A stretch of DNA of 47,348 bases from NCBI RefSeq assembly GCF_000520595.1, contig NZ_KI914978.1, positions 184,611 through 231,958 of the forward strand, written 5' to 3'. A program made the translations under genes and the position numbers. Shown here piece by piece: positions 1-47,348 of the stretch. The stretch's first letter is position 1. Each line of letters begins with the position of its first letter. The notes below the pieces were generated by a model. It worked only from the letters and a program-made list of their open reading frames with translations, made no database searches and had not been told where the DNA came from. The DNA comes from Arthrobacter sp. H5. Lineage in GTDB: Bacteria; Actinomycetota; Actinomycetes; Actinomycetales; Micrococcaceae.

Positions 1-1428
1 CGCCCGCGTGTCCCGTGGCGGCTTGCCGACTGCCGCCAGCACATCGGCTTCCGGTATGAGACGCTCCATCTCCCCGCGCGCCACCAACCGGTGATGGATG
101 CCCTTGTCCGGGCGCACATCCGAGTACTGCAGATCCACCAGGGCTAGCCGGGGATCATCCCAGTCCATGCCGTCCCGTTGCCGGTAGGCCTGAAGGACCT
201 TGAGCTTGGCCACCCAGTCCAGCTGGCCCGCGGCCTCCATTGGGTCCCGGCGCAGGGTGGCAATGAGCTGTTCCCAGCGAAACAGCACATCGGCAGTCTG
301 TTCGTCGACACCGCCTTGGGCAGCTGCCTGTGCTGCGACTGCCTCGAAGTAGATCTCCTGAAGGTCCAGTGCCGTGATCTGGCGGCCGTCCACCAATCGG
401 ACCAGATGGGACAGCGACGGGTCGTGGCTGATTGCCTGAAGCTCCATGACTGGTTCGTGGATTTCCGGGACGGGCGCCAGGTCGTGTTCGATCAGTGACA
501 GCACCAGCGCCGTGATGCCCATCTTCAGGTAATTGGACACCTCGCTGAGGTTGGCGTCCCCGATGATTACGTGCAGGCGTCGATACTTCTCGGCCACGGC
601 GTGCGGCTCATCGCGCGTGTTGATGATAGGTCGACGGACAGTGGTTTCCAGTCCTACTTCGTTCTCGAAGAAATCCGCTCTTTGGCTTAGTTGATAACCT
701 GGGCGCTGGTTCAGCGCACCGATGCCCACACGCCCGGCGCCGCAGATCACTTGCCGGGATACGAAAAAGGGGATGAGCGCCGCTGCCAGCCTGTTGAAGG
801 GTACGCGGCGGGGTACCAGGTAGTTCTCATGCGAGCCGTACGAGACGCTCTTGTTGTCGGTGTTGTTCTTGTAAAGGTTCACTGGGGAGAATCCCGGCGT
901 GCCTGCTATCCGCAGCATCGCCCGGTGTACGACGACGTCGCCCGCGCGGTCCCAGCGAACAGCATCCAGCGGGTTGGTCACCTCAGGGCTCGAATACTCG
1001 GGATGGGCATGATCGACGTAGAGGCGCGCCCCGTTGCCCAGTACCAGATTCATCAGGACCGCGGGGTCATCTGCTTCAGCATGAGTTCCCCGGTCAACCA
1101 TCGCGATCTGTTCCGCGTTCAAGATGGGGGCTTCGTCTGTCAGTTGGCTGGGATCCGCGGCCAGCCTACCCATCTGCCAGCCGCGGGCATCCGATAATGG
1201 CGCTTCATCGGTGTAGTCCCAGCGTGTCCCCGGCAGGTTGCCCAGTCCTTCCCGCAGCGTGGCGGCGTAGGCATTGACCACCTGCGTTGAAAGAACAGTG
1301 GCGTTGGCACTGGGCAGCCCAGGTGCGATGATCCCGTACTCGGTCTCTGTTCCCATGACCCGGCGGACGGTGAGCCAGCCCGTTCCGCCGGGGTCTGCAC
1401 CGGCCGGTTCCGTAACGGGTGTGGTCAC
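1..1428 (-). CDS. dop: Dop, deamidase of Pup / depupylase (3' end cut by window)
   Basis: Dop converts the C-terminal Gln of Pup to Glu so Pup can be ligated, and removes Pup from tagged proteins. It belongs to the carboxylate-amine ligase/glutamine synthetase fold. Reading the minus strand from a GTG at 1428 gives 476 codons with no stop before the window edge; the family is about 500 residues, so only the C-terminus is missing. The family signature MGTETEYGI is at residues 25-33, and an [14 protein letters not shown] segment and an [11 protein letters not shown] segment follow. The GTG overlaps the arc stop (GTGA, 1425-1428), which indicates translational coupling. An in-frame ATG at 1356 lies exactly at the conserved signature and would remove about 24 extra residues. 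Pup and the 20S subunits usually follow dop and would lie off the left edge; that is expectation only. Confidence 0.95.
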
Positions 1429-3191
1429 AGATACTGTCCGGTGTTTGCCGTGGTTTCGATGGTTTTGCCGGGTTCCTGGCCGGCTTTGCCCTGCACAATG
1501 GTGCGGATGTAGGTAATGCGCTCACCCTTCTTGCCCGAGATGCGTGCCCAGTCGTCGGGGTTTGTTGTGTTCGGCATGTCCTCATGCTCACGAAACTCGT
1601 CCACCACCGCCCGCAGCAGATGCTCGATGCGAAGGCCCTTCTGGCCTGCCAGGAGAAGATCCTTGATTGCGTACTTCTTCGCACGGTCCACAACATTCTG
1701 TATCACTGCGCCGGAGTTGAAGTCCTTGAAATACAGCATTTCCGTGTCGCCGTTGGCGTAGGTCACCTCAAGGTACTCATTGGACTTATCGGTCGAGTAC
1801 ATCATTTCCACCGTGCGGCGGATCATCGCCTGCACGGTGGAGCTGACGCTGCCGTTGTGCTCCGCCAAATCATCGGCATGGATCGGAAGGTTCTCCGTAA
1901 TGTACTTCGCGAAGATCTCCCCGGCCCCCTCCGCGTCCGGCCGGTGGATCTTGATCTTCACATCGAGCCTGCCCGGGCGGAGAATTGCGGGATCGATCAT
2001 GTCCTCGCGGTTGGAAGCGCCGATGACTATAACGTTTTCAAGCTTTTCCACGCCGTCGATCTCGCTCAGCAGCTGCGGCACGATGGTGGTTTCGACGTCG
2101 GAGGAAACTCCGGTTCCCCTGGTGCGGAACAACGAATCCATTTCGTCGAAGAACACCACCACAGGCGAGCCGTCCGACGCCTTCTCCCTGGCCCGGGCGA
2201 AGATCAACCGGATATGCCTCTCGGTTTCACCCACATATTTGTCCAGTAGTTCCGGACCCTTGATATTGAGGAAATAGCTCCGGGTTTCGGCTGACCCGGT
2301 GCGTTCGATTGCCCTGGCGGCGAGAGAGTTTGCAACGGCTTTTGCGATGAGGGTCTTTCCGCAACCTGGAGGACCGTACAACAGTATTCCTTTGGGAGCT
2401 TTCAGCCCGTGCTCCCGGTACAGGTCCGGGTGGAGGAAGGGCAGCTCCACAGCATCCCTGATCTGCTCGATCTGCGGACCCAGTCCGCCGATATCCTCGT
2501 ACGCGATGTCCGGCACTTCTTCGAGCACCAGATTCTCGACCTCGCTTCGCGGGACCTTCTCCAACGCGTGGCCCGTCTTGTTGTCCACTGCCAACGCGTC
2601 GCCCACCCTCAGCCGCTCTGATTGAAGCGGGCCGCTCAGTCGGATGACCCGCTCTTCATCTGCGCGGCCGATCACCAGCACCCGGTCTTTACCGAGAAGT
2701 TCCTTGATCGTGACAAGTTCGCCAACCCGCTCAAATGCCAGACCCGCCACTATGGTGAGTGATTCGTTCAGCAGTACTTCCTGTCCGGGCATGAGCTGAC
2801 GCACATTGATGAGGGGGCTGACCGCTACCCTGAGCTTTCGGCCAGACTGAATGATATCGGCACTGTCCTGGACGGTGGCCTGCGTGGTGCTCCCTGGAAC
2901 GGCTTCCTGGTGCGTGTTGGCCTGCACCACCGTGCCGAAGCTGAAAGGAGTGGCGCCCTCCTTCTCAAGCGCCGACTTCAGCCGGACAATCTCCGTTCGC
3001 GCCGCTTCCAGCGCCGAGACCAGTTTGGAATTGTTCTGAGTAGTGGCCGCCAGCTGCTTGTCAATGTGCCGCAGCTTGTCCCGGAGCACATTGATTTGCC
3101 GCTGCGCAACGGCGAGTTGTCCGTCCACTGATGATTGAGGCCGGTCCCCGGTTGGTTGAGGCGTTCCGGACCCGTTGTCTGAAGTCACCAA
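1425..3191 (-). CDS. arc: ARC/Mpa, proteasome-associated AAA+ ATPase
   Basis: Hexameric ATPase that recognises pupylated proteins, unfolds them and threads them into the 20S proteasome in the cytoplasm. The 588-residue product has the family layout: an N-terminal coiled coil (about 25-80) that would bind Pup, an OB-fold interdomain (about 85-215), and one AAA module with Walker A GPPGCGKT (273-280) and Walker B VVVFFDE (344-350). It ends in GQYL, the C-terminal motif with penultimate Tyr that docks Mpa-type ATPases to the 20S ring, so a proteasome is probably encoded nearby. The start used is TTG at 3191, 9 nt after an AAGGTGG Shine-Dalgarno (3201-3207); GTG at 3188 is equally in frame. A -10 box and an inverted repeat lie upstream, and dop follows with a 4-bp overlap. 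Confidence 0.96.
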
Positions 3192-3232
3192 CTTGTATCG
3201 CCACCTTCACCGTCGCATGTTGCTTTCTTTTG

Positions 3233-3238
3233 ACCATA
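3233..3238 (-). promoter_or_regulatory. Probable -10 box of arc-dop
   Basis: TATGGT on the minus strand fits the actinobacterial TAnnnT -10 consensus. Transcription starting 6-7 nt downstream would give a leader of about 35 nt carrying the AAGGTGG Shine-Dalgarno. No convincing -35 hexamer is seen. Confidence 0.4.
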
Positions 3239-3261
3239 GCGCAGTGGGCGGGGGAAAACCT

Positions 3262-3285
3262 GAAAGTAACTAACAGGTCACTTTC
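3262..3285. repeat. Inverted repeat between trmI stop and arc promoter
   Basis: GAAAGTAAC and GTCACTTTC form 9-bp arms with one mismatch around a 6-bp spacer. It begins directly after the trmI stop codon and lies about 35-60 bp upstream of the predicted arc transcription start. It could be a weak terminator for trmI (followed on the minus strand by AGGTTTTCC) or an operator for arc-dop. Confidence 0.4.
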
Positions 3286-4383
3286 TTACTGGGGACCCGT
3301 ATCCGGACCCGCGGATTCAATATCGTGCTGCCGTTCCTGCGATTCGCGCCGTGCCTGCGCCTCCTCAACGGGAAGGGACCCCCGCTGAATGGTGGAGCTC
3401 GCGTCACGGGCCACCCGCCTCAGCCGCTTGTCCGAGACGGCACGCTCGCCCACCGCCTGCGGAGTCCAGGCGTTCAGGTCTTCTTCGCTGAAACCTGTTT
3501 TTGACGGCCGCCGCTTGGTTGTCAGCGCCGTTACCCCGTGGGCAAGCCGACGGGTGGTGAGCAGGAAACCCGTGTGGGCAACCATGCGGTGGTCGGGGCG
3601 CACAGCCAACCCTTCCAGGTGCCAGCCCCGCACCATGGATTCCCATGCGTCGGGTTCCGTGAATCGCCCGTCTGCCCGAATGGCTTCAGCCGTCCGGGAC
3701 AGCTGGGTCACGGTTGCCACGTAGCTTATCCAGACCCCGCCTGCGGCCAGCACTGTTGCCACCGCATCCAGGCACTCCCAGGGTGCAAGCATGTCCAGCA
3801 CCACCCGATCAACGCTCCCGGGGCTCTCCTGTTCGAGTACCCGTTCCTGGAAGTCACCCAGCGTAATCTTCCAGGCCGGATGTGCGCCGCCAAAGATCGT
3901 TTCAACATTGCCCTTGGCAATCTCCGCGAATTCCTCGCGCCGCTCGAAAGAATGCAGGTATCCGCTGTCACCTACGGCGCGCAGCAGGGAGATGGACAGC
4001 GCTCCGGAGCCAACGCCGGCCTCCACAACCCGCGAACCCGGGTAGATATCCCCCATAGTGATGATCTGGCCCGCGTCTTTCGGATAGACCACTGCGGCGC
4101 CGCGGGGCATGGAGAGCACAAAGTCCGAAAGCAGCGGACGCAGTGCCTGATATTGCTGTCCGGTGGTGTTTTCCACGATGGTGCCTTCGCTGGCATCGAT
4201 CAGGAGATCATGGGACAGGAAACCTTTATGCGTGTGGAAGGCCCCTCCGGGCGTAAGGGTGATGGTGTTCATCCTGCCCTTCTCATCGGTGAGCTGTACC
4301 CGCTCTCCGGGCCTGAGGGTTCCGCGGCGGGCGGAAGCGCCGTGGGGGGAACTGATGTTTGTGCCGTTCTCGGAACTGCTCAT
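3286..4383 (-). CDS. trmI: tRNA (adenine-58-N1)-methyltransferase TrmI
   Basis: SAM-dependent enzyme that methylates N1 of A58 in the T-loop of tRNAs, as for M. tuberculosis Rv2118c; it acts as a tetramer in the cytoplasm. The 365-residue product has the N-terminal small beta domain (about 20-75) and the class I methyltransferase fold with motif I VVEAGVGSGALSISLL near residues 119-134 and the VVLDMLAPWE segment that follows the SAM pocket. The tail (from about 275) is basic and Ser/Thr/Arg rich. ATG at 4383 is chosen because AAGGA lies 9 nt upstream; a longer in-frame start at 4428 lacks a good ribosome binding site. It lies downstream of the site-2 protease gene with a 57-bp gap and may be cotranscribed with it. 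Its place beside arc matches other actinobacteria. Confidence 0.93.
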   Translation of the reverse strand: MSSSENGTNISSPHGASARRGTLRPGERVQLTDEKGRMNTITLTPGGAFHTHKGFLSHDLLIDASEGTIVENTTGQQYQALRPLLSDFVLSMPRGAAVVYPKDAGQIITMGDIYPGSRVVEAGVGSGALSISLLRAVGDSGYLHSFERREEFAEIAKGNVETIFGGAHPAWKITLGDFQERVLEQESPGSVDRVVLDMLAPWECLDAVATVLAAGGVWISYVATVTQLSRTAEAIRADGRFTEPDAWESMVRGWHLEGLAVRPDHRMVAHTGFLLTTRRLAHGVTALTTKRRPSKTGFSEEDLNAWTPQAVGERAVSDKRLRRVARDASSTIQRGSLPVEEAQARRESQERQHDIESAGPDTGPQ

Positions 4384-4440
4384 GCATTGATCCTTAGCAG
4401 GTATTAGGGCGGGCGGTGTGACCCGCACAGTTGTCAGGGT

Positions 4441-5598
4441 TCAGTTCGCCAGGCCGGGATGCGGCCTGCCGGTGATCGCCGCAACCACCACTGCCTGTTG
4501 CAGCAGGCCGGTGACCCGACCCTGCCTGTCGATGACTGCATACTCACTTCCGGCAAGCCGTGCCAGAAACTGCACGAGTTCCTGGCCTTCCGCCCATTCG
4601 GGAACGTAAGCGCCGGGTGCCAGCGCCCTTGCCACCGCGTTGGCCGGGGTAGCCTCGGCCTGCGACTCGGGCACCGACAGCAGGGCGCCGGCGTCCACCA
4701 CCGCCTCCGGTTGACCGGCCGGTCCTGTCAGGACAATCGCCATTCCCGGGTGGTCTCCGAGCAGGCGGCGGGTTTGCCGCACCGTGGTGCCGGCAATGAC
4801 ACTCATGGCCGGCTGTTTGAGGCGCCCAGCGCTGATGGCCGGAAGACGCAGCCTCATCTGCGCATTGCGGATGGCCCCGCTTGCCCCGGCCCAGAGGAAC
4901 CCTCCCATCACCACGGCGATCAGGACAGTTGTCAGGCTGGGGCTGCCACCATTGATCATCGGCAGGCCAATCACCACCGCCACAAGGGCAACAGCGATGA
5001 CTCGTCCCGACCAACCGGCGGCCACAGTTCCCTTTTCCTGGCTGCCCGTTGCCCTCCACACCGCAGATTCCACGATACGTCCACCATCCAAGGGCAGTCC
5101 GGGCAGCACATTGAAAACCGCCACAAGGAAATTTGCCCAGACAAGAATATTGATCAACAGATCGGCTACCCCGCTGGGTTCGGCAAGCAGCAACAAAACC
5201 CAACCACCGAGCGCAAGGACAAAATTGGCGGCCGGTCCGGCAAGCGCAACCAACAGCGACCGCCCCGGACTTGCATTGAAGTTCTCGAATTGGGTGTGCC
5301 CGCCCCACAGGTTGAGGACAATCCGGGCGGTGGGCCAGCCAAATATCCGGGCGGAGAGCGCGTGTGCAAGCTCATGAACCAGCACCGATGCCGCGAGCAG
5401 CAGCGCGTAGGCCAGGGCCACGCCGTAGGCACCTATGCCGATGTCAGGGAACCTGGCCGCTACCTGCGGGCCAAAGACAAACACCACAAAGGCGGCGATA
5501 ATAAACCACGACCAAGCGAGAACCACGGGGATTCCTGAGATGCGCCCCAGCGGAATGCCCTCGCGGCGATCCGCGCCATGCTGCGCCGGACGGCTCAT
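4441..5598 (-). CDS. Site-2 protease family (M50) membrane metalloprotease
   Basis: Intramembrane zinc metalloprotease of the S2P family, which cuts transmembrane substrates such as anti-sigma factors. The 385-residue product has hydrophobic segments at about 22-45, 58-80, 113-140, 150-165, 198-215 and 222-240. The zinc site is HELAH (75-79) in the second membrane segment, and the distal ligand motif NVLPGLPLDGGR is at 163-174. The last 130 residues look like a regulatory CBS-pair region, as in the SpoIVFB-like subgroup. The ATG at 5598 overlaps the HAD gene stop by 4 bp (ATGA), so the two are coupled. The substrate cannot be told from the sequence, and no sigma or anti-sigma gene is nearby. 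Confidence 0.9.
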   Translation of the reverse strand: MSRPAQHGADRREGIPLGRISGIPVVLAWSWFIIAAFVVFVFGPQVAARFPDIGIGAYGVALAYALLLAASVLVHELAHALSARIFGWPTARIVLNLWGGHTQFENFNASPGRSLLVALAGPAANFVLALGGWVLLLLAEPSGVADLLINILVWANFLVAVFNVLPGLPLDGGRIVESAVWRATGSQEKGTVAAGWSGRVIAVALVAVVIGLPMINGGSPSLTTVLIAVVMGGFLWAGASGAIRNAQMRLRLPAISAGRLKQPAMSVIAGTTVRQTRRLLGDHPGMAIVLTGPAGQPEAVVDAGALLSVPESQAEATPANAVARALAPGAYVPEWAEGQELVQFLARLAGSEYAVIDRQGRVTGLLQQAVVVAAITGRPHPGLAN

Positions 5599-6347
5599 GG
5601 GGTGGCTCCCTGCGTCAGCCGGGCAACCAGATCGTCGAGGTCCGCGACTGTCCGTCCTTCAAGCGTGGTCCACACATGACGTCCCGGGTCTGCCGGAATT
5701 GGGATGAAGTGGGGTACCGCAATGGTGACAACGCCGGATGCCTGTGCTGCTGTGACACCGGGAAGGGAGTCTTCGATCGCAACCACGCGGTCCTTCTGCA
5801 GTCTCCTCCCGACCGACAGCCGGTCGAATGCCATCTGGTAGGACTCGGGATCCGGTTTGCCGCGGGCCACCATGTCTCCGGTGACCAGGAATTCAAACGT
5901 GCCATCCGGCAGTTGGCCGGCAACTTCCCGTGCAAGCAGTTGCTCCGACATCGTCACCATGGCGCATGGCACACCGCACGCGTTCAGAGCCAGCAGCAGT
6001 TCCCGCGCACCCGGACGCCACGGCACTTCCACCCGGACCCTTTCCGTGACCTCGCCGATGAGGTGATCGATGATCTGGCGGACGCTCAGCGCAACGCCAG
6101 CCGCCTGCAGAACGCCGGCCGAGAACTCCAGGGACTGGCCAACGAGGGCCGATGCCTCCTCAGTGGACCAGATTCCACCGTGATGGGCCACCAGTTCCTT
6201 TTCCGCAGCAATCCAGTACGGCTCAGTATCGACAAGGGTGCCGTCCATGTCCCAGAGCACCGCCTGCAGACTGTCCGGCGCGGACCGGTGCCCGGATTCC
6301 GCCGAAGCCATTGAGGGCGCGGTGGTACGCGGAGAGTGATTAGCCAT
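5595..6347 (-). CDS. HAD-superfamily hydrolase, beta-phosphoglucomutase/phosphatase-like
   Basis: Haloacid dehalogenase-type phosphohydrolase of 250 residues acting on a small phosphorylated metabolite. Motif I is LWDMDGTLVDTEPYW (from residue 31), where the two Asp of DMDGT (33-37) are nucleophile and acid/base. Motif II is the Thr of AMVTMS, and motifs III/IV are the Lys of RGKPDPESY and the Asp pair of VAIEDSLPGV. The helical cap follows motif I, the subclass typical of beta-phosphoglucomutase and sugar-phosphatases. ATG at 6347 has no Shine-Dalgarno but sits 6 nt after a TAGACT -10 box, so the mRNA is probably leaderless. It is the first gene of the run HAD, S2P, trmI. The substrate is unknown. 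Confidence 0.9.
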   Translation of the reverse strand: MANHSPRTTAPSMASAESGHRSAPDSLQAVLWDMDGTLVDTEPYWIAAEKELVAHHGGIWSTEEASALVGQSLEFSAGVLQAAGVALSVRQIIDHLIGEVTERVRVEVPWRPGARELLLALNACGVPCAMVTMSEQLLAREVAGQLPDGTFEFLVTGDMVARGKPDPESYQMAFDRLSVGRRLQKDRVVAIEDSLPGVTAAQASGVVTIAVPHFIPIPADPGRHVWTTLEGRTVADLDDLVARLTQGATP

Positions 6348-6353
6348 GGGTCA

Positions 6354-6359
6354 AGTCTA
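6354..6359 (-). promoter_or_regulatory. -10 box of the leaderless HAD gene
   Basis: TAGACT on the minus strand, followed by 6 nt and then the ATG at 6347. There is no Shine-Dalgarno, so transcription probably begins at the start codon. Confidence 0.55.
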
Positions 6360-6379
6360 ATGGGCGCTCCTGCAGCGGT

Positions 6380-6410
6380 GGGGCGGCTTAGCTCTGCGCG
6401 AAGCCGCCCC
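6380..6410. repeat. Perfect 10-bp inverted repeat between divergent genes
   Basis: GGGGCGGCTT (6380-6389) and AAGCCGCCCC (6401-6410) around an 11-nt loop. It lies between the HAD gene (minus) and the PAC2 gene (plus), where no terminator is expected. It may be a regulator site for both promoters. Confidence 0.5.
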
Positions 6411-6441
6411 GCAATGACTGACATGGGGCTCTGCAGAGGTT

Positions 6442-6447
6442 TAGGGT
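6442..6447 (+). promoter_or_regulatory. -10 box of the leaderless PAC2 gene
   Basis: TAGGGT followed by 6 nt and then the second of two tandem GTG codons (6454). This decides between GTG 6451 and GTG 6454. Confidence 0.5.
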
Positions 6448-6453
6448 GATGTG

Positions 6454-7341
6454 GTGAGTACCTTTGATGAAAGCCACCCGCAGGGAGTTCGCGGTCTTTT
6501 CACCGACAGTGACAGGCCAGACCAGCGGGTCACCGTTATGCTGGCTGCCTTTGAGGGCTGGAATGACGCGGGCGAAGCGGCAAGCGATGCCCTGAAGCTC
6601 CTGGGCAAGCATTGGGACAGCAAGAAGGTTTCAACAATCGACGCCGACGAGTTCTACGACTTCCAGTTCACCCGCCCAGTAATTGAGCGGAATACTTCGG
6701 GGCAGCGCCGGATAAAATGGCCCACCACGCGGATCAGCAAAGCGTCGGTGCCCGGTTCCAACCTTGACCTCATCCTGGTGCATGGAGTGGAACCGTCCTA
6801 CAAGTGGCGGGCCTACACAGCCGAGCTTGTGGCTACCGCGAAGGAGTTGGAGGTGGACTGCGTGGTGCTGGTTGGTGCCCTGCTCGCGGACGTGCCCCAC
6901 ACCCGTCCCATTCCTGTCACGATTTCCTCTGACGACGACCTTGTCCGCACTGGTCTGAACGTCGAGACTTCAACGTACGAAGGGCCAATCGGGATTGTGG
7001 GAGTCCTTGCTGAACTTGGGCAGTTGGCGGACATTCCAACAATGTCCGTCTGGGCCGCCGTGCCGCACTATGTTGGCCAGTCGCCCTCCCCCAAGGCACA
7101 GCTCGCGTTGCTGAACAAGATCGAGGAGCTTTTGCAGGTGTCGGTGGACACACACGCGCTGGGCGAAGAATCCGAAGCATGGGAGCGCGGAGTGGACGAG
7201 CTCTCAACCGAAGACCCCGAAGTTGCGGCATACGTCCGCCAGTTGGAAGAGGCGAAGGACACAGCCGACCTTCCTGAGGCAACGGGCGAATCCATCGCCC
7301 GCGAGTTCGAGCGCTATCTCAAGAAGAGGCGCAAGGACTAA
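6454..7341 (+). CDS. PAC2 family protein
   Basis: Member of the PAC2 family, named for eukaryotic proteasome assembly chaperone 2; the bacterial members have no settled function. The 295-residue product opens with a PAC2-type core ([18 protein letters not shown] near 25-42, then [30 protein letters not shown] and [13 protein letters not shown]). The second half is acidic and helical, from about residue 210 to the basic end LKKRRKD. GTG at 6454 is preferred over 6451 because it lies 6 nt from the -10 box. It ends tail to tail with mshC, sharing 4 bp. Its nearness to arc-dop, also seen in mycobacteria (Rv2125), suggests a link to the proteasome but does not prove one. Confidence 0.9.
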
Positions 7342-8609
7342 TCCTTTAACCGGACGCCCAACAGGGCATCCAGTGCGTCCGTCGCCAGCCGCGCGCCGTC
7401 GTCGTCCCCTGCCATGTGCTCCACCGCACCGCACCAGCGGTCGACGGCGGCCAGAGCGCCGGGAGCGTCAAGATCGTTGGCGAGGGCGCCCCTGATGTCG
7501 GAGATGAGAGATTCCACCGACGGGACGGTCGCCGAATCGAGTGCCGCACGCCAGGCGTCCAACCTGGCTTCGGCGTCCGTCAACACGCTTGCTGTCCACG
7601 ACCAGTCGCGACGATAGTGGTTGGCAAGCAGCGCAAGACGGATGGCAGCGGGATCTGTCCCGGACTCCCGGAGGGTGGAGACCAGCACGAGGTTTCCCTT
7701 GGATTTGCTCATCTTTTTGCCATCGAGACCAACCATGCCCGCGTGCACATAGTGCCGTGCCAGTGGAATGCCGGCTACGGCCTGTGCATGCGCCGCACTC
7801 ATCTCATGATGGGGGTAAACGAGGTCCGCTCCCCCGGCCTGGACGGTCATCGGCATGGACAGGTACTTTTGCGCAATCACCGAACACTCAATGTGCCACC
7901 CGGGGCGTCCCCGCCCAAGGGAGCCGCCCTCCCAATCGGGTTCACCGGCGCGCGCGATCCTCCAGACGAGCGGATCGAGGCTGTTCCGCTTGCCCGGCCG
8001 TTCGGGGTCGCCGCCGCGCTCGGCAAACAGCGGCAGCATCTGCTCCTCCGTGAGGTGCGAAATGCTGCCTGAAGTCCAGGCATCTTCGCCCCTCCTGCGG
8101 GCGGCATCGAGGGAGAAGTAGATGTCGCCCTCCGGCTCTCCGCCGGTCCCCGCCACGCGATACGCTGCCCCGCGCTCGATGAACGACTCAATCACCGGAA
8201 CAATCCACCCAATTGACTCAACAGCACCCACGTAGTGATCCGGTGGGAGTACGTTGAGAGCCTCCATATCTTTTCGAAAGAGAGCCGTCTGCGACTCCGC
8301 GAGATCCCGCCAGTCGACTCCCGTTTCGGTGGCGCGTATCAGCAGGGGATCGTCGATATCCGTCACGTTCTGTACGTAGGAAACAGCTGCGCCGGCATCA
8401 CGCCAAATGCGATTGAGCAGGTCGAATGCCACGTAGGTGGCAGCGTGGCCCAGATGCGTCGCGTCGTAGGGAGTGATCCCGCACACGTACAGGCCCGGCT
8501 GGGAAGTGAAAGGGACTTCGACGACACGACCCGCGGCCGTGTCGTGCAGATAAGTGCTGCGGGAAGTGGCGGAAAGACGCGGGACAGGGCGGGAGTTCCA
8601 AGCAATCAC
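7338..8609 (-). CDS. mshC: MshC, cysteine:GlcN-inositol ligase (mycothiol synthesis)
   Basis: Catalyses the ATP-dependent joining of L-cysteine to 1-D-myo-inosityl 2-amino-2-deoxy-alpha-D-glucopyranoside, the third step of mycothiol synthesis. The 423-residue product is a class I cysteinyl-tRNA synthetase relative without the tRNA-binding end. Visible marks are the zinc and Cys-binding YVCGITPYD (Cys43), the HIGH-type THLGHA (51-56), the WHIECS zinc segment and the KMSKS loop [10 protein letters not shown]. It ends soon after the catalytic core, as MshC does, which separates it from CysS. GTG at 8609 has no separate Shine-Dalgarno and sits 6 nt after TAAGGT, so a leaderless mRNA is likely. 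That -10 box lies inside a perfect inverted repeat downstream of uppP. Confidence 0.96.
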
Positions 8610-8615
8610 TGTTCT

Positions 8616-8653
8616 ACCTTACGGTCTTGCCGCGCCCCACAAGACCGTAAGGT
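8616..8653. repeat. Perfect 14-bp inverted repeat between uppP and mshC, containing the mshC -10 box
   Basis: ACCTTACGGTCTTG (8616-8629) and CAAGACCGTAAGGT (8640-8653) flank a 10-nt loop. On the minus strand TAAGGT (8621-8616) lies 6 nt before the mshC GTG and looks like its -10 box. There is no T-run after the hairpin. It may be the uppP terminator, an operator over the mshC promoter, or both. Confidence 0.65.
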
Positions 8654-8678
8654 CGAACCGCGTCAGGCAGGACTACGA

Positions 8679-9503
8679 TCACGCGCTGATGACGTTGAAA
8701 CCCAGCAGAACGTAGAGTACAAGGCCCAGCAGGATTCGATACCAGACAAACAATCCGTAGCTGCGGGTGGAGACGAACTTCAGGAACCAGCCGATAATGA
8801 CGTATCCCACCACCATGGCGATGACGGTGGCCAGGAGAGTTTCAAGGGGCCCGTAAGGTCCGGGGGAACCCGCACTCTTTAATAACTGATAGAGCCCGCT
8901 GCCAAACACAGCCGGAATGGCAAGCAGGAAAGAATAGCGGGCCGCGGCCTCTCTGGTGTATCCCATCAGGAGACCGGCGGTGATGGTGCCGCCGGAACGG
9001 GATACCCCCGGAATGAGGGCGAGAGCCTGCGCCAATCCATAGAGGATGCCGTGCCGGTAGGTCAGACGGTCCAGTGTGAGCTTCTGCCGACCGACCGCAT
9101 CGGCCACCGCCAGCAGCAGCCCGAACACGACCAACATGGTTGCGACCAGCCACAGGCTCCGGAAGGTGCTCTCGATCTGTTCCTGGAACAGCAAGCCAAG
9201 GATAACGATCGGGACTGTGCCGATGATGACCAGCCATCCCATTCGGGCATCGGGGTCGTTGCGGGCAACCCTGCCGGTCAAGGACCCAAACCACGACTTG
9301 ACGATTCTCACGATGTCACGCCAGAAGTACACGATGACGGCGGTCTCTGTGCCGAGCTGGGTGATCGCGGTGAATGCGGCTCCGGGATCCTGCGCATTGG
9401 GGAGAATCTCGCCGACCACCCGCAGATGCGCACTCGATGATATTGGCAGAAACTCTGTCAGACCCTGGACAAGGCCCAGGATGGCCGCTTCGATCCAATT
9501 CAC
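8679..9503 (-). CDS. uppP: UppP/BacA, undecaprenyl-diphosphatase
   Basis: Integral membrane phosphatase that converts undecaprenyl diphosphate to undecaprenyl phosphate, recycling the lipid carrier of peptidoglycan synthesis; overproduction gives bacitracin resistance. The 274-residue product has the family length and both active-site motifs: [14 protein letters not shown] near residues 14-27 (E, SxxxH) and [13 protein letters not shown] in the middle. About eight hydrophobic segments are visible. The GTG at 9503 has no Shine-Dalgarno and sits 7 nt after TAGGGT (9516-9511), so the mRNA is probably leaderless. It diverges from the aldo/keto-reductase-like gene. The nearness to mshC recalls Rv2136c/Rv2130c in mycobacteria. 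Confidence 0.95.
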
Positions 9504-9510
9504 ACTTACG

Positions 9511-9516
9511 ACCCTA
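9511..9516 (-). promoter_or_regulatory. -10 box of the leaderless uppP gene
   Basis: TAGGGT on the minus strand, 7 nt before the GTG at 9503. It stands back to back with the -10 box of the gene at 9553. Confidence 0.5.
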
Positions 9517-9540
9517 AGGCACCGTCCCGCTCGAAGGCCT

Positions 9541-9546
9541 TAGGCT
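9541..9546 (+). promoter_or_regulatory. -10 box of the leaderless AKR-like gene
   Basis: TAGGCT followed by 6 nt and the ATG at 9553; no Shine-Dalgarno is present. Confidence 0.5.
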
Positions 9547-9552
9547 TACCTT

Positions 9553-10488
9553 ATGCAGTGGCGAAACGTTGGGGACAGCGGACAACAGGTTTCCGCTCTC
9601 GGTCTTGGCACCATGGCTTGGGGGATGGACGTTGAAGATGAATCCGCGCGGGAGCAGCTCCGGATGTTCATCGAAGCGGGTGGGAACCTGCTGTGTACTG
9701 CACCCCGGTATTCCGATGGACAAGCCGAAGCGATGCTCGGCGCCCTCCTTGGTGACGCCGTGGCACGCTCCGAGGTTGTTCTGGCAGTGCAGGGAGGGAG
9801 CACACGGCACTGGGGCGGACGCAGGCTTGATGTCTCGCGCAAGGGCCTGCTCGACTCTCTCGATGCGTCCCTGTCGAGACTCGGGACTGAGAGCGTGGAC
9901 TTCTGGCTGGCGCCGTCAACCGGCGGCGATGTTCCCATTGAGGAGACCCTGGGAGCTCTGGAGACCGCTCACCGCACCGGCCGTGCACGCTACGTTGGTG
10001 TGGCCAACAACACGGGGTGGGAACTGGCCCGTGCATGCGCCACAGCAGGATTCCCTGTCACAGCCCACGAATCCGAGTATTCGCTGCTGAACCGAACAGC
10101 GGAGCGCGAAGCCATCCCGGCGGCCAAAGCGCTGGGCGTTGGAATTTTCGCCTGGGGCCCGCTGGGCCGCGGTGTCCTTACCGGCAAGTACCGGAGCCAG
10201 ACACCAGCGGATTCCCGGGCGGCTTCCGATGTCTGGGCGCCTTACGTTGAGCCGTATCTCTCGGGTCGCCCCGTGCGGGTAACCGAAGCCGTCTGCACGG
10301 CGGCCAAGGGACTTGAGCTTCCACCACAGGACGTGGCGCTGAGATGGTTAATCCATCGCCCGGTCGTGGCCGCAGCCGTGGTGGGGGTACGCACCAGTCA
10401 TCAGCTCAAGGAGCTGCTGGATTCCTCCGACAACCCTCTGCCGGCACAAATCGCCGAAGTACTCGATGAAGTATCTGCGCCAGGCTAA
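9553..10488 (+). CDS. Aldo/keto reductase-like protein lacking most catalytic residues
   Basis: The 311-residue product keeps the aldo/keto reductase barrel layout: QWRNVGDSGQQVSALGLGT at the start, DVPIEETLGAL mid-protein, the Shaker-like RYVGVANNTGW segment, and the C-terminal NADPH-binding pattern (VVGVRTSHQLKEL). The catalytic tetrad is largely gone. In the usual DTAxxY segment the Asp is Cys (LLCTAPRY, near 47-53) with only the Tyr kept. The active-site Lys of the VxxATKGG strand is Gln (VVLAVQGG). The His of the usual YQHRxD segment is Pro (FWLAPSTGGD). The nucleotide-binding part looks preserved, so it may bind NADP(H) without reducing a carbonyl, perhaps as a sensor or subunit. Its mRNA appears leaderless. 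Its own substrate or partner cannot be inferred. Confidence 0.85.
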   Translation: MQWRNVGDSGQQVSALGLGTMAWGMDVEDESAREQLRMFIEAGGNLLCTAPRYSDGQAEAMLGALLGDAVARSEVVLAVQGGSTRHWGGRRLDVSRKGLLDSLDASLSRLGTESVDFWLAPSTGGDVPIEETLGALETAHRTGRARYVGVANNTGWELARACATAGFPVTAHESEYSLLNRTAEREAIPAAKALGVGIFAWGPLGRGVLTGKYRSQTPADSRAASDVWAPYVEPYLSGRPVRVTEAVCTAAKGLELPPQDVALRWLIHRPVVAAAVVGVRTSHQLKELLDSSDNPLPAQIAEVLDEVSAPG

Positions 10489-10513
10489 GGACACTCAGCG
10501 AAACTGGTTTTCC

Positions 10514-10765
10514 CTAACGCCTTCCGCCTCGTACCTCCGCCGCGTCTTCGTCTTCGTCGTCGGAATCCTCATAGATGACTAATGGTGTGACTTCGCCATG
10601 CGCGTCGTAGAGCGCTTCTTCGTATGCCTCAAACGAATCGGCGATCGAAAGGTAGGCGGATTCCACAGCAGGATCGTCTTCGCCCCGCCGTGACGCGGCC
10701 GCAGCCAAATGCTCCTCAAGCGCGGAAACGAGCGACTGCAGCGCGACACGCGGATCTATGCTCAT
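10514..10765 (-). CDS. Small conserved actinobacterial protein, function unknown
   Basis: An 83-residue acidic protein. Residues 5-60 form a predicted helical region (QSLVSALEEHLAAAASRR and ADSFEAYEEALYDAHGE), and the end is a run of Asp/Glu followed by RGGRR. Such proteins occur in Arthrobacter relatives and are sometimes labelled primosomal, without basis that I know. The ATG at 10765 lies 7 nt after TAACGT on the minus strand, so the transcript may be leaderless. It ends close to the convergent AKR-like gene and diverges from the DUF5703 gene. Confidence 0.7.
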   Translation of the reverse strand: MSIDPRVALQSLVSALEEHLAAAASRRGEDDPAVESAYLSIADSFEAYEEALYDAHGEVTPLVIYEDSDDEDEDAAEVRGGRR

Positions 10766-10772
10766 GAGTTAG

Positions 10773-10778
10773 ACGTTA
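10773..10778 (-). promoter_or_regulatory. -10 box of the small gene at 10765
   Basis: TAACGT on the minus strand, 7 nt before the ATG, with no Shine-Dalgarno. Confidence 0.4.
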
Positions 10779-10806
10779 TCGGTAAAGTGGAAGGAATTGG
10801 AGGGAT

Positions 10807-11040
10807 ATGCGAGAACAATTTCTGAACGCCACCGTCACACGAAAGCGGGATTACGGCCGCCAGTACGAGTATCTGGTACTCACGGTCAACGCTGGTGAAC
10901 CACTGCCGGCGGCGCGCCAGCTCATCACCGAACACGCCGAGTACGGCAAGTGGGAACTTGAGCGAAGTTGTATCTACATCGGTGGGAATCGACGCTTCTG
11001 GCTGCGCCGGAAAGTGCTTCGGGTGGAGCGCACCGCCTGA
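10807..11040 (+). CDS. DUF5703 family protein
   Basis: A 77-residue protein that I recognise as DUF5703, a small actinobacterial family with no assigned role. It is rich in aromatic and basic residues (RKRDYGRQYEYLVLTVNAG, then WELERSCIYIGGNRRFW and LRRKVLRVERTA), which suggests a compact beta fold. A strong GGAGGG lies 4 nt before the ATG at 10807, so this one has a conventional leader; TAAAGT near 10783 is a possible -10 box. It is convergent with the acyl-CoA dehydrogenase-like gene, 13 bp away, with no clear terminator between them. Confidence 0.8.
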   Translation: MREQFLNATVTRKRDYGRQYEYLVLTVNAGEPLPAARQLITEHAEYGKWELERSCIYIGGNRRFWLRRKVLRVERTA

Positions 11041-11053
11041 AACGAGTCGGCAC

Positions 11054-12208
11054 TCAGTCCGTTTCCGGGACCGGCCCAAGCCAGGCCGTCGCGACGGTGC
11101 GCCGGGCGGAATTCTCGCTTGAGGGATGAAACCGCCCGGCAAGCGCGTCGCGGTACAGACGGCTGATTTCGCTGCTGTTGAAGTATCCCCCACCGCCGGA
11201 CACCTGAAGAGCTGCATCTGCCGTCTCCCTGGCCACCCGGGTGGCCTGCACCTTGAGTCCAACCAGCTTGGCGAACCAACGGCCCCCGTGGTCCACCTCC
11301 TGGTCAAGATCGAGGCAAACTGTCCTGAGCCGGGCATCGAGTGAATCAACCGCCATCGCGGACTCCGCGACGTGCGTGCGGATGTCCGGATCCAAGTGCG
11401 CCGGGGTGCCGTTCATTCCCAGCCTTCGTCGATTCGCCGCTTCAACCGCCAACTCCAGTGAGCGGTCGGCAATTCCTGCGTAGACAGCTGAGACAAGCGT
11501 TTCGAAGACCGCAAAAACGGCAAACACCATTGGGTCCCGGTTGGGCCCCACCGGCAGATGGCGGAATATCCGTTCAGGCGGGACGACGACGCCGGCAAGC
11601 CGGGTGGTGTTCGACTGGCTGGCCCGCATGCCAAGAGTGTCCCAATCCTCTACGACCTCGACGCCGGCGCTGCCCCGCGTCACAAACCCGTGGACAAGTT
11701 CCCCGCCATCAGGTCCCTGGTACTTGCCAAAGACTCCCAGCCGGGTCCACACGGGCGAAAGACTGGTGAAAATCTTGGTTCCGGTGAACGTGTAACCTCC
11801 ACCCGGGTTTCGCACCGCCGAGGTGTTCGAATCGAACAGCACGGTGTCATTGCCGGGTTCGGAAAGACCAAAGGCGTAGATCTCTCCGGCGGCAGCCTCC
11901 CGAAGCACGTAGCTGAGTGAATCGTCACCCTGCCGGTGCAGGAGGTGGGCAATGCCTGCCCACACCAGATGCATGTTAATCGCCAGCGCGGTGGCCGGAG
12001 CAGCCGTTGCCAGCCTCCGCTGGCAACGGGCAACCGCTTCGATGCCCAGCCCACTGCCGCCGTCGTCCGTGGACGTGAACAGGCCGAGATAACCGAGTTC
12101 AACGAGCTCCGCGAGGTCCTCATGAAAGAAGGAATTGTTGGCGTCGTAGTCGGCTGCGCGCTTCCTGAAGCGGGCCAGTAGCGAGCCGGTCAGATCATCG
12201 GGATTCAT
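11054..12208 (-). CDS. Acyl-CoA dehydrogenase-family flavoprotein
   Basis: FAD/FMN-dependent protein of the acyl-CoA dehydrogenase fold, 384 residues. The N-terminal helical domain (1-115) is followed by the beta domain with YAFGLSEPGNDTVLFD, GGGYTFTGTKIFTSLSP and DWDTLGMRASQSNTTRL, which contact flavin and acyl chain. The C-terminal helical domain has ALQVSGGGGYFNSSEISRLYRDA. The end, AGRFHPSSENSARR, lacks the usual R-x-YEGTxE-type finish of true dehydrogenases and recalls the flavin monooxygenase branch (DszC-like). So it may be an oxygenase or a dehydrogenase on an unusual acyl-CoA. ATG at 12208 lies 2 bp after the stop of the M20 peptidase gene, so the two form an operon. Confidence 0.82.
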   Translation of the reverse strand: MNPDDLTGSLLARFRKRAADYDANNSFFHEDLAELVELGYLGLFTSTDDGGSGLGIEAVARCQRRLATAAPATALAINMHLVWAGIAHLLHRQGDDSLSYVLREAAAGEIYAFGLSEPGNDTVLFDSNTSAVRNPGGGYTFTGTKIFTSLSPVWTRLGVFGKYQGPDGGELVHGFVTRGSAGVEVVEDWDTLGMRASQSNTTRLAGVVVPPERIFRHLPVGPNRDPMVFAVFAVFETLVSAVYAGIADRSLELAVEAANRRRLGMNGTPAHLDPDIRTHVAESAMAVDSLDARLRTVCLDLDQEVDHGGRWFAKLVGLKVQATRVARETADAALQVSGGGGYFNSSEISRLYRDALAGRFHPSSENSARRTVATAWLGPVPETD

Positions 12209-12210
12209 GG

Positions 12211-13512
12211 TTAATAGGTGGTCAGCAACCGCGTGAGCACGCGTGAACCGAACTTCAAGGACTCGGTGGGCACACGCTCATCCACGCCATGGAACATGCC
12301 GGTGAAGTCCAGGTCATCCGGCAACTGGAGTGGGGCAAAGCCGTAACCGGTGATCCCGAGACGGCTCAACGACTTATTGTCGGTCCCCCCGGACAGCGTG
12401 TATGGGAGCACCTTGGCCCCGGGATCCTCACTGTGCAGGGCATCGATCATTGAATCGACCAGATTTCCGGCAAACGGCACCTCAAGCGAGACATCCTTGT
12501 GCTCATAGCTGACATCCACTCCGTCGCCGGCGATTTCCTTGATGGTGGCCAGCACCTGCTCCTCCTGCCCCGGAAGGGTTCGGACGTCCACCAATGCTTC
12601 GGCACTTCCGGGGATGACGTTGTGCTTGTACCCGCTCTTGAGCATCGTGGGGTTGGAGGTGTTCTGCAGGGTTGCCCCGACAAAGCGTGCCACCGTACCG
12701 AGCTCGGCGAGCAGGGTATCCGGATTATCCGGGTTGAATTCAACGCCGGTAAGTTCAGTCACACCATCAAGAAACTGCCGGGTGGTGGGCGTCAGCTCGA
12801 TCGGCCACTGGTATTCCCCCACGCGCGTCACCGCCCGCGCAAGCCTGGTGACCGCGTTGTCGGTGTTAATCTGGGAGCCGTGACCCGCCCGGCCGTGTGC
12901 GACCAGGCGCAGCCAGGAGATGCCCTTCTCCGCCGTCTGCAGCAGGTAGGTCCGCTGGCCTCCGATGGTGGTGGAGAATCCGCCCACTTCCGAGATGGCC
13001 TCGGTTGCGCCGTCGAACAGTTCCGGCTTGTTGTCCACCAGCCAGGATGCTCCGTAGGTTCCGCCGGCTTCCTCGTCCGCGAAGAACGCAAAGATGAGAT
13101 CCCTCTTCGGCTTGATGCCGTCGCGCTGCAGATGACGCAGGACCGAAAGGATCATGGCATCCATGTCCTTCATATCAACCGCGCCGCGGCCCCACACCAG
13201 GCCGTCCCGCTCCTCCCCGCTGAACGGGTCCACGGACCAATCCTCTTTTTGGGCGGGCACCACATCGAGGTGGCCGTGGACAACGAGCGCCGGCAGCGCC
13301 GGATCGGAGCCGGCCATGCGGGCAATCACCGAGGCCCGCCCGGAAACGGATTCAAACAGTTGGGTCGCAAGTCCGGCCTCTTCGATCAGACCTGCAGTGT
13401 ATTCGGCCGCAGCCCGCTCTCCGGGCCCCTCGTTATTGCCAAAGTTTGACGTGTCGATGCGGATAAGCTCCTGGCAGATCCGTACTACTTCGTCTTCGGG
13501 TGTGATGCCCAT
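12211..13512 (-). CDS. M20 family metallopeptidase (dipeptidase/deacylase)
   Basis: Zinc-dependent amidohydrolase or peptidase of family M20, 433 residues, cytoplasmic. Metal-site segments are in order: VHGHLDVVPAQ (His, Asp), WGRGAVDMKDMDAM (bridging Asp), FADEEAGGTYGA (catalytic Glu and metal Glu), EVGGF, and the C-terminal GMFHGVDERVP His. The dimerisation lid domain lies between about residues 190 and 310 (GRAGHGSQINTDNAVTRL). A GGAGG lies 8 nt upstream of the ATG at 13512. It precedes the acyl-CoA dehydrogenase-like gene by 2 bp. The natural substrate is not clear; members cut dipeptides, acyl-amino acids or succinyl-diaminopimelate. Confidence 0.92.
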   Translation of the reverse strand: MGITPEDEVVRICQELIRIDTSNFGNNEGPGERAAAEYTAGLIEEAGLATQLFESVSGRASVIARMAGSDPALPALVVHGHLDVVPAQKEDWSVDPFSGEERDGLVWGRGAVDMKDMDAMILSVLRHLQRDGIKPKRDLIFAFFADEEAGGTYGASWLVDNKPELFDGATEAISEVGGFSTTIGGQRTYLLQTAEKGISWLRLVAHGRAGHGSQINTDNAVTRLARAVTRVGEYQWPIELTPTTRQFLDGVTELTGVEFNPDNPDTLLAELGTVARFVGATLQNTSNPTMLKSGYKHNVIPGSAEALVDVRTLPGQEEQVLATIKEIAGDGVDVSYEHKDVSLEVPFAGNLVDSMIDALHSEDPGAKVLPYTLSGGTDNKSLSRLGITGYGFAPLQLPDDLDFTGMFHGVDERVPTESLKFGSRVLTRLLTTY

Positions 13513-13587
13513 GCTTCATACCTCCATGTGGTGGATGGCTTCGGACCAAGCCTACCCACAGTAAGGACAGCCGGGACCTCGGGTGGT

Positions 13588-13593
13588 TAGGCT
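13588..13593 (+). promoter_or_regulatory. -10 box of the leaderless phosphatase gene
   Basis: TAGGCT, then 6 nt, then the ATG at 13600. The same hexamer and spacing as at 9541-9553. Confidence 0.55.
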
Positions 13594-13599
13594 GGGTGG

Positions 13600-14319
13600 A
13601 TGGCGACAGTTATCCTCGTGCGGCACGGCCGCACCACAGCGAATGCGACCGGGCTGCTGGCAGGGCGGGCCGTGGGCGTCAGCCTTGACCAGACCGGGCG
13701 CGACCAAGCGGCCATGGCCGGTGACCGGCTCGCAGCCGTGCCCCTGGTCGGGGTGGTGTCGAGCCCCCTCGAACGTTGTCAGCAGACCGCCCAGCTCATC
13801 CTCGATCGCCAGGCCGGCACCCCGCTCGCGCCGGTCGATATCAATCTCGACTCTTGTCTTACGGAGTGCGATTACGGCCAGTGGCAGGGCCGCACGCTCA
13901 GTGACCTCGCGACCGAAGAATTGTGGTCGGTTGTGCAGTCGCAACCGTCCGCCGTCATCTTTCCCGGTGGCGAATCCATGGCCGGGATGCAGGCTAGGTC
14001 GGTGGCAGCGATTCGACGCCACGATGCAGCCTTTGAAGCCGAGCACGGGCCGGGGTCCGTGTGGGTGGCGGTGAGTCACGGTGACATCATCAAGTCGATC
14101 CTCGCCGATGCGCTCGGCATGCACCTTGACTTGTTCCAGCGCATCAATGTGAGCCCCGCCTCGGTATCGATCGTGCGCTACGGCATGAGTCGGCCGAGTG
14201 TCTTCGCTACCAACACCGACGCCGGGGATCTGTCGTGGTTATCCAACAGCGTCCACTCTGGCGATGCGCCGGTGGGTGGTGGTGCAGGGCAACAGGCGCC
14301 ACGAACCGCATGCGCCTAA
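13600..14319 (+). CDS. Histidine phosphatase, MSMEG_4193 family
   Basis: Phosphoglycerate-mutase-fold phosphatase of the actinobacterial MSMEG_4193 type (Rv2135c in M. tuberculosis), 239 residues. The phospho-acceptor His is in VRHGRTTAN (His9). The second catalytic His lies in VAVSHGDIIKS (near 162), and a proton-donor Glu lies in LTECDYGQWQG. The tail beyond about 205 is poorly structured. It is the first gene of a three-gene cassette with DUF3090 and a kinase-like protein, conserved near mshC in actinobacteria. The substrate is unknown. The ATG at 13600 has no Shine-Dalgarno and sits 6 nt after a -10 box. Confidence 0.9.
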   Translation: MATVILVRHGRTTANATGLLAGRAVGVSLDQTGRDQAAMAGDRLAAVPLVGVVSSPLERCQQTAQLILDRQAGTPLAPVDINLDSCLTECDYGQWQGRTLSDLATEELWSVVQSQPSAVIFPGGESMAGMQARSVAAIRRHDAAFEAEHGPGSVWVAVSHGDIIKSILADALGMHLDLFQRINVSPASVSIVRYGMSRPSVFATNTDAGDLSWLSNSVHSGDAPVGGGAGQQAPRTACA

Positions 14320-14322
14320 AAT
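14317..14322 (+). promoter_or_regulatory. -10 box of the leaderless DUF3090 gene, at the end of the phosphatase gene
   Basis: TAAAAT overlapping the stop of the preceding gene, then 6 nt, then the ATG at 14329. It implies a separate transcript for DUF3090 and the kinase-like gene. Confidence 0.5.
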
Positions 14323-14328
14323 ACTCAT

Positions 14329-14895
14329 ATGCCTACAAATGTTCACGAATTTACCTGGCCTGATCGGATCGTCGTTGGCACCATTGGCGATCCGGGGGAA
14401 CGCACGTTCTACCTGCAGGTGCGCGCGGGGACGCGGATTGTGAGTATTGCCCTCGAGAAGCAGCAGTCGGCTCAGCTCGCCGAAAAGATCGACGAGATTC
14501 TCGACCAGCTCATCACCCTTGAGGGCAATCCCTTCAGCATTCCGACGAGTACTCCCATTGAACTTGTCGACAATGACCAGCTCGATCCCGTTCAGGAGCA
14601 GTTCCGAACCGGCGCCATGAGCCTGGGGTGGGACCCAACGACGGTTCAGGTCGTCATCGAGGCCTACCCGATCAGCGATATCGATGCTAATAACGACGGT
14701 GGTGACAATGACGAATCCCATGATGAAGATGCGGTTGTCGCGCCCGAAATGCTGCTGGTGAGAATGCCCGTCGGCACCGCCCGCGCATTCTCCAAGCGCA
14801 CCCGGGAGATTGTAGGCGCCGGGCGCCCGACGTGCCCGCTCTGCGGTTACCCCGTTGACGCTGAAGGGCACATCTGTACCCTTCCCGAGGCCTGA
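14329..14895 (+). CDS. DUF3090 family protein with C-terminal zinc-ribbon-like end
   Basis: A 188-residue member of DUF3090 (TIGR03847), found almost only in actinobacteria. The body is a predicted alpha/beta domain (TWPDRIVVGTIGDPGERTF, then FYLQVRAGTRIVSIALEKQQ). Near residue 120 there is an acidic stretch of Asp/Asn. The last 25 residues hold CPLCGYPVDAEGHIC, a Cys/His pattern able to bind zinc. The product acts with the preceding phosphatase and following kinase-like protein by constant gene neighbourhood only; no activity is known. Its stop overlaps the next ATG by 1 nt (TGATG), so translation is coupled. The mRNA is probably leaderless. Confidence 0.9.
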   Translation: MPTNVHEFTWPDRIVVGTIGDPGERTFYLQVRAGTRIVSIALEKQQSAQLAEKIDEILDQLITLEGNPFSIPTSTPIELVDNDQLDPVQEQFRTGAMSLGWDPTTVQVVIEAYPISDIDANNDGGDNDESHDEDAVVAPEMLLVRMPVGTARAFSKRTREIVGAGRPTCPLCGYPVDAEGHICTLPEA

Positions 14896-15662
14896 TGCCA
14901 GCGCCCGGCCTTGTGACCTCCGAGCTGACGCTCACCGGTCGCATCACAACGGCTTCAAACGCCACATTTCTCGGTAGCATCGACGGAGCGTTAGTCGTCT
15001 ACAAGCCGATAGCGGGGGAACATCCGCTGTGGGATTTCCCGGGTGGCACCCTGGCCCACCGGGAGGTGGCCGCCTACCTGGTTTCTCAGGCCTTCGGCTG
15101 GAATGTGGTGCCGCACACCTGGCTGCGCGACGGTCCGATGGGTAGGGGAATGGTGCAGCTCTGGCAGGAGCAGGACTTCGCCCAGAACGCTGTAGACCTG
15201 GTCGCGACCGACGACGTGCCCGAGACCGGCTGGAAACACGTTTTCGAGGGGCGGGACGAGAACGAACGGAGGGTCACCCTCATTCACGAAGACTCGCTAT
15301 CGCTACGACGCATGGCCGTGTTCGACGTGATCGTCAACAACGCCGACCGCAAAGGCGACCACATTCTTGCGATGGGCGACGGACGCCGGCACGGCGTGGA
15401 CCATGGGCTGACCTTTCACAGTGAACATAAGCTGCGCACGGTGCTGTGGGGGTGGCTCGGCGACGAGATGACCGCCGACGAACTCGACGGCCTCGACCGT
15501 GTCAGCGCAGGACTGCGTGGCGAGCTGGGGCGCAACCTGGCTGGCCTGCTCAGCGCCGAAGAAATTGCTTCGCTGGGTGCACGCTGCACCCGGTTGCGCT
15601 TTGCTGAGCGGTTTCCGGCTCCGAGCGGTGAGATGCCGGCGGTCCCCTGGCCGCTGTTCTAG
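14895..15662 (+). CDS. SCO1664 family kinase-like protein
   Basis: A 255-residue protein of the SCO1664 family (TIGR03843), distantly related to phosphatidylinositol 3/4-kinases. Visible kinase-type elements are ALVVYKPIAGE with a candidate ATP-binding Lys (Lys37), GTLAHREVAAYL with the matching Glu, FDVIVNNADRKGDHI as the catalytic loop, and HGVDHGLTFH as the metal-binding DxG-type segment. This suggests it can bind ATP and transfer phosphate, but the acceptor is unknown. It is coupled to DUF3090 by a 1-nt TGATG overlap and follows a histidine phosphatase, so a kinase and phosphatase pair on one substrate is an attractive inference. Confidence 0.88.
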   Translation: MPAPGLVTSELTLTGRITTASNATFLGSIDGALVVYKPIAGEHPLWDFPGGTLAHREVAAYLVSQAFGWNVVPHTWLRDGPMGRGMVQLWQEQDFAQNAVDLVATDDVPETGWKHVFEGRDENERRVTLIHEDSLSLRRMAVFDVIVNNADRKGDHILAMGDGRRHGVDHGLTFHSEHKLRTVLWGWLGDEMTADELDGLDRVSAGLRGELGRNLAGLLSAEEIASLGARCTRLRFAERFPAPSGEMPAVPWPLF

Positions 15663-15707
15663 AGGGATTGCGGCCACTGGCTCCGCAGGTTGTGTCACGC
15701 TGGTCGC

Positions 15708-16130
15708 ATGGATCTTGAGGTGTCATCGGAGCTCATCATTCCTGAGCGCGAACTCGGCTGGCGATTCTCCAAGTCGTCAGGGCCGGGCGGGCAACACGTA
15801 AATACCTCCGACAGCCGCGTCGAGCTGTCCTGGAATGTCGCCGGTTCGACCGTGCTCTCCGATGACCAGCGGATGCTGCTGCTCACCCGACTTGGTCGCC
15901 GCCTCATCGCCGGAACGATAACCGTCGCGGCCTCCGAGCAGCGTTCCCAGCTGCGCAATCGCGAAACGGCGTTGCGTAAGCTTGCGGACCTGGTGACCGC
16001 GGGACTGTCCTCCGACGCACAGCAGCGTCGCGCGACCAAACCCACGCGCGGCTCCGCCCGGCGGCACCTCGCCGCCAAGCAGCAACGCTCCGCCACGAAA
16101 CGCAACCGGCAGCGTCCATCGGAGGAGTAG
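15708..16130 (+). CDS. arfB: ArfB-type peptidyl-tRNA hydrolase (ribosome rescue)
   Basis: Codon-independent release factor homologue that frees stalled ribosomes on mRNAs lacking a stop codon. The 140-residue product has the GGQ motif in SSGPGGQHVNT (Gly27-Gly28-Gln29), which hydrolyses peptidyl-tRNA, and a basic C-terminal tail from about residue 105 (RRATKPTRGSARRHLAAK) that would enter the empty mRNA channel. This short form with a basic tail distinguishes ArfB from RF1/RF2. ATG at 15708 places the start at the family's usual position; an upstream start at 15690 adds only six residues. It follows the SCO1664-like gene by 45 bp. Confidence 0.92.
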   Translation: MDLEVSSELIIPERELGWRFSKSSGPGGQHVNTSDSRVELSWNVAGSTVLSDDQRMLLLTRLGRRLIAGTITVAASEQRSQLRNRETALRKLADLVTAGLSSDAQQRRATKPTRGSARRHLAAKQQRSATKRNRQRPSEE

Positions 16131-16192
16131 CACCTCAGTTGCTAGAGCGCTTCAGGAAATCCTCCGGGCCGTCCCCTGGCGGTTGAGGGCAC

Positions 16193-16222
16193 AAAAAAAC
16201 CCCGGCGAACCGGGGTTTTTAT
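16193..16222. terminator. Bidirectional intrinsic terminator of tRNA-Leu and arfB
   Basis: CCCCGG and CCGGGG arms around a CGAA loop, with a run of A on the left and TTTTT on the right. It ends both the minus-strand tRNA transcript and the plus-strand arfB transcript. Confidence 0.85.
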
Positions 16223-16224
16223 TG

Positions 16225-16308
16225 TGCGCGGAGGGGGACTTGAACCCCCACCCTCAATAAGAGGACTAGCACCTCAAGCTAGCGCGTCTGCCATTCCGCC
16301 ACCCGCGC
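16225..16308 (-). tRNA. tRNA-Leu, anticodon GAG
   Basis: An 84-nt type II tRNA read on the minus strand. The acceptor stem GCGCGGG pairs with TCCGCGC (one G-T pair), followed by A73; CCA is not encoded. The D arm reads GCGGAATGGCAGACGC. The anticodon stem CTAGC/GCTAG holds the loop TTGAGGT, giving anticodon GAG, which reads CTC and CTT Leu codons. A long variable arm and the T arm GGGGGTTCAAGTCCCCC complete the fold. Confidence 0.97.
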
Positions 16309-16354
16309 GGGTGGTGCTTTCAGAGGAGTAAAACCTCGAAAAGCAGCGAAAAAA

Positions 16355-16360
16355 ACTCTA
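16355..16360 (-). promoter_or_regulatory. Possible -10 box of tRNA-Leu
   Basis: TAGAGT on the minus strand about 47 nt before the mature tRNA end, in the gap to kynureninase. No clear -35 box is seen. Confidence 0.3.
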
Positions 16361-16388
16361 ACACGACCCAAGCCCAACAGTTTAATCG

Positions 16389-17624
16389 TCAGTCGCCTCG
16401 GGGAAGGCGGTCCGCGATCGCGCGGATACCAGTATAGGTCTCCTCGAAGGACGTCGACAACGGCGAAAGACCCAGGCGCAAGCCGTTGGGGTTCCGGTAG
16501 TCGGGGATAATCCCCTCAGCCCAGAGACCGGGGAGCAGACCGGCGAATGCAGGGTGGTCAATGGTGATGTGACTGCCCCGCAGGTCCGGGTCACGCGGCG
16601 AAGCGATGACGACGCCGGCCTCCCCCATCAGCGACTCCACCGCGTCCACGGCAAAAGCGGTCAATGCCATCGATTTGCGGCGGACAGCGTCGAGCCCAAC
16701 CTCAGCCAGCAGTCCCAGCATGTCCTGCACCGCGAGCATGCCCACTATGGGCGGCGTTCCCGATACGATCCGCCGGATCCCTTCCGCGGGCTCGTAGGCC
16801 GCACCCATGGCAAACGGGTTGGCGCTGCCCAGCCACCCGTGGATCGGTTGCTCAAAGCCGGCCAGGTGCCGCTCCGCAACGTACGCCCAGGCCGGGGCTC
16901 CCGGCCCGCCGTTGAGGTATTTATAGCTGCAGCCCACCGCGTAGTCCACATCCCAGTCGTCCAACTCCACTGGAACCGAACCAACCGAGTGACTCAGGTC
17001 CCACAGTGCCAGCGCACCGGATTGGTGGACCACCTCGGTGATTCGCTGGACATCTGCAATATGGGCGGACCGGTACGCCACATGGCTCAGCACCACGAGC
17101 GCGGTATCCGGCCCCACTGCAGCCGCGACCCCGGCAGCTGTGGCCCCGCCGTCGTAGGCCACATCTATCCACCGCAGCCGCAATCCACGGTCGCGGGCAA
17201 TGCCCTCCATGATGAAGCGGTCGGTGGGGAAATTGTCCCGGTCCAGCACTATTTCGGTGCGGCCCGGACGGGCTTCCAGTGCAGCCCTGCCCAGCTTGTA
17301 CAGCAACACGCTGGTGGAGTCAGCGATGATGCACTGCCCTGGAGCAGCGCCGAGTGCAACGCGCCCCAACGTGTCACCGACCTGGCCGGGCAGCTCCAGC
17401 CAGCCGTCATCCCAGCCGCGGATCAGCTTCCCCGCCCATTCCTCCCTGACGAAGGTGGTCAGCCGCTCCATTGTTGCCGTCAGCGGCCGTCCGAGGGAAT
17501 TTCCATCGAGGTAGGCAGGTATCGCTGGGTTGTCGTGACCTTCAAAGCGCTGCCGATAGCCTGCCAGCGGGTCGGTGGCATCAAGGTGGCGTGCGCGCAG
17601 CAGCCAGGGATCGTCGTCGTTCAT
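16389..17624 (-). CDS. kynU: Kynureninase
   Basis: PLP enzyme that splits kynurenine to anthranilate and alanine in tryptophan breakdown. The 411-residue product shows the family order: AYLDGNSLGRPL near 37-48, EEWAGKLIRGWDDGW (60-75), the phosphate-binding DSTSVLLYK (102-110), LSHVAYRSAHI (179-189), the PLP-ring Asp in LWDLSHSVGSVP (Asp209), and the Schiff-base Lys in CSYKYLNGGPG (Lys235). No tryptophan dioxygenase or formamidase gene is adjacent, so the partner enzymes are elsewhere or the enzyme serves scavenging. ATG at 17624 lies 6 nt after TAGAAT (17636-17631), which suggests a leaderless mRNA. Confidence 0.94.
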   Translation of the reverse strand: MNDDDPWLLRARHLDATDPLAGYRQRFEGHDNPAIPAYLDGNSLGRPLTATMERLTTFVREEWAGKLIRGWDDGWLELPGQVGDTLGRVALGAAPGQCIIADSTSVLLYKLGRAALEARPGRTEIVLDRDNFPTDRFIMEGIARDRGLRLRWIDVAYDGGATAAGVAAAVGPDTALVVLSHVAYRSAHIADVQRITEVVHQSGALALWDLSHSVGSVPVELDDWDVDYAVGCSYKYLNGGPGAPAWAYVAERHLAGFEQPIHGWLGSANPFAMGAAYEPAEGIRRIVSGTPPIVGMLAVQDMLGLLAEVGLDAVRRKSMALTAFAVDAVESLMGEAGVVIASPRDPDLRGSHITIDHPAFAGLLPGLWAEGIIPDYRNPNGLRLGLSPLSTSFEETYTGIRAIADRLPRGD

Positions 17625-17630
17625 TGCTCC

Positions 17631-17636
17631 ATTCTA
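17631..17636 (-). promoter_or_regulatory. -10 box of the leaderless kynU gene
   Basis: TAGAAT on the minus strand, 6 nt before the ATG at 17624. Confidence 0.55.
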
Positions 17637-17652
17637 GGGTGGCGCCAGCAGC

Positions 17653-17694
17653 AAAAAGGTGCCGCCTCCCGCTGCTGGACGGGAGGCGGCACCT
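17653..17694 (-). terminator. Strong intrinsic terminator of the secreted protease gene
   Basis: A perfect 15-bp stem (AGGTGCCGCCTCCCG at 17657-17671 and its complement at 17680-17694) with an 8-nt loop, followed on the minus strand by TTTTT. It lies 20 bp after the protease stop codon. Confidence 0.92.
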
Positions 17695-17714
17695 GGTGGC
17701 AACCGGAGGCGGAC

Positions 17715-18671
17715 CTACCGGTTGGACGCGCTGGTGTACGCCTGCTGGATGGACGAACCGAAGTACGGCCCGTACATGACGTTCTTCTGCGAGGTGTAAC
17801 CAAAGCTGTTGACGGAGTTCTGGGTTCCACCCGAACCTGATCCAACAAACCATGGGCCGCCGGAGGATCCACCGGTCATGTCGCACGGGATTCCCTGCGA
17901 CTGGGTGCCACCGAGATTGTCCCTGGATGCGGTGCCGTAGCAGCTCTTCAGCGACTCCCCATTGAACGGCGACGCTGCCGGATACCCATAGGCCTTGTAG
18001 GTGAGGTTGCGTGCCATGTTGAAGCCGATGTTGGAGGCACCCACGGTTGCGGCAAGTGTGCGCCCGTTGAGCGGCGCGACCACCGCGAACGCGCCGTCGT
18101 AACTGATGTCGTTGCGTGAGACCCATTCGCTCGTGGAGTGGAGCGACGTGGCGGACCACATCCCGTACGGGGAATTACCATTTTGGTAGCCCGGGACGAA
18201 GACGAATTTGGTGGCCCATCCTGCGCTCAGGTCATGCGTGCAGTGTCCAGCCGTTGCAACGGTGTTCTGGTTGTTGCTGCCCACCGAGTTTGCCGAGCAT
18301 ACGTAGTTCTGGCCGCCAAGGGTGAAGAAGACCTTGCCGATATGGGAGACGGGCGCTTCGCTCGCTGCGCGGAGAGAGGGCTTGTTCTGCGGCGCTTTGA
18401 CAACTTTTTCAGCTCCGCCCTTGGGCATAATCGTGCGGCCTTGGTCCGCCCAGCCCTGCGAATTGATCGAATTGGCGGGCTTCGCGTTCTTCATCCGCTC
18501 GGGTGTCCAGTACGCCTCCAGCGATGCCTGGGACTCGACCTGGGCATGCGACACCGTGGATCCCGCAGCCGGTGCGTCAGGTGCTGCCTGTGCGGCGCCG
18601 CCGGTCATGAGCGCGGATGCCAGCAGCGTGGATGCTGCGAAGACGGCTGCCTTCAAACCTTTTGAGTTCAC
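17715..18671 (-). CDS. Secreted trypsin-like serine protease
   Basis: Exported chymotrypsin-fold (S1/V8-like) endopeptidase. From GTG 18671 the product is 318 residues. It opens with a signal peptide (charged NSKGLK, hydrophobic AAVFAASTLLASALMTGGA, cleavage likely after AQA), then a propeptide-like stretch to about residue 105. The triad is His143 in TAGHC, Asp192 in ISYDGAFAV, and Ser270 in TGGSSGGPW. Three further Cys could form disulfides. GTG is preferred because AGGAG lies 4 nt before it; the ATG at 18683 (four residues longer) has no ribosome site, and the AGGAG falls inside it. The gene stands alone with its own strong terminator. Confidence 0.9.
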   Translation of the reverse strand: MNSKGLKAAVFAASTLLASALMTGGAAQAAPDAPAAGSTVSHAQVESQASLEAYWTPERMKNAKPANSINSQGWADQGRTIMPKGGAEKVVKAPQNKPSLRAASEAPVSHIGKVFFTLGGQNYVCSANSVGSNNQNTVATAGHCTHDLSAGWATKFVFVPGYQNGNSPYGMWSATSLHSTSEWVSRNDISYDGAFAVVAPLNGRTLAATVGASNIGFNMARNLTYKAYGYPAASPFNGESLKSCYGTASRDNLGGTQSQGIPCDMTGGSSGGPWFVGSGSGGTQNSVNSFGYTSQKNVMYGPYFGSSIQQAYTSASNR

Positions 18672-18800
18672 GAAACTCCTCATTCCATTCAGTAAAGGAA
18701 ACGCCAGTGGTAACTGACTTCATGGAGTGTGCACTGTTTGCGGGCTGGTTCACAGTGAAAACGGCCAATTCGCCGAAAACAGTCTGAAAATAGCCTGGAC

Positions 18801-19733
18801 CTATGGACAAGCTGAAGGCGCTATGGAATTATTTCCGTTTTCCAGCATTTCGAGGCGGCCGGTGAAGCAGGTACGACGACGACGCGGGTCCCAGGCAATC
18901 ACGTCGGTACCGCGCCAACTGTCCCCGCTGCGGTGTTCGGAGACGGCAAGCGAGATCCTGCCCGGCAGTGGAACAGGAGAAACAAAGTCAATAGACCAGC
19001 GCAGCCCTTCCACGCCCCGTCCGGCAACCTCCGCGACCATCCGGGATGCGAGGTACATCCCGTGTGCTATGGGTTGCTTCAGTCCGAGAGCCCTCGCGGG
19101 CAGGGTGCCCAGGTGAATGGGATTGTAATCGCCTGACACTCCAGCGTAGCGGCGGCCGGTGTCCGCTGATAAATTCCAAACCGCGGTCGGATGGGGCGGA
19201 TTGAAGCCCGGTTTTTCATTCGATGCCGGTTGAACTGGATTCTCCCCCAGCCGCACGCCCCTGGCCAAATAGGTGGAGCGCCCAATCCAGGCTGGCGTTC
19301 CGACTGATGCCACGCTTGTCAGCAGGTCGACTTGGGTACCGGCCCGGTGGGGGCGCAGATTTTCAGCCCAGGCACTGATCTCCAACGGTTGTCCGGCCGG
19401 GATGGCACAAAGATGATCCACCTCGTTTCCCACGTGAACCATTCCGAGCAGCGGCAGGGGGAAGTCCGTCCGCGCCATAATGCTCATAGCCAGGGGAAAG
19501 GCCACAGTGTGCACAAATCCGGAGGGTAGGTTGTCCACGGACGGAGGCTGGCCCAGCATACGCTGGAAGTCACCCAGGGCGGTGTCTGCCGGCTTCACTC
19601 CCGCGGCGCTGAGTACCGTGTCCGGCAGCTCTGCCGCCTGGCGTCTTCGCCCGAGCCTCGAACGGGCACCACGTACCAGGGCCTGACCGTACACGGCGGG
19701 CAGCGATGGCATCCGGCCGGCCTGCAAGGCCAT
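18801..19733 (-). CDS. MaoC-family (R)-specific enoyl-CoA hydratase, HtdX-like
   Basis: Double hot-dog hydratase of 310 residues that adds water to trans-2-enoyl thioesters to give (R)-3-hydroxyacyl thioesters. The hydratase-2 motif is YAGVSGDYNPIH (196-207), with Asp and His as the catalytic pair, followed by AHGMYLASRM. The N-terminal half (50-165) is the second, non-catalytic hot-dog domain. The ATG at 19733 overlaps the stop of the FabG4-like gene by 1 nt (TGATG), which fixes the start; reading further upstream in this frame only crosses that gene. The order matches mycobacterial htdX-fabG4-fadA2 (Rv0241c-Rv0243). It is the last gene of the minus-strand lipid operon. Confidence 0.9.
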   Translation of the reverse strand: MALQAGRMPSLPAVYGQALVRGARSRLGRRRQAAELPDTVLSAAGVKPADTALGDFQRMLGQPPSVDNLPSGFVHTVAFPLAMSIMARTDFPLPLLGMVHVGNEVDHLCAIPAGQPLEISAWAENLRPHRAGTQVDLLTSVASVGTPAWIGRSTYLARGVRLGENPVQPASNEKPGFNPPHPTAVWNLSADTGRRYAGVSGDYNPIHLGTLPARALGLKQPIAHGMYLASRMVAEVAGRGVEGLRWSIDFVSPVPLPGRISLAVSEHRSGDSWRGTDVIAWDPRRRRTCFTGRLEMLENGNNSIAPSACP

Positions 19734-21073
19734 CAGGCACCCACCAGGCTTTGTCCGCAGACGCGTAGTACCTGGCCGTTGATTCCGCCAGCCGCATCGG
19801 TGGCGAGGAACGCAATGGTTTCCGCCACGTCGACGGGCAGTCCGCCCTGCTGCAGACTGCTCAGGCGCCGCGCCACCTCGCGCGTCCCGAACGGAATTCT
19901 CGCCGTCATCTCGGTTTCGATGAATCCAGGTGCGACGGCGTTGATGGTGCGGTTCCCGCCGTCCAGGACACGGGCCGTACATTCCACCATGCCGATGACA
20001 CCGGCCTTGGAAGCCGCGTAGTTGCTTTGCCCCCTGTTGCCTGCGATCCCGCTGGTGGAGGCCAGGCATACTATTTTTCCGATATCGGAGAAGACAGTGG
20101 ATTCCAGCAATTCGGCGTTGATTGCCAATTGTGCAGCAAGGTTGACGGCAATGACCTGGTTCCACTTTGCCTCGTCCATATTGGCGAGCAGCTTGTCCCG
20201 GGTAATGCCCGCATTGTGCACAAGAATGTCCAGTTGGCCATGGCGGTCACGTACGTGGTCGATAATCCGCTGCGCCGCTTCGGGCCGCGTGATGTCGAGC
20301 TGCAGCGCGGTGGCACCGGTCTGGTTGGCGACCTTCATCAACTGCTCGCCGGCGGCGGGTACATCCACCACGACGATCTGCGCGCCGTCCCTCCTGAGGA
20401 CGGAAGCGATTTCCGCGCCGATCCCGCGGGCCGCACCGGTAACAACTGCAATTTTGCCTGCCAGGGGCTTTGCCACAACTGCCGGAAGCTCTCCCCGGTC
20501 CGATGTCACGGAAATGAATTGTCCATTGACAAAAGCGCTCCTGCCGGACAGGAGAAAGCGCAGGGCCCCCACCGCACTCGTGGTATCAATACCAACACCG
20601 TCGCCAAGGACGATTCCGTTGGCGGTCGCACCCCCGCGCAGCTCGCGCGCGATCGACCGTACCGCCCCATCCACCGCACGTCTGGCGGCAGCTTCAGCAG
20701 GATCCACTGTGCCCGCCACCGTTCTGGACACACTGACAACCCTGGCACCTCGAGCGAGCTGGCGGATGGACTGACCAAGTTCCAGCATGACCGCCGAGAG
20801 CGCATCGGGATGAGTGACCGAGTCCAGGACCGCGATGACAGCGCCGATCCTCTCCTTCGGCTGTGCATGGCGCCGAACGTCCTGGTTCCATCCCAGCAGC
20901 ACCTCGGCTACTGTGTCGGCTCCGGCGCCGTTTCCCAGCACCAGCACTGGGCCGGGTATCAGCGGCGCGCCGGACTGGTAGCGGCGTAGGGGCACTGGGA
21001 GAGGCAATCCCAGCGCCTTGGCGACTCTGCCGGCGGGCACTGAATTGACAAGCTGAAGGTAGGAGTCCGACAT
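19733..21073 (-). CDS. FabG4-like high-molecular-weight 3-oxoacyl reductase / 3-hydroxyacyl-CoA dehydrogenase
   Basis: Short-chain dehydrogenase of 446 residues interconverting 3-oxoacyl and (R)-3-hydroxyacyl thioesters. Residues 1-200 form the extra flavodoxin-like N-terminal domain typical of FabG4 (Rv0242c, 454 residues). The reductase domain follows: TGAARGIG (212-219), HNAGITRD (286-293), the Ser of CLASTSGI (near 339), and the active-site YAASK (352-356). ATG at 21073 lies 2 bp after the thiolase stop; the frame remains open upstream only into the thiolase gene. FabG4 of mycobacteria uses NADH, which suits oxidation in fatty-acid breakdown. The gene sits between thiolase and hydratase in one operon. 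Confidence 0.92.
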   Translation of the reverse strand: MSDSYLQLVNSVPAGRVAKALGLPLPVPLRRYQSGAPLIPGPVLVLGNGAGADTVAEVLLGWNQDVRRHAQPKERIGAVIAVLDSVTHPDALSAVMLELGQSIRQLARGARVVSVSRTVAGTVDPAEAAARRAVDGAVRSIARELRGGATANGIVLGDGVGIDTTSAVGALRFLLSGRSAFVNGQFISVTSDRGELPAVVAKPLAGKIAVVTGAARGIGAEIASVLRRDGAQIVVVDVPAAGEQLMKVANQTGATALQLDITRPEAAQRIIDHVRDRHGQLDILVHNAGITRDKLLANMDEAKWNQVIAVNLAAQLAINAELLESTVFSDIGKIVCLASTSGIAGNRGQSNYAASKAGVIGMVECTARVLDGGNRTINAVAPGFIETEMTARIPFGTREVARRLSSLQQGGLPVDVAETIAFLATDAAGGINGQVLRVCGQSLVGA

Positions 21074-21075
21074 GG

Positions 21076-22401
21076 CTACCGCGCCTCCAGGATGGCAACG
21101 ACGCCCTGTCCGCCTGCTGCGCACACCGAGATCAGGCCGCGGCCTGAGCCCTTTTCCGCCAGTGTTTTTGCAAGTGATGCGACAATCCGGCCACCTGTGG
21201 CCGCGAAGGGATGGCCGGCGGCAAGTGATGAGCCGTTGACATTGAGCCTGTTGCGGTCAACGCTTCCCAGCGCACCGTCCAGGCCAAGCTGGCTTCGGCA
21301 GAAATCCTCGTCCTCCCAGGCTGCGAGGGCGCTGAGGACAGTCCCGGCAAACGCTTCATGGATCTCAAAGAAATCGAAATCAGCAAACGTCAGGTTGTTG
21401 CGCTGAAGCAGGCGGGGCATCGCGTAAACCGGCGCCATGAGCAACCCTTCCGCCCCGTGGACAAAGTCGACAGCTGCCGCTTCTGCATCGACCACGTTCG
21501 CCAGCATGGGCAGATTGTGGGAGCGGGCGTACTCCTCAGACCCGAGCAGCACGGTTGACGCGCCATCAGTGAGCGGCGTGGAGTTACCGGCGGTCATGGT
21601 TGGTTCGGCCGTGAGGTTCTTGCCAAAGACCGGCTTCAGCGAGCCCAGTTTCTCCAGCGATGTATCCGCCCTGAGGTTGGCGTCACGCGTCAGGCCGCGG
21701 TGGGGAGTGATGAGATCGGAGAAGAAATCCCGCTCGTAGGCTGCAGCCAGATTATGGTGGCTGGCCAGCGCGAGTTCGTCCTGGGATGTGCGGCTGATGT
21801 TCCAGCGGGCGGTGGTGATGGCCTGATGTTCTCCCATCGACAGCCCCGTGCGCGGCTCTGCGGTGTTGGGCGCGTCGGGTGCAAGATCCGCTGGCCTCAG
21901 CCTGCTGATTGCGACAAGTTTCTGTCTGGTGGTCTTGGCGCGGGAGAGGTCCAGCAGCACGCGCCGCAGTCCCTCGCTGACCGCAATGGGTGCGTCGGAC
22001 GCGGAGTCGACTCCGCCCGCGATCCCCGATTCGATCTGCCCGAGCTTAATCTTGTTAGCCAGCCCAACGACGGTTTCGAGGCCGGTGGCGCATGCCTGCT
22101 GCAGGTCATAGACCGGTGTATCCGGCGCGAGGGCCGATCCCAGCACCGCTTCACGGGTCAGGTTGAAATCGCGGGAATGTTTCAGGACGGCGCCGGCAGC
22201 AACCTGTCCCACCCGTTCCCCCTGCAGGCCGAATCGTGCCACCAAACCGTCGATCGCCGCCGTCAGCATGTCCTTGTTGGAGGAGTATGCATAAGCTCCC
22301 CCCGACCGTGCGAACGGGATTCTGTTGCCCCCAATGACCACTGCGCTGCGGATGGGACTGCCGGGCTGCGCGGCTCGCGTGCCTTCTGCCTGTTCGGACA
22401 T
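21076..22401 (-). CDS. Acetyl-CoA acetyltransferase (thiolase), FadA2-like
   Basis: Thiolase of 441 residues that cleaves 3-oxoacyl-CoA to acetyl-CoA and a shortened acyl-CoA. The acyl-acceptor Cys is in DLQQACATGLE (Cys104). The His of EIHEAFAG, the GHPFAATGG segment and the second Cys of SVCAAGGQG complete the active site, so all catalytic residues are present. ATG at 22401 is chosen because AGGAG lies 9 nt upstream; a longer frame runs back across the promoter into the TetR gene. Length and order match FadA2 (Rv0243, 440 residues). It is the first gene of the thiolase, reductase, hydratase operon controlled from the palindrome at 22436-22466. Confidence 0.93.
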   Translation of the reverse strand: MSEQAEGTRAAQPGSPIRSAVVIGGNRIPFARSGGAYAYSSNKDMLTAAIDGLVARFGLQGERVGQVAAGAVLKHSRDFNLTREAVLGSALAPDTPVYDLQQACATGLETVVGLANKIKLGQIESGIAGGVDSASDAPIAVSEGLRRVLLDLSRAKTTRQKLVAISRLRPADLAPDAPNTAEPRTGLSMGEHQAITTARWNISRTSQDELALASHHNLAAAYERDFFSDLITPHRGLTRDANLRADTSLEKLGSLKPVFGKNLTAEPTMTAGNSTPLTDGASTVLLGSEEYARSHNLPMLANVVDAEAAAVDFVHGAEGLLMAPVYAMPRLLQRNNLTFADFDFFEIHEAFAGTVLSALAAWEDEDFCRSQLGLDGALGSVDRNRLNVNGSSLAAGHPFAATGGRIVASLAKTLAEKGSGRGLISVCAAGGQGVVAILEAR

Positions 22402-22442
22402 GCGGAGATGCTCCTGCTCTGTGGGGATAATTACCGATACCA

Positions 22443-22448
22443 AGCGTA
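22443..22448 (-). promoter_or_regulatory. -10 box of the thiolase operon
   Basis: TACGCT on the minus strand with TTCACG as a -35 candidate 17 nt upstream (22471-22466). The start of transcription would fall near 22435, giving a leader of about 34 nt with AGGAG. Confidence 0.5.
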
Positions 22449-22453
22449 CCTGA

Positions 22454-22459
22454 TACGCT
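22454..22459 (+). promoter_or_regulatory. -10 box of the leaderless tetR-acyl-CoA oxidase operon
   Basis: TACGCT with TTACCG as a -35 candidate exactly 17 nt upstream (22431-22436), followed by 7 nt and the GTG at 22467. Confidence 0.5.
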
Positions 22460-22466
22460 CGGTATC

Positions 22467-23216
22467 GTGAACGAAACCGCACGAACCAATTCCGCAGCCG
22501 CGTCCGACGGACGCTCAAGCCGCTGGGCAGCGCACCGCGCCACCCGTCGTCGTGCGTTGATCAAAGCCGCCCGGCGCGCCGTCCACAGGCTCGGCCACGG
22601 CGCATCCATGGAGGACATCGCGATGGCCGCGGAAACCTCGAAGTCCGTGTATTACAGGTACTTCGGCGACAAGGCAGGGCTTCAGCAGGCCATGGGTGAG
22701 GTGGTGATCGGCCAGATGCAGGCACATCTGCTGGATGCCGCCCGACAGGCAGCCACACCGAGGGACGGCCTCCGGGCTATGGTATCCGCATACCTGCAGA
22801 TGGCTGAGACGTCACCCAACGTGTACACGTTCGTCACCAGGATCGGTCCGGCGGACGCACTGACCACCGCGGAGGATCCCTCGTCCGAGACGCTCACGCA
22901 CTTCTTCGACGCAATCTCCGCCATGCTGGCCAGGCCCATGCAGCGGTACCTTTCCTCGGCCGGTGAAGCATCGCGGATCGCGCCGCCGTCGCTGCAATTC
23001 TGGCCGCGGGCCGCAATCGGGATGGTCCGCGCGGCCGGCGAGCTGTGGTTGGCTACCCCACCCGGGCCTTACCGGCCCACCGAAGAACAAATGACTGACC
23101 AGCTGACCGGCTGGCTGTGTGAGGGAATCACACCCCAGGTATCGCCGGCAGCAGCCGGCCAACCCGCTGAGCACACCGCTCAGCGAACTATTCCGGATCC
23201 GAAGGACAACCAATGA
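22467..23216 (+). CDS. TetR-family transcriptional regulator
   Basis: A 249-residue repressor. The helix-turn-helix is at about 46-66 (ASMEDIAMAAETSKSVYYRY), after a basic N-terminal arm. The ligand-binding domain fills the rest, with a long Pro/Ala-rich tail after 205. GTG at 22467 lies 7 nt after the -10 box and directly abuts the palindrome, so it probably represses itself, the acyl-CoA oxidase that follows (ATGA overlap at 23213) and the divergent thiolase operon. An acyl-CoA is the likely inducer by analogy with other TetR regulators of fatty-acid breakdown; that is inference. Confidence 0.9.
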   Translation: MNETARTNSAAASDGRSSRWAAHRATRRRALIKAARRAVHRLGHGASMEDIAMAAETSKSVYYRYFGDKAGLQQAMGEVVIGQMQAHLLDAARQAATPRDGLRAMVSAYLQMAETSPNVYTFVTRIGPADALTTAEDPSSETLTHFFDAISAMLARPMQRYLSSAGEASRIAPPSLQFWPRAAIGMVRAAGELWLATPPGPYRPTEEQMTDQLTGWLCEGITPQVSPAAAGQPAEHTAQRTIPDPKDNQ

Positions 23217-25309
23217 CCCAGACCTCCATGACCCCTCCGGAACTCGAAGTTCCGGCAACAATGACCATTGCGGACAATGATCAGGCAGTGGTGAATGTTG
23301 CCGCCCTTGGCGAGCAGCTCCTGGGCCGCTGGGCGGCCACGAGGAGGACAGCCCGCGAGCTGGCCGGCCGGCCGGAAGTACACCGGATTGAGGGACTCTC
23401 CCCAGCCGAGCACCGGGTACGGTGCTTTGACCAGCTCCATTACCTGGTGGAGCATCAGGCCGTCCACCGGGCATTTCCCGCTGCACTCGGAGGATCGGAC
23501 GACCATGGCGGCAACATCGCCGGGTTCGAGGAACTTGTGGTCGCTGATCCGTCGCTGCAGATCAAGGCGGGCGTGCAGTGGGGCCTATTTGGGGCAGCCG
23601 TGCTGCACCTGGGCACGGCAGAGCATCACCAGGCCTGGCTGCCGGGAATCATGAACATGGAAATACCCGGCTGTTTTGCGATGACTGAAACCGGCCATGG
23701 GTCCGACGTCGCCAGCATCGCCACAACCGCTGTCTTCGACCCGCACACCCAGGAATTCGTCATCCACACACCGTTCCGTGCAGCCTGGAAGGATTACATC
23801 GGCAACGCGGCAGTCGATGGCAGGGCCGCCGTGGTGTTCGCGCAACTGATCACCCAGGGCGTCAATCACGGTGTGCACGCCTTCTATGTGGAACTGCGGG
23901 AGCGCTCCGGCGACTTCCTCCCGGGCATCGGCGGTGAGGACAACGGACTCAAGGGCGGACTGAACGGCATCGACAACGGCCGGCTGCACTTCACACAGGT
24001 ACGCATTCCGCGCACCAATCTGCTCAACCGTTACGGAAACGTGGACGACGACGGCACTTACACTTCCACGATCGCCTCACCCGGGCGGAGGTTCTTCACG
24101 ATGCTCGGGACCCTGGTCCAGGGACGCGTGTCCCTCGACGGCGCAGCGGTGGCGGTGAGCAAACTCGCACTCAAGACAGCGGTTCAGTACGCAACCGAAC
24201 GCCGGCAGTTCAACGCTGCCTCAGACCTCACGGAGGAAGTGCTGATGGATTACCAGCGGCACCAGCGCCGCCTCCTGCCACTCGTCGCCGCGACCTATGC
24301 GACATCCTTCGCCCATGAAGAACTGCTCGAGAAGCTCAACGGCGTCTTCTCCGGCGAACATGACTCCGATGAAGACCGGCAGGACCTTGAAACCCTCGCG
24401 GCCGCGCTGAAGCCCCTCTCCACCTGGCACGCCCTCAACACCCTTCAGGAATGCCGCGAAGCCTGCGGCGGGGCAGGATTCCTGACCGAAAACCGGTTTA
24501 CCTCGCTGCGGGCGGATCTGGATATCTACACGACGTTTGAGGGCGATAACAACGTCCTGCTTCAACTTGTGGCCAAGCGGCTGCTCGCGGACTTCGCCAA
24601 TGAGTTCCGCGGCGTGGACTTTGGCGTGCTTGCCCGTTACGTGGTCACGCAGGCCGCGGAAAGAACCATTCACCGGACCGGGCTTCGCCGGGTGCTGCAA
24701 TCCGTGGTCGACACAGGTTCCGAGAAGAAATCAGCGATAGCGCTGCGGGATGAGAATACCCAGCATGAGCTATTGTGCGGACGTGTTGAATCCATGGTCA
24801 GTGAACTGGCGGGTGAACTGCGCGGTGCCCGCAGGATGCCCCAGGCGAAGGCGGCCGCACTGTTCAACGAACACCAGAATGAGTTGATTGATACGGCGCG
24901 GGCGCACGCTGAACTTCTGCAGTGGGAAGCGTTCACCGCGGCGCTCAAGCAGACCGGGGATCCGGGCACCAAGCAGGTACTTACCTGGCTGCGGGACCTG
25001 TTCGGGTTGACCCTGATCGAGAACAACCTCGCCTGGTATTTGATGCACGGCAGGCTGTCTGCACAGCGCGCACGCACACTTGGCCCGTACATTAATCGTT
25101 TGCTCGCCAAGCTGCGCCCGCACTCTGTCGATCTGGTGGACGCTTTCGGGTATGGTCCCGAGCACATCCGGATGGCGATTGGAACGGGCGCGGAGAAGGA
25201 GCGCCAGGATGAGGCAATGGCGTATGCACGACGCCAGCGCGCCAGCGGCGATTCACCTATCGACGAGAAGACGCTTATTGCCCGTCGTGAGAAGGCTGAC
25301 GCCTCCTGA
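23213..25309 (+). CDS. Acyl-CoA oxidase-like enzyme (acyl-CoA dehydrogenase superfamily)
   Basis: A 698-residue flavoprotein for the first step of beta-oxidation. Length and motifs fit acyl-CoA oxidases, not the 380-residue dehydrogenases: MTETGHGSDVASIATTA (157-173), EFVIHTPFRAAWKDYIGN (181-198), HGVHAFYVELRER (219-231), NGIDNGRLHFTQVRIPR (251-267), the QECREACGG segment (412-420) carrying the family's catalytic Glu, and TTFEGDNNVLLQ (440-451). After 460 comes the second helical domain of oxidases. Oxidases pass electrons to O2, giving H2O2. Large mycobacterial FadE5-type dehydrogenases (about 610 residues) are the main alternative. It starts inside the tetR stop (ATGA) and has no clear terminator after it. 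Confidence 0.88.
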   Translation: MTQTSMTPPELEVPATMTIADNDQAVVNVAALGEQLLGRWAATRRTARELAGRPEVHRIEGLSPAEHRVRCFDQLHYLVEHQAVHRAFPAALGGSDDHGGNIAGFEELVVADPSLQIKAGVQWGLFGAAVLHLGTAEHHQAWLPGIMNMEIPGCFAMTETGHGSDVASIATTAVFDPHTQEFVIHTPFRAAWKDYIGNAAVDGRAAVVFAQLITQGVNHGVHAFYVELRERSGDFLPGIGGEDNGLKGGLNGIDNGRLHFTQVRIPRTNLLNRYGNVDDDGTYTSTIASPGRRFFTMLGTLVQGRVSLDGAAVAVSKLALKTAVQYATERRQFNAASDLTEEVLMDYQRHQRRLLPLVAATYATSFAHEELLEKLNGVFSGEHDSDEDRQDLETLAAALKPLSTWHALNTLQECREACGGAGFLTENRFTSLRADLDIYTTFEGDNNVLLQLVAKRLLADFANEFRGVDFGVLARYVVTQAAERTIHRTGLRRVLQSVVDTGSEKKSAIALRDENTQHELLCGRVESMVSELAGELRGARRMPQAKAAALFNEHQNELIDTARAHAELLQWEAFTAALKQTGDPGTKQVLTWLRDLFGLTLIENNLAWYLMHGRLSAQRARTLGPYINRLLAKLRPHSVDLVDAFGYGPEHIRMAIGTGAEKERQDEAMAYARRQRASGDSPIDEKTLIARREKADAS

Positions 25310-25450
25310 AGTGAATCACCGGGTCTCCACGAACGCCCCAGCGGGTGTTTGGACGACCACCGGGGTGTTTACAGCAGCGGGCGTCCTGTCGAGGGCCGGG
25401 AACCAACCCGCATGTTCCGCCGACCGCCTGGCTGGTCTCGGCGCACCACC

Positions 25451-25585
25451 CTAGTTTCCGTCGTCATCATCCCTTTCCTCGTCGACCGGCGTAATTACCC
25501 TGCCTTCGGTTAGAGCAGGATCTCCCTCGGACTGCTCGGCGGGATCCTCGGCGTCTGATGCGTTGTCCTGCGGATTCTCGGTCAT
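25451..25585 (-). CDS. Small acidic protein of 44 residues, function unknown
   Basis: A short minus-strand frame from ATG 25585 to TAG 25453-25451. Support for its being real is an AAGGAGC Shine-Dalgarno 8 nt before the ATG and a TAGGCT -10 box at 25638-25633. The product is very acidic and lacks Cys, Trp and aromatic residues (starts MTENPQDNASDAEDPAEQ, ends EERDDDDGN), so it is probably disordered. I do not recognise a family. It lies alone in the 487-bp gap between the acyl-CoA oxidase and glgA. Confidence 0.6.
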   Translation of the reverse strand: MTENPQDNASDAEDPAEQSEGDPALTEGRVITPVDEERDDDDGN

Positions 25586-25796
25586 TTTTCAAGCTCCTTG
25601 ATTGGCGGTGGCCTGCTGGGGGTGGTGAGTCAGCCTACTGCTCCGAAAGGGCACAGTCCATATCGCAGATCGAATTTGGACCGGCAGGAGGCAGTCGCAA
25701 ACCCAGTAGGCTGGACCCTGCAGCAAACCCAAAGGATGAGGATGACCCGGTGGGCGCGTGACCGTTTACCCAATGACCTACCGGACCGAGTTCCCG
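25586..25796. other. Non-coding gap upstream of the small acidic gene and downstream of glgA
   Basis: I see no gene here. It holds the inverted repeat CAGCCTACTG (25631-25640) and CAGTAGGCTG (25704-25713), 63 bp apart. Each arm contains a TAGGCT -10-like box, one facing left to the small acidic gene and one facing right toward the 3' end of glgA. The other part of the gap, 25310-25450, shows nothing beyond a short GGGTGTTT direct repeat. Confidence 0.4.
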
Positions 25797-26990
25797 CTAC
25801 AGCACCGAACGGTAGACCTGCAGGGTGGACTCGGCGATAGAGCCCCAGGAGAAATGCTCCTCCACCCTTCGGCGTCCCGCCTCACCCATGAGACGGGCAC
25901 GCGGCGGGTCTGCCACCAGCGAGTTGACGGCCGACGCGAAGTCATCAACAAACTTCTGCGGATCAATCGGCGTCCCTGTTCCGTCGGTGACCTGTTCCAG
26001 CCCCACCAAGGTTCCAGTGACGCCGTCGTCCACCACTTCCGGAATGCCGCCCGTAGCGCTGGCAACCACCGCCGCGCCACAGGCCATCGCCTCCAGATTG
26101 ACGATGCCGAGCGGCTCGTAGATGGAGGGGCACGCAAATACCGTGGCGTGACTGAGCACCTGGATCAGCTCATGCCTGGGAAGCATGCGCTCGATGAGGA
26201 CAACCGAGCCGCGTTGGGCCCGCAGGTCGTTGATCAGTTGCGCGGTCTCAGCCGCCAGTTCGGGCGTGTCCGCCGCACCCAGACACAAAACCAGCTGGAC
26301 ATCCGTGGGCAGCTGGGCCGCCGCGCGCAGCAGGTAGGGGACGCCCTTTTGCCGGGTGTTCCTCCCGACAAAAACCACTGAAGGACGTGAGGGATCGATG
26401 CCAAGCGCTGTGACGGCGTCGTCGTTTGTGTTGCGTTCCCACTCACTGACATCAATTCCGTTGTGCACCACATGCACCTTGTCCGGATCGACGACCGGGT
26501 AGCAGCGCAGGATGTCACGGCGCATCCCGGCAGACACGGCAATCACGGCGGCTGCCGCCTCGTACGAGGTTTGCTCCGCCCACGAGGACAGGGCGTAGCC
26601 GCCGCCCAGCTGCTCCGCTTTCCAAGGACGCAGTGGTTCCAGGCTGTGGGCGCTGAGGACATGCGGGACGCCGTGGAGCAGCGACGCGAGATGGCCCGCC
26701 ATGTTGGCATACCAGGTGTGTGAGTGCACGACGTCGGCACCGGCCGTATTGCCCAGAATGGACAGATCCGTGCCTAAAGTCTGAACCGCCGCGTTCGCCT
26801 CCTCAAGACCGGGCGGTACGCCATAGGCACGAACCCTCGCACCATGGAATTCTTCCGGACGCGCCGCGCCGAAGCAGTGAACCCGCAGATCCACGTGCCC
26901 GGCCAACACCCGGCTCAGTTCGGCTACGTGGACTCCTGCCCCGCCATAGATCTCCGGGGGAAATTCTTTTGTCACAATGTCTACTCGCAC
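25797..26990 (-). CDS. glgA: GlgA/GlgM-type glucosyltransferase (ADP-glucose dependent, GT4)
   Basis: GT4 glycosyltransferase of 397 residues using ADP-glucose. The N-terminal donor/acceptor loop is KEFPPEIYGGAGVHV (8-22), then SHTWYANMAGHLAS. The C-terminal domain has VFVGRNTRQKGVPYLL and the retaining EX7E segment PSIYEPLGIVNLEAMACG. Databases call this glycogen synthase, but the mycobacterial homologue (Rv1212c, GlgM) makes maltose-1-phosphate for the GlgE pathway, and the length fits that group. GTG at 26990 begins exactly at the conserved start VRVDIVTKEFPP and lies 6 nt after TACGTT, so the mRNA is probably leaderless. It diverges from glgC, which supplies its ADP-glucose. Confidence 0.93.
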   Translation of the reverse strand: MRVDIVTKEFPPEIYGGAGVHVAELSRVLAGHVDLRVHCFGAARPEEFHGARVRAYGVPPGLEEANAAVQTLGTDLSILGNTAGADVVHSHTWYANMAGHLASLLHGVPHVLSAHSLEPLRPWKAEQLGGGYALSSWAEQTSYEAAAAVIAVSAGMRRDILRCYPVVDPDKVHVVHNGIDVSEWERNTNDDAVTALGIDPSRPSVVFVGRNTRQKGVPYLLRAAAQLPTDVQLVLCLGAADTPELAAETAQLINDLRAQRGSVVLIERMLPRHELIQVLSHATVFACPSIYEPLGIVNLEAMACGAAVVASATGGIPEVVDDGVTGTLVGLEQVTDGTGTPIDPQKFVDDFASAVNSLVADPPRARLMGEAGRRRVEEHFSWGSIAESTLQVYRSVL

Positions 26991-26996
26991 GTTTCC

Positions 26997-27002
26997 AACG
27001 TA
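26997..27002 (-). promoter_or_regulatory. -10 box of the leaderless glgA gene
   Basis: TACGTT on the minus strand, 6 nt before the GTG at 26990. Confidence 0.45.
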
Positions 27003-27023
27003 GTGCAGACGGTGCCCTTCATC

Positions 27024-27029
27024 TAGTGT
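27024..27029 (+). promoter_or_regulatory. Possible -10 box of glgC
   Basis: TAGTGT about 50 nt before the glgC ATG, within the 88-bp divergent gap. The leader would carry AGGGGG 8 nt before the ATG. Confidence 0.35.
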
Positions 27030-27078
27030 GAGTCCCACGGGGGTAACACTCAACGACGAGACAGCAGGGGGCTACGCG

Positions 27079-28323
27079 ATGGCGCTGAAGAAAGTATTGG
27101 CTGTGGTTCTGGCAGGCGGCGAAGGCAAGCGGCTGATGCCATTGACTGCAGACCGGGCAAAACCGGCTGTACCCTTCGCGGGCAGCTACCGGCTGATCGA
27201 CTTCGCTCTCTCCAACGTGGTGAACTCCGGCTATCTTCAGATCGTGGTGCTCACGCAGTACAAATCACACAGCCTCGACCGGCACATTTCGGAAACCTGG
27301 CGGATGTCCACCCAGCTGCAGCAGTACATCGCTTCGGTTCCCGCGCAGCAGCGGCGCGGGAAGAGCTGGTTCCTGGGCAGCGCCAACGCCATCTACCAGT
27401 CGTTGAATTTGATCCACGATGCGCGTCCCGACATTGTGGTGGTGATCGGCGCCGACCACGTGTACCGGATGGACTTCGAGCAAATGGTGCAGGCCCACAT
27501 CGAAAGCGGCGCCCCGGTAAGCGTCGCCGCCGTGAGGCAGCCCCTGCACCTCGCTGATCAGTTCGGCGTGATCGAAGTGGACCCTGCCCACCCGGGACGG
27601 ATTGCGGCGTTCGTCGAGAAACCGGAGTCCACACCGGGCCTCCCCGACGATCCGGGCAGCTTCCTGGCCTCAATGGGCAACTATGTGTTCACCACCGATG
27701 CCCTGATCAACGCGCTTGAAGTCGACGCGGAACGCTTGGACACCAAGCACGATATGGGCGGCGACATCATCCCCTACTTCGTCGAGCGCGGAGACGCGGC
27801 GGTTTATGACTTCACCACCAACGTGATCCCGGGTGCAACCGAGCGTGACGGCCAGTACTGGCGCGACGTCGGCACCCTCGACTCCTACTACGACGCCAAC
27901 ATGGACCTCATCTCCCCACTCCCCCTGTTCAACCTCTACAACCTCCGGTGGCCCATCTACACCCGGCAGAGCATTTCACCACCCGCCAAGTTTGTCCGCA
28001 GTGCGTCCGGCGGCGCAGGCGTGGCCCATGATTCCATCGTGTCGAGCGGCGTGGTGGTCTCGGGAGGCAGCATCCAGCAATCAATACTCGCGACGGATGT
28101 TTTCGTGGACGAGGGCGCCGACATATCGGGATCAGTTCTCCTGGACAACGTCACCGTTGGGCCCGGAGCGGTGGTGCGCAAGGCCATCATTGACAAGAAC
28201 GTGCGCATACCCGCCGGGGCGACCGTAGGCGTGGACCGCGACCTGGACATCAGCCGCGGTTACACCGTGACGGAGTCCGGACTCACCATTCTCAGCAAGG
28301 GCCAGTCGGTCCAGGGCGGTTAG
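27079..28323 (+). CDS. glgC: Glucose-1-phosphate adenylyltransferase
   Basis: Makes ADP-glucose and pyrophosphate from glucose-1-phosphate and ATP, the committed step of glycogen and maltose-1-phosphate synthesis. The 414-residue product has the nucleotide-binding [14 protein letters not shown] (9-22), [20 protein letters not shown], the [10 protein letters not shown] Asp, the substrate segment FVEKPE, and a C-terminal left-handed beta-helix (from about 300; [34 protein letters not shown]). ATG at 27079 has AGGGGG 8 nt upstream; longer starts have none. The enzyme is normally a tetramer with allosteric control. It abuts the transglutaminase gene tail to tail with no gap. Confidence 0.97.
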
Positions 28324-29175
28324 CTACGCCACACGGGTAATGTCCACAGTCACGTTCAGCGCGGAACCGCCGCCTCCGGAGAGGATCCCCTTCAGCGGCG
28401 ATACGTCCCGGTAGTCCCTGCCGCGGGCAACCGACACGTGAAAGTCGCTGACGGGACCGCTGTTGGTGGGGTCCCAGCCCCGCCATTCGCCGTCCCACCA
28501 CTCAACCCAGGCATGGGACTGGCCGGCGACGGATTCGCCGATGTCAGCTCCGCGGCGGGGGTGCAGATAGCCGGAGATGTAGCGTGCCGGCAGGCCAAGG
28601 CTGCGCAATGCCCCCACGGCAAGGTGCGCAAGATCCTGACAGACCCCCTGACGCTCCTGCCAGGCGTCGCGCGCATTGGATTGCACGCCGGTGACGCCCT
28701 GAACATACTGCATTTCGGTCTTCAGCCATTCGAAGACCGCGTGCGCGGCCTCGTGCGGATTCCGTCCATCCACGAGGTCCCGAACCTGTCCACGGACTTC
28801 CGCGCCTGGTTCACTCAGAGCGGTTTGGGGCAGCCAGTCGGCGTATTCGTTTGTGACCTCGCCCGATTGGAGACGGTCCCAGCCCGCAATCTCATCTTCG
28901 GAAGGGATGCGGTCCATGCGGCTGACCTCCACGGTGGTGAGCGCCGTGACTTCCAGCCGGTCGTGGGGCACCTGCACGTCGAAGGACGTCACCCTGGTTC
29001 CCCAATAGTCCCGGTAGGTGGCCACGGCCGCACTTGTCGGGCTGACTGAAACGGTTGATTCCAGGACAACCTGCTGCGAGTCCGTCAGCGGGGTCATCCG
29101 TGCTTCGTTATATGACAGAGAAACGCGCCGAAGGTAGTCGTAGCCGGTGCGGTGACTAATGAGCAGCCTGGTCAT
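28324..29175 (-). CDS. Transglutaminase-like protein (Rv2409c type)
   Basis: Papain-fold transglutaminase/protease-like protein of 283 residues. The N-terminal beta domain (1-115, starting RLLISHRTGYDYLRRV) is typical of the bacterial group. The catalytic triad is Cys in ERQGVCQDLAHL (near 182), His in GQSHAWVEWW (near 223) and Asp in GWDPTNS (near 236). It is the third gene of the run ATP-grasp, alpha-E, transglutaminase, overlapping the alpha-E stop by 4 bp (ATGA at 29172-29175). It may make or cut an amide in the product of the ATP-grasp enzyme; no substrate is known. Confidence 0.92.
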   Translation of the reverse strand: MTRLLISHRTGYDYLRRVSLSYNEARMTPLTDSQQVVLESTVSVSPTSAAVATYRDYWGTRVTSFDVQVPHDRLEVTALTTVEVSRMDRIPSEDEIAGWDRLQSGEVTNEYADWLPQTALSEPGAEVRGQVRDLVDGRNPHEAAHAVFEWLKTEMQYVQGVTGVQSNARDAWQERQGVCQDLAHLAVGALRSLGLPARYISGYLHPRRGADIGESVAGQSHAWVEWWDGEWRGWDPTNSGPVSDFHVSVARGRDYRDVSPLKGILSGGGGSALNVTVDITRVA

Positions 29176-30098
29176 GAGACCTCTCCAACCCAGGACAGTT
29201 CATCCGCCTGCGAGAAATATGTTCGGGAGATGGCGTCCGACGCCCTGGCGCAGGCTTTCTGCACCCTCTCCATGTGTTCGGGAAGTTCGGACATCAGGTC
29301 AGTGGTCTGGTGGAATTCAAGGAAGGTGCGTGCCTGCCCGACGATCCGGCTGGCGTCGTTGATGAACCCGACCCGGCGGTATGCGGGATTGAGGTTGGTC
29401 AGGCACTTTTCGGCGTCGCCCAGCGCGTACACGATGGACCGCGGGAACAACCTGTCCAGCAGCAGAAATTCCGCTGCCTGCTGATCTCCAAAGGACGCCC
29501 GCCGGGTCCGCAGAAAAGACTCATAGGCACCGGCACACCGCAACATGTTCACCCAGGACAATCCCGCGGCATGCACATCGTGGGTGGAGAGCATGCGGGC
29601 CGTCATGTCAGCGCGCTCCAGGCTTCGACCAAGGACAAGGAACTGCCAACTCTCGTCGTGACTCATGGTTGTGTCCGAAAGTCCACGAACCATTGCTGTG
29701 CGCTCAACCACCCAGTGACAAAACCGGTAGGTGCCCACCACATCCTTGCGGTGCTGGGTGAGTCCGTACCAGGTGGTGTTCAATCCTTCCCAGACGCTCC
29801 CGGAAACAGTCTCACGCGCACGCCGCGCATTCTCGCGCGCAGCGCCCAGGGCGCCCGCAATGGACGTGGGGCTGGTGCGGTCATAGGCCAGGGCATGAAG
29901 CAGGTCGGAAAGCTCGAACTCGCCGGCCGGTGGTCGGGTGCCCATGACGCCAAGGAGTTGGCGGGAGACCTCCCGCTGTTCACCCCGCGGCATTTGGTTC
30001 AACCTCTCAAGGTGGACGTCGAGGATTCTTGCGGTGCCATCCGCCCGCTCAACGTAGCGTCCAATCCAGAACAATGATTCGGCAATCCGGCTAAGCAT
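29172..30098 (-). CDS. Alpha-E domain protein (Rv2410c type)
   Basis: All-helical protein of 308 residues of the alpha-E family, always found beside circularly permuted ATP-grasp enzymes. The conserved start is MLSRIAESLFWIGRYVERADGT, and further marks are WEGLNTTWYG, SHDESWQFLVLGRSLERADMT and FLLLDRLFPRSIVYAL. Its role is unknown; it may be a structural or binding partner. ATG at 30098 begins at the family start with GAAGGA upstream and overlaps the ATP-grasp gene end by 8 bp; a longer frame upstream has no support. Translational coupling on both sides suggests a complex. Confidence 0.92.
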   Translation of the reverse strand: MLSRIAESLFWIGRYVERADGTARILDVHLERLNQMPRGEQREVSRQLLGVMGTRPPAGEFELSDLLHALAYDRTSPTSIAGALGAARENARRARETVSGSVWEGLNTTWYGLTQHRKDVVGTYRFCHWVVERTAMVRGLSDTTMSHDESWQFLVLGRSLERADMTARMLSTHDVHAAGLSWVNMLRCAGAYESFLRTRRASFGDQQAAEFLLLDRLFPRSIVYALGDAEKCLTNLNPAYRRVGFINDASRIVGQARTFLEFHQTTDLMSELPEHMERVQKACARASDAISRTYFSQADELSWVGEVS

Positions 30099-31683
30099 TC
30101 CCTGATCCTTCCCGGCCATCCAACTGTTGTTGCTGTTGTTCCGGCTGCCTGTCCTGCCATCCGGTCTCAATCGGCCACACACTCACTCTTTCGCGAACCG
30201 TCACCGGTGGTCCCTCAGGCACCGTCACGGGTCCGTTCACCTGCCCGTCCACCACCCAGGTGTCCTTGGAACCGCCCCCCTGGCTGGAATTGACGATGAG
30301 CGATCCCTCCTTCATGGCCACCCGGGTCAGTCCGCCCGGGAGCACCCAGACGTTCTCGCCGTCGTTCACTGCGAACGGACGAAGGTCCACGTGGCGTGGA
30401 CTGAACTGACCACCTGACATGGTGGGCACCGTGGAAAGCTGCAGGACCGGCTGGGCGATCCAGCCGCGCGGATCCTGCAGCACGCGTGTGCGCAGGGCGC
30501 TCAATTCCTCCGCCGAGGCGTCCGGGCCGATCACCAGACCCTTGCCGCCCGAGCCGTCCACGGGCTTGACCACCAGTTCGTCGAGGCGGTCCAGCACCTC
30601 TTCGCGTGCGTCCGCGTCCTCAAGCCGGTAGGTGTCGACGTTGGCGATGATCGGCTCCTCACTGAGGTAGTAACGAATCAGGTCCGGGACGTAGGTGTAG
30701 ACCAGCTTGTCATCCGCAACTCCGTTCCCGAGGGCGTTGGCGATCGTCACCATTCCAGCCCGCGCGGCGTTGACGATCCCCGGGCAGCCGAGCACCGAAT
30801 CCGCACGGAACTGCAGGGGGTCGAGGAATTCGTCGTCGATACGCTTGTAGATCACATCAACCCGCTGCTCCCCAGCGGTGGTCCGCATGTACACGCGGTT
30901 GCCGCGGCAGATAAGGTCCCGTCCCTCAACCAGTTCGACACCCATCAGCCCGGCCAGCAGCGTGTGCTCAAAGTAAGCGGAGTTGAAAACTCCGGGCGTG
31001 AGCACGACGACGGTGGGATCCTCTGCGCCCGGCGGCGCCGTCTTGCGCAGAGCGGCCAACAGACGGCGTGGATACTCCTCGACCGGGCGGATGTGCTGCT
31101 GGCCAAATGCCTCGGGAAGACCCTTTGCCATGGCCCGTCGGTTCTCCAGTACGTAGCTCACCCCGCTGGGAACTCGCACGTTGTCTTCGAGCACCCGGAA
31201 GGTCCCCTGCTGGTCCCGTACGACGTCGATGCCGGAGATGTGGACCCGCACGCCTCCGGCAGGGTCAAAGCCGGAGACTTCGCGGTGAAAATGGGCGCTG
31301 GAGGTGATCAGGCGGCGCGGGATCACCCCATCGGCCACAACCGACATCTTGTCGTACACGTCGTTGAGAAAGGCCTCCAGCGCCCGGACCCGTTGAGCAA
31401 CTCCCTGCTCCAGGACCTGCCAGTCGGTGCCCGCGATCACCCGCGGAACAATATCGAGCGGGAAGGGCCTCTCCTCACCCGCAAAGTCGAACGTGACGCC
31501 ACGGTCCAGAAACGTGCGCGCCATGGAATCGGCGCGCGCGGTTACATCGGCCAGATTTAGTTCACTGAGCGCTGCCGCCACCTGACTGTACTCGGCGCGC
31601 GGCAGTTGATCGCCGTCGAACATTTCATCGAAGGCCGGCGTGCGGCGGGCAGCGGTTGCATAGTCTTCAAAGAGCTCGGACAT
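30091..31683 (-). CDS. Circularly permuted ATP-grasp protein (Rv2411c type)
   Basis: Predicted amide or peptide ligase of 530 residues in the circularly permuted ATP-grasp type 2 family. Recognisable segments are RPFPLDIVPRVI (72-83), VHISGIDVVRDQQGTFRVLEDNVRVP with metal/ATP-binding Glu, LTPGVFNSAYFEHTLLAG, VYKRIDDEFLDPL-like KRIDDEFLDPL, NALGNGVADDKLVYTYVPD, and the nucleotide-binding VVKPVDGSGGKGLVIGP. The Gln-rich C-terminal tail (about 505-530) is probably disordered. It leads the operon with alpha-E and transglutaminase genes. ATG at 31683 has GGAG only 2 nt upstream. The family is proposed to make a small peptide-like product, not yet identified. Confidence 0.93.
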   Translation of the reverse strand: MSELFEDYATAARRTPAFDEMFDGDQLPRAEYSQVAAALSELNLADVTARADSMARTFLDRGVTFDFAGEERPFPLDIVPRVIAGTDWQVLEQGVAQRVRALEAFLNDVYDKMSVVADGVIPRRLITSSAHFHREVSGFDPAGGVRVHISGIDVVRDQQGTFRVLEDNVRVPSGVSYVLENRRAMAKGLPEAFGQQHIRPVEEYPRRLLAALRKTAPPGAEDPTVVVLTPGVFNSAYFEHTLLAGLMGVELVEGRDLICRGNRVYMRTTAGEQRVDVIYKRIDDEFLDPLQFRADSVLGCPGIVNAARAGMVTIANALGNGVADDKLVYTYVPDLIRYYLSEEPIIANVDTYRLEDADAREEVLDRLDELVVKPVDGSGGKGLVIGPDASAEELSALRTRVLQDPRGWIAQPVLQLSTVPTMSGGQFSPRHVDLRPFAVNDGENVWVLPGGLTRVAMKEGSLIVNSSQGGGSKDTWVVDGQVNGPVTVPEGPPVTVRERVSVWPIETGWQDRQPEQQQQQLDGREGSGNA

Positions 31684-31752
31684 GGCTCCACATTGCCACG
31701 TCTACGCCCTGAAAACATCTTGGCCCGTTGGGACTGTGCAGCGGACGCGTGG

Positions 31753-31758
31753 TTGAAT
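31753..31758 (+). promoter_or_regulatory. Possible -10 box of pepN
   Basis: TTGAAT, 6 nt before the GTG at 31765. It departs from TAnnnT at the second base, but there is no Shine-Dalgarno, so a leaderless mRNA is plausible. Confidence 0.35.
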
Positions 31759-31764
31759 GGCCCG

Positions 31765-34392
31765 GTGAAGAACGAGAATCTGCGTCGCGACGAAGCGGCC
31801 CAACGGTCCCGGATCATCCAGGTTGAAGGCTACGACGTGGTCCTCGACCTGTCGCAGGCACAGCGGCCGGAGGTACCGGGATTCCCGTCCCGCTCCACCA
31901 TCACCTTCACCTGCAGCGAACCCGGCGCTGAAACGTTTGTGGACTTCATCCATGGCGGCATTCACGCCATTACCCTCAACGGGGATCCCTTGGATCCGGC
32001 AGGGGTTGCGGATGGTTCACGCATCAGGCTTCCCAACCTGGTGGCACGAAACGTCGTCGTCATTGAGGGTACGGCCCTCTACAGCCGCAGCGGCGAAGGA
32101 ATGCACCGTTTCATCGACCCGGCCGATTCCGAAACCTACCTCTACACCCAGTACGAGCCGGCGGATGCAAGGCGCGTTTTCGCCAACTTTGAACAGCCGG
32201 ACCTGAAAGCCGCTTTTACATTCCGGGTGGCGGCGCCCGCTGGCTGGACGGTCGCTTCAAACGCAGTGGAACTGCACCGCACCGAGCACGGCGGCGGCGC
32301 TCACATGTGGACCTTCGCTCCGACCGAGCGCATCTCCACCTACATCACCACAGTGCTCGCCGGGCCGTATCATTCCATCTCCGACCATTGGTCCGGCGCG
32401 GCGCCCGACGGCGCCCAGCTGGAGATTCCGTTGACGGCCTATTGCCGTCGCTCCTTGGCGGAACACTTCGATACCGACCGGATTTTCGAAACCACCAAAC
32501 AGGGCCTGGCGTGGTTTCATGAGCTTTTTGAATACCCCTATCCCTTTGGGAAGTATGACCAGGCTTTTGTCCCGGAGTACAACCTCGGAGCCATGGAGAA
32601 TCCAGGCCTTGTCACGTTCACCGAAGGATACATTTTCCGGTCCCGGGCCACGGCAGCGCAATACGAGGGCCGCGACAACACCATCCTGCACGAGATGGCG
32701 CACATGTGGTTCGGCGATCTCGTCACCATGACGTGGTGGGACGATCTCTGGCTCAAGGAATCGTTTGCCGACTACATGGGAGCCCTCGGCGCTGCTGAAG
32801 CCACCGGCTCCACCACCTCTTGGGTGAGCTTCGCCAACCGCCGCAAGGCCTGGGCATACATGCAGGACCAGCTGCCGTCCACCCACCCGATTGTCGCGGA
32901 CATAGTCGACCTTGAGGCAGCAAAACTCAATTTTGATGGCATCACCTACGCCAAGGGCGCCTCGGTTCTCAAACAACTGGTGGCTTTCGCGGGCTTCGAT
33001 GCGTTCAAGACCGCCGCCCGGGAATACTTCCGTGATCATGCGTTCGGCAACACCACGCTGTCCGATTTTCTCTCGGCGCTCAGCACGGCGTCTGGAAGGG
33101 ACATGACCCACTGGTCCCGCCAGTGGCTGCAGACGTCGGGCGTCCCGCAGTTGGCTGCGGAGGTTGAAACGAACGACGACGGCGCCTACACCTCCGTGGC
33201 CATTGTCCAGGATGCCGTGGACCCACTCACCGGACGGCCCGAACCTCGTCCACACAGCATCCGTCTGGGTCTCTATTCCTTTAACGCAGAGGGGCGCCTG
33301 ACACGCACGGGCGTCCAGGAGATACAGGTCGACGGCGCCCGGACCGAAGTGCCTGCTCTCGCCGGCCGTCAGCAGCCTGACCTCCTGCTGATCAACGATG
33401 AGGACCTGACCTATGCCAAGCTCGTCTTTGACGCGCGGTCCGTCCATACACTGCTGACCGCTGTGGACCGGCTTGAGGATCCACTCGCCAGAGCTGTCTG
33501 CCTCGCCGCCCTGTGGTCCAATACCCGCGACGCCCTGCTTTCGGCGGAGGACTACGCCGCCGCCGTCGAACTCGCCGCTCCCGGCGAGACCGGTGTCGGG
33601 GTGCTGCAGCAGCTCCTGCAGAACGCGCGCCACGCCGTCGAGCATTATGCACCGGCTGCTGAACGGGACAGCCTGAGGGAACGACTCTTTGCCTTTGTGG
33701 TGGATGGTCTGCACACAGCCGAACCCGGTTCGGATCATCAGCTGGTCTGGGCGCGTGCAGCGACTGCGATTGGGCGACGGAGCGGGACGCACGCACCGCT
33801 GCTGCGCGGCCTGTTGGACGGCGGCGCGCAGATCCCCGGCCTCGAAGTGGACAACGAGTTGAGATGGTTGCTGTGGCAGGCACTGGCCGCGCAGGATCTC
33901 GCCGGGGCCCCCGACCTTGAAGCCGAACTCAGCCGCGACAATACGGCGGCCGGCAAGACAGGATTCACCACCGCCTGCACCGCGGTTCCAAAGGAAGCCA
34001 TCAAGAAGAAGGCGTGGGAGGAGGCGGTCTTTGGTGACCGGCTGTCCAATGAGTTACTCAGTGCAACCGTCGCTGGATTCAACGAGGGGCCGGCAGAGCT
34101 GCGCCTCCCGTTCCGGGATGCGTACTTCGCTGAGATCGGGCGGATTTGGGCCGATAGGCCGATCGAAATGTCGGCCCGGATTGTGCGCGAACTCTATCCG
34201 GGCAACCAGGATCTCCAGGAAGGATCCGAGCCGGAGGACCATCCGGTGGTGGCCCTGACCGACGCGTGGCTTGCCGCCAACGAGGAGTCACCGGGATCGC
34301 TGCGACGGATTGTCGTGGAGGAGCGTGATCACCTGCTCCGGTCCCTGAGGGCACAGGCGGCGGCAGCGCGGGTCGCTCAGGGTACGCGGTAG
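31765..34392 (+). CDS. pepN: Aminopeptidase N (M1 family)
   Basis: Zinc aminopeptidase of 875 residues that removes N-terminal residues from peptides in the cytoplasm. The N-terminal beta domain opens KNENLRRDEAAQRSRIIQ, the usual start of actinobacterial PepN. The exopeptidase motif GAMEN is at 275-279, the zinc site HEMAH at 309-313 with the third ligand Glu332 (WLKESFADY), and the C-terminal ERAP1-like helical domain fills the last 350 residues. GTG at 31765 is chosen by this family start; a longer frame from 31606 only reads through the promoter and the divergent ATP-grasp gene. It ends tail to tail with the ligase gene, overlapping 16 bp. Confidence 0.95.
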   Translation: MKNENLRRDEAAQRSRIIQVEGYDVVLDLSQAQRPEVPGFPSRSTITFTCSEPGAETFVDFIHGGIHAITLNGDPLDPAGVADGSRIRLPNLVARNVVVIEGTALYSRSGEGMHRFIDPADSETYLYTQYEPADARRVFANFEQPDLKAAFTFRVAAPAGWTVASNAVELHRTEHGGGAHMWTFAPTERISTYITTVLAGPYHSISDHWSGAAPDGAQLEIPLTAYCRRSLAEHFDTDRIFETTKQGLAWFHELFEYPYPFGKYDQAFVPEYNLGAMENPGLVTFTEGYIFRSRATAAQYEGRDNTILHEMAHMWFGDLVTMTWWDDLWLKESFADYMGALGAAEATGSTTSWVSFANRRKAWAYMQDQLPSTHPIVADIVDLEAAKLNFDGITYAKGASVLKQLVAFAGFDAFKTAAREYFRDHAFGNTTLSDFLSALSTASGRDMTHWSRQWLQTSGVPQLAAEVETNDDGAYTSVAIVQDAVDPLTGRPEPRPHSIRLGLYSFNAEGRLTRTGVQEIQVDGARTEVPALAGRQQPDLLLINDEDLTYAKLVFDARSVHTLLTAVDRLEDPLARAVCLAALWSNTRDALLSAEDYAAAVELAAPGETGVGVLQQLLQNARHAVEHYAPAAERDSLRERLFAFVVDGLHTAEPGSDHQLVWARAATAIGRRSGTHAPLLRGLLDGGAQIPGLEVDNELRWLLWQALAAQDLAGAPDLEAELSRDNTAAGKTGFTTACTAVPKEAIKKKAWEEAVFGDRLSNELLSATVAGFNEGPAELRLPFRDAYFAEIGRIWADRPIEMSARIVRELYPGNQDLQEGSEPEDHPVVALTDAWLAANEESPGSLRRIVVEERDHLLRSLRAQAAAARVAQGTR

Positions 34393-35453
34393 AGCCACTC
34401 ATCGGTGCCGAACTTTGTCCGCACCAGTTCCGCTGCCAGTTCCAGCTCTTCCGGAGTGATACCTGCTTCCACTGCGCCGTGCCGCTCCCGGAAGGTATCC
34501 ATCATGACCTTGATGATTTCCATTCGGGTCTGCCCCGTCTGGCGGCGCAGCGGATCAACCCGTTTCTTTGCGCTGGCGATTCCCTTGTCGGAGAGCTTCT
34601 CCCGGCCGATCCGCAGGACCTCCTGCATCTTGTCCGCATCAATGTCGTAGGACATGGTGACGTGATGGAGCATGCCGCCGTTTCCCAGCCGCTTCTGGGC
34701 CGCGCCGCCAATCTTTCCCACCTCGGTGGCAATGTCATTAAGCGGCTGGTACCGCGCCGTGATCCCGAGCCTGCCCAGGGCCTCCATCACCCACCCGTCT
34801 AGGAACGGGTAGGAATCAGCGAAGCTTAGCCCGTCCACCAGGGTCTGCGGCAGGTACAGCGAGTAGGTGATGGCGTTGCCGTGTTCCATGAACATGGCAC
34901 CTCCGCCACTGATCCTGCGTACCACCCTGATCCCATGCTTTTCCACACCGGCGGGATTAACCTCGTTGCGCATTGACTGGAAACTACCGATCACTACCGA
35001 CGGACTCTCCCATTCCCAGAATCTCAACGTCGGGTTTCTGGTGCCGTCACCGACTTCACGGGTCAGGACCTCGTCCATTGCCACGTGCATCTCGGTGCAT
35101 AGCGGTGTGGGTCCGATGGCCTCCCAGGTGTGATCCACCCACGAGGTCGCCCTGCCCAGGCCGCGGCGGACCGCAGTGGCGATGGCCTCCGGGGAAAATC
35201 CGATCAGCTGTGCTCCGGCGTCCAGGCTGTTGCGCACTGCCGCGGCTATGTCCCCGGGCAGGGTTTGCGCGGGCATACCTTCGAGCGCGCCGTTGATGTC
35301 GGCAAGGGCCTCATCAGGTTCCAGAAAGAAGTCACCGTTAATGGAGACGTTTCTCAGGATGCCGCCCGTTTCATCGAAATCGGCGACCACCAGCTTGCCG
35401 CCGGGAACCTTGAATTCCCCGTGCCGTGAGGTAATTCCGTTGTACTGACCCAT
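34377..35453 (-). CDS. Lipoate/biotin protein ligase family protein with N-terminal accessory domain
   Basis: A 358-residue member of the lipoate-protein ligase A / biotin ligase fold. The ligase domain (about 110-300) has SVVIGSFQSMRNEVNP, VVRRISGGGAMFMEHGNAI for the acyl-adenylate loop, and IGGAAQKRLGNGGMLHH with the conserved Lys. The first 75 residues (GEFKVPGGKLVVADFDETG, FFLEPDEALADINGAL) look like the accessory domain that usually follows the ligase domain in LplA, so the order is swapped. The target could be lipoyl domains of 2-oxoacid dehydrogenases or the glycine cleavage H protein. ATG at 35453 has AGGGGA upstream, directly after a 16-bp tandem repeat. Confidence 0.88.
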   Translation of the reverse strand: MGQYNGITSRHGEFKVPGGKLVVADFDETGGILRNVSINGDFFLEPDEALADINGALEGMPAQTLPGDIAAAVRNSLDAGAQLIGFSPEAIATAVRRGLGRATSWVDHTWEAIGPTPLCTEMHVAMDEVLTREVGDGTRNPTLRFWEWESPSVVIGSFQSMRNEVNPAGVEKHGIRVVRRISGGGAMFMEHGNAITYSLYLPQTLVDGLSFADSYPFLDGWVMEALGRLGITARYQPLNDIATEVGKIGGAAQKRLGNGGMLHHVTMSYDIDADKMQEVLRIGREKLSDKGIASAKKRVDPLRRQTGQTRMEIIKVMMDTFRERHGAVEAGITPEELELAAELVRTKFGTDEWLYRVP

Positions 35454-35466
35454 GCGAAGTAGTCCC

Positions 35467-35495
35467 CTGTGCCGTTAAATTTCTGTGCCGTTAAA
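35467..35495. repeat. Tandem direct repeat in the leader of the lipoate ligase gene
   Basis: CTGTGCCGTTAAA occurs at 35467-35479 and 35483-35495, a 16-bp period. It lies 14 bp upstream of the ATG at 35453 and next to the rpmE2 terminator. Confidence 0.7.
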
Positions 35496-35496
35496 A

Positions 35497-35538
35497 TGTT
35501 GATGGGTCCCGCCGGCGAACCGGTGGGACCCATCAACA
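35497..35538 (-). terminator. Terminator of rpmE2
   Basis: A 19-bp stem (35497-35515 with 35520-35538, one G-T pair) and a CGAA loop, followed on the minus strand by TTTTAA. It starts 20 bp after the rpmE2 stop codon. Confidence 0.85.
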
Positions 35539-35557
35539 GTAAACCAGGTGCTGCGGA

Positions 35558-35812
35558 CTACTTCTTGCCGAAGCCCTTGAAGCGTGCGTTGAAGCGCTCG
35601 ACGCGTCCAGCGGAGTCCATAATGCGCTGCTTGCCCGTGTAGAACGGGTGCGACTCGGAGGAAATTTCTACCTCAACCAGTGGGTAGGTATTTCCGTCTT
35701 CCCATTCGATGGTCTTTTTGGAGCTCACGGTGGACTTGGTCAGAAACGAAGTTTCCGACGCGAGATCGCGGAATACAACCGCAGAATACTTTGGGTGGAT
35801 GTCAGACTTCAC
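35558..35812 (-). CDS. rpmE2: Ribosomal protein bL31 type B (zinc-independent)
   Basis: 84-residue protein of the large ribosomal subunit. It starts [16 protein letters not shown] and contains [16 protein letters not shown] and SHPFYTGKQ, typical of the longer type B form. It has no Cys, so the zinc-binding pair of type A L31 is absent. Many bacteria switch to this form when zinc is scarce. The start is a GTG at 35812 with AAGG 8 nt upstream. I see no AT-rich Zur-type palindrome in the 108 bp upstream. A strong terminator follows. Confidence 0.95.
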
Positions 35813-35920
35813 AGTATTACCTTCAGATAGTTGCCTGGATTTTGCCAGACACCGGTTTGGGAAAGCTATTTGGGCTCAACGAGGCCAGCACCCAACTCTA
35901 CCGCAATCAACCCGGTTGCG

Positions 35921-36739
35921 CTAAAGCGGGCGCTGCCTGCATTCCCAGAATGCCACGGCCCCCGCCGCGGCCACATTGAGGGAATCAACCGCCGGGTTCA
36001 TGGGAATCTTCACTTTGCAGTCGGCGAGGTCCAGCGTCCGCGCATCCAGTCCCCCGCCTTCAGTCCCCAGAACCATGGCCAGCCGTTCCGGGTTGTCTGC
36101 GGCAAGGTCCTGCAGGTCTACCGCGTCATCGGTGAGGGCAAGCGCTGCCACGGTGAAGCCATGGTCCTGGAGGGTCCTCACGGATTCGGGCCAGCTTGTG
36201 AGCCGGATCCATGGAACCTGGAACACAGCGCCCATGCTGACCCGGATGGATCTGCGGTACAGCGGGTCGGCGCAGCGGGGAGTCACCAGCACCGCATCAA
36301 TTCCGAGGGCAGCGGCCGAGCGGAACACGGCACCAAGATTGGTGTGGTCGACGATGTCCTCGAGCACGGCGATCCGCCGCGCGGAGTGAAGCACGTCGTC
36401 GAGCTCCAAGGACGCTGGCCGGTTCATTGCGGCCAGTGCACCGCGGTGCAGGTGAAAGCCGGTAATGGCCTCCAGCATGTCTACCGAACCCACAAACGCC
36501 GGTGTCTCAGGAAATGTTTCGATGATGTCCTGAAGGTCCGGCAGCCACTTATCGGTCAGGAAGAAGGACCGTGGGGTGTGGCCGGCTTCGATCGCCCGTC
36601 TCAGCACCTTGGTGCTCTCAGCGATGTACAGTCCTTCCGCGGGCTCTCTGCGCCGCCTCAACTGTGTGTCGGTCAAGCCCGCGTAGTCAGCCACCCGCGG
36701 ATCTGCGGAGTCGGTCAGCCGGACGATTGATTTTGTCAC
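35921..36739 (-). CDS. SpoU/TrmH family RNA 2'-O-ribose methyltransferase
   Basis: SAM-dependent SPOUT methyltransferase of 272 residues that modifies a ribose in rRNA or tRNA. The N-terminal substrate domain (VADYAGLTDTQLRRRREPAE) precedes the knotted SPOUT domain, with motif 1 DIVDHTNLGAVFRSAAALG, motif 2 MVLGTEGGGLD and motif 3 IPMNPAVDSLNVAAAGAVA. GTG at 36739 overlaps the TSUP gene stop by 4 bp (GTGA), which fixes the start. It is the last gene of the ABC, TSUP, methyltransferase run. Position specificity cannot be read from the sequence. Confidence 0.93.
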   Translation of the reverse strand: MTKSIVRLTDSADPRVADYAGLTDTQLRRRREPAEGLYIAESTKVLRRAIEAGHTPRSFFLTDKWLPDLQDIIETFPETPAFVGSVDMLEAITGFHLHRGALAAMNRPASLELDDVLHSARRIAVLEDIVDHTNLGAVFRSAAALGIDAVLVTPRCADPLYRRSIRVSMGAVFQVPWIRLTSWPESVRTLQDHGFTVAALALTDDAVDLQDLAADNPERLAMVLGTEGGGLDARTLDLADCKVKIPMNPAVDSLNVAAAGAVAFWECRQRPL

Positions 36740-37512
36740 GTCACCAGCCGGACAATCATGGTGTAAAGCGCCACCAGACCCAGCACCACTATCACCGACC
36801 GGAGAACGATCGGCGGCAGGCGCCGCCCCACGAGTGCACCGATGAAACCGCCAATCAACGAACTGACCGCGATCAGCAGGACCACCCACCACTGGATCCG
36901 GTCGAAGGCGAACAGCATGTAGGAAATCGCCGCAACCACGTTTACCGCAAGAACCAGAATGTTCTTCATGGCATTGGCATGCTGCATTGTCCCGTGCAGG
37001 AAGACGCCCAGGATTCCCACCAAGAGGATCCCTTGAGCCGCAACAAAATAGCCACCGTAGACGCCGGCAAGATAGACCAGAACCAGGAGCGCCCAGGGAT
37101 GGGACTTTCCGGACGGTTTCTCCTCCGCACGGCGCCGCACCCAGCCCTGGAGCTTCGGCTGGAAAACCACAAACAAGAGCGCCACCACAATGAGGAACGG
37201 CGCAGCCACCTCGAAAACAGCTTCGGGCAGGTTCAGCAGCAGTGCGGCCCCAGTGATACCGCCAAGGACGGAGGCGGGCAGGAGAGTAACAATAGCCCTG
37301 CCCAGACCTTTGAGCTCGCGACGGTAACCCCAGGCTCCGGATACGTTGCCGGCAATGAGCCCCATGGCATTGCTGATTGTGGCAGTCACGGGGGCGTACC
37401 CGAGCGCAACGAGGATGGGGAAGGTAACCAGGGTCCCCGAGCCAACAATGGTGTTGATGGTCCCGGCCCACAAACCGCCAAAGAAGATCAGTGCATCGCG
37501 GAGCAGATCCAC
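36736..37512 (-). CDS. TSUP family (TauE/SafE) membrane transporter
   Basis: Integral membrane protein of 258 residues of the TauE/SafE family, which carries sulfite, sulfonates or other organic acids out of the cell. About eight hydrophobic segments are visible, in two halves, each with the family's Gly/Asn-rich helix: FFGGLWAGTINTIVGSGTLVTFP at the start (first half) and GVYGGYFVAAQGILLVG in the second. A charged loop near 120-140 (RRRAEEKPSGKS) separates them. GTG at 37512 lies 6 bp after the ABC ATPase stop. The substrate is not known. Confidence 0.9.
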   Translation of the reverse strand: MDLLRDALIFFGGLWAGTINTIVGSGTLVTFPILVALGYAPVTATISNAMGLIAGNVSGAWGYRRELKGLGRAIVTLLPASVLGGITGAALLLNLPEAVFEVAAPFLIVVALLFVVFQPKLQGWVRRRAEEKPSGKSHPWALLVLVYLAGVYGGYFVAAQGILLVGILGVFLHGTMQHANAMKNILVLAVNVVAAISYMLFAFDRIQWWVVLLIAVSSLIGGFIGALVGRRLPPIVLRSVIVVLGLVALYTMIVRLVT

Positions 37513-37518
37513 GGGTGG

Positions 37519-38304
37519 TCAGGTGCGGGCGACGGCGCTGTATCGCCCGTCCCGGTTGGTCACTTCCAGCGGCAGGTCAAACGCATTACTGAGATGTTCC
37601 TCCACCAGCACATCGGCGATCGCGCCTGCGGAAACCACCCCACCGTCCCGCATCAGCATTGCGTGGGTGAATCCCGGAGGCACCTCCTCGAGATGGTGGG
37701 TCACCAGCACAATTGCCGGCGATTCCTCATCTGCGGCAAGCTCGCTCAGCCGGCGGATCAGGTCCTCGCGGCCGGCAAGATCAAGGCCGGCAGCCGGTTC
37801 ATCCAACAGCAGCAGTTCCGGATCGGTCATCAGAGCACGGGCAATCTGCACCCGTTTCCGCTCGCCCTCGCTGAGTGTTGCGAAGGGCCGGTTCATGAAC
37901 GTTGACATGCCCCAGGCATCGAGGAGGTGGAACGCCCGCCTCACATCGAGTTTCTCGTACTGCTCGCGCCAGCGCCCGGTCACTCCGTAGGAGGCGGTCA
38001 CCACCACGTTCAGCACGGTTTCGTGTTCTGGAATCTGCGCGGCCAGGGATGCCGAGGCGAGGCCGATCCGCGGGCGCAGTTCAAAGACATCCACCGCACC
38101 CATTACCTCGTCCAGAATTCCCGCAACGCCGCGGGTGGGATGCATGCGGGCTCCCGCGATCTGCAGGAGAGTGGTCTTCCCTGCGCCGTTGGGGCCCATG
38201 ATCACCCAGCGCTCGCCCTCTTTGACCTGCCAGTCCACGCCGTCGAGCAGGGTTTTGCTGCCCCGGACAACGCTCACTCCGGCCAATTCAAGAACATCAT
38301 TCAT
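37519..38304 (-). CDS. ABC transporter ATP-binding protein
   Basis: A single ABC ATPase domain of 261 residues. Walker A is GPNGAGKTT (37-45), the signature is LSEGERKR, Walker B is LLLLDEPAAGLDL, and the switch His is in VLVTHHLEEVPPG. No permease gene is adjacent, so either the partner is elsewhere or the protein acts alone, as in the ModF-like group it resembles. ATG at 38304 begins at the family start; an in-frame GTG at 38316 would add four residues. TAGTGT on the minus strand lies 8 nt upstream and may be its -10 box. The TSUP gene follows by 6 bp. Confidence 0.88.
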   Translation of the reverse strand: MNDVLELAGVSVVRGSKTLLDGVDWQVKEGERWVIMGPNGAGKTTLLQIAGARMHPTRGVAGILDEVMGAVDVFELRPRIGLASASLAAQIPEHETVLNVVVTASYGVTGRWREQYEKLDVRRAFHLLDAWGMSTFMNRPFATLSEGERKRVQIARALMTDPELLLLDEPAAGLDLAGREDLIRRLSELAADEESPAIVLVTHHLEEVPPGFTHAMLMRDGGVVSAGAIADVLVEEHLSNAFDLPLEVTNRDGRYSAVART

Positions 38305-38377
38305 AGCAGTAGACACTAGGCTAAATGGTGCGCCGAGCGCTAAACGAACCCGGCCGGGGTCAAAGGTGTCGCCGCGT

Positions 38378-38407
38378 TTCACCAGTGCCACTGCACCCAG
38401 CCATAAT
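38378..38407 (+). promoter_or_regulatory. Probable serB promoter
   Basis: TTCACC (-35, 38378-38383) and CATAAT (-10, 38402-38407) with an 18-bp spacer. Transcription from about 38414 gives a 36-nt leader with GAGGAA before the GTG at 38450. Confidence 0.5.
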
Positions 38408-38449
38408 GGCAGATGGACCAGTCCAGCCGCCAGGGGAAGCCGAGGAACA

Positions 38450-39331
38450 GTGGCCGCAGTATTCAGGGTTGTCACGTTTGGAACCGGCCTGCAGGAGGGG
38501 CACACCGCAGAGGTGCGCGGCGCCCTTGAGTCCGCTGGTGCGACGGTCATCCAGTCAACCGGGGACGACGACGGCCGCTACCGGTTCTGGACCTTCACCG
38601 TCCAATTCGGCGGCAGTGCTGCCGACTTGAGAAAGGCGGTCGCGGAGCTGGTGACTGAAGCCGCCGGCGTCGTCGTGGTTCCTTCCGCCCTACTGGACGA
38701 AGGAACCAAACTGCTGATCATGGATGTCGATTCGACGTTGATCAAGCAGGAAGTGATCGAACTGCTCGCGTCCCACGCCGGCAAGGAGGCGGAGGTGGCA
38801 GCCGTCACCGAATCCGCGATGCGCGGGGAACTGGATTTTGCACAAAGCCTGCACGCCCGGGTGGCGGTATTGAAGGGCCTGCGGGAGGGCGTCATCGCCG
38901 AAGTAGGAACACGCATCGAACTCAGTGAGGGCGCCGAAACCCTGGTGGGTTCCTTCCTGTCCGCCGGACACCTTGTGGCGGTGGTTTCCGGCGGGTTCAG
39001 CCAGATTCTTGAACCGCTGGCTGCCCGCCTTGGTCTCACCCACGCGAAAGCCAATCTGCTCGGGGTTGCTGCCGGCGCCCTCACCGGGACCGTGGTGGGA
39101 CCCATGATCGACCGCGCTGAGAAGGAGAAGTCCCTACGGACCTGGGCTGAAGCAGCCGGCATTCCGATGGAGCGAACCATCGCGGTGGGCGACGGCGCCA
39201 ATGACCTCGACATGCTCGCTGCGGCCGGCCTCGGAGTGGCGTTCAATGCCAAGCCGGCGGTGCGGGCGGCTGCCGACGCGGCGGTGGACTTCCCTTACCT
39301 CGACGTCGTGAGGCACTTTGTGCGCCTCTAG
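38450..39331 (+). CDS. serB: Phosphoserine phosphatase
   Basis: HAD phosphatase of 293 residues that makes serine from phosphoserine, the last step of serine synthesis. The N-terminal 80 residues look like an ACT-type regulatory domain (FRVVTFGTGLQEGHTAEVR). The catalytic domain has motif I MDVDSTLIKQE (nucleophile Asp92, Asp94), motif II VVSGGFSQI with Ser, the Lys of RAEKEKSL, and motif IV AVGDGANDLDML. GTG at 38450 is the only in-frame start near a GAGGAA; the frame is open further upstream but without a start supported by a ribosome site. It is convergent with the SDR gene, 9 bp apart. Confidence 0.94.
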   Translation: MAAVFRVVTFGTGLQEGHTAEVRGALESAGATVIQSTGDDDGRYRFWTFTVQFGGSAADLRKAVAELVTEAAGVVVVPSALLDEGTKLLIMDVDSTLIKQEVIELLASHAGKEAEVAAVTESAMRGELDFAQSLHARVAVLKGLREGVIAEVGTRIELSEGAETLVGSFLSAGHLVAVVSGGFSQILEPLAARLGLTHAKANLLGVAAGALTGTVVGPMIDRAEKEKSLRTWAEAAGIPMERTIAVGDGANDLDMLAAAGLGVAFNAKPAVRAAADAAVDFPYLDVVRHFVRL

Positions 39332-39340
39332 CGCACCGCC

Positions 39341-40084
39341 CTACTTGGTGAAGTGATCCGCCCCGCCCACATACTCCGTGTGGCCGGTTGGCACTTTGGC
39401 TGCTGCCATCCGGACAATTTCAGCGGCGAATTCCGCCACCGAATAGAGCCGGCCCGCTTCCTGCCTGCGCGCCTCGATGGCTCCCGGCGCGGCACGGTCC
39501 AGCAGCGTGGCTGTCACCGTTCCCTCAATCATGTCCCCGGAGACAACCACCAGGCTGATTCCTTTTTCGGTAAGTTCCGGCAGCATGCCGCGGAGGGCAT
39601 CCTCGCCGGCCCGCTTACTTCGGGCAACGGGCTCGTAGGCTTCCATGGTATCCACCGAGTTGATGAAGTGCGCCTGGTGGCTGGTGACAAAAACCACCCT
39701 GGATCCTGCCGGCATCGCCTGCAACGCGGCTTCCAGCATGTTCACCTGGGCATCGCGGTTGAGCTTCAAAGCATAGTCAACGCCCGCGCCGGACTCCATG
39801 CCGCCGGACGCATTGAGCACCAGCAAGTTCAGCCCGCCATAGTTCTGCATGGCTGCCTCCACCAGGGATGCCGGCCCCTCTGCCGTTGTCAGGTCCGCGC
39901 CCACGGCCACGGCCCTGCCGCCATTTGCCTCAATACCGGCAACCACCTTGTTGGCGCGGGGCGCTTTCTGCCGGTAATTGACGACGACGGCGGCTCCTTC
40001 CTTTGCGAGGAGCGTTGCGACATCCGCCCCGATCCCCCGGGACGAACCGGTGACAATTGCTGTTGTGCCGTCCAATGCACCCAT
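39341..40084 (-). CDS. Divergent short-chain dehydrogenase/reductase without a standard YxxxK
   Basis: Rossmann-fold protein of 247 residues with the cofactor loop TGSSRGIG (12-19) and LLVLNASGGM at the usual NNAG position. The active site is atypical. After the Ser-containing strand VFVTSHQAHF the sequence reads AYEPVARSKRAGED: the Lys is preceded by Val at the position where YxxxK needs Tyr, and the only Tyr lies seven residues before the Lys. The C-terminal part has VVSGDMIEGTVTATLL in place of the usual PGxxxT. It may be a subfamily with a shifted catalytic Tyr or a non-redox binder. GAGGAG lies 5 nt before the ATG. It follows fabG by 71 bp, a gap with an 11-bp direct repeat. Confidence 0.85.
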   Translation of the reverse strand: MGALDGTTAIVTGSSRGIGADVATLLAKEGAAVVVNYRQKAPRANKVVAGIEANGGRAVAVGADLTTAEGPASLVEAAMQNYGGLNLLVLNASGGMESGAGVDYALKLNRDAQVNMLEAALQAMPAGSRVVFVTSHQAHFINSVDTMEAYEPVARSKRAGEDALRGMLPELTEKGISLVVVSGDMIEGTVTATLLDRAAPGAIEARRQEAGRLYSVAEFAAEIVRMAAAKVPTGHTEYVGGADHFTK

Positions 40085-40099
40085 GAAGACTCCTCTTTG

Positions 40100-40131
40100 T
40101 ACAGTGTGGGGTGAAGTTTTTACAGTGTGGG
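40100..40131. repeat. Direct repeat upstream of the divergent SDR gene
   Basis: TACAGTGTGGG occurs at 40100-40110 and 40121-40131 (21-bp period), between fabG and the SDR gene, ending 15 bp from the SDR start codon. A 21-bp spacing equals two helical turns, as for a dimeric activator or tandem site. Confidence 0.6.
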
Positions 40132-40155
40132 AAGTGACGTTGGCCGTGACGTGGG

Positions 40156-40905
40156 TCAGTGCCCCATGCCCAGCCCGCCGTCAACAGGAATGACTGCTCC
40201 GGAAATGTAGGCTGCCTCGTCGCTGGCGATCCAGCGGACCACCTTGGCAACTTCGTCGCTTTCGGCGAACCGGCCGGCCGGGATGGATGCCAGGTAGCTT
40301 TTCTGCCTCTCGGCGGGGAGCGCAGCGGTCATGTCGGTGTTGACGAACCCGGGGGCCACTACGTTGGCGGTAATGTTTCGTGAACCGAGCTCGCGGGTAA
40401 TGGAGCGCGCCAGGCCAACCAGGCCGGCCTTTGACGCGGAATAGTTGATCTGCCCGGGCGCGCCGTAGAGCCCTGAGACGGATGAGATGAGGACAATCCT
40501 GCCCTTGCGCACGCGGAGCATTCCCCGGGAAGCGCGCTTGATGACCCGGAAGGCACCGGTCAGGTTGGTGTTCACGACGTCGGTGAAGTCAGTTTCGCTC
40601 ATTCTCAGCAACAGCGTGTCGCGGGTGATGCCCGCGTTTGCGACTAATACCTCAACCGGACCGTGGGCGTCCTCTACCTCACGGAAAGCGGCATCGATCT
40701 GCTCCTCGCTGGTGACATCGGCCTTCACACCAAGGACACCGTCCGGCACGTCGCCACTGCGGTACGTAATAGCCACACGATCACCGCTGGCCACAAAGGC
40801 CCGGGCAATGGCCAGTCCGATTCCGCGGTTGCCGCCCGTCACCAGAACACTGCGTCCAGTGGTGGTGGCCTGCTCCGCGTCAGTTTTCGATTCCTGCACC
40901 GGCAA
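40156..40905 (-). CDS. fabG: 3-oxoacyl-ACP reductase FabG
   Basis: NADPH-dependent reductase of 249 residues for the first reduction of fatty-acid elongation (FAS II type). Visible are TGGNRGIG (23-30), ANAGITRDTLLLRM (89-102), the catalytic Ser of LISSVSGLYG (near 141), and YSASK (155-159), all standard, with APGFVNTDMT after. The likely start is TTG at 40905; GTG at 40899 is a close alternative. No other FAS II gene is adjacent, so it may serve another 3-oxoacyl pathway. The SDR gene follows on the same strand. Confidence 0.9.
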   Translation of the reverse strand: MPVQESKTDAEQATTTGRSVLVTGGNRGIGLAIARAFVASGDRVAITYRSGDVPDGVLGVKADVTSEEQIDAAFREVEDAHGPVEVLVANAGITRDTLLLRMSETDFTDVVNTNLTGAFRVIKRASRGMLRVRKGRIVLISSVSGLYGAPGQINYSASKAGLVGLARSITRELGSRNITANVVAPGFVNTDMTAALPAERQKSYLASIPAGRFAESDEVAKVVRWIASDEAAYISGAVIPVDGGLGMGH

Positions 40906-41016
40906 GGTCCTATCTATGATGAGTGGTCAAACCGTCCCGTCGATCCTATCGGTGCACGCTGAGAACTTTAACAACAGCGTGCGCAGTGAGACAATAGAAG
41001 GGTCCCTTGGAGTGTG

Positions 41017-41460
41017 ATGATCAACCAGCCGCACAGCAGTGCCCACGACAGCAGCGCAGAACACGGCAGTACGCACCGTAGCCGCGCGGAAGTGCACAAC
41101 ATCAGTGACGCCCGCGAGGCGCACAGCGATGAAATGCGCGGGCGGATGATCAAGTACTCGGTATCGATGGGCATCCGGCTGGTCTGTCTGATTCTGGTTT
41201 TTGTTGTCGAGGGATGGCTTCAGTGGGTGATGATTGCGGGCGCGGTTTTCCTGCCGTATTTCGCGGTGATCATCGCAAACGGCGGGAGCGACACCAGCAA
41301 TCTGCAGCATAGCGACGCACTGCTGGAAAGGGCACCGTCCCCGGAATTGGGCACCGGCCCGGTTGCCGCACCGGTGGCCGATGACGAGCCGCTGCAGGGG
41401 GAAATAGTTCCAGAGGAATCAGTTGCACCGGATGCCGGGGAAGGGAAAGGGCAGGAATGA
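41017..41460 (+). CDS. DUF3099 family membrane protein
   Basis: A 147-residue membrane protein that I recognise as DUF3099, actinobacterial and uncharacterised. A charged His/Ser-rich N-terminal part (to about 50) precedes two membrane segments, SMGIRLVCLILVFVVEGW and WVMIAGAVFLPYFAVIIAN, and an acidic Pro-rich tail follows. ATG at 41017 is preferred over the GTG at 41014. GGAG lies 4 nt upstream. The stop overlaps the next gene's ATG by 4 bp (ATGA). Confidence 0.85.
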   Translation: MINQPHSSAHDSSAEHGSTHRSRAEVHNISDAREAHSDEMRGRMIKYSVSMGIRLVCLILVFVVEGWLQWVMIAGAVFLPYFAVIIANGGSDTSNLQHSDALLERAPSPELGTGPVAAPVADDEPLQGEIVPEESVAPDAGEGKGQE

Positions 41461-41696
41461 GTATTTTCGACCAGTTGGGCGTCGGCCCCCCGTCCGTCCC
41501 TGAAGCGGAAGTTTGTGCGCGGAAGGCGTGCCGTTCAGCCGCGCACTGGCAGCTGCTCTGGAACAACCCGAAGATCCATACGCCTGAGCGACGCAAAATC
41601 TGGTTGGCCTGCGGCGAGCACCGCGACTGGTTGCAGGACTACCTGAGCACCCGCGGTCTGTGGAAACAGACACTCCCCATGGATCACCGGCATTAA
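41457..41696 (+). CDS. Small Cys/His-containing conserved protein
   Basis: A 79-residue cytoplasmic protein. It has CARKAC (Cys20, Cys25) and CGEHR (Cys52, His55) around a Trp-rich middle (HWQLLWNN), a pattern that could bind one zinc ion. Homologues in Arthrobacter relatives are uncharacterised; I give no function. It is coupled to the DUF3099 gene (ATGA) and precedes SURF1 by 3 bp, so the three genes form an operon and it might act in membrane or oxidase biogenesis. Confidence 0.75.
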   Translation: MSIFDQLGVGPPSVPEAEVCARKACRSAAHWQLLWNNPKIHTPERRKIWLACGEHRDWLQDYLSTRGLWKQTLPMDHRH

Positions 41697-41699
41697 GGC

Positions 41700-42539
41700 G
41701 TGGATTTGCTGAAGCTTTTGGTGTCTCCACGATGGCTGGGCTGGCTTGCCCTGGTCATGGTGCTTGCCGCTGCCTGCGGTGCCCTCGGACTGTGGCAAAT
41801 GGACCGTCGGGACCAACTGGTTTCCACCATGGACACTGTGCGGGCCAACTACGATGAGCCCGCCGTCCCCTACTCCACTTCCCTGTTCAGCACCTTTGAT
41901 CCCGCGTCGGAGTGGTCCAGCGTTGAGCTCACCGGCGTCTACGACGCAGCAAACACCCGCGTTGTGCGCAACCGCCCTCTGAACGGCCGGCCGGGCTACG
42001 AAGTTCTGGTCCCCCTTCGGATGGACGATGGCTCTTCCGTGATCATCAACCGCGGCTGGCTGCCCATCGGAAATGACAACGCCGGCCGTCCCGACACGGT
42101 GCCTGCGGCCCCTGACGGCGAGGTGACTGTAGTGGCTCGGATCAAACCCGGAGAGCCCGTCCTCGACCGCGGGGCGCCGGAGGGTCAACTGGCCTCCATC
42201 AACCTGCCTGCCTACCAGGAGGAACTCGGATATCCGGCTCACACGGCGGCCTATGGGCTGATGTCTTCCGAAACGCCGTCACCCGTGTCCGCGCCCGTTG
42301 CCCTTCCCAAGCCTGCACTGGATCTGGGGCCCCACCTGTCCTACTCAATGCAGTGGTTCGCCTTCGGTGTACTGCTCTTCGTTGGCTTTGGCTACGCCGC
42401 CCGACAACAACGCCACCTTGAGTACGAGGAATCGGAACTCGCGGCCGGTAGAACGCCGCAGCCCCGTGCCGCGAAGGGACGCCGGCGTCCCACTGCGGAG
42501 CAGGAGGAAGACGCAATCCTCGACGCACAGGGCTACTGA
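41700..42539 (+). CDS. SURF1 family protein (cytochrome c oxidase assembly)
   Basis: Membrane protein of 279 residues of the SURF1/Shy1 family, which helps insert haem a into cytochrome c oxidase. Two membrane segments are at the ends: WLGWLALVMVLAAACGALGLW (about 12-32) and MQWFAFGVLLFVGFGYAA (about 216-234). Between them lies the periplasmic loop with the family pattern LNGRPGYEVLVPLRMDDGSSV and INRGWLP. The C-terminal tail is charged and extends beyond the usual end. The start is a GTG at 41700. It converges with the ABC-F gene. Confidence 0.9.
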   Translation: MDLLKLLVSPRWLGWLALVMVLAAACGALGLWQMDRRDQLVSTMDTVRANYDEPAVPYSTSLFSTFDPASEWSSVELTGVYDAANTRVVRNRPLNGRPGYEVLVPLRMDDGSSVIINRGWLPIGNDNAGRPDTVPAAPDGEVTVVARIKPGEPVLDRGAPEGQLASINLPAYQEELGYPAHTAAYGLMSSETPSPVSAPVALPKPALDLGPHLSYSMQWFAFGVLLFVGFGYAARQQRHLEYEESELAAGRTPQPRAAKGRRRPTAEQEEDAILDAQGY

Positions 42540-42558
42540 GCCGCGCCCAGGCCGGTGG

Positions 42559-42588
42559 TCGAGCTCAGGCAAGCGATCGAGCTCAGGC
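42559..42588. repeat. Short direct repeat between SURF1 and ABC-F genes
   Basis: TCGAGCTCAGGC occurs at 42559-42570 and 42577-42588 (18-bp period). The second copy overlaps the last codons of the ABC-F gene. No terminator-like hairpin with a T-run is seen here. Confidence 0.5.
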
Positions 42589-44181
42589 GAGTGTGACCAG
42601 TTCCAGGTAGTCGTCGTTCCACAGGTCCTCCACGCCGTCAGGCAGCAGGACCACGCGCTCAGGATTCAACGCGTCAACTGCGCCTTCATCATGGCTGACC
42701 AGAACGACGGCGCCGGAATAGTTCCGCAGCGCACCAAGGATTTCGGCGCGGCTTGCCGGATCGAGGTTGTTGGTTGGCTCGTCGAGGAGCAGCACGTTGG
42801 CTGAGGACGCGACAATGGTGGCCAGCGCCAGCCGGGTCTTCTCCCCGCCGGACAACACGCCGGCAGGCTTGTCCACGTCGTCACCCGAAAAAAGGAAGGA
42901 GCCCAGCACCCCGCGGACCTCGGCGTCCTTCATATCGGGCGCCGCAGAACGCATGTTCTCCAGTACCGTCCGTTCGGTGTCGAGCGTCTCGTGCTCTTGG
43001 GCGTAGTAGCCCACCTTCAGCCCGTGCCCTGGAATAACCTCACCGGTGTCGGGTGTGTCCACACCCGCCAGCATGCGCAGCAGGGTGGTCTTGCCTGCAC
43101 CATTCAGCCCAAGGATCACCACTTTCGACCCGCGGTCGATGGCCAGGTCCACGTCCGTGAAGATCTCCAGCGACCCGTAGGACTTGCTCAGTCCCTCCGC
43201 CGTCATCGGTGTCTTGCCGCAGGGCGACGGCTCGGGGAACCGCAGCGCTGCAACCCTGTCCTGTGCGCGGACGGCGTCGAGTCCACCGAGCAGGCGTTCG
43301 GCCCGCTTGGCCATGTTCTGCGCGGCGACGGCCTTGGTGGCCTTGGCGCGCATCTTGTTGGCCTGATCCATGAGGACCTGGGCCTTCTTCTCGGTGTTGG
43401 CGCGTTCACGCTTACGGGCCTTTTCATCGGTCTCGCGCTGTTGCAGATACCGCTTCCAGCCGATGTTATAGATGTCGATGGTGGCCCGGTTGGCGTCCAG
43501 ATGGAACACCTTGTTTACTGTGGCTTCCAGCAGCTCGACATCGTGACTGATCACGATCAGTCCGCCCTGGTGATTCTTCAGGAAGTCCCGCAACCAGGTG
43601 ATCGAGTCTGCGTCGAGGTGGTTGGTCGGCTCATCAAGCAGCATCGTCTCCGCGCCGGAATAGAGAATCCTTGCGAGCTCCACGCGCCGACGCTGCCCAC
43701 CGGAGAGGGTGCTCAGCGACTGATTGAGGATGCGTTCGGGCAGTGCAAGATTGGAGGAGATAGCGGCTGCTTCGGCCTCCGCCGCATAGCCGCCGTGTGC
43801 CAGGAACTCGGCTTCGATCCGGTCGTAGCGGGACATGGCCTTATCCCGTACCGCGTGGTCGTCACTGGCCATGTCGTCCTGGGCAGCCTTGAGCTTGGTC
43901 ACAACGACATCGAGGTTTCGTGCCGACAGGATGCGGTCCCGTGCCAGCTGCTCCATGTTAGGCGTCCGCGGGTCCTGTGGCAGGTAGCCGATTTCCCCCT
44001 TCCGGGTGACCGTGCCGCCAGCTGGAAGACCCTCGCCTGCCATCACCCGTGTCAGGGTGGTCTTGCCCGCACCGTTCCGCCCGACCAGGCCGATCTTGTC
44101 GCCACGGTCCACACGGAACGAAACATCGTCCATGAGGAGCCTCGCTCCCGCACGTAGTTCCAAGTTCGAAACGCTGATCAA
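42583..44181 (-). CDS. ABC-F family ATPase
   Basis: Cytoplasmic protein of 532 residues with two ABC domains and no membrane part, of the kind that binds the ribosome for translation control or antibiotic protection. Domain 1 has Walker A GRNGAGKTT (34-42) and LSGGQRRR with LLDEPTNHLD. Domain 2 has GLNGAGKTT and LSGGEKTR with LLDEPTNNLD. The charged linker (about 245-290, KARKRERANTEKKAQ) is the P-site-reaching arm. The start is TTG at 44181, with GAGG about 8 nt upstream. It diverges from bioY. No resistance role can be assigned from sequence alone. Confidence 0.92.
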   Translation of the reverse strand: MISVSNLELRAGARLLMDDVSFRVDRGDKIGLVGRNGAGKTTLTRVMAGEGLPAGGTVTRKGEIGYLPQDPRTPNMEQLARDRILSARNLDVVVTKLKAAQDDMASDDHAVRDKAMSRYDRIEAEFLAHGGYAAEAEAAAISSNLALPERILNQSLSTLSGGQRRRVELARILYSGAETMLLDEPTNHLDADSITWLRDFLKNHQGGLIVISHDVELLEATVNKVFHLDANRATIDIYNIGWKRYLQQRETDEKARKRERANTEKKAQVLMDQANKMRAKATKAVAAQNMAKRAERLLGGLDAVRAQDRVAALRFPEPSPCGKTPMTAEGLSKSYGSLEIFTDVDLAIDRGSKVVILGLNGAGKTTLLRMLAGVDTPDTGEVIPGHGLKVGYYAQEHETLDTERTVLENMRSAAPDMKDAEVRGVLGSFLFSGDDVDKPAGVLSGGEKTRLALATIVASSANVLLLDEPTNNLDPASRAEILGALRNYSGAVVLVSHDEGAVDALNPERVVLLPDGVEDLWNDDYLELVTLA

Positions 44182-44228
44182 TTCATTGGCCTCTCATAGT
44201 TCGCGGTGCGGCTTTGCGCACGCCCATT

Positions 44229-44247
44229 GTTGTAGGAAACCTACAAC
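44229..44247. promoter_or_regulatory. Perfect palindrome upstream of bioY
   Basis: GTTGTAGG and CCTACAAC around AAA. It lies 34-52 bp upstream of the predicted bioY transcription start and 48 bp from the ABC-F start, so it could control either gene. It does not match the BirA, BioR or BioQ sites I know. Confidence 0.6.
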
Positions 44248-44268
44248 CGAAATGGATTTCCGCCGCAC

Positions 44269-44274
44269 TATTCT
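44269..44274 (+). promoter_or_regulatory. -10 box of the bioY operon
   Basis: TATTCT, 6 nt before a GTG at 44281. Either a leaderless start at 44281 or a 42-nt leader with AGGAAG before the ATG at 44323 is possible. Confidence 0.5.
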
Positions 44275-44322
44275 CAGTTAGTGACAGCAGACTGTTGTCC
44301 AGAACCGACAGGAAGTGTCACG

Positions 44323-44967
44323 ATGCAACTGACAAACCAGAATCCGGGGACGCAGTCCACCGGGAGTCCCGCTCCCGCCCGGCGCCGCTGGAACGCCACC
44401 GATCTTTCACTGATTGCGGTGTTCGCGGCCCTCGTGGCCGCTTTTGCAATCCTACCCGCAATACCTGTAGGCGGCGTCGGAGTGCCCATTACCCTGCAAA
44501 CTCTCGCGGTGATGGTGACGGGCGTCATCCTCGGCCCGTGGCGCGGCGGCGCGGCAGTTGGTTTGTACGTGGCCGTCGGTTTGGCCGGGCTGCCTGTCTT
44601 CAGCCAGTTCCGCGGAGGTATTGGCGTCCTGTTTGGTCCATCGGCAGGCTACATTATCGCTTTCCCGCTGGCAGCCATCCTGGTCGGAGTCCTCGCCCGG
44701 GTGGTCATCCGCCGAGTAACGCGGTTCCGTTACCTCGCCCTGTTCGGTGCATGCCTGTTGACCAGCCTGATCGTCATCCACCCGTTGGGCATCAGCGGCA
44801 TGATGCTCAACGCGAAGCTGGATCTGGGGGCGGCCATCGCCGCCGATGCTGTGTTCCTCCCGGGTGATGTTGTCAAGAACCTGCTGGCCGCCGCCGTCGG
44901 GCTCAGCGTACTGAAGGCCTTTCCGCGCCTGCAGGGACGCCGACGGACACCCAGCCCACAGCTGTGA
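44323..44967 (+). CDS. bioY: BioY, biotin transporter substrate-binding subunit
   Basis: S component of an ECF transporter, a membrane protein that binds biotin. From ATG 44323 it has 214 residues, with about six hydrophobic segments and the family's signature PITLQTLAVMVTG, GVLFGPSAGYIIAFPLAA and FLPGDVVKNLLAA. ATG 44323 has AGGAAG 8 nt upstream; a GTG at 44281 adds 14 residues and could be used on a leaderless mRNA. The next gene's GTG overlaps the stop (GTGA). A palindrome upstream may sense biotin through an unknown regulator. Confidence 0.93.
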   Translation: MQLTNQNPGTQSTGSPAPARRRWNATDLSLIAVFAALVAAFAILPAIPVGGVGVPITLQTLAVMVTGVILGPWRGGAAVGLYVAVGLAGLPVFSQFRGGIGVLFGPSAGYIIAFPLAAILVGVLARVVIRRVTRFRYLALFGACLLTSLIVIHPLGISGMMLNAKLDLGAAIAADAVFLPGDVVKNLLAAAVGLSVLKAFPRLQGRRRTPSPQL

Positions 44968-45695
44968 TCCACTTTGCCGGCGCCTCCGTCAGTACTGATG
45001 ATCCGCAGTACCGGACCATCCTGCACCCCTTTGACCTCACCCTCAGTGAGCAGCGCGTATCCATCATTGGTGCCAACGGATCCGGCAAGTCCACCCTGCT
45101 CAAGCTGATCAACGGATTGGTGCTGCCGGACGCCGGCAGGGTCCAGGTGGGCGGCCTTGATACCTCACGGCACGGTGGCAGGGTCCGGCAGCGTGTTGGG
45201 TTTGTCTTCACTGATCCGCTTGCTCAGCTGGTGATGCCCACCGGACGGGAGGACGTGGAATTGTCGCTGCGCAGGCAGGTCAAAAGTGGCGCCGAGAGGC
45301 GGCATAGAGCCGAGGCCGTGCTGGATCGGTTTGGCCTGCTGCACCTGGCCGATCAGAGCATCTATGACCTCTCCGGCGGTGAGCGGCAGTTGCTTGCGCT
45401 GGCGACAGTCCTTGCCGTCGGCCCCACCGTACTGGTGGCCGACGAACCCACCACCCTCCTGGACCTGAGGAACGAGGAACGCATCCGCGCGCTTCTGCGC
45501 TGCCTTGACCAGCAGGTGGTCTTCACCACCCACAACCTGGACTTTGCGCTGGACAGTGACCGCACCCTCGTGATCGACGGAGGCAAGCTGGTCTTCGATG
45601 GAAAGCCCCGGGACGCCGTGGACGCGTACTGCGCCCTCAGCAGCGAAGGCGGCCGCGCGCCAGCATCCCCCGCTGCGGGTCAGGCCTTCCCATGA
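44964..45695 (+). CDS. bioM: BioM, ECF transporter ATP-binding protein
   Basis: Energising ATPase of the biotin ECF transporter, 243 residues. Walker A is GANGSGKST (36-44), the signature is LSGGERQ, Walker B is VLVADEPTTLLDL, and FTTHNLD carries the switch His. GTG at 44964 overlaps the bioY stop and its own stop overlaps the bioN ATG (ATGA), so all three proteins are translationally coupled. Only one ATPase gene is present, so BioM probably acts as a homodimer. Confidence 0.93.
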   Translation: MIHFAGASVSTDDPQYRTILHPFDLTLSEQRVSIIGANGSGKSTLLKLINGLVLPDAGRVQVGGLDTSRHGGRVRQRVGFVFTDPLAQLVMPTGREDVELSLRRQVKSGAERRHRAEAVLDRFGLLHLADQSIYDLSGGERQLLALATVLAVGPTVLVADEPTTLLDLRNEERIRALLRCLDQQVVFTTHNLDFALDSDRTLVIDGGKLVFDGKPRDAVDAYCALSSEGGRAPASPAAGQAFP

Positions 45696-46363
45696 GAGGC
45701 CACATCAGCCTGCTCGGCACCTACGTGCATCGGGACTCGCTCCTGCACCGGGCCCCCCTGTGGGTTAAGGCCGGCGGGATGGTTGCGGTGTCCAGCTCCG
45801 TGCTGCTCGTCAACACGCTTCCGGCAACGGCCGCCGCGCTGATTCTCATCGGTGCCGCCTACCTCGCCGGGGCAGCGCTGGGACTCAGACACGTCGCTGG
45901 ACCGTTGCGTCCGCTGTGGCCCATCGCGCTGATCCTCGGCGGCTACCAGTGGCTGATCAACGGCCCGGCCTTTGCGCTGCTGGTGGTCGGCAACATCGTC
46001 GTCTGCCTTCTGGCCGCCCGCCTGCTGACCCTGACCACCGAGGGCCAGCGTCTGTTGGACGGGCTGGTGTCACTTGCCAAGCCATTGCGTTGTGCCGGAG
46101 CGGACCCCGAACGCTTCGGCTTGACGCTGGCACTGATGCTTCGCAGCGTTCCGTATCTCATTGGATCGGTGCAGGATGTCCGGGACGCAGCCAAAGCCCG
46201 TGGCCTTGAGCGAAATCCACGGGCACTGGTGGTTCCGGTCTTCATCGGGGCGGTCGCATACGCCCACCAGACCGGCGAGGCGCTGGCCGCGCGTGGACTG
46301 GGCGACCCTCCGGATTCGCCGAGGTCACCCCGCAGGGCCGACGTCACCCCGCATGAAGGGTGA
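45692..46363 (+). CDS. bioN: BioN, ECF transporter transmembrane protein
   Basis: T component that links BioY to the ATPase, 223 residues with about five membrane segments. The coupling helices that grip the ATPase carry the Ala-Arg-Gly motifs AAKARGLERNP (about 166-176) and ALAARGLGD (about 200-208). ATG at 45692 overlaps the bioM stop. The stop is followed by a cluster of GTCACCC repeats that may end transcription from both sides. Confidence 0.92.
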   Translation: MRGHISLLGTYVHRDSLLHRAPLWVKAGGMVAVSSSVLLVNTLPATAAALILIGAAYLAGAALGLRHVAGPLRPLWPIALILGGYQWLINGPAFALLVVGNIVVCLLAARLLTLTTEGQRLLDGLVSLAKPLRCAGADPERFGLTLALMLRSVPYLIGSVQDVRDAAKARGLERNPRALVVPVFIGAVAYAHQTGEALAARGLGDPPDSPRSPRRADVTPHEG

Positions 46364-46381
46364 CCTCATCCGGCAGGGGTG
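46321..46381. repeat. GTCACCC repeat cluster with nested hairpins at the end of bioN
   Basis: GTCACCC occurs at 46324-46330 and 46343-46349, with reverse copies GGGTGAC at 46358-46364 and 46376-46382 (approximately). GAGGTCACCC (46321-46330) and GGGTGACCTC (46358-46367) form a perfect 10-bp arm pair, and alternative pairings exist. There is no T-run. It lies between convergent genes. Confidence 0.55.
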
Positions 46382-46398
46382 ACTTCGGCCGGTAGCGG

Positions 46399-47348
46399 TC
46401 AGCCAAGTTCGACGCTTCGGAACGCCGCGGCGGTTCCCAATCCGCCGGCCGCGCTGAGCGCGGCAACCGACCACCCGCCGTCGTGCCCGTTCAGTTCTTC
46501 CTGACGCAGGAGGTTCGCCACCAGCATCGCGCCCGACGCGCCATACGGATGTCCGTACGCCAATGCGCCTCCGTGGAGGTTAATTTTCTCCTGCGCCACA
46601 CCGATCAGGTCTGCGGATGCCAGAACCTGTGCCGCAAAGGCCTCGTTGTATTCCCAGCGGGAGATCCGGTCCGCTGTCAGGTGCAAGGAGTCCAACAGCA
46701 TATTCACGGCGTGGGCTCCGGCGACACCCAGGAGCGCCGGCTCACCGCCGGTGACTGCCGAACCGTGGAACTCCAATGCCTGCCGGAACCCTGCCGCTCG
46801 GGCTTCCGCCAGGCTCGTCACGACGGCGACGACGGCGGCATCGGCATCAGCGCAGGAGTTGCCGGCCGTGACCGTGCCGTCCGGGTGGAAGGCAGGAGCG
46901 AACCTTGCCAGGAGCGCCGGTGACATCCTCTGGCGCAGGGTCTCGTCCGCCATGCGGCCGCCCACGGACACGATGTCCGACGCCATCAATCCCGCAGCCC
47001 GGGCGGCCCGGCGATGGCTTTGCAGGGCGTAGCCGTCCTGCCGGGAGCGTTCGATGCCGTAGTAGTCCGCCACATTCTCCGCGGCGGTTCCGGCGTCCGG
47101 GTCACCGCTGGAATCGGGTGCGAACCGGGCCCGTGAGTAGAAGTCCGGCGCTCCGGGAGTAGATGTCAGTCTGTGCGCCCTCAAGGGTGCGGTGCTGCAG
47201 CTTTCCACTCCCCCGGCGAGGAACCAGGAACCTGCACCGGACTGCACCAGCCTGCAGGCAAGTACCACCGCGTCCAGTCCGGACGCGCACTGACGGTCGA
47301 TTGTCAGGCCGGGCACGCTCATCGGCAGGCCGGCGGTCAACGCTGCAA
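46399..47348 (-). CDS. Thiolase family protein with Ser at the second catalytic Cys (5' end cut by window)
   Basis: Acetyl-CoA acetyltransferase-type protein, about 316 residues visible; the N-terminus lies off the right edge. The nucleophile Cys is in TIDRQCASGLDAV, and EYNEAFAAQ and YGHPYGASGA with His are present. The last motif, usually TLCIGGGxG with the second Cys, reads ALSAAGGLG (near the end), so Ser replaces the Cys that shuttles protons in claisen-type thiolases. Direct comparison within the window: the FadA2-like enzyme has SVCAAGGQG. It may be a non-decarboxylating lyase, an SCP2-type thiolase, or inactive. The gene context to the right is unknown. Confidence 0.85.
   Translation of the reverse strand, partial: AALTAGLPMSVPGLTIDRQCASGLDAVVLACRLVQSGAGSWFLAGGVESCSTAPLRAHRLTSTPGAPDFYSRARFAPDSSGDPDAGTAAENVADYYGIERSRQDGYALQSHRRAARAAGLMASDIVSVGGRMADETLRQRMSPALLARFAPAFHPDGTVTAGNSCADADAAVVAVVTSLAEARAAGFRQALEFHGSAVTGGEPALLGVAGAHAVNMLLDSLHLTADRISRWEYNEAFAAQVLASADLIGVAQEKINLHGGALAYGHPYGASGAMLVANLLRQEELNGHDGGWSVAALSAAGGLGTAAAFRSVELG

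Follow-up and report, generated by a model that had tools for sequence, protein, structure and literature searches.

Can a bacterium carry the peroxisomal plan of fatty acid breakdown in one small locus? The question is raised by five closely packed genes at positions 18801-25309 of the window, the whole 47,348-nucleotide stretch of Arthrobacter sp. H5 DNA (contig NZ_KI914978.1) that was analysed here. A hydratase, a dehydrogenase and a thiolase (the triad) lie on the minus strand, and a tetR gene and an oxidase gene lie on the plus strand (Table 1). In peroxisomal MFE-2 beta-oxidation an oxidase, hydratase 2, a dehydrogenase and a thiolase act in that order. We think it quite probable that these genes form a single co-regulated unit for (R)-specific beta-oxidation, with an acyl-CoA oxidase as its driving enzyme.

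The scheme we propose is as follows. The oxidase would convert acyl-CoA to trans-2-enoyl-CoA and pass the electrons directly to O2, giving H2O2 without the help of ETF. The HtdX-type hydratase would add water to yield (3R)-hydroxyacyl-CoA. The FabG4-type dehydrogenase would oxidize this to 3-ketoacyl-CoA at the expense of NAD+, after which acetyl-CoA would be released by the FadA2-type thiolase. The oxidase arm also encodes the TetR protein, which would sit on a palindrome and repress both arms until an acyl-CoA or something similar releases it. The family identities, the intact active sites, the conserved gene order and the conserved palindrome behind this scheme are all direct observations.

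The locus and its regulation

Table 1. Features of the divergent locus, in window coordinates
Feature	Position	Strand	Basis
HtdX-type MaoC hydratase (hydratase 2), 310 aa	18801..19733	-	PF01575, HtdX nearest solved chains
FabG4-type high-molecular-weight SDR dehydrogenase, 446 aa	19733..21073	-	NF006110, FabG4 4fw8
FadA2-type 3-ketoacyl-CoA thiolase, 441 aa	21076..22401	-	NF006740, FadA2 7xly
33-bp palindrome between divergent arms, proposed TetR operator	22435..22467		spacer shuffles, conservation
TetR-family regulator, 249 aa, GTG start	22467..23216	+	PF00440, PF19344
Acyl-CoA oxidase, 698 aa	23213..25309	+	PF22924, PF01756, tree, predicted fold, residues

The original prediction placed a four-step beta-oxidation set in one divergent locus. 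The enzyme families and the arrangement hold up, its reading frames have the correct coordinates, and every motif it quoted is found in the translations. The TetR-family gene was absent from its list and is part of the locus. The 454-residue call for the MaoC gene is too long at the 5' end, the likely start being the ATG at 19733. The genes are tightly packed: the MaoC and FabG4 reading frames overlap by 1 nt, 2 nt separate FabG4 from FadA2, and the end of tetR shares 4 nt with the beginning of the oxidase gene. Neither fadD nor a catalase gene lies within the five-gene block.

The palindrome ends at the tetR start codon, and none as good arose when the spacer was shuffled 1000 times by mononucleotides. 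Its core, GTATCAGGTAC, was found with at most one mismatch in all 13 block loci of the class sample and in 75 of 76 named block loci. Both PF00440 and PF19344 score above cut-off in the TetR-family protein (Pfam). The five genes are apparently co-regulated; we infer from the sequence that the TetR protein binds the palindrome and that it has an inducer. Promoter and terminator scans stayed at chance level. The palindrome is a direct handle on regulation.

Two routes in one genome

The prediction also held that beta-oxidation is encoded here with enzymes other than the usual bacterial ones. That applies to the locus alone: elsewhere on this contig, at a distance of about 150 kb, lies a classical FadBA pair, and the genome also encodes other acyl-CoA dehydrogenases. 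Once an acyl-CoA dehydrogenase is added, FadBA carries out the same four net steps, but its hydratase and dehydrogenase have different folds from those of the locus enzymes. The crotonase and 3HCDH enzymes of FadBA proceed through (S)-hydroxy intermediates. The locus as the cell's sole beta-oxidation is therefore ruled out, and the unit would run in parallel with FadBA. The genome encodes two catalases, both away from the locus, and one of them would deal with the H2O2 from this unit. Matches to PF02737 occur in 29 of 29 genomes, but they are not counted as FadB because the family includes other dehydrogenases too; FadB was verified by its domains for the window's own genome.

Since FadBA is present, the role of the locus may be confined to special substrates. 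It could be a unit for one substrate class, such as branched, very long-chain or storage-lipid acyl-CoA, with FadBA handling the bulk fatty acids. A FadB with ECH_1, 3HCDH_N and 3HCDH domains does adjoin a thiolase on the same contig, and the operator pattern, allowed up to three mismatches, has a single site in the window's genome and so no regulon beyond the locus. This reading fits our preferred explanation and narrows its substrate, but the block itself holds no substrate clue. We would put it a little short of an even call.

By family the 698-residue protein is an acyl-CoA oxidase

The identity predicted for the 698-residue protein holds: its Pfam domains, its sequence, its place in a tree and its predicted fold all mark it as an acyl-CoA oxidase. 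PF22924 (135.7 bits) and PF01756 (72.5 bits) both score above their curated cut-offs, and the ACOX C-alpha1 and C-terminal ACOX domains are both present. The top nine solved sequences matching it in the PDB are all acyl-CoA oxidases. Glu443 aligns with rat Glu421, the catalytic Glu; it lies in a (T/C)-x-EG-(D/E)-N loop, is accompanied by a TE-x-GHG motif and is conserved in 87 of 89 aligned rows, the other two being gaps. The tree puts the protein on the oxidase side of the oxidase/dehydrogenase split with an SH-aLRT of 100. The tree search was short and the dehydrogenase branches are very long, and the tree is used for that split only. In a structure search the predicted fold ranks oxidases above every dehydrogenase listed, the model itself being middling (mean pLDDT 74). 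No NCBIfam model scores above cut-off for this oxidase or for the oxidases of three relatives.

A grouping with FadE5-type dehydrogenases had been named beforehand as the result that counts against the prediction, and the check gave the opposite. The protein is not FadE5-like: the tree places it outside the dehydrogenase/FadE5 group, and tree and sequence search together rule that identity out. FadE5 entries are absent among the 59 PDB sequences it matched and among the 50 structure-search rows listed, an absence that in the latter case proves nothing alone.

Membership in this family suggests that O2 is the acceptor and H2O2 the product. The protein could instead combine an oxidase fold with the action of an ETF-linked dehydrogenase. 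The locus would then encode an ordinary acyl-CoA dehydrogenase pathway whose middle enzymes are of the (R) type, the arrangement assumed for FadE5 in mycobacteria. The genome has four ETF-domain matches, as two adjacent pairs, acyl-CoA oxidases and dehydrogenases share their fold and, in most rows listed, the catalytic Glu, and sequence cannot reveal reactivity with O2. We still consider this improbable, given that the protein falls with eukaryotic acyl-CoA oxidases, apart from both FadE5 and the dehydrogenases of its own genome, and has both of the C-terminal domains specific to acyl-CoA oxidases.

The triad and the direction in which it runs

The families predicted for the other three enzymes are also borne out. 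The hydratase matches PF01575 (54.7 bits, cut-off 27) over its C-terminal half only, and its nearest solved chains are HtdX (4oob and 3wew, E 8e-32). Its GDxNPIH catalytic motif, YAGVSGDYNPIH, includes Asp202 and His207, which are conserved in all 92 aligned rows. MaoC domain, motif and nearest solved relative together make it an HtdX-type hydratase 2, and by family its product would be (R)-specific. The dehydrogenase is matched over its full length by NF006110 (597.3 bits against a cut-off of 410) and matches FabG4 4fw8 at E 4e-110. Its catalytic Ser339, Tyr352 and Lys356 and its NAD-type Asp237 are conserved in 92 of 93 rows, with a gap in the remaining row. Asp237 predicts a preference for NAD(H); the FabG4 review links one aspartate to NADH preference. 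The thiolase matches NF006740 (743.6 bits, cut-off 539) and FadA2 7xly (E 4e-164), and its catalytic Cys104, His348 (in HEAFA), His397 and Cys427 are conserved in 93 of 93 rows. Catalytic residues are thus intact in all the locus enzymes and conserved in every alignment row that has letters at these sites.

The five-gene order is shared by 13 genomes in a class-wide sample of 296, the window's own included, and an oxidase and TetR stand opposite the triad in 76 of the best 80 named loci, which were found via the thiolase (one of the 76 has no MaoC within the examined stretch). The locus is therefore more than chance. Among 14 FabG4-bearing genomes of the host's order, two lack a strong ACOX match although triad and TetR are present, and in a third the triad and the oxidase are distant from each other; the two arms of the block can separate. 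None of the 13 genomes sampled from family f4 has FabG4. A strong oxidase match is present at full length in 12 of them, and in the remaining one it is split across two contigs. Outside the host's order and f15, no sampled FabG4-bearing genome has a listed oxidase match near FabG4.

The triad probably runs in the oxidative direction. According to the FabG4 review, the mycobacterial enzyme works four times faster in reduction than in dehydrogenation, and the review proposes elongation as the role of FabG4-HtdX; together with the lack of a nearby oxidase for the triad in 70 of 83 FabG4-bearing Actinomycetes sampled, this favours a reductive triad, which would elongate acyl-CoA or provide (R)-3-hydroxyacyl-CoA to make other products. 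The linked oxidase would then be an independent catabolic gene that shares the regulator. This reading seems to us unlikely in view of the pairing of triad and oxidase in the named loci, the conserved NAD-type Asp, and a degradative-type thiolase and an oxidase on one operator region, which would pull toward breakdown.

Comparison with known systems

How far does the likeness to the peroxisome go? The locus shares its order of reactions with the peroxisomal pathway (ACOX, D-bifunctional protein, thiolase), and its oxidase is homologous to ACOX across nearly its full length. The hydratase is also of the MaoC/hydratase-2 family, yet its match to MFE-2 is weak (3oml, E 0.003). Peroxisomal MFE-2 fuses hydratase 2 to the dehydrogenase, whereas the locus keeps them as separate reading frames, and the thiolase is closer to FadI (E 2e-76) and TFP-beta (2e-71) than to peroxisomal 1pxt (3e-36). 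The predicted MFE-2 plan thus stands for the order of the chemistry but not for gene fusion or thiolase type.

The mycobacterial htdX-fabG4-fadA2 system with FadE5 has the same types of hydratase, dehydrogenase and thiolase. There fadA2 is arranged differently: it is divergent from fabG4-htdX in 30 of the 30 best-scoring FabG4 loci of the class sample, all outside the host's order, whereas here the triad is one operon facing tetR and the oxidase. An acyl-CoA dehydrogenase, sought by BLAST against the window genome's own dehydrogenases, stands beside fadA2 in 2 of 11 FabG4 regions outside the order (L092-L102). One of the two (L093) is FadE5, about 4.4 kb from fadA2 in a genome inferred to be mycobacterial; the other is L098. 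The idea that the oxidase holds the place of fadE5 is thus loose, as the only genome in which FadE5 was found has it at that distance and has a divergent fadA2. Ten large open reading frames from FabG4 and other loci gave no dehydrogenase match in Pfam (0 of 10); most are probably antisense frames.

There is, in our judgement, an even chance that the Micrococcaceae and their relatives have a self-contained, O2-fed, ETF-independent, peroxisomal-like beta-oxidation through (R)-hydroxy intermediates, under its own TetR and parallel to FadBA, and that the FabG4-HtdX-FadA2 triad, widespread in Actinobacteria, is then primarily a degradation module that gained its oxidase partner in one lineage. The parts are already known, but in related bacteria the role of these enzymes is not settled, and the way they are arranged here suggests a function for them. 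The conserved linkage bears on what FabG4, HtdX and FadA2 do in Actinobacteria, and their neighbours here point to breakdown rather than elongation. If this is right, a genetically simple soil bacterium could be used to study peroxisome-style fatty acid oxidation without the organelle, and also as a model for the handling of H2O2 produced in a cell's own cytoplasm.

Acyl-CoA oxidases elsewhere in Actinobacteria

An Arthrobacter acyl-CoA oxidase is sold as an assay enzyme; a literature search for it gave no match. The combination of oxidase, triad and TetR is not described in titles or abstracts among the matches listed, a coverage that mostly leaves out subscription papers. An ACOX1 gene with catalase is named in a Corynebacterium genome paper, and relatives of yeast Pox1p are listed for high-GC Gram-positive bacteria. 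Passages of the Corynebacterium variabile genome paper (PMC3219685) name fadE and fadB genes, and no mention of an oxidase was found in those passages. Actinobacterial acyl-CoA oxidases outside such loci belong to the same family as the locus oxidase. In eight stretches with a lone oxidase (L103-L110) no relative of FabG4, FadA2 or MaoC lies beside it, and an ordinary 244-residue SDR lies near another lone oxidase (L081). The block oxidases themselves split into two oxidase lineages in the tree, which may reflect in-place replacement or plain divergence.

Identity and chemistry of the block

The five-gene block is real and well conserved, and judged by its sequence it would be an oxidase-driven (R)-type beta-oxidation unit; its parts are already known. 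The original prediction placed all four steps of beta-oxidation in this locus, and its coordinates and motifs for 18801-25309 are confirmed by ORF listing and translation; the TetR gene is a member of the locus that it lacked. The start codons of the five genes are our choice. Within each arm adjacent gene ends overlap or lie at most 2 nt apart, so the block fits the expectation for two operons.

Features of the block and its neighbours
Feature	Position	Strand	Basis or remark
tRNA-Leu (gag)	16224-16308	-	
Kynureninase-like protein	16389-17624	-	KYNU_C and Aminotran_5 over cut-off (Pfam)
Secreted trypsin-like protease	17715-18683		By eye (TAGHC, GGSSGGPW); no Pfam match
MaoC hydratase	18801-19733	-	ORF listing, translation
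FabG4-like dehydrogenase	19733-21073	-	ORF listing, translation
FadA2-like thiolase	21076-22401	-	ORF listing, translation
Palindrome CGATACCAAGCGTACCTGATACGCTCGGTATCG	22435-22467		Between divergent arms; proposed TetR operator
TetR regulator	22467-23216	+	ORF listing, translation
698-aa protein (ACOX)	23213-25309	+	ORF listing, translation
Family 4 glycosyltransferase (Pfam; GlgA-like by eye), divergent from GlgC-like gene (by eye)	25797-28323		Possibly a glycogen synthesis pair adjoining the block

The 698-aa protein carries two acyl-CoA oxidase domains (PF22924 and PF01756). Its nearest solved chains are acyl-CoA oxidases, nine of them at E 1e-66 to 1e-47, and the first dehydrogenase follows at 4e-14. 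The other enzymes also belong to the families in which they had been placed. The MaoC-type hydratase matches PF01575 and is closest to HtdX (4oob, 3wew; E 8e-32), the dehydrogenase matches PF13561 and PF00106 and is closest to FabG4 (4fw8, 5vp5 and others; E about 1e-110), and the thiolase matches PF00108 and PF02803 and is closest to FadA2 (7xly; E 4e-164). The last two also exceed the cut-offs of NCBIfam equivalogs, NF006110 (PRK08261; FabG4-like judging by its PDB relatives) and NF006740. The regulator matches PF00440 and PF19344; all of these Pfam matches are over cut-off.

Residue conservation was counted over the window proteins and fetched relatives. Asp202 and His207 of the hydratase are kept in 92/92 rows, Ser339, Tyr352, Lys356 and Asp237 of the FabG4-type enzyme in 92/93 (one gap), Cys104, His348, His397 and Cys427 of the thiolase in 93/93, and Glu443 of the oxidase in 87/89 (two gaps). 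We take these residues to be catalytic, the NAD-type Asp excepted. HtdX reportedly functions in yeast as a 3-hydroxyacyl-thioester dehydratase. The (R) chirality of the beta-oxidation intermediates is predicted from the enzyme families. Mycobacterial FabG4, in the accessible part of a review, is NADH-specific owing to one aspartate, and alignment to solved FabG4 places the same NAD-type Asp in the window's dehydrogenase. That part of the review also gives reduction by mycobacterial FabG4 as four times faster than oxidation, and suggests that FabG4-HtdX may serve elongation.

The strain's genome (4.33 Mb, 99.8% complete) has one oxidase, six weaker dehydrogenase matches and two catalases. Its four ETF-domain matches form two adjacent pairs, and no close FadE5 was found in it. 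About 150 kb from the block, on the same contig, a FadB-type protein (ECH_1, 3HCDH_N, 3HCDH) adjoins a thiolase. Because the genome has these proteins, with the dehydrogenases and ETF matches, we read the block as a second beta-oxidation route.

Conservation of the block

Among 296 genomes of the class, 83 have a FabG4-type match (E<=1e-60), 81 of them over cut-off. Comparing FabG4 coordinates with the strong oxidase matches listed for the same genomes gives 13 in which the two lie within a few kb, and in all 13, the window included, MaoC-FabG4-FadA2 faces TetR-ACOX. Eleven of the 14 FabG4-bearing genomes of the strain's own order (27 sampled) have the block; two block genomes belong to another family, f15. 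The exceptions within the order are G030, where triad and oxidase are far apart and fadA2 is divergent from fabG4 (locus L082), and G081 and G273, which keep the triad and TetR without a strong oxidase match and have a methyltransferase-like frame, recognized by eye, after TetR. In L084 and L085, two loci with triad and TetR and no oxidase, such a frame comes after tetR and no operator core is present. Family f4, at a guess Microbacteriaceae-like, lacks FabG4 in all 13 sampled genomes and has a strong oxidase match in 12, the match being split over two contigs in the other; its five loci in the oxidase tree have the oxidase without the triad.

The thiolase search confirmed at least 372 relatives, and in 76 of the best 80 named loci oxidase and TetR face the triad, one of the 76 lacking MaoC within the stretch examined. 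The remaining four are all titled Corynebacterium. Block genera by record title include Arthrobacter, Pseudarthrobacter, Glutamicibacter, Kocuria, Cellulomonas, Cellulosimicrobium and Brevibacterium. The closest thiolase among the matches listed is from Arthrobacter (86%), records of the strain's own genome possibly being left out; this points to a Micrococcaceae genome as the probable source of the window.

A putative operator between the arms

The palindrome beats all of 1000 mononucleotide shuffles of the spacer. Its core, GTATCAGGTAC (at most one mismatch), stands at the fadA2-tetR boundary in 13/13 block loci of the class sample; gene starts there were set mechanically, which in a few loci puts the core within the longest tetR frame. 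It recurs in the window at 10869 and matches once in 28 non-block stretches, within the oxidase frame of locus L104. Allowing 60 nt into fadA2 or tetR, 75 of the 76 named block loci have the core between these genes, 68 of them exactly; it was not found there in L182. Outside that boundary the named loci hold 11 additional matches across 1.1 Mb. With up to three mismatches the operator pattern has a single site in the strain's genome. A 17-bp form (at most two mismatches) occurs in 51 of 61 family genomes and was not found in the other 10, with 53 matches against 17 for a reversed control; its location was checked in three genomes. We infer that the TetR protein binds this putative operator, and that protein looks like the block's own regulator. 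The end of the proposed operator coincides with the GTG start codon of tetR. A possible -10 box, TACGCT, ends 7 nt upstream of this codon, and the tetR transcript may be leaderless.

Comparison with known systems

The block resembles peroxisomes in its pathway plan. The 30 FabG4 loci that score best in the class sample all come from outside the strain's own order, and in every one of them fadA2 and fabG4-htdX are divergent. In L093, which we infer to be mycobacterial, fadA2 has a FadE5 gene (E 2.5e-274 to 6kpt) about 4.4 kb away. In the accessible parts of their sources, acyl-CoA oxidase relatives are reported from high-GC Gram-positive bacteria (PMC4056328), an ACOX1 gene with catalase from a Corynebacterium genome (PMC4572677), oxidase activity with a claimed peroxisomal-type system from Geobacillus (PMC2676291), and FabG4 and FadA2 among the proteins of mycobacterial and rhodococcal lipid inclusions (PMC10699116). 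No description of the combined locus was found in the open-licence literature, among the matches listed.

In the tree the block oxidases split into two lineages, L070-L073, L077-L079 and L182 against the remaining block loci, and one of the two is common to oxidases of other Actinomycetes located outside such a block. Two of the 80 named loci have adjacent oxidase frames, either tandem copies or a single split frame. One record titled Vibrio cholerae strain 35D (L130) has the same block in an Arthrobacter-like locus (thiolase identity 82%) and is probably a mislabelled or contaminated assembly; another, titled Sphaerisporangium cinnabarinum (L181), has an oxidase that clusters with Cellulosimicrobium in the tree and is probably mislabelled.
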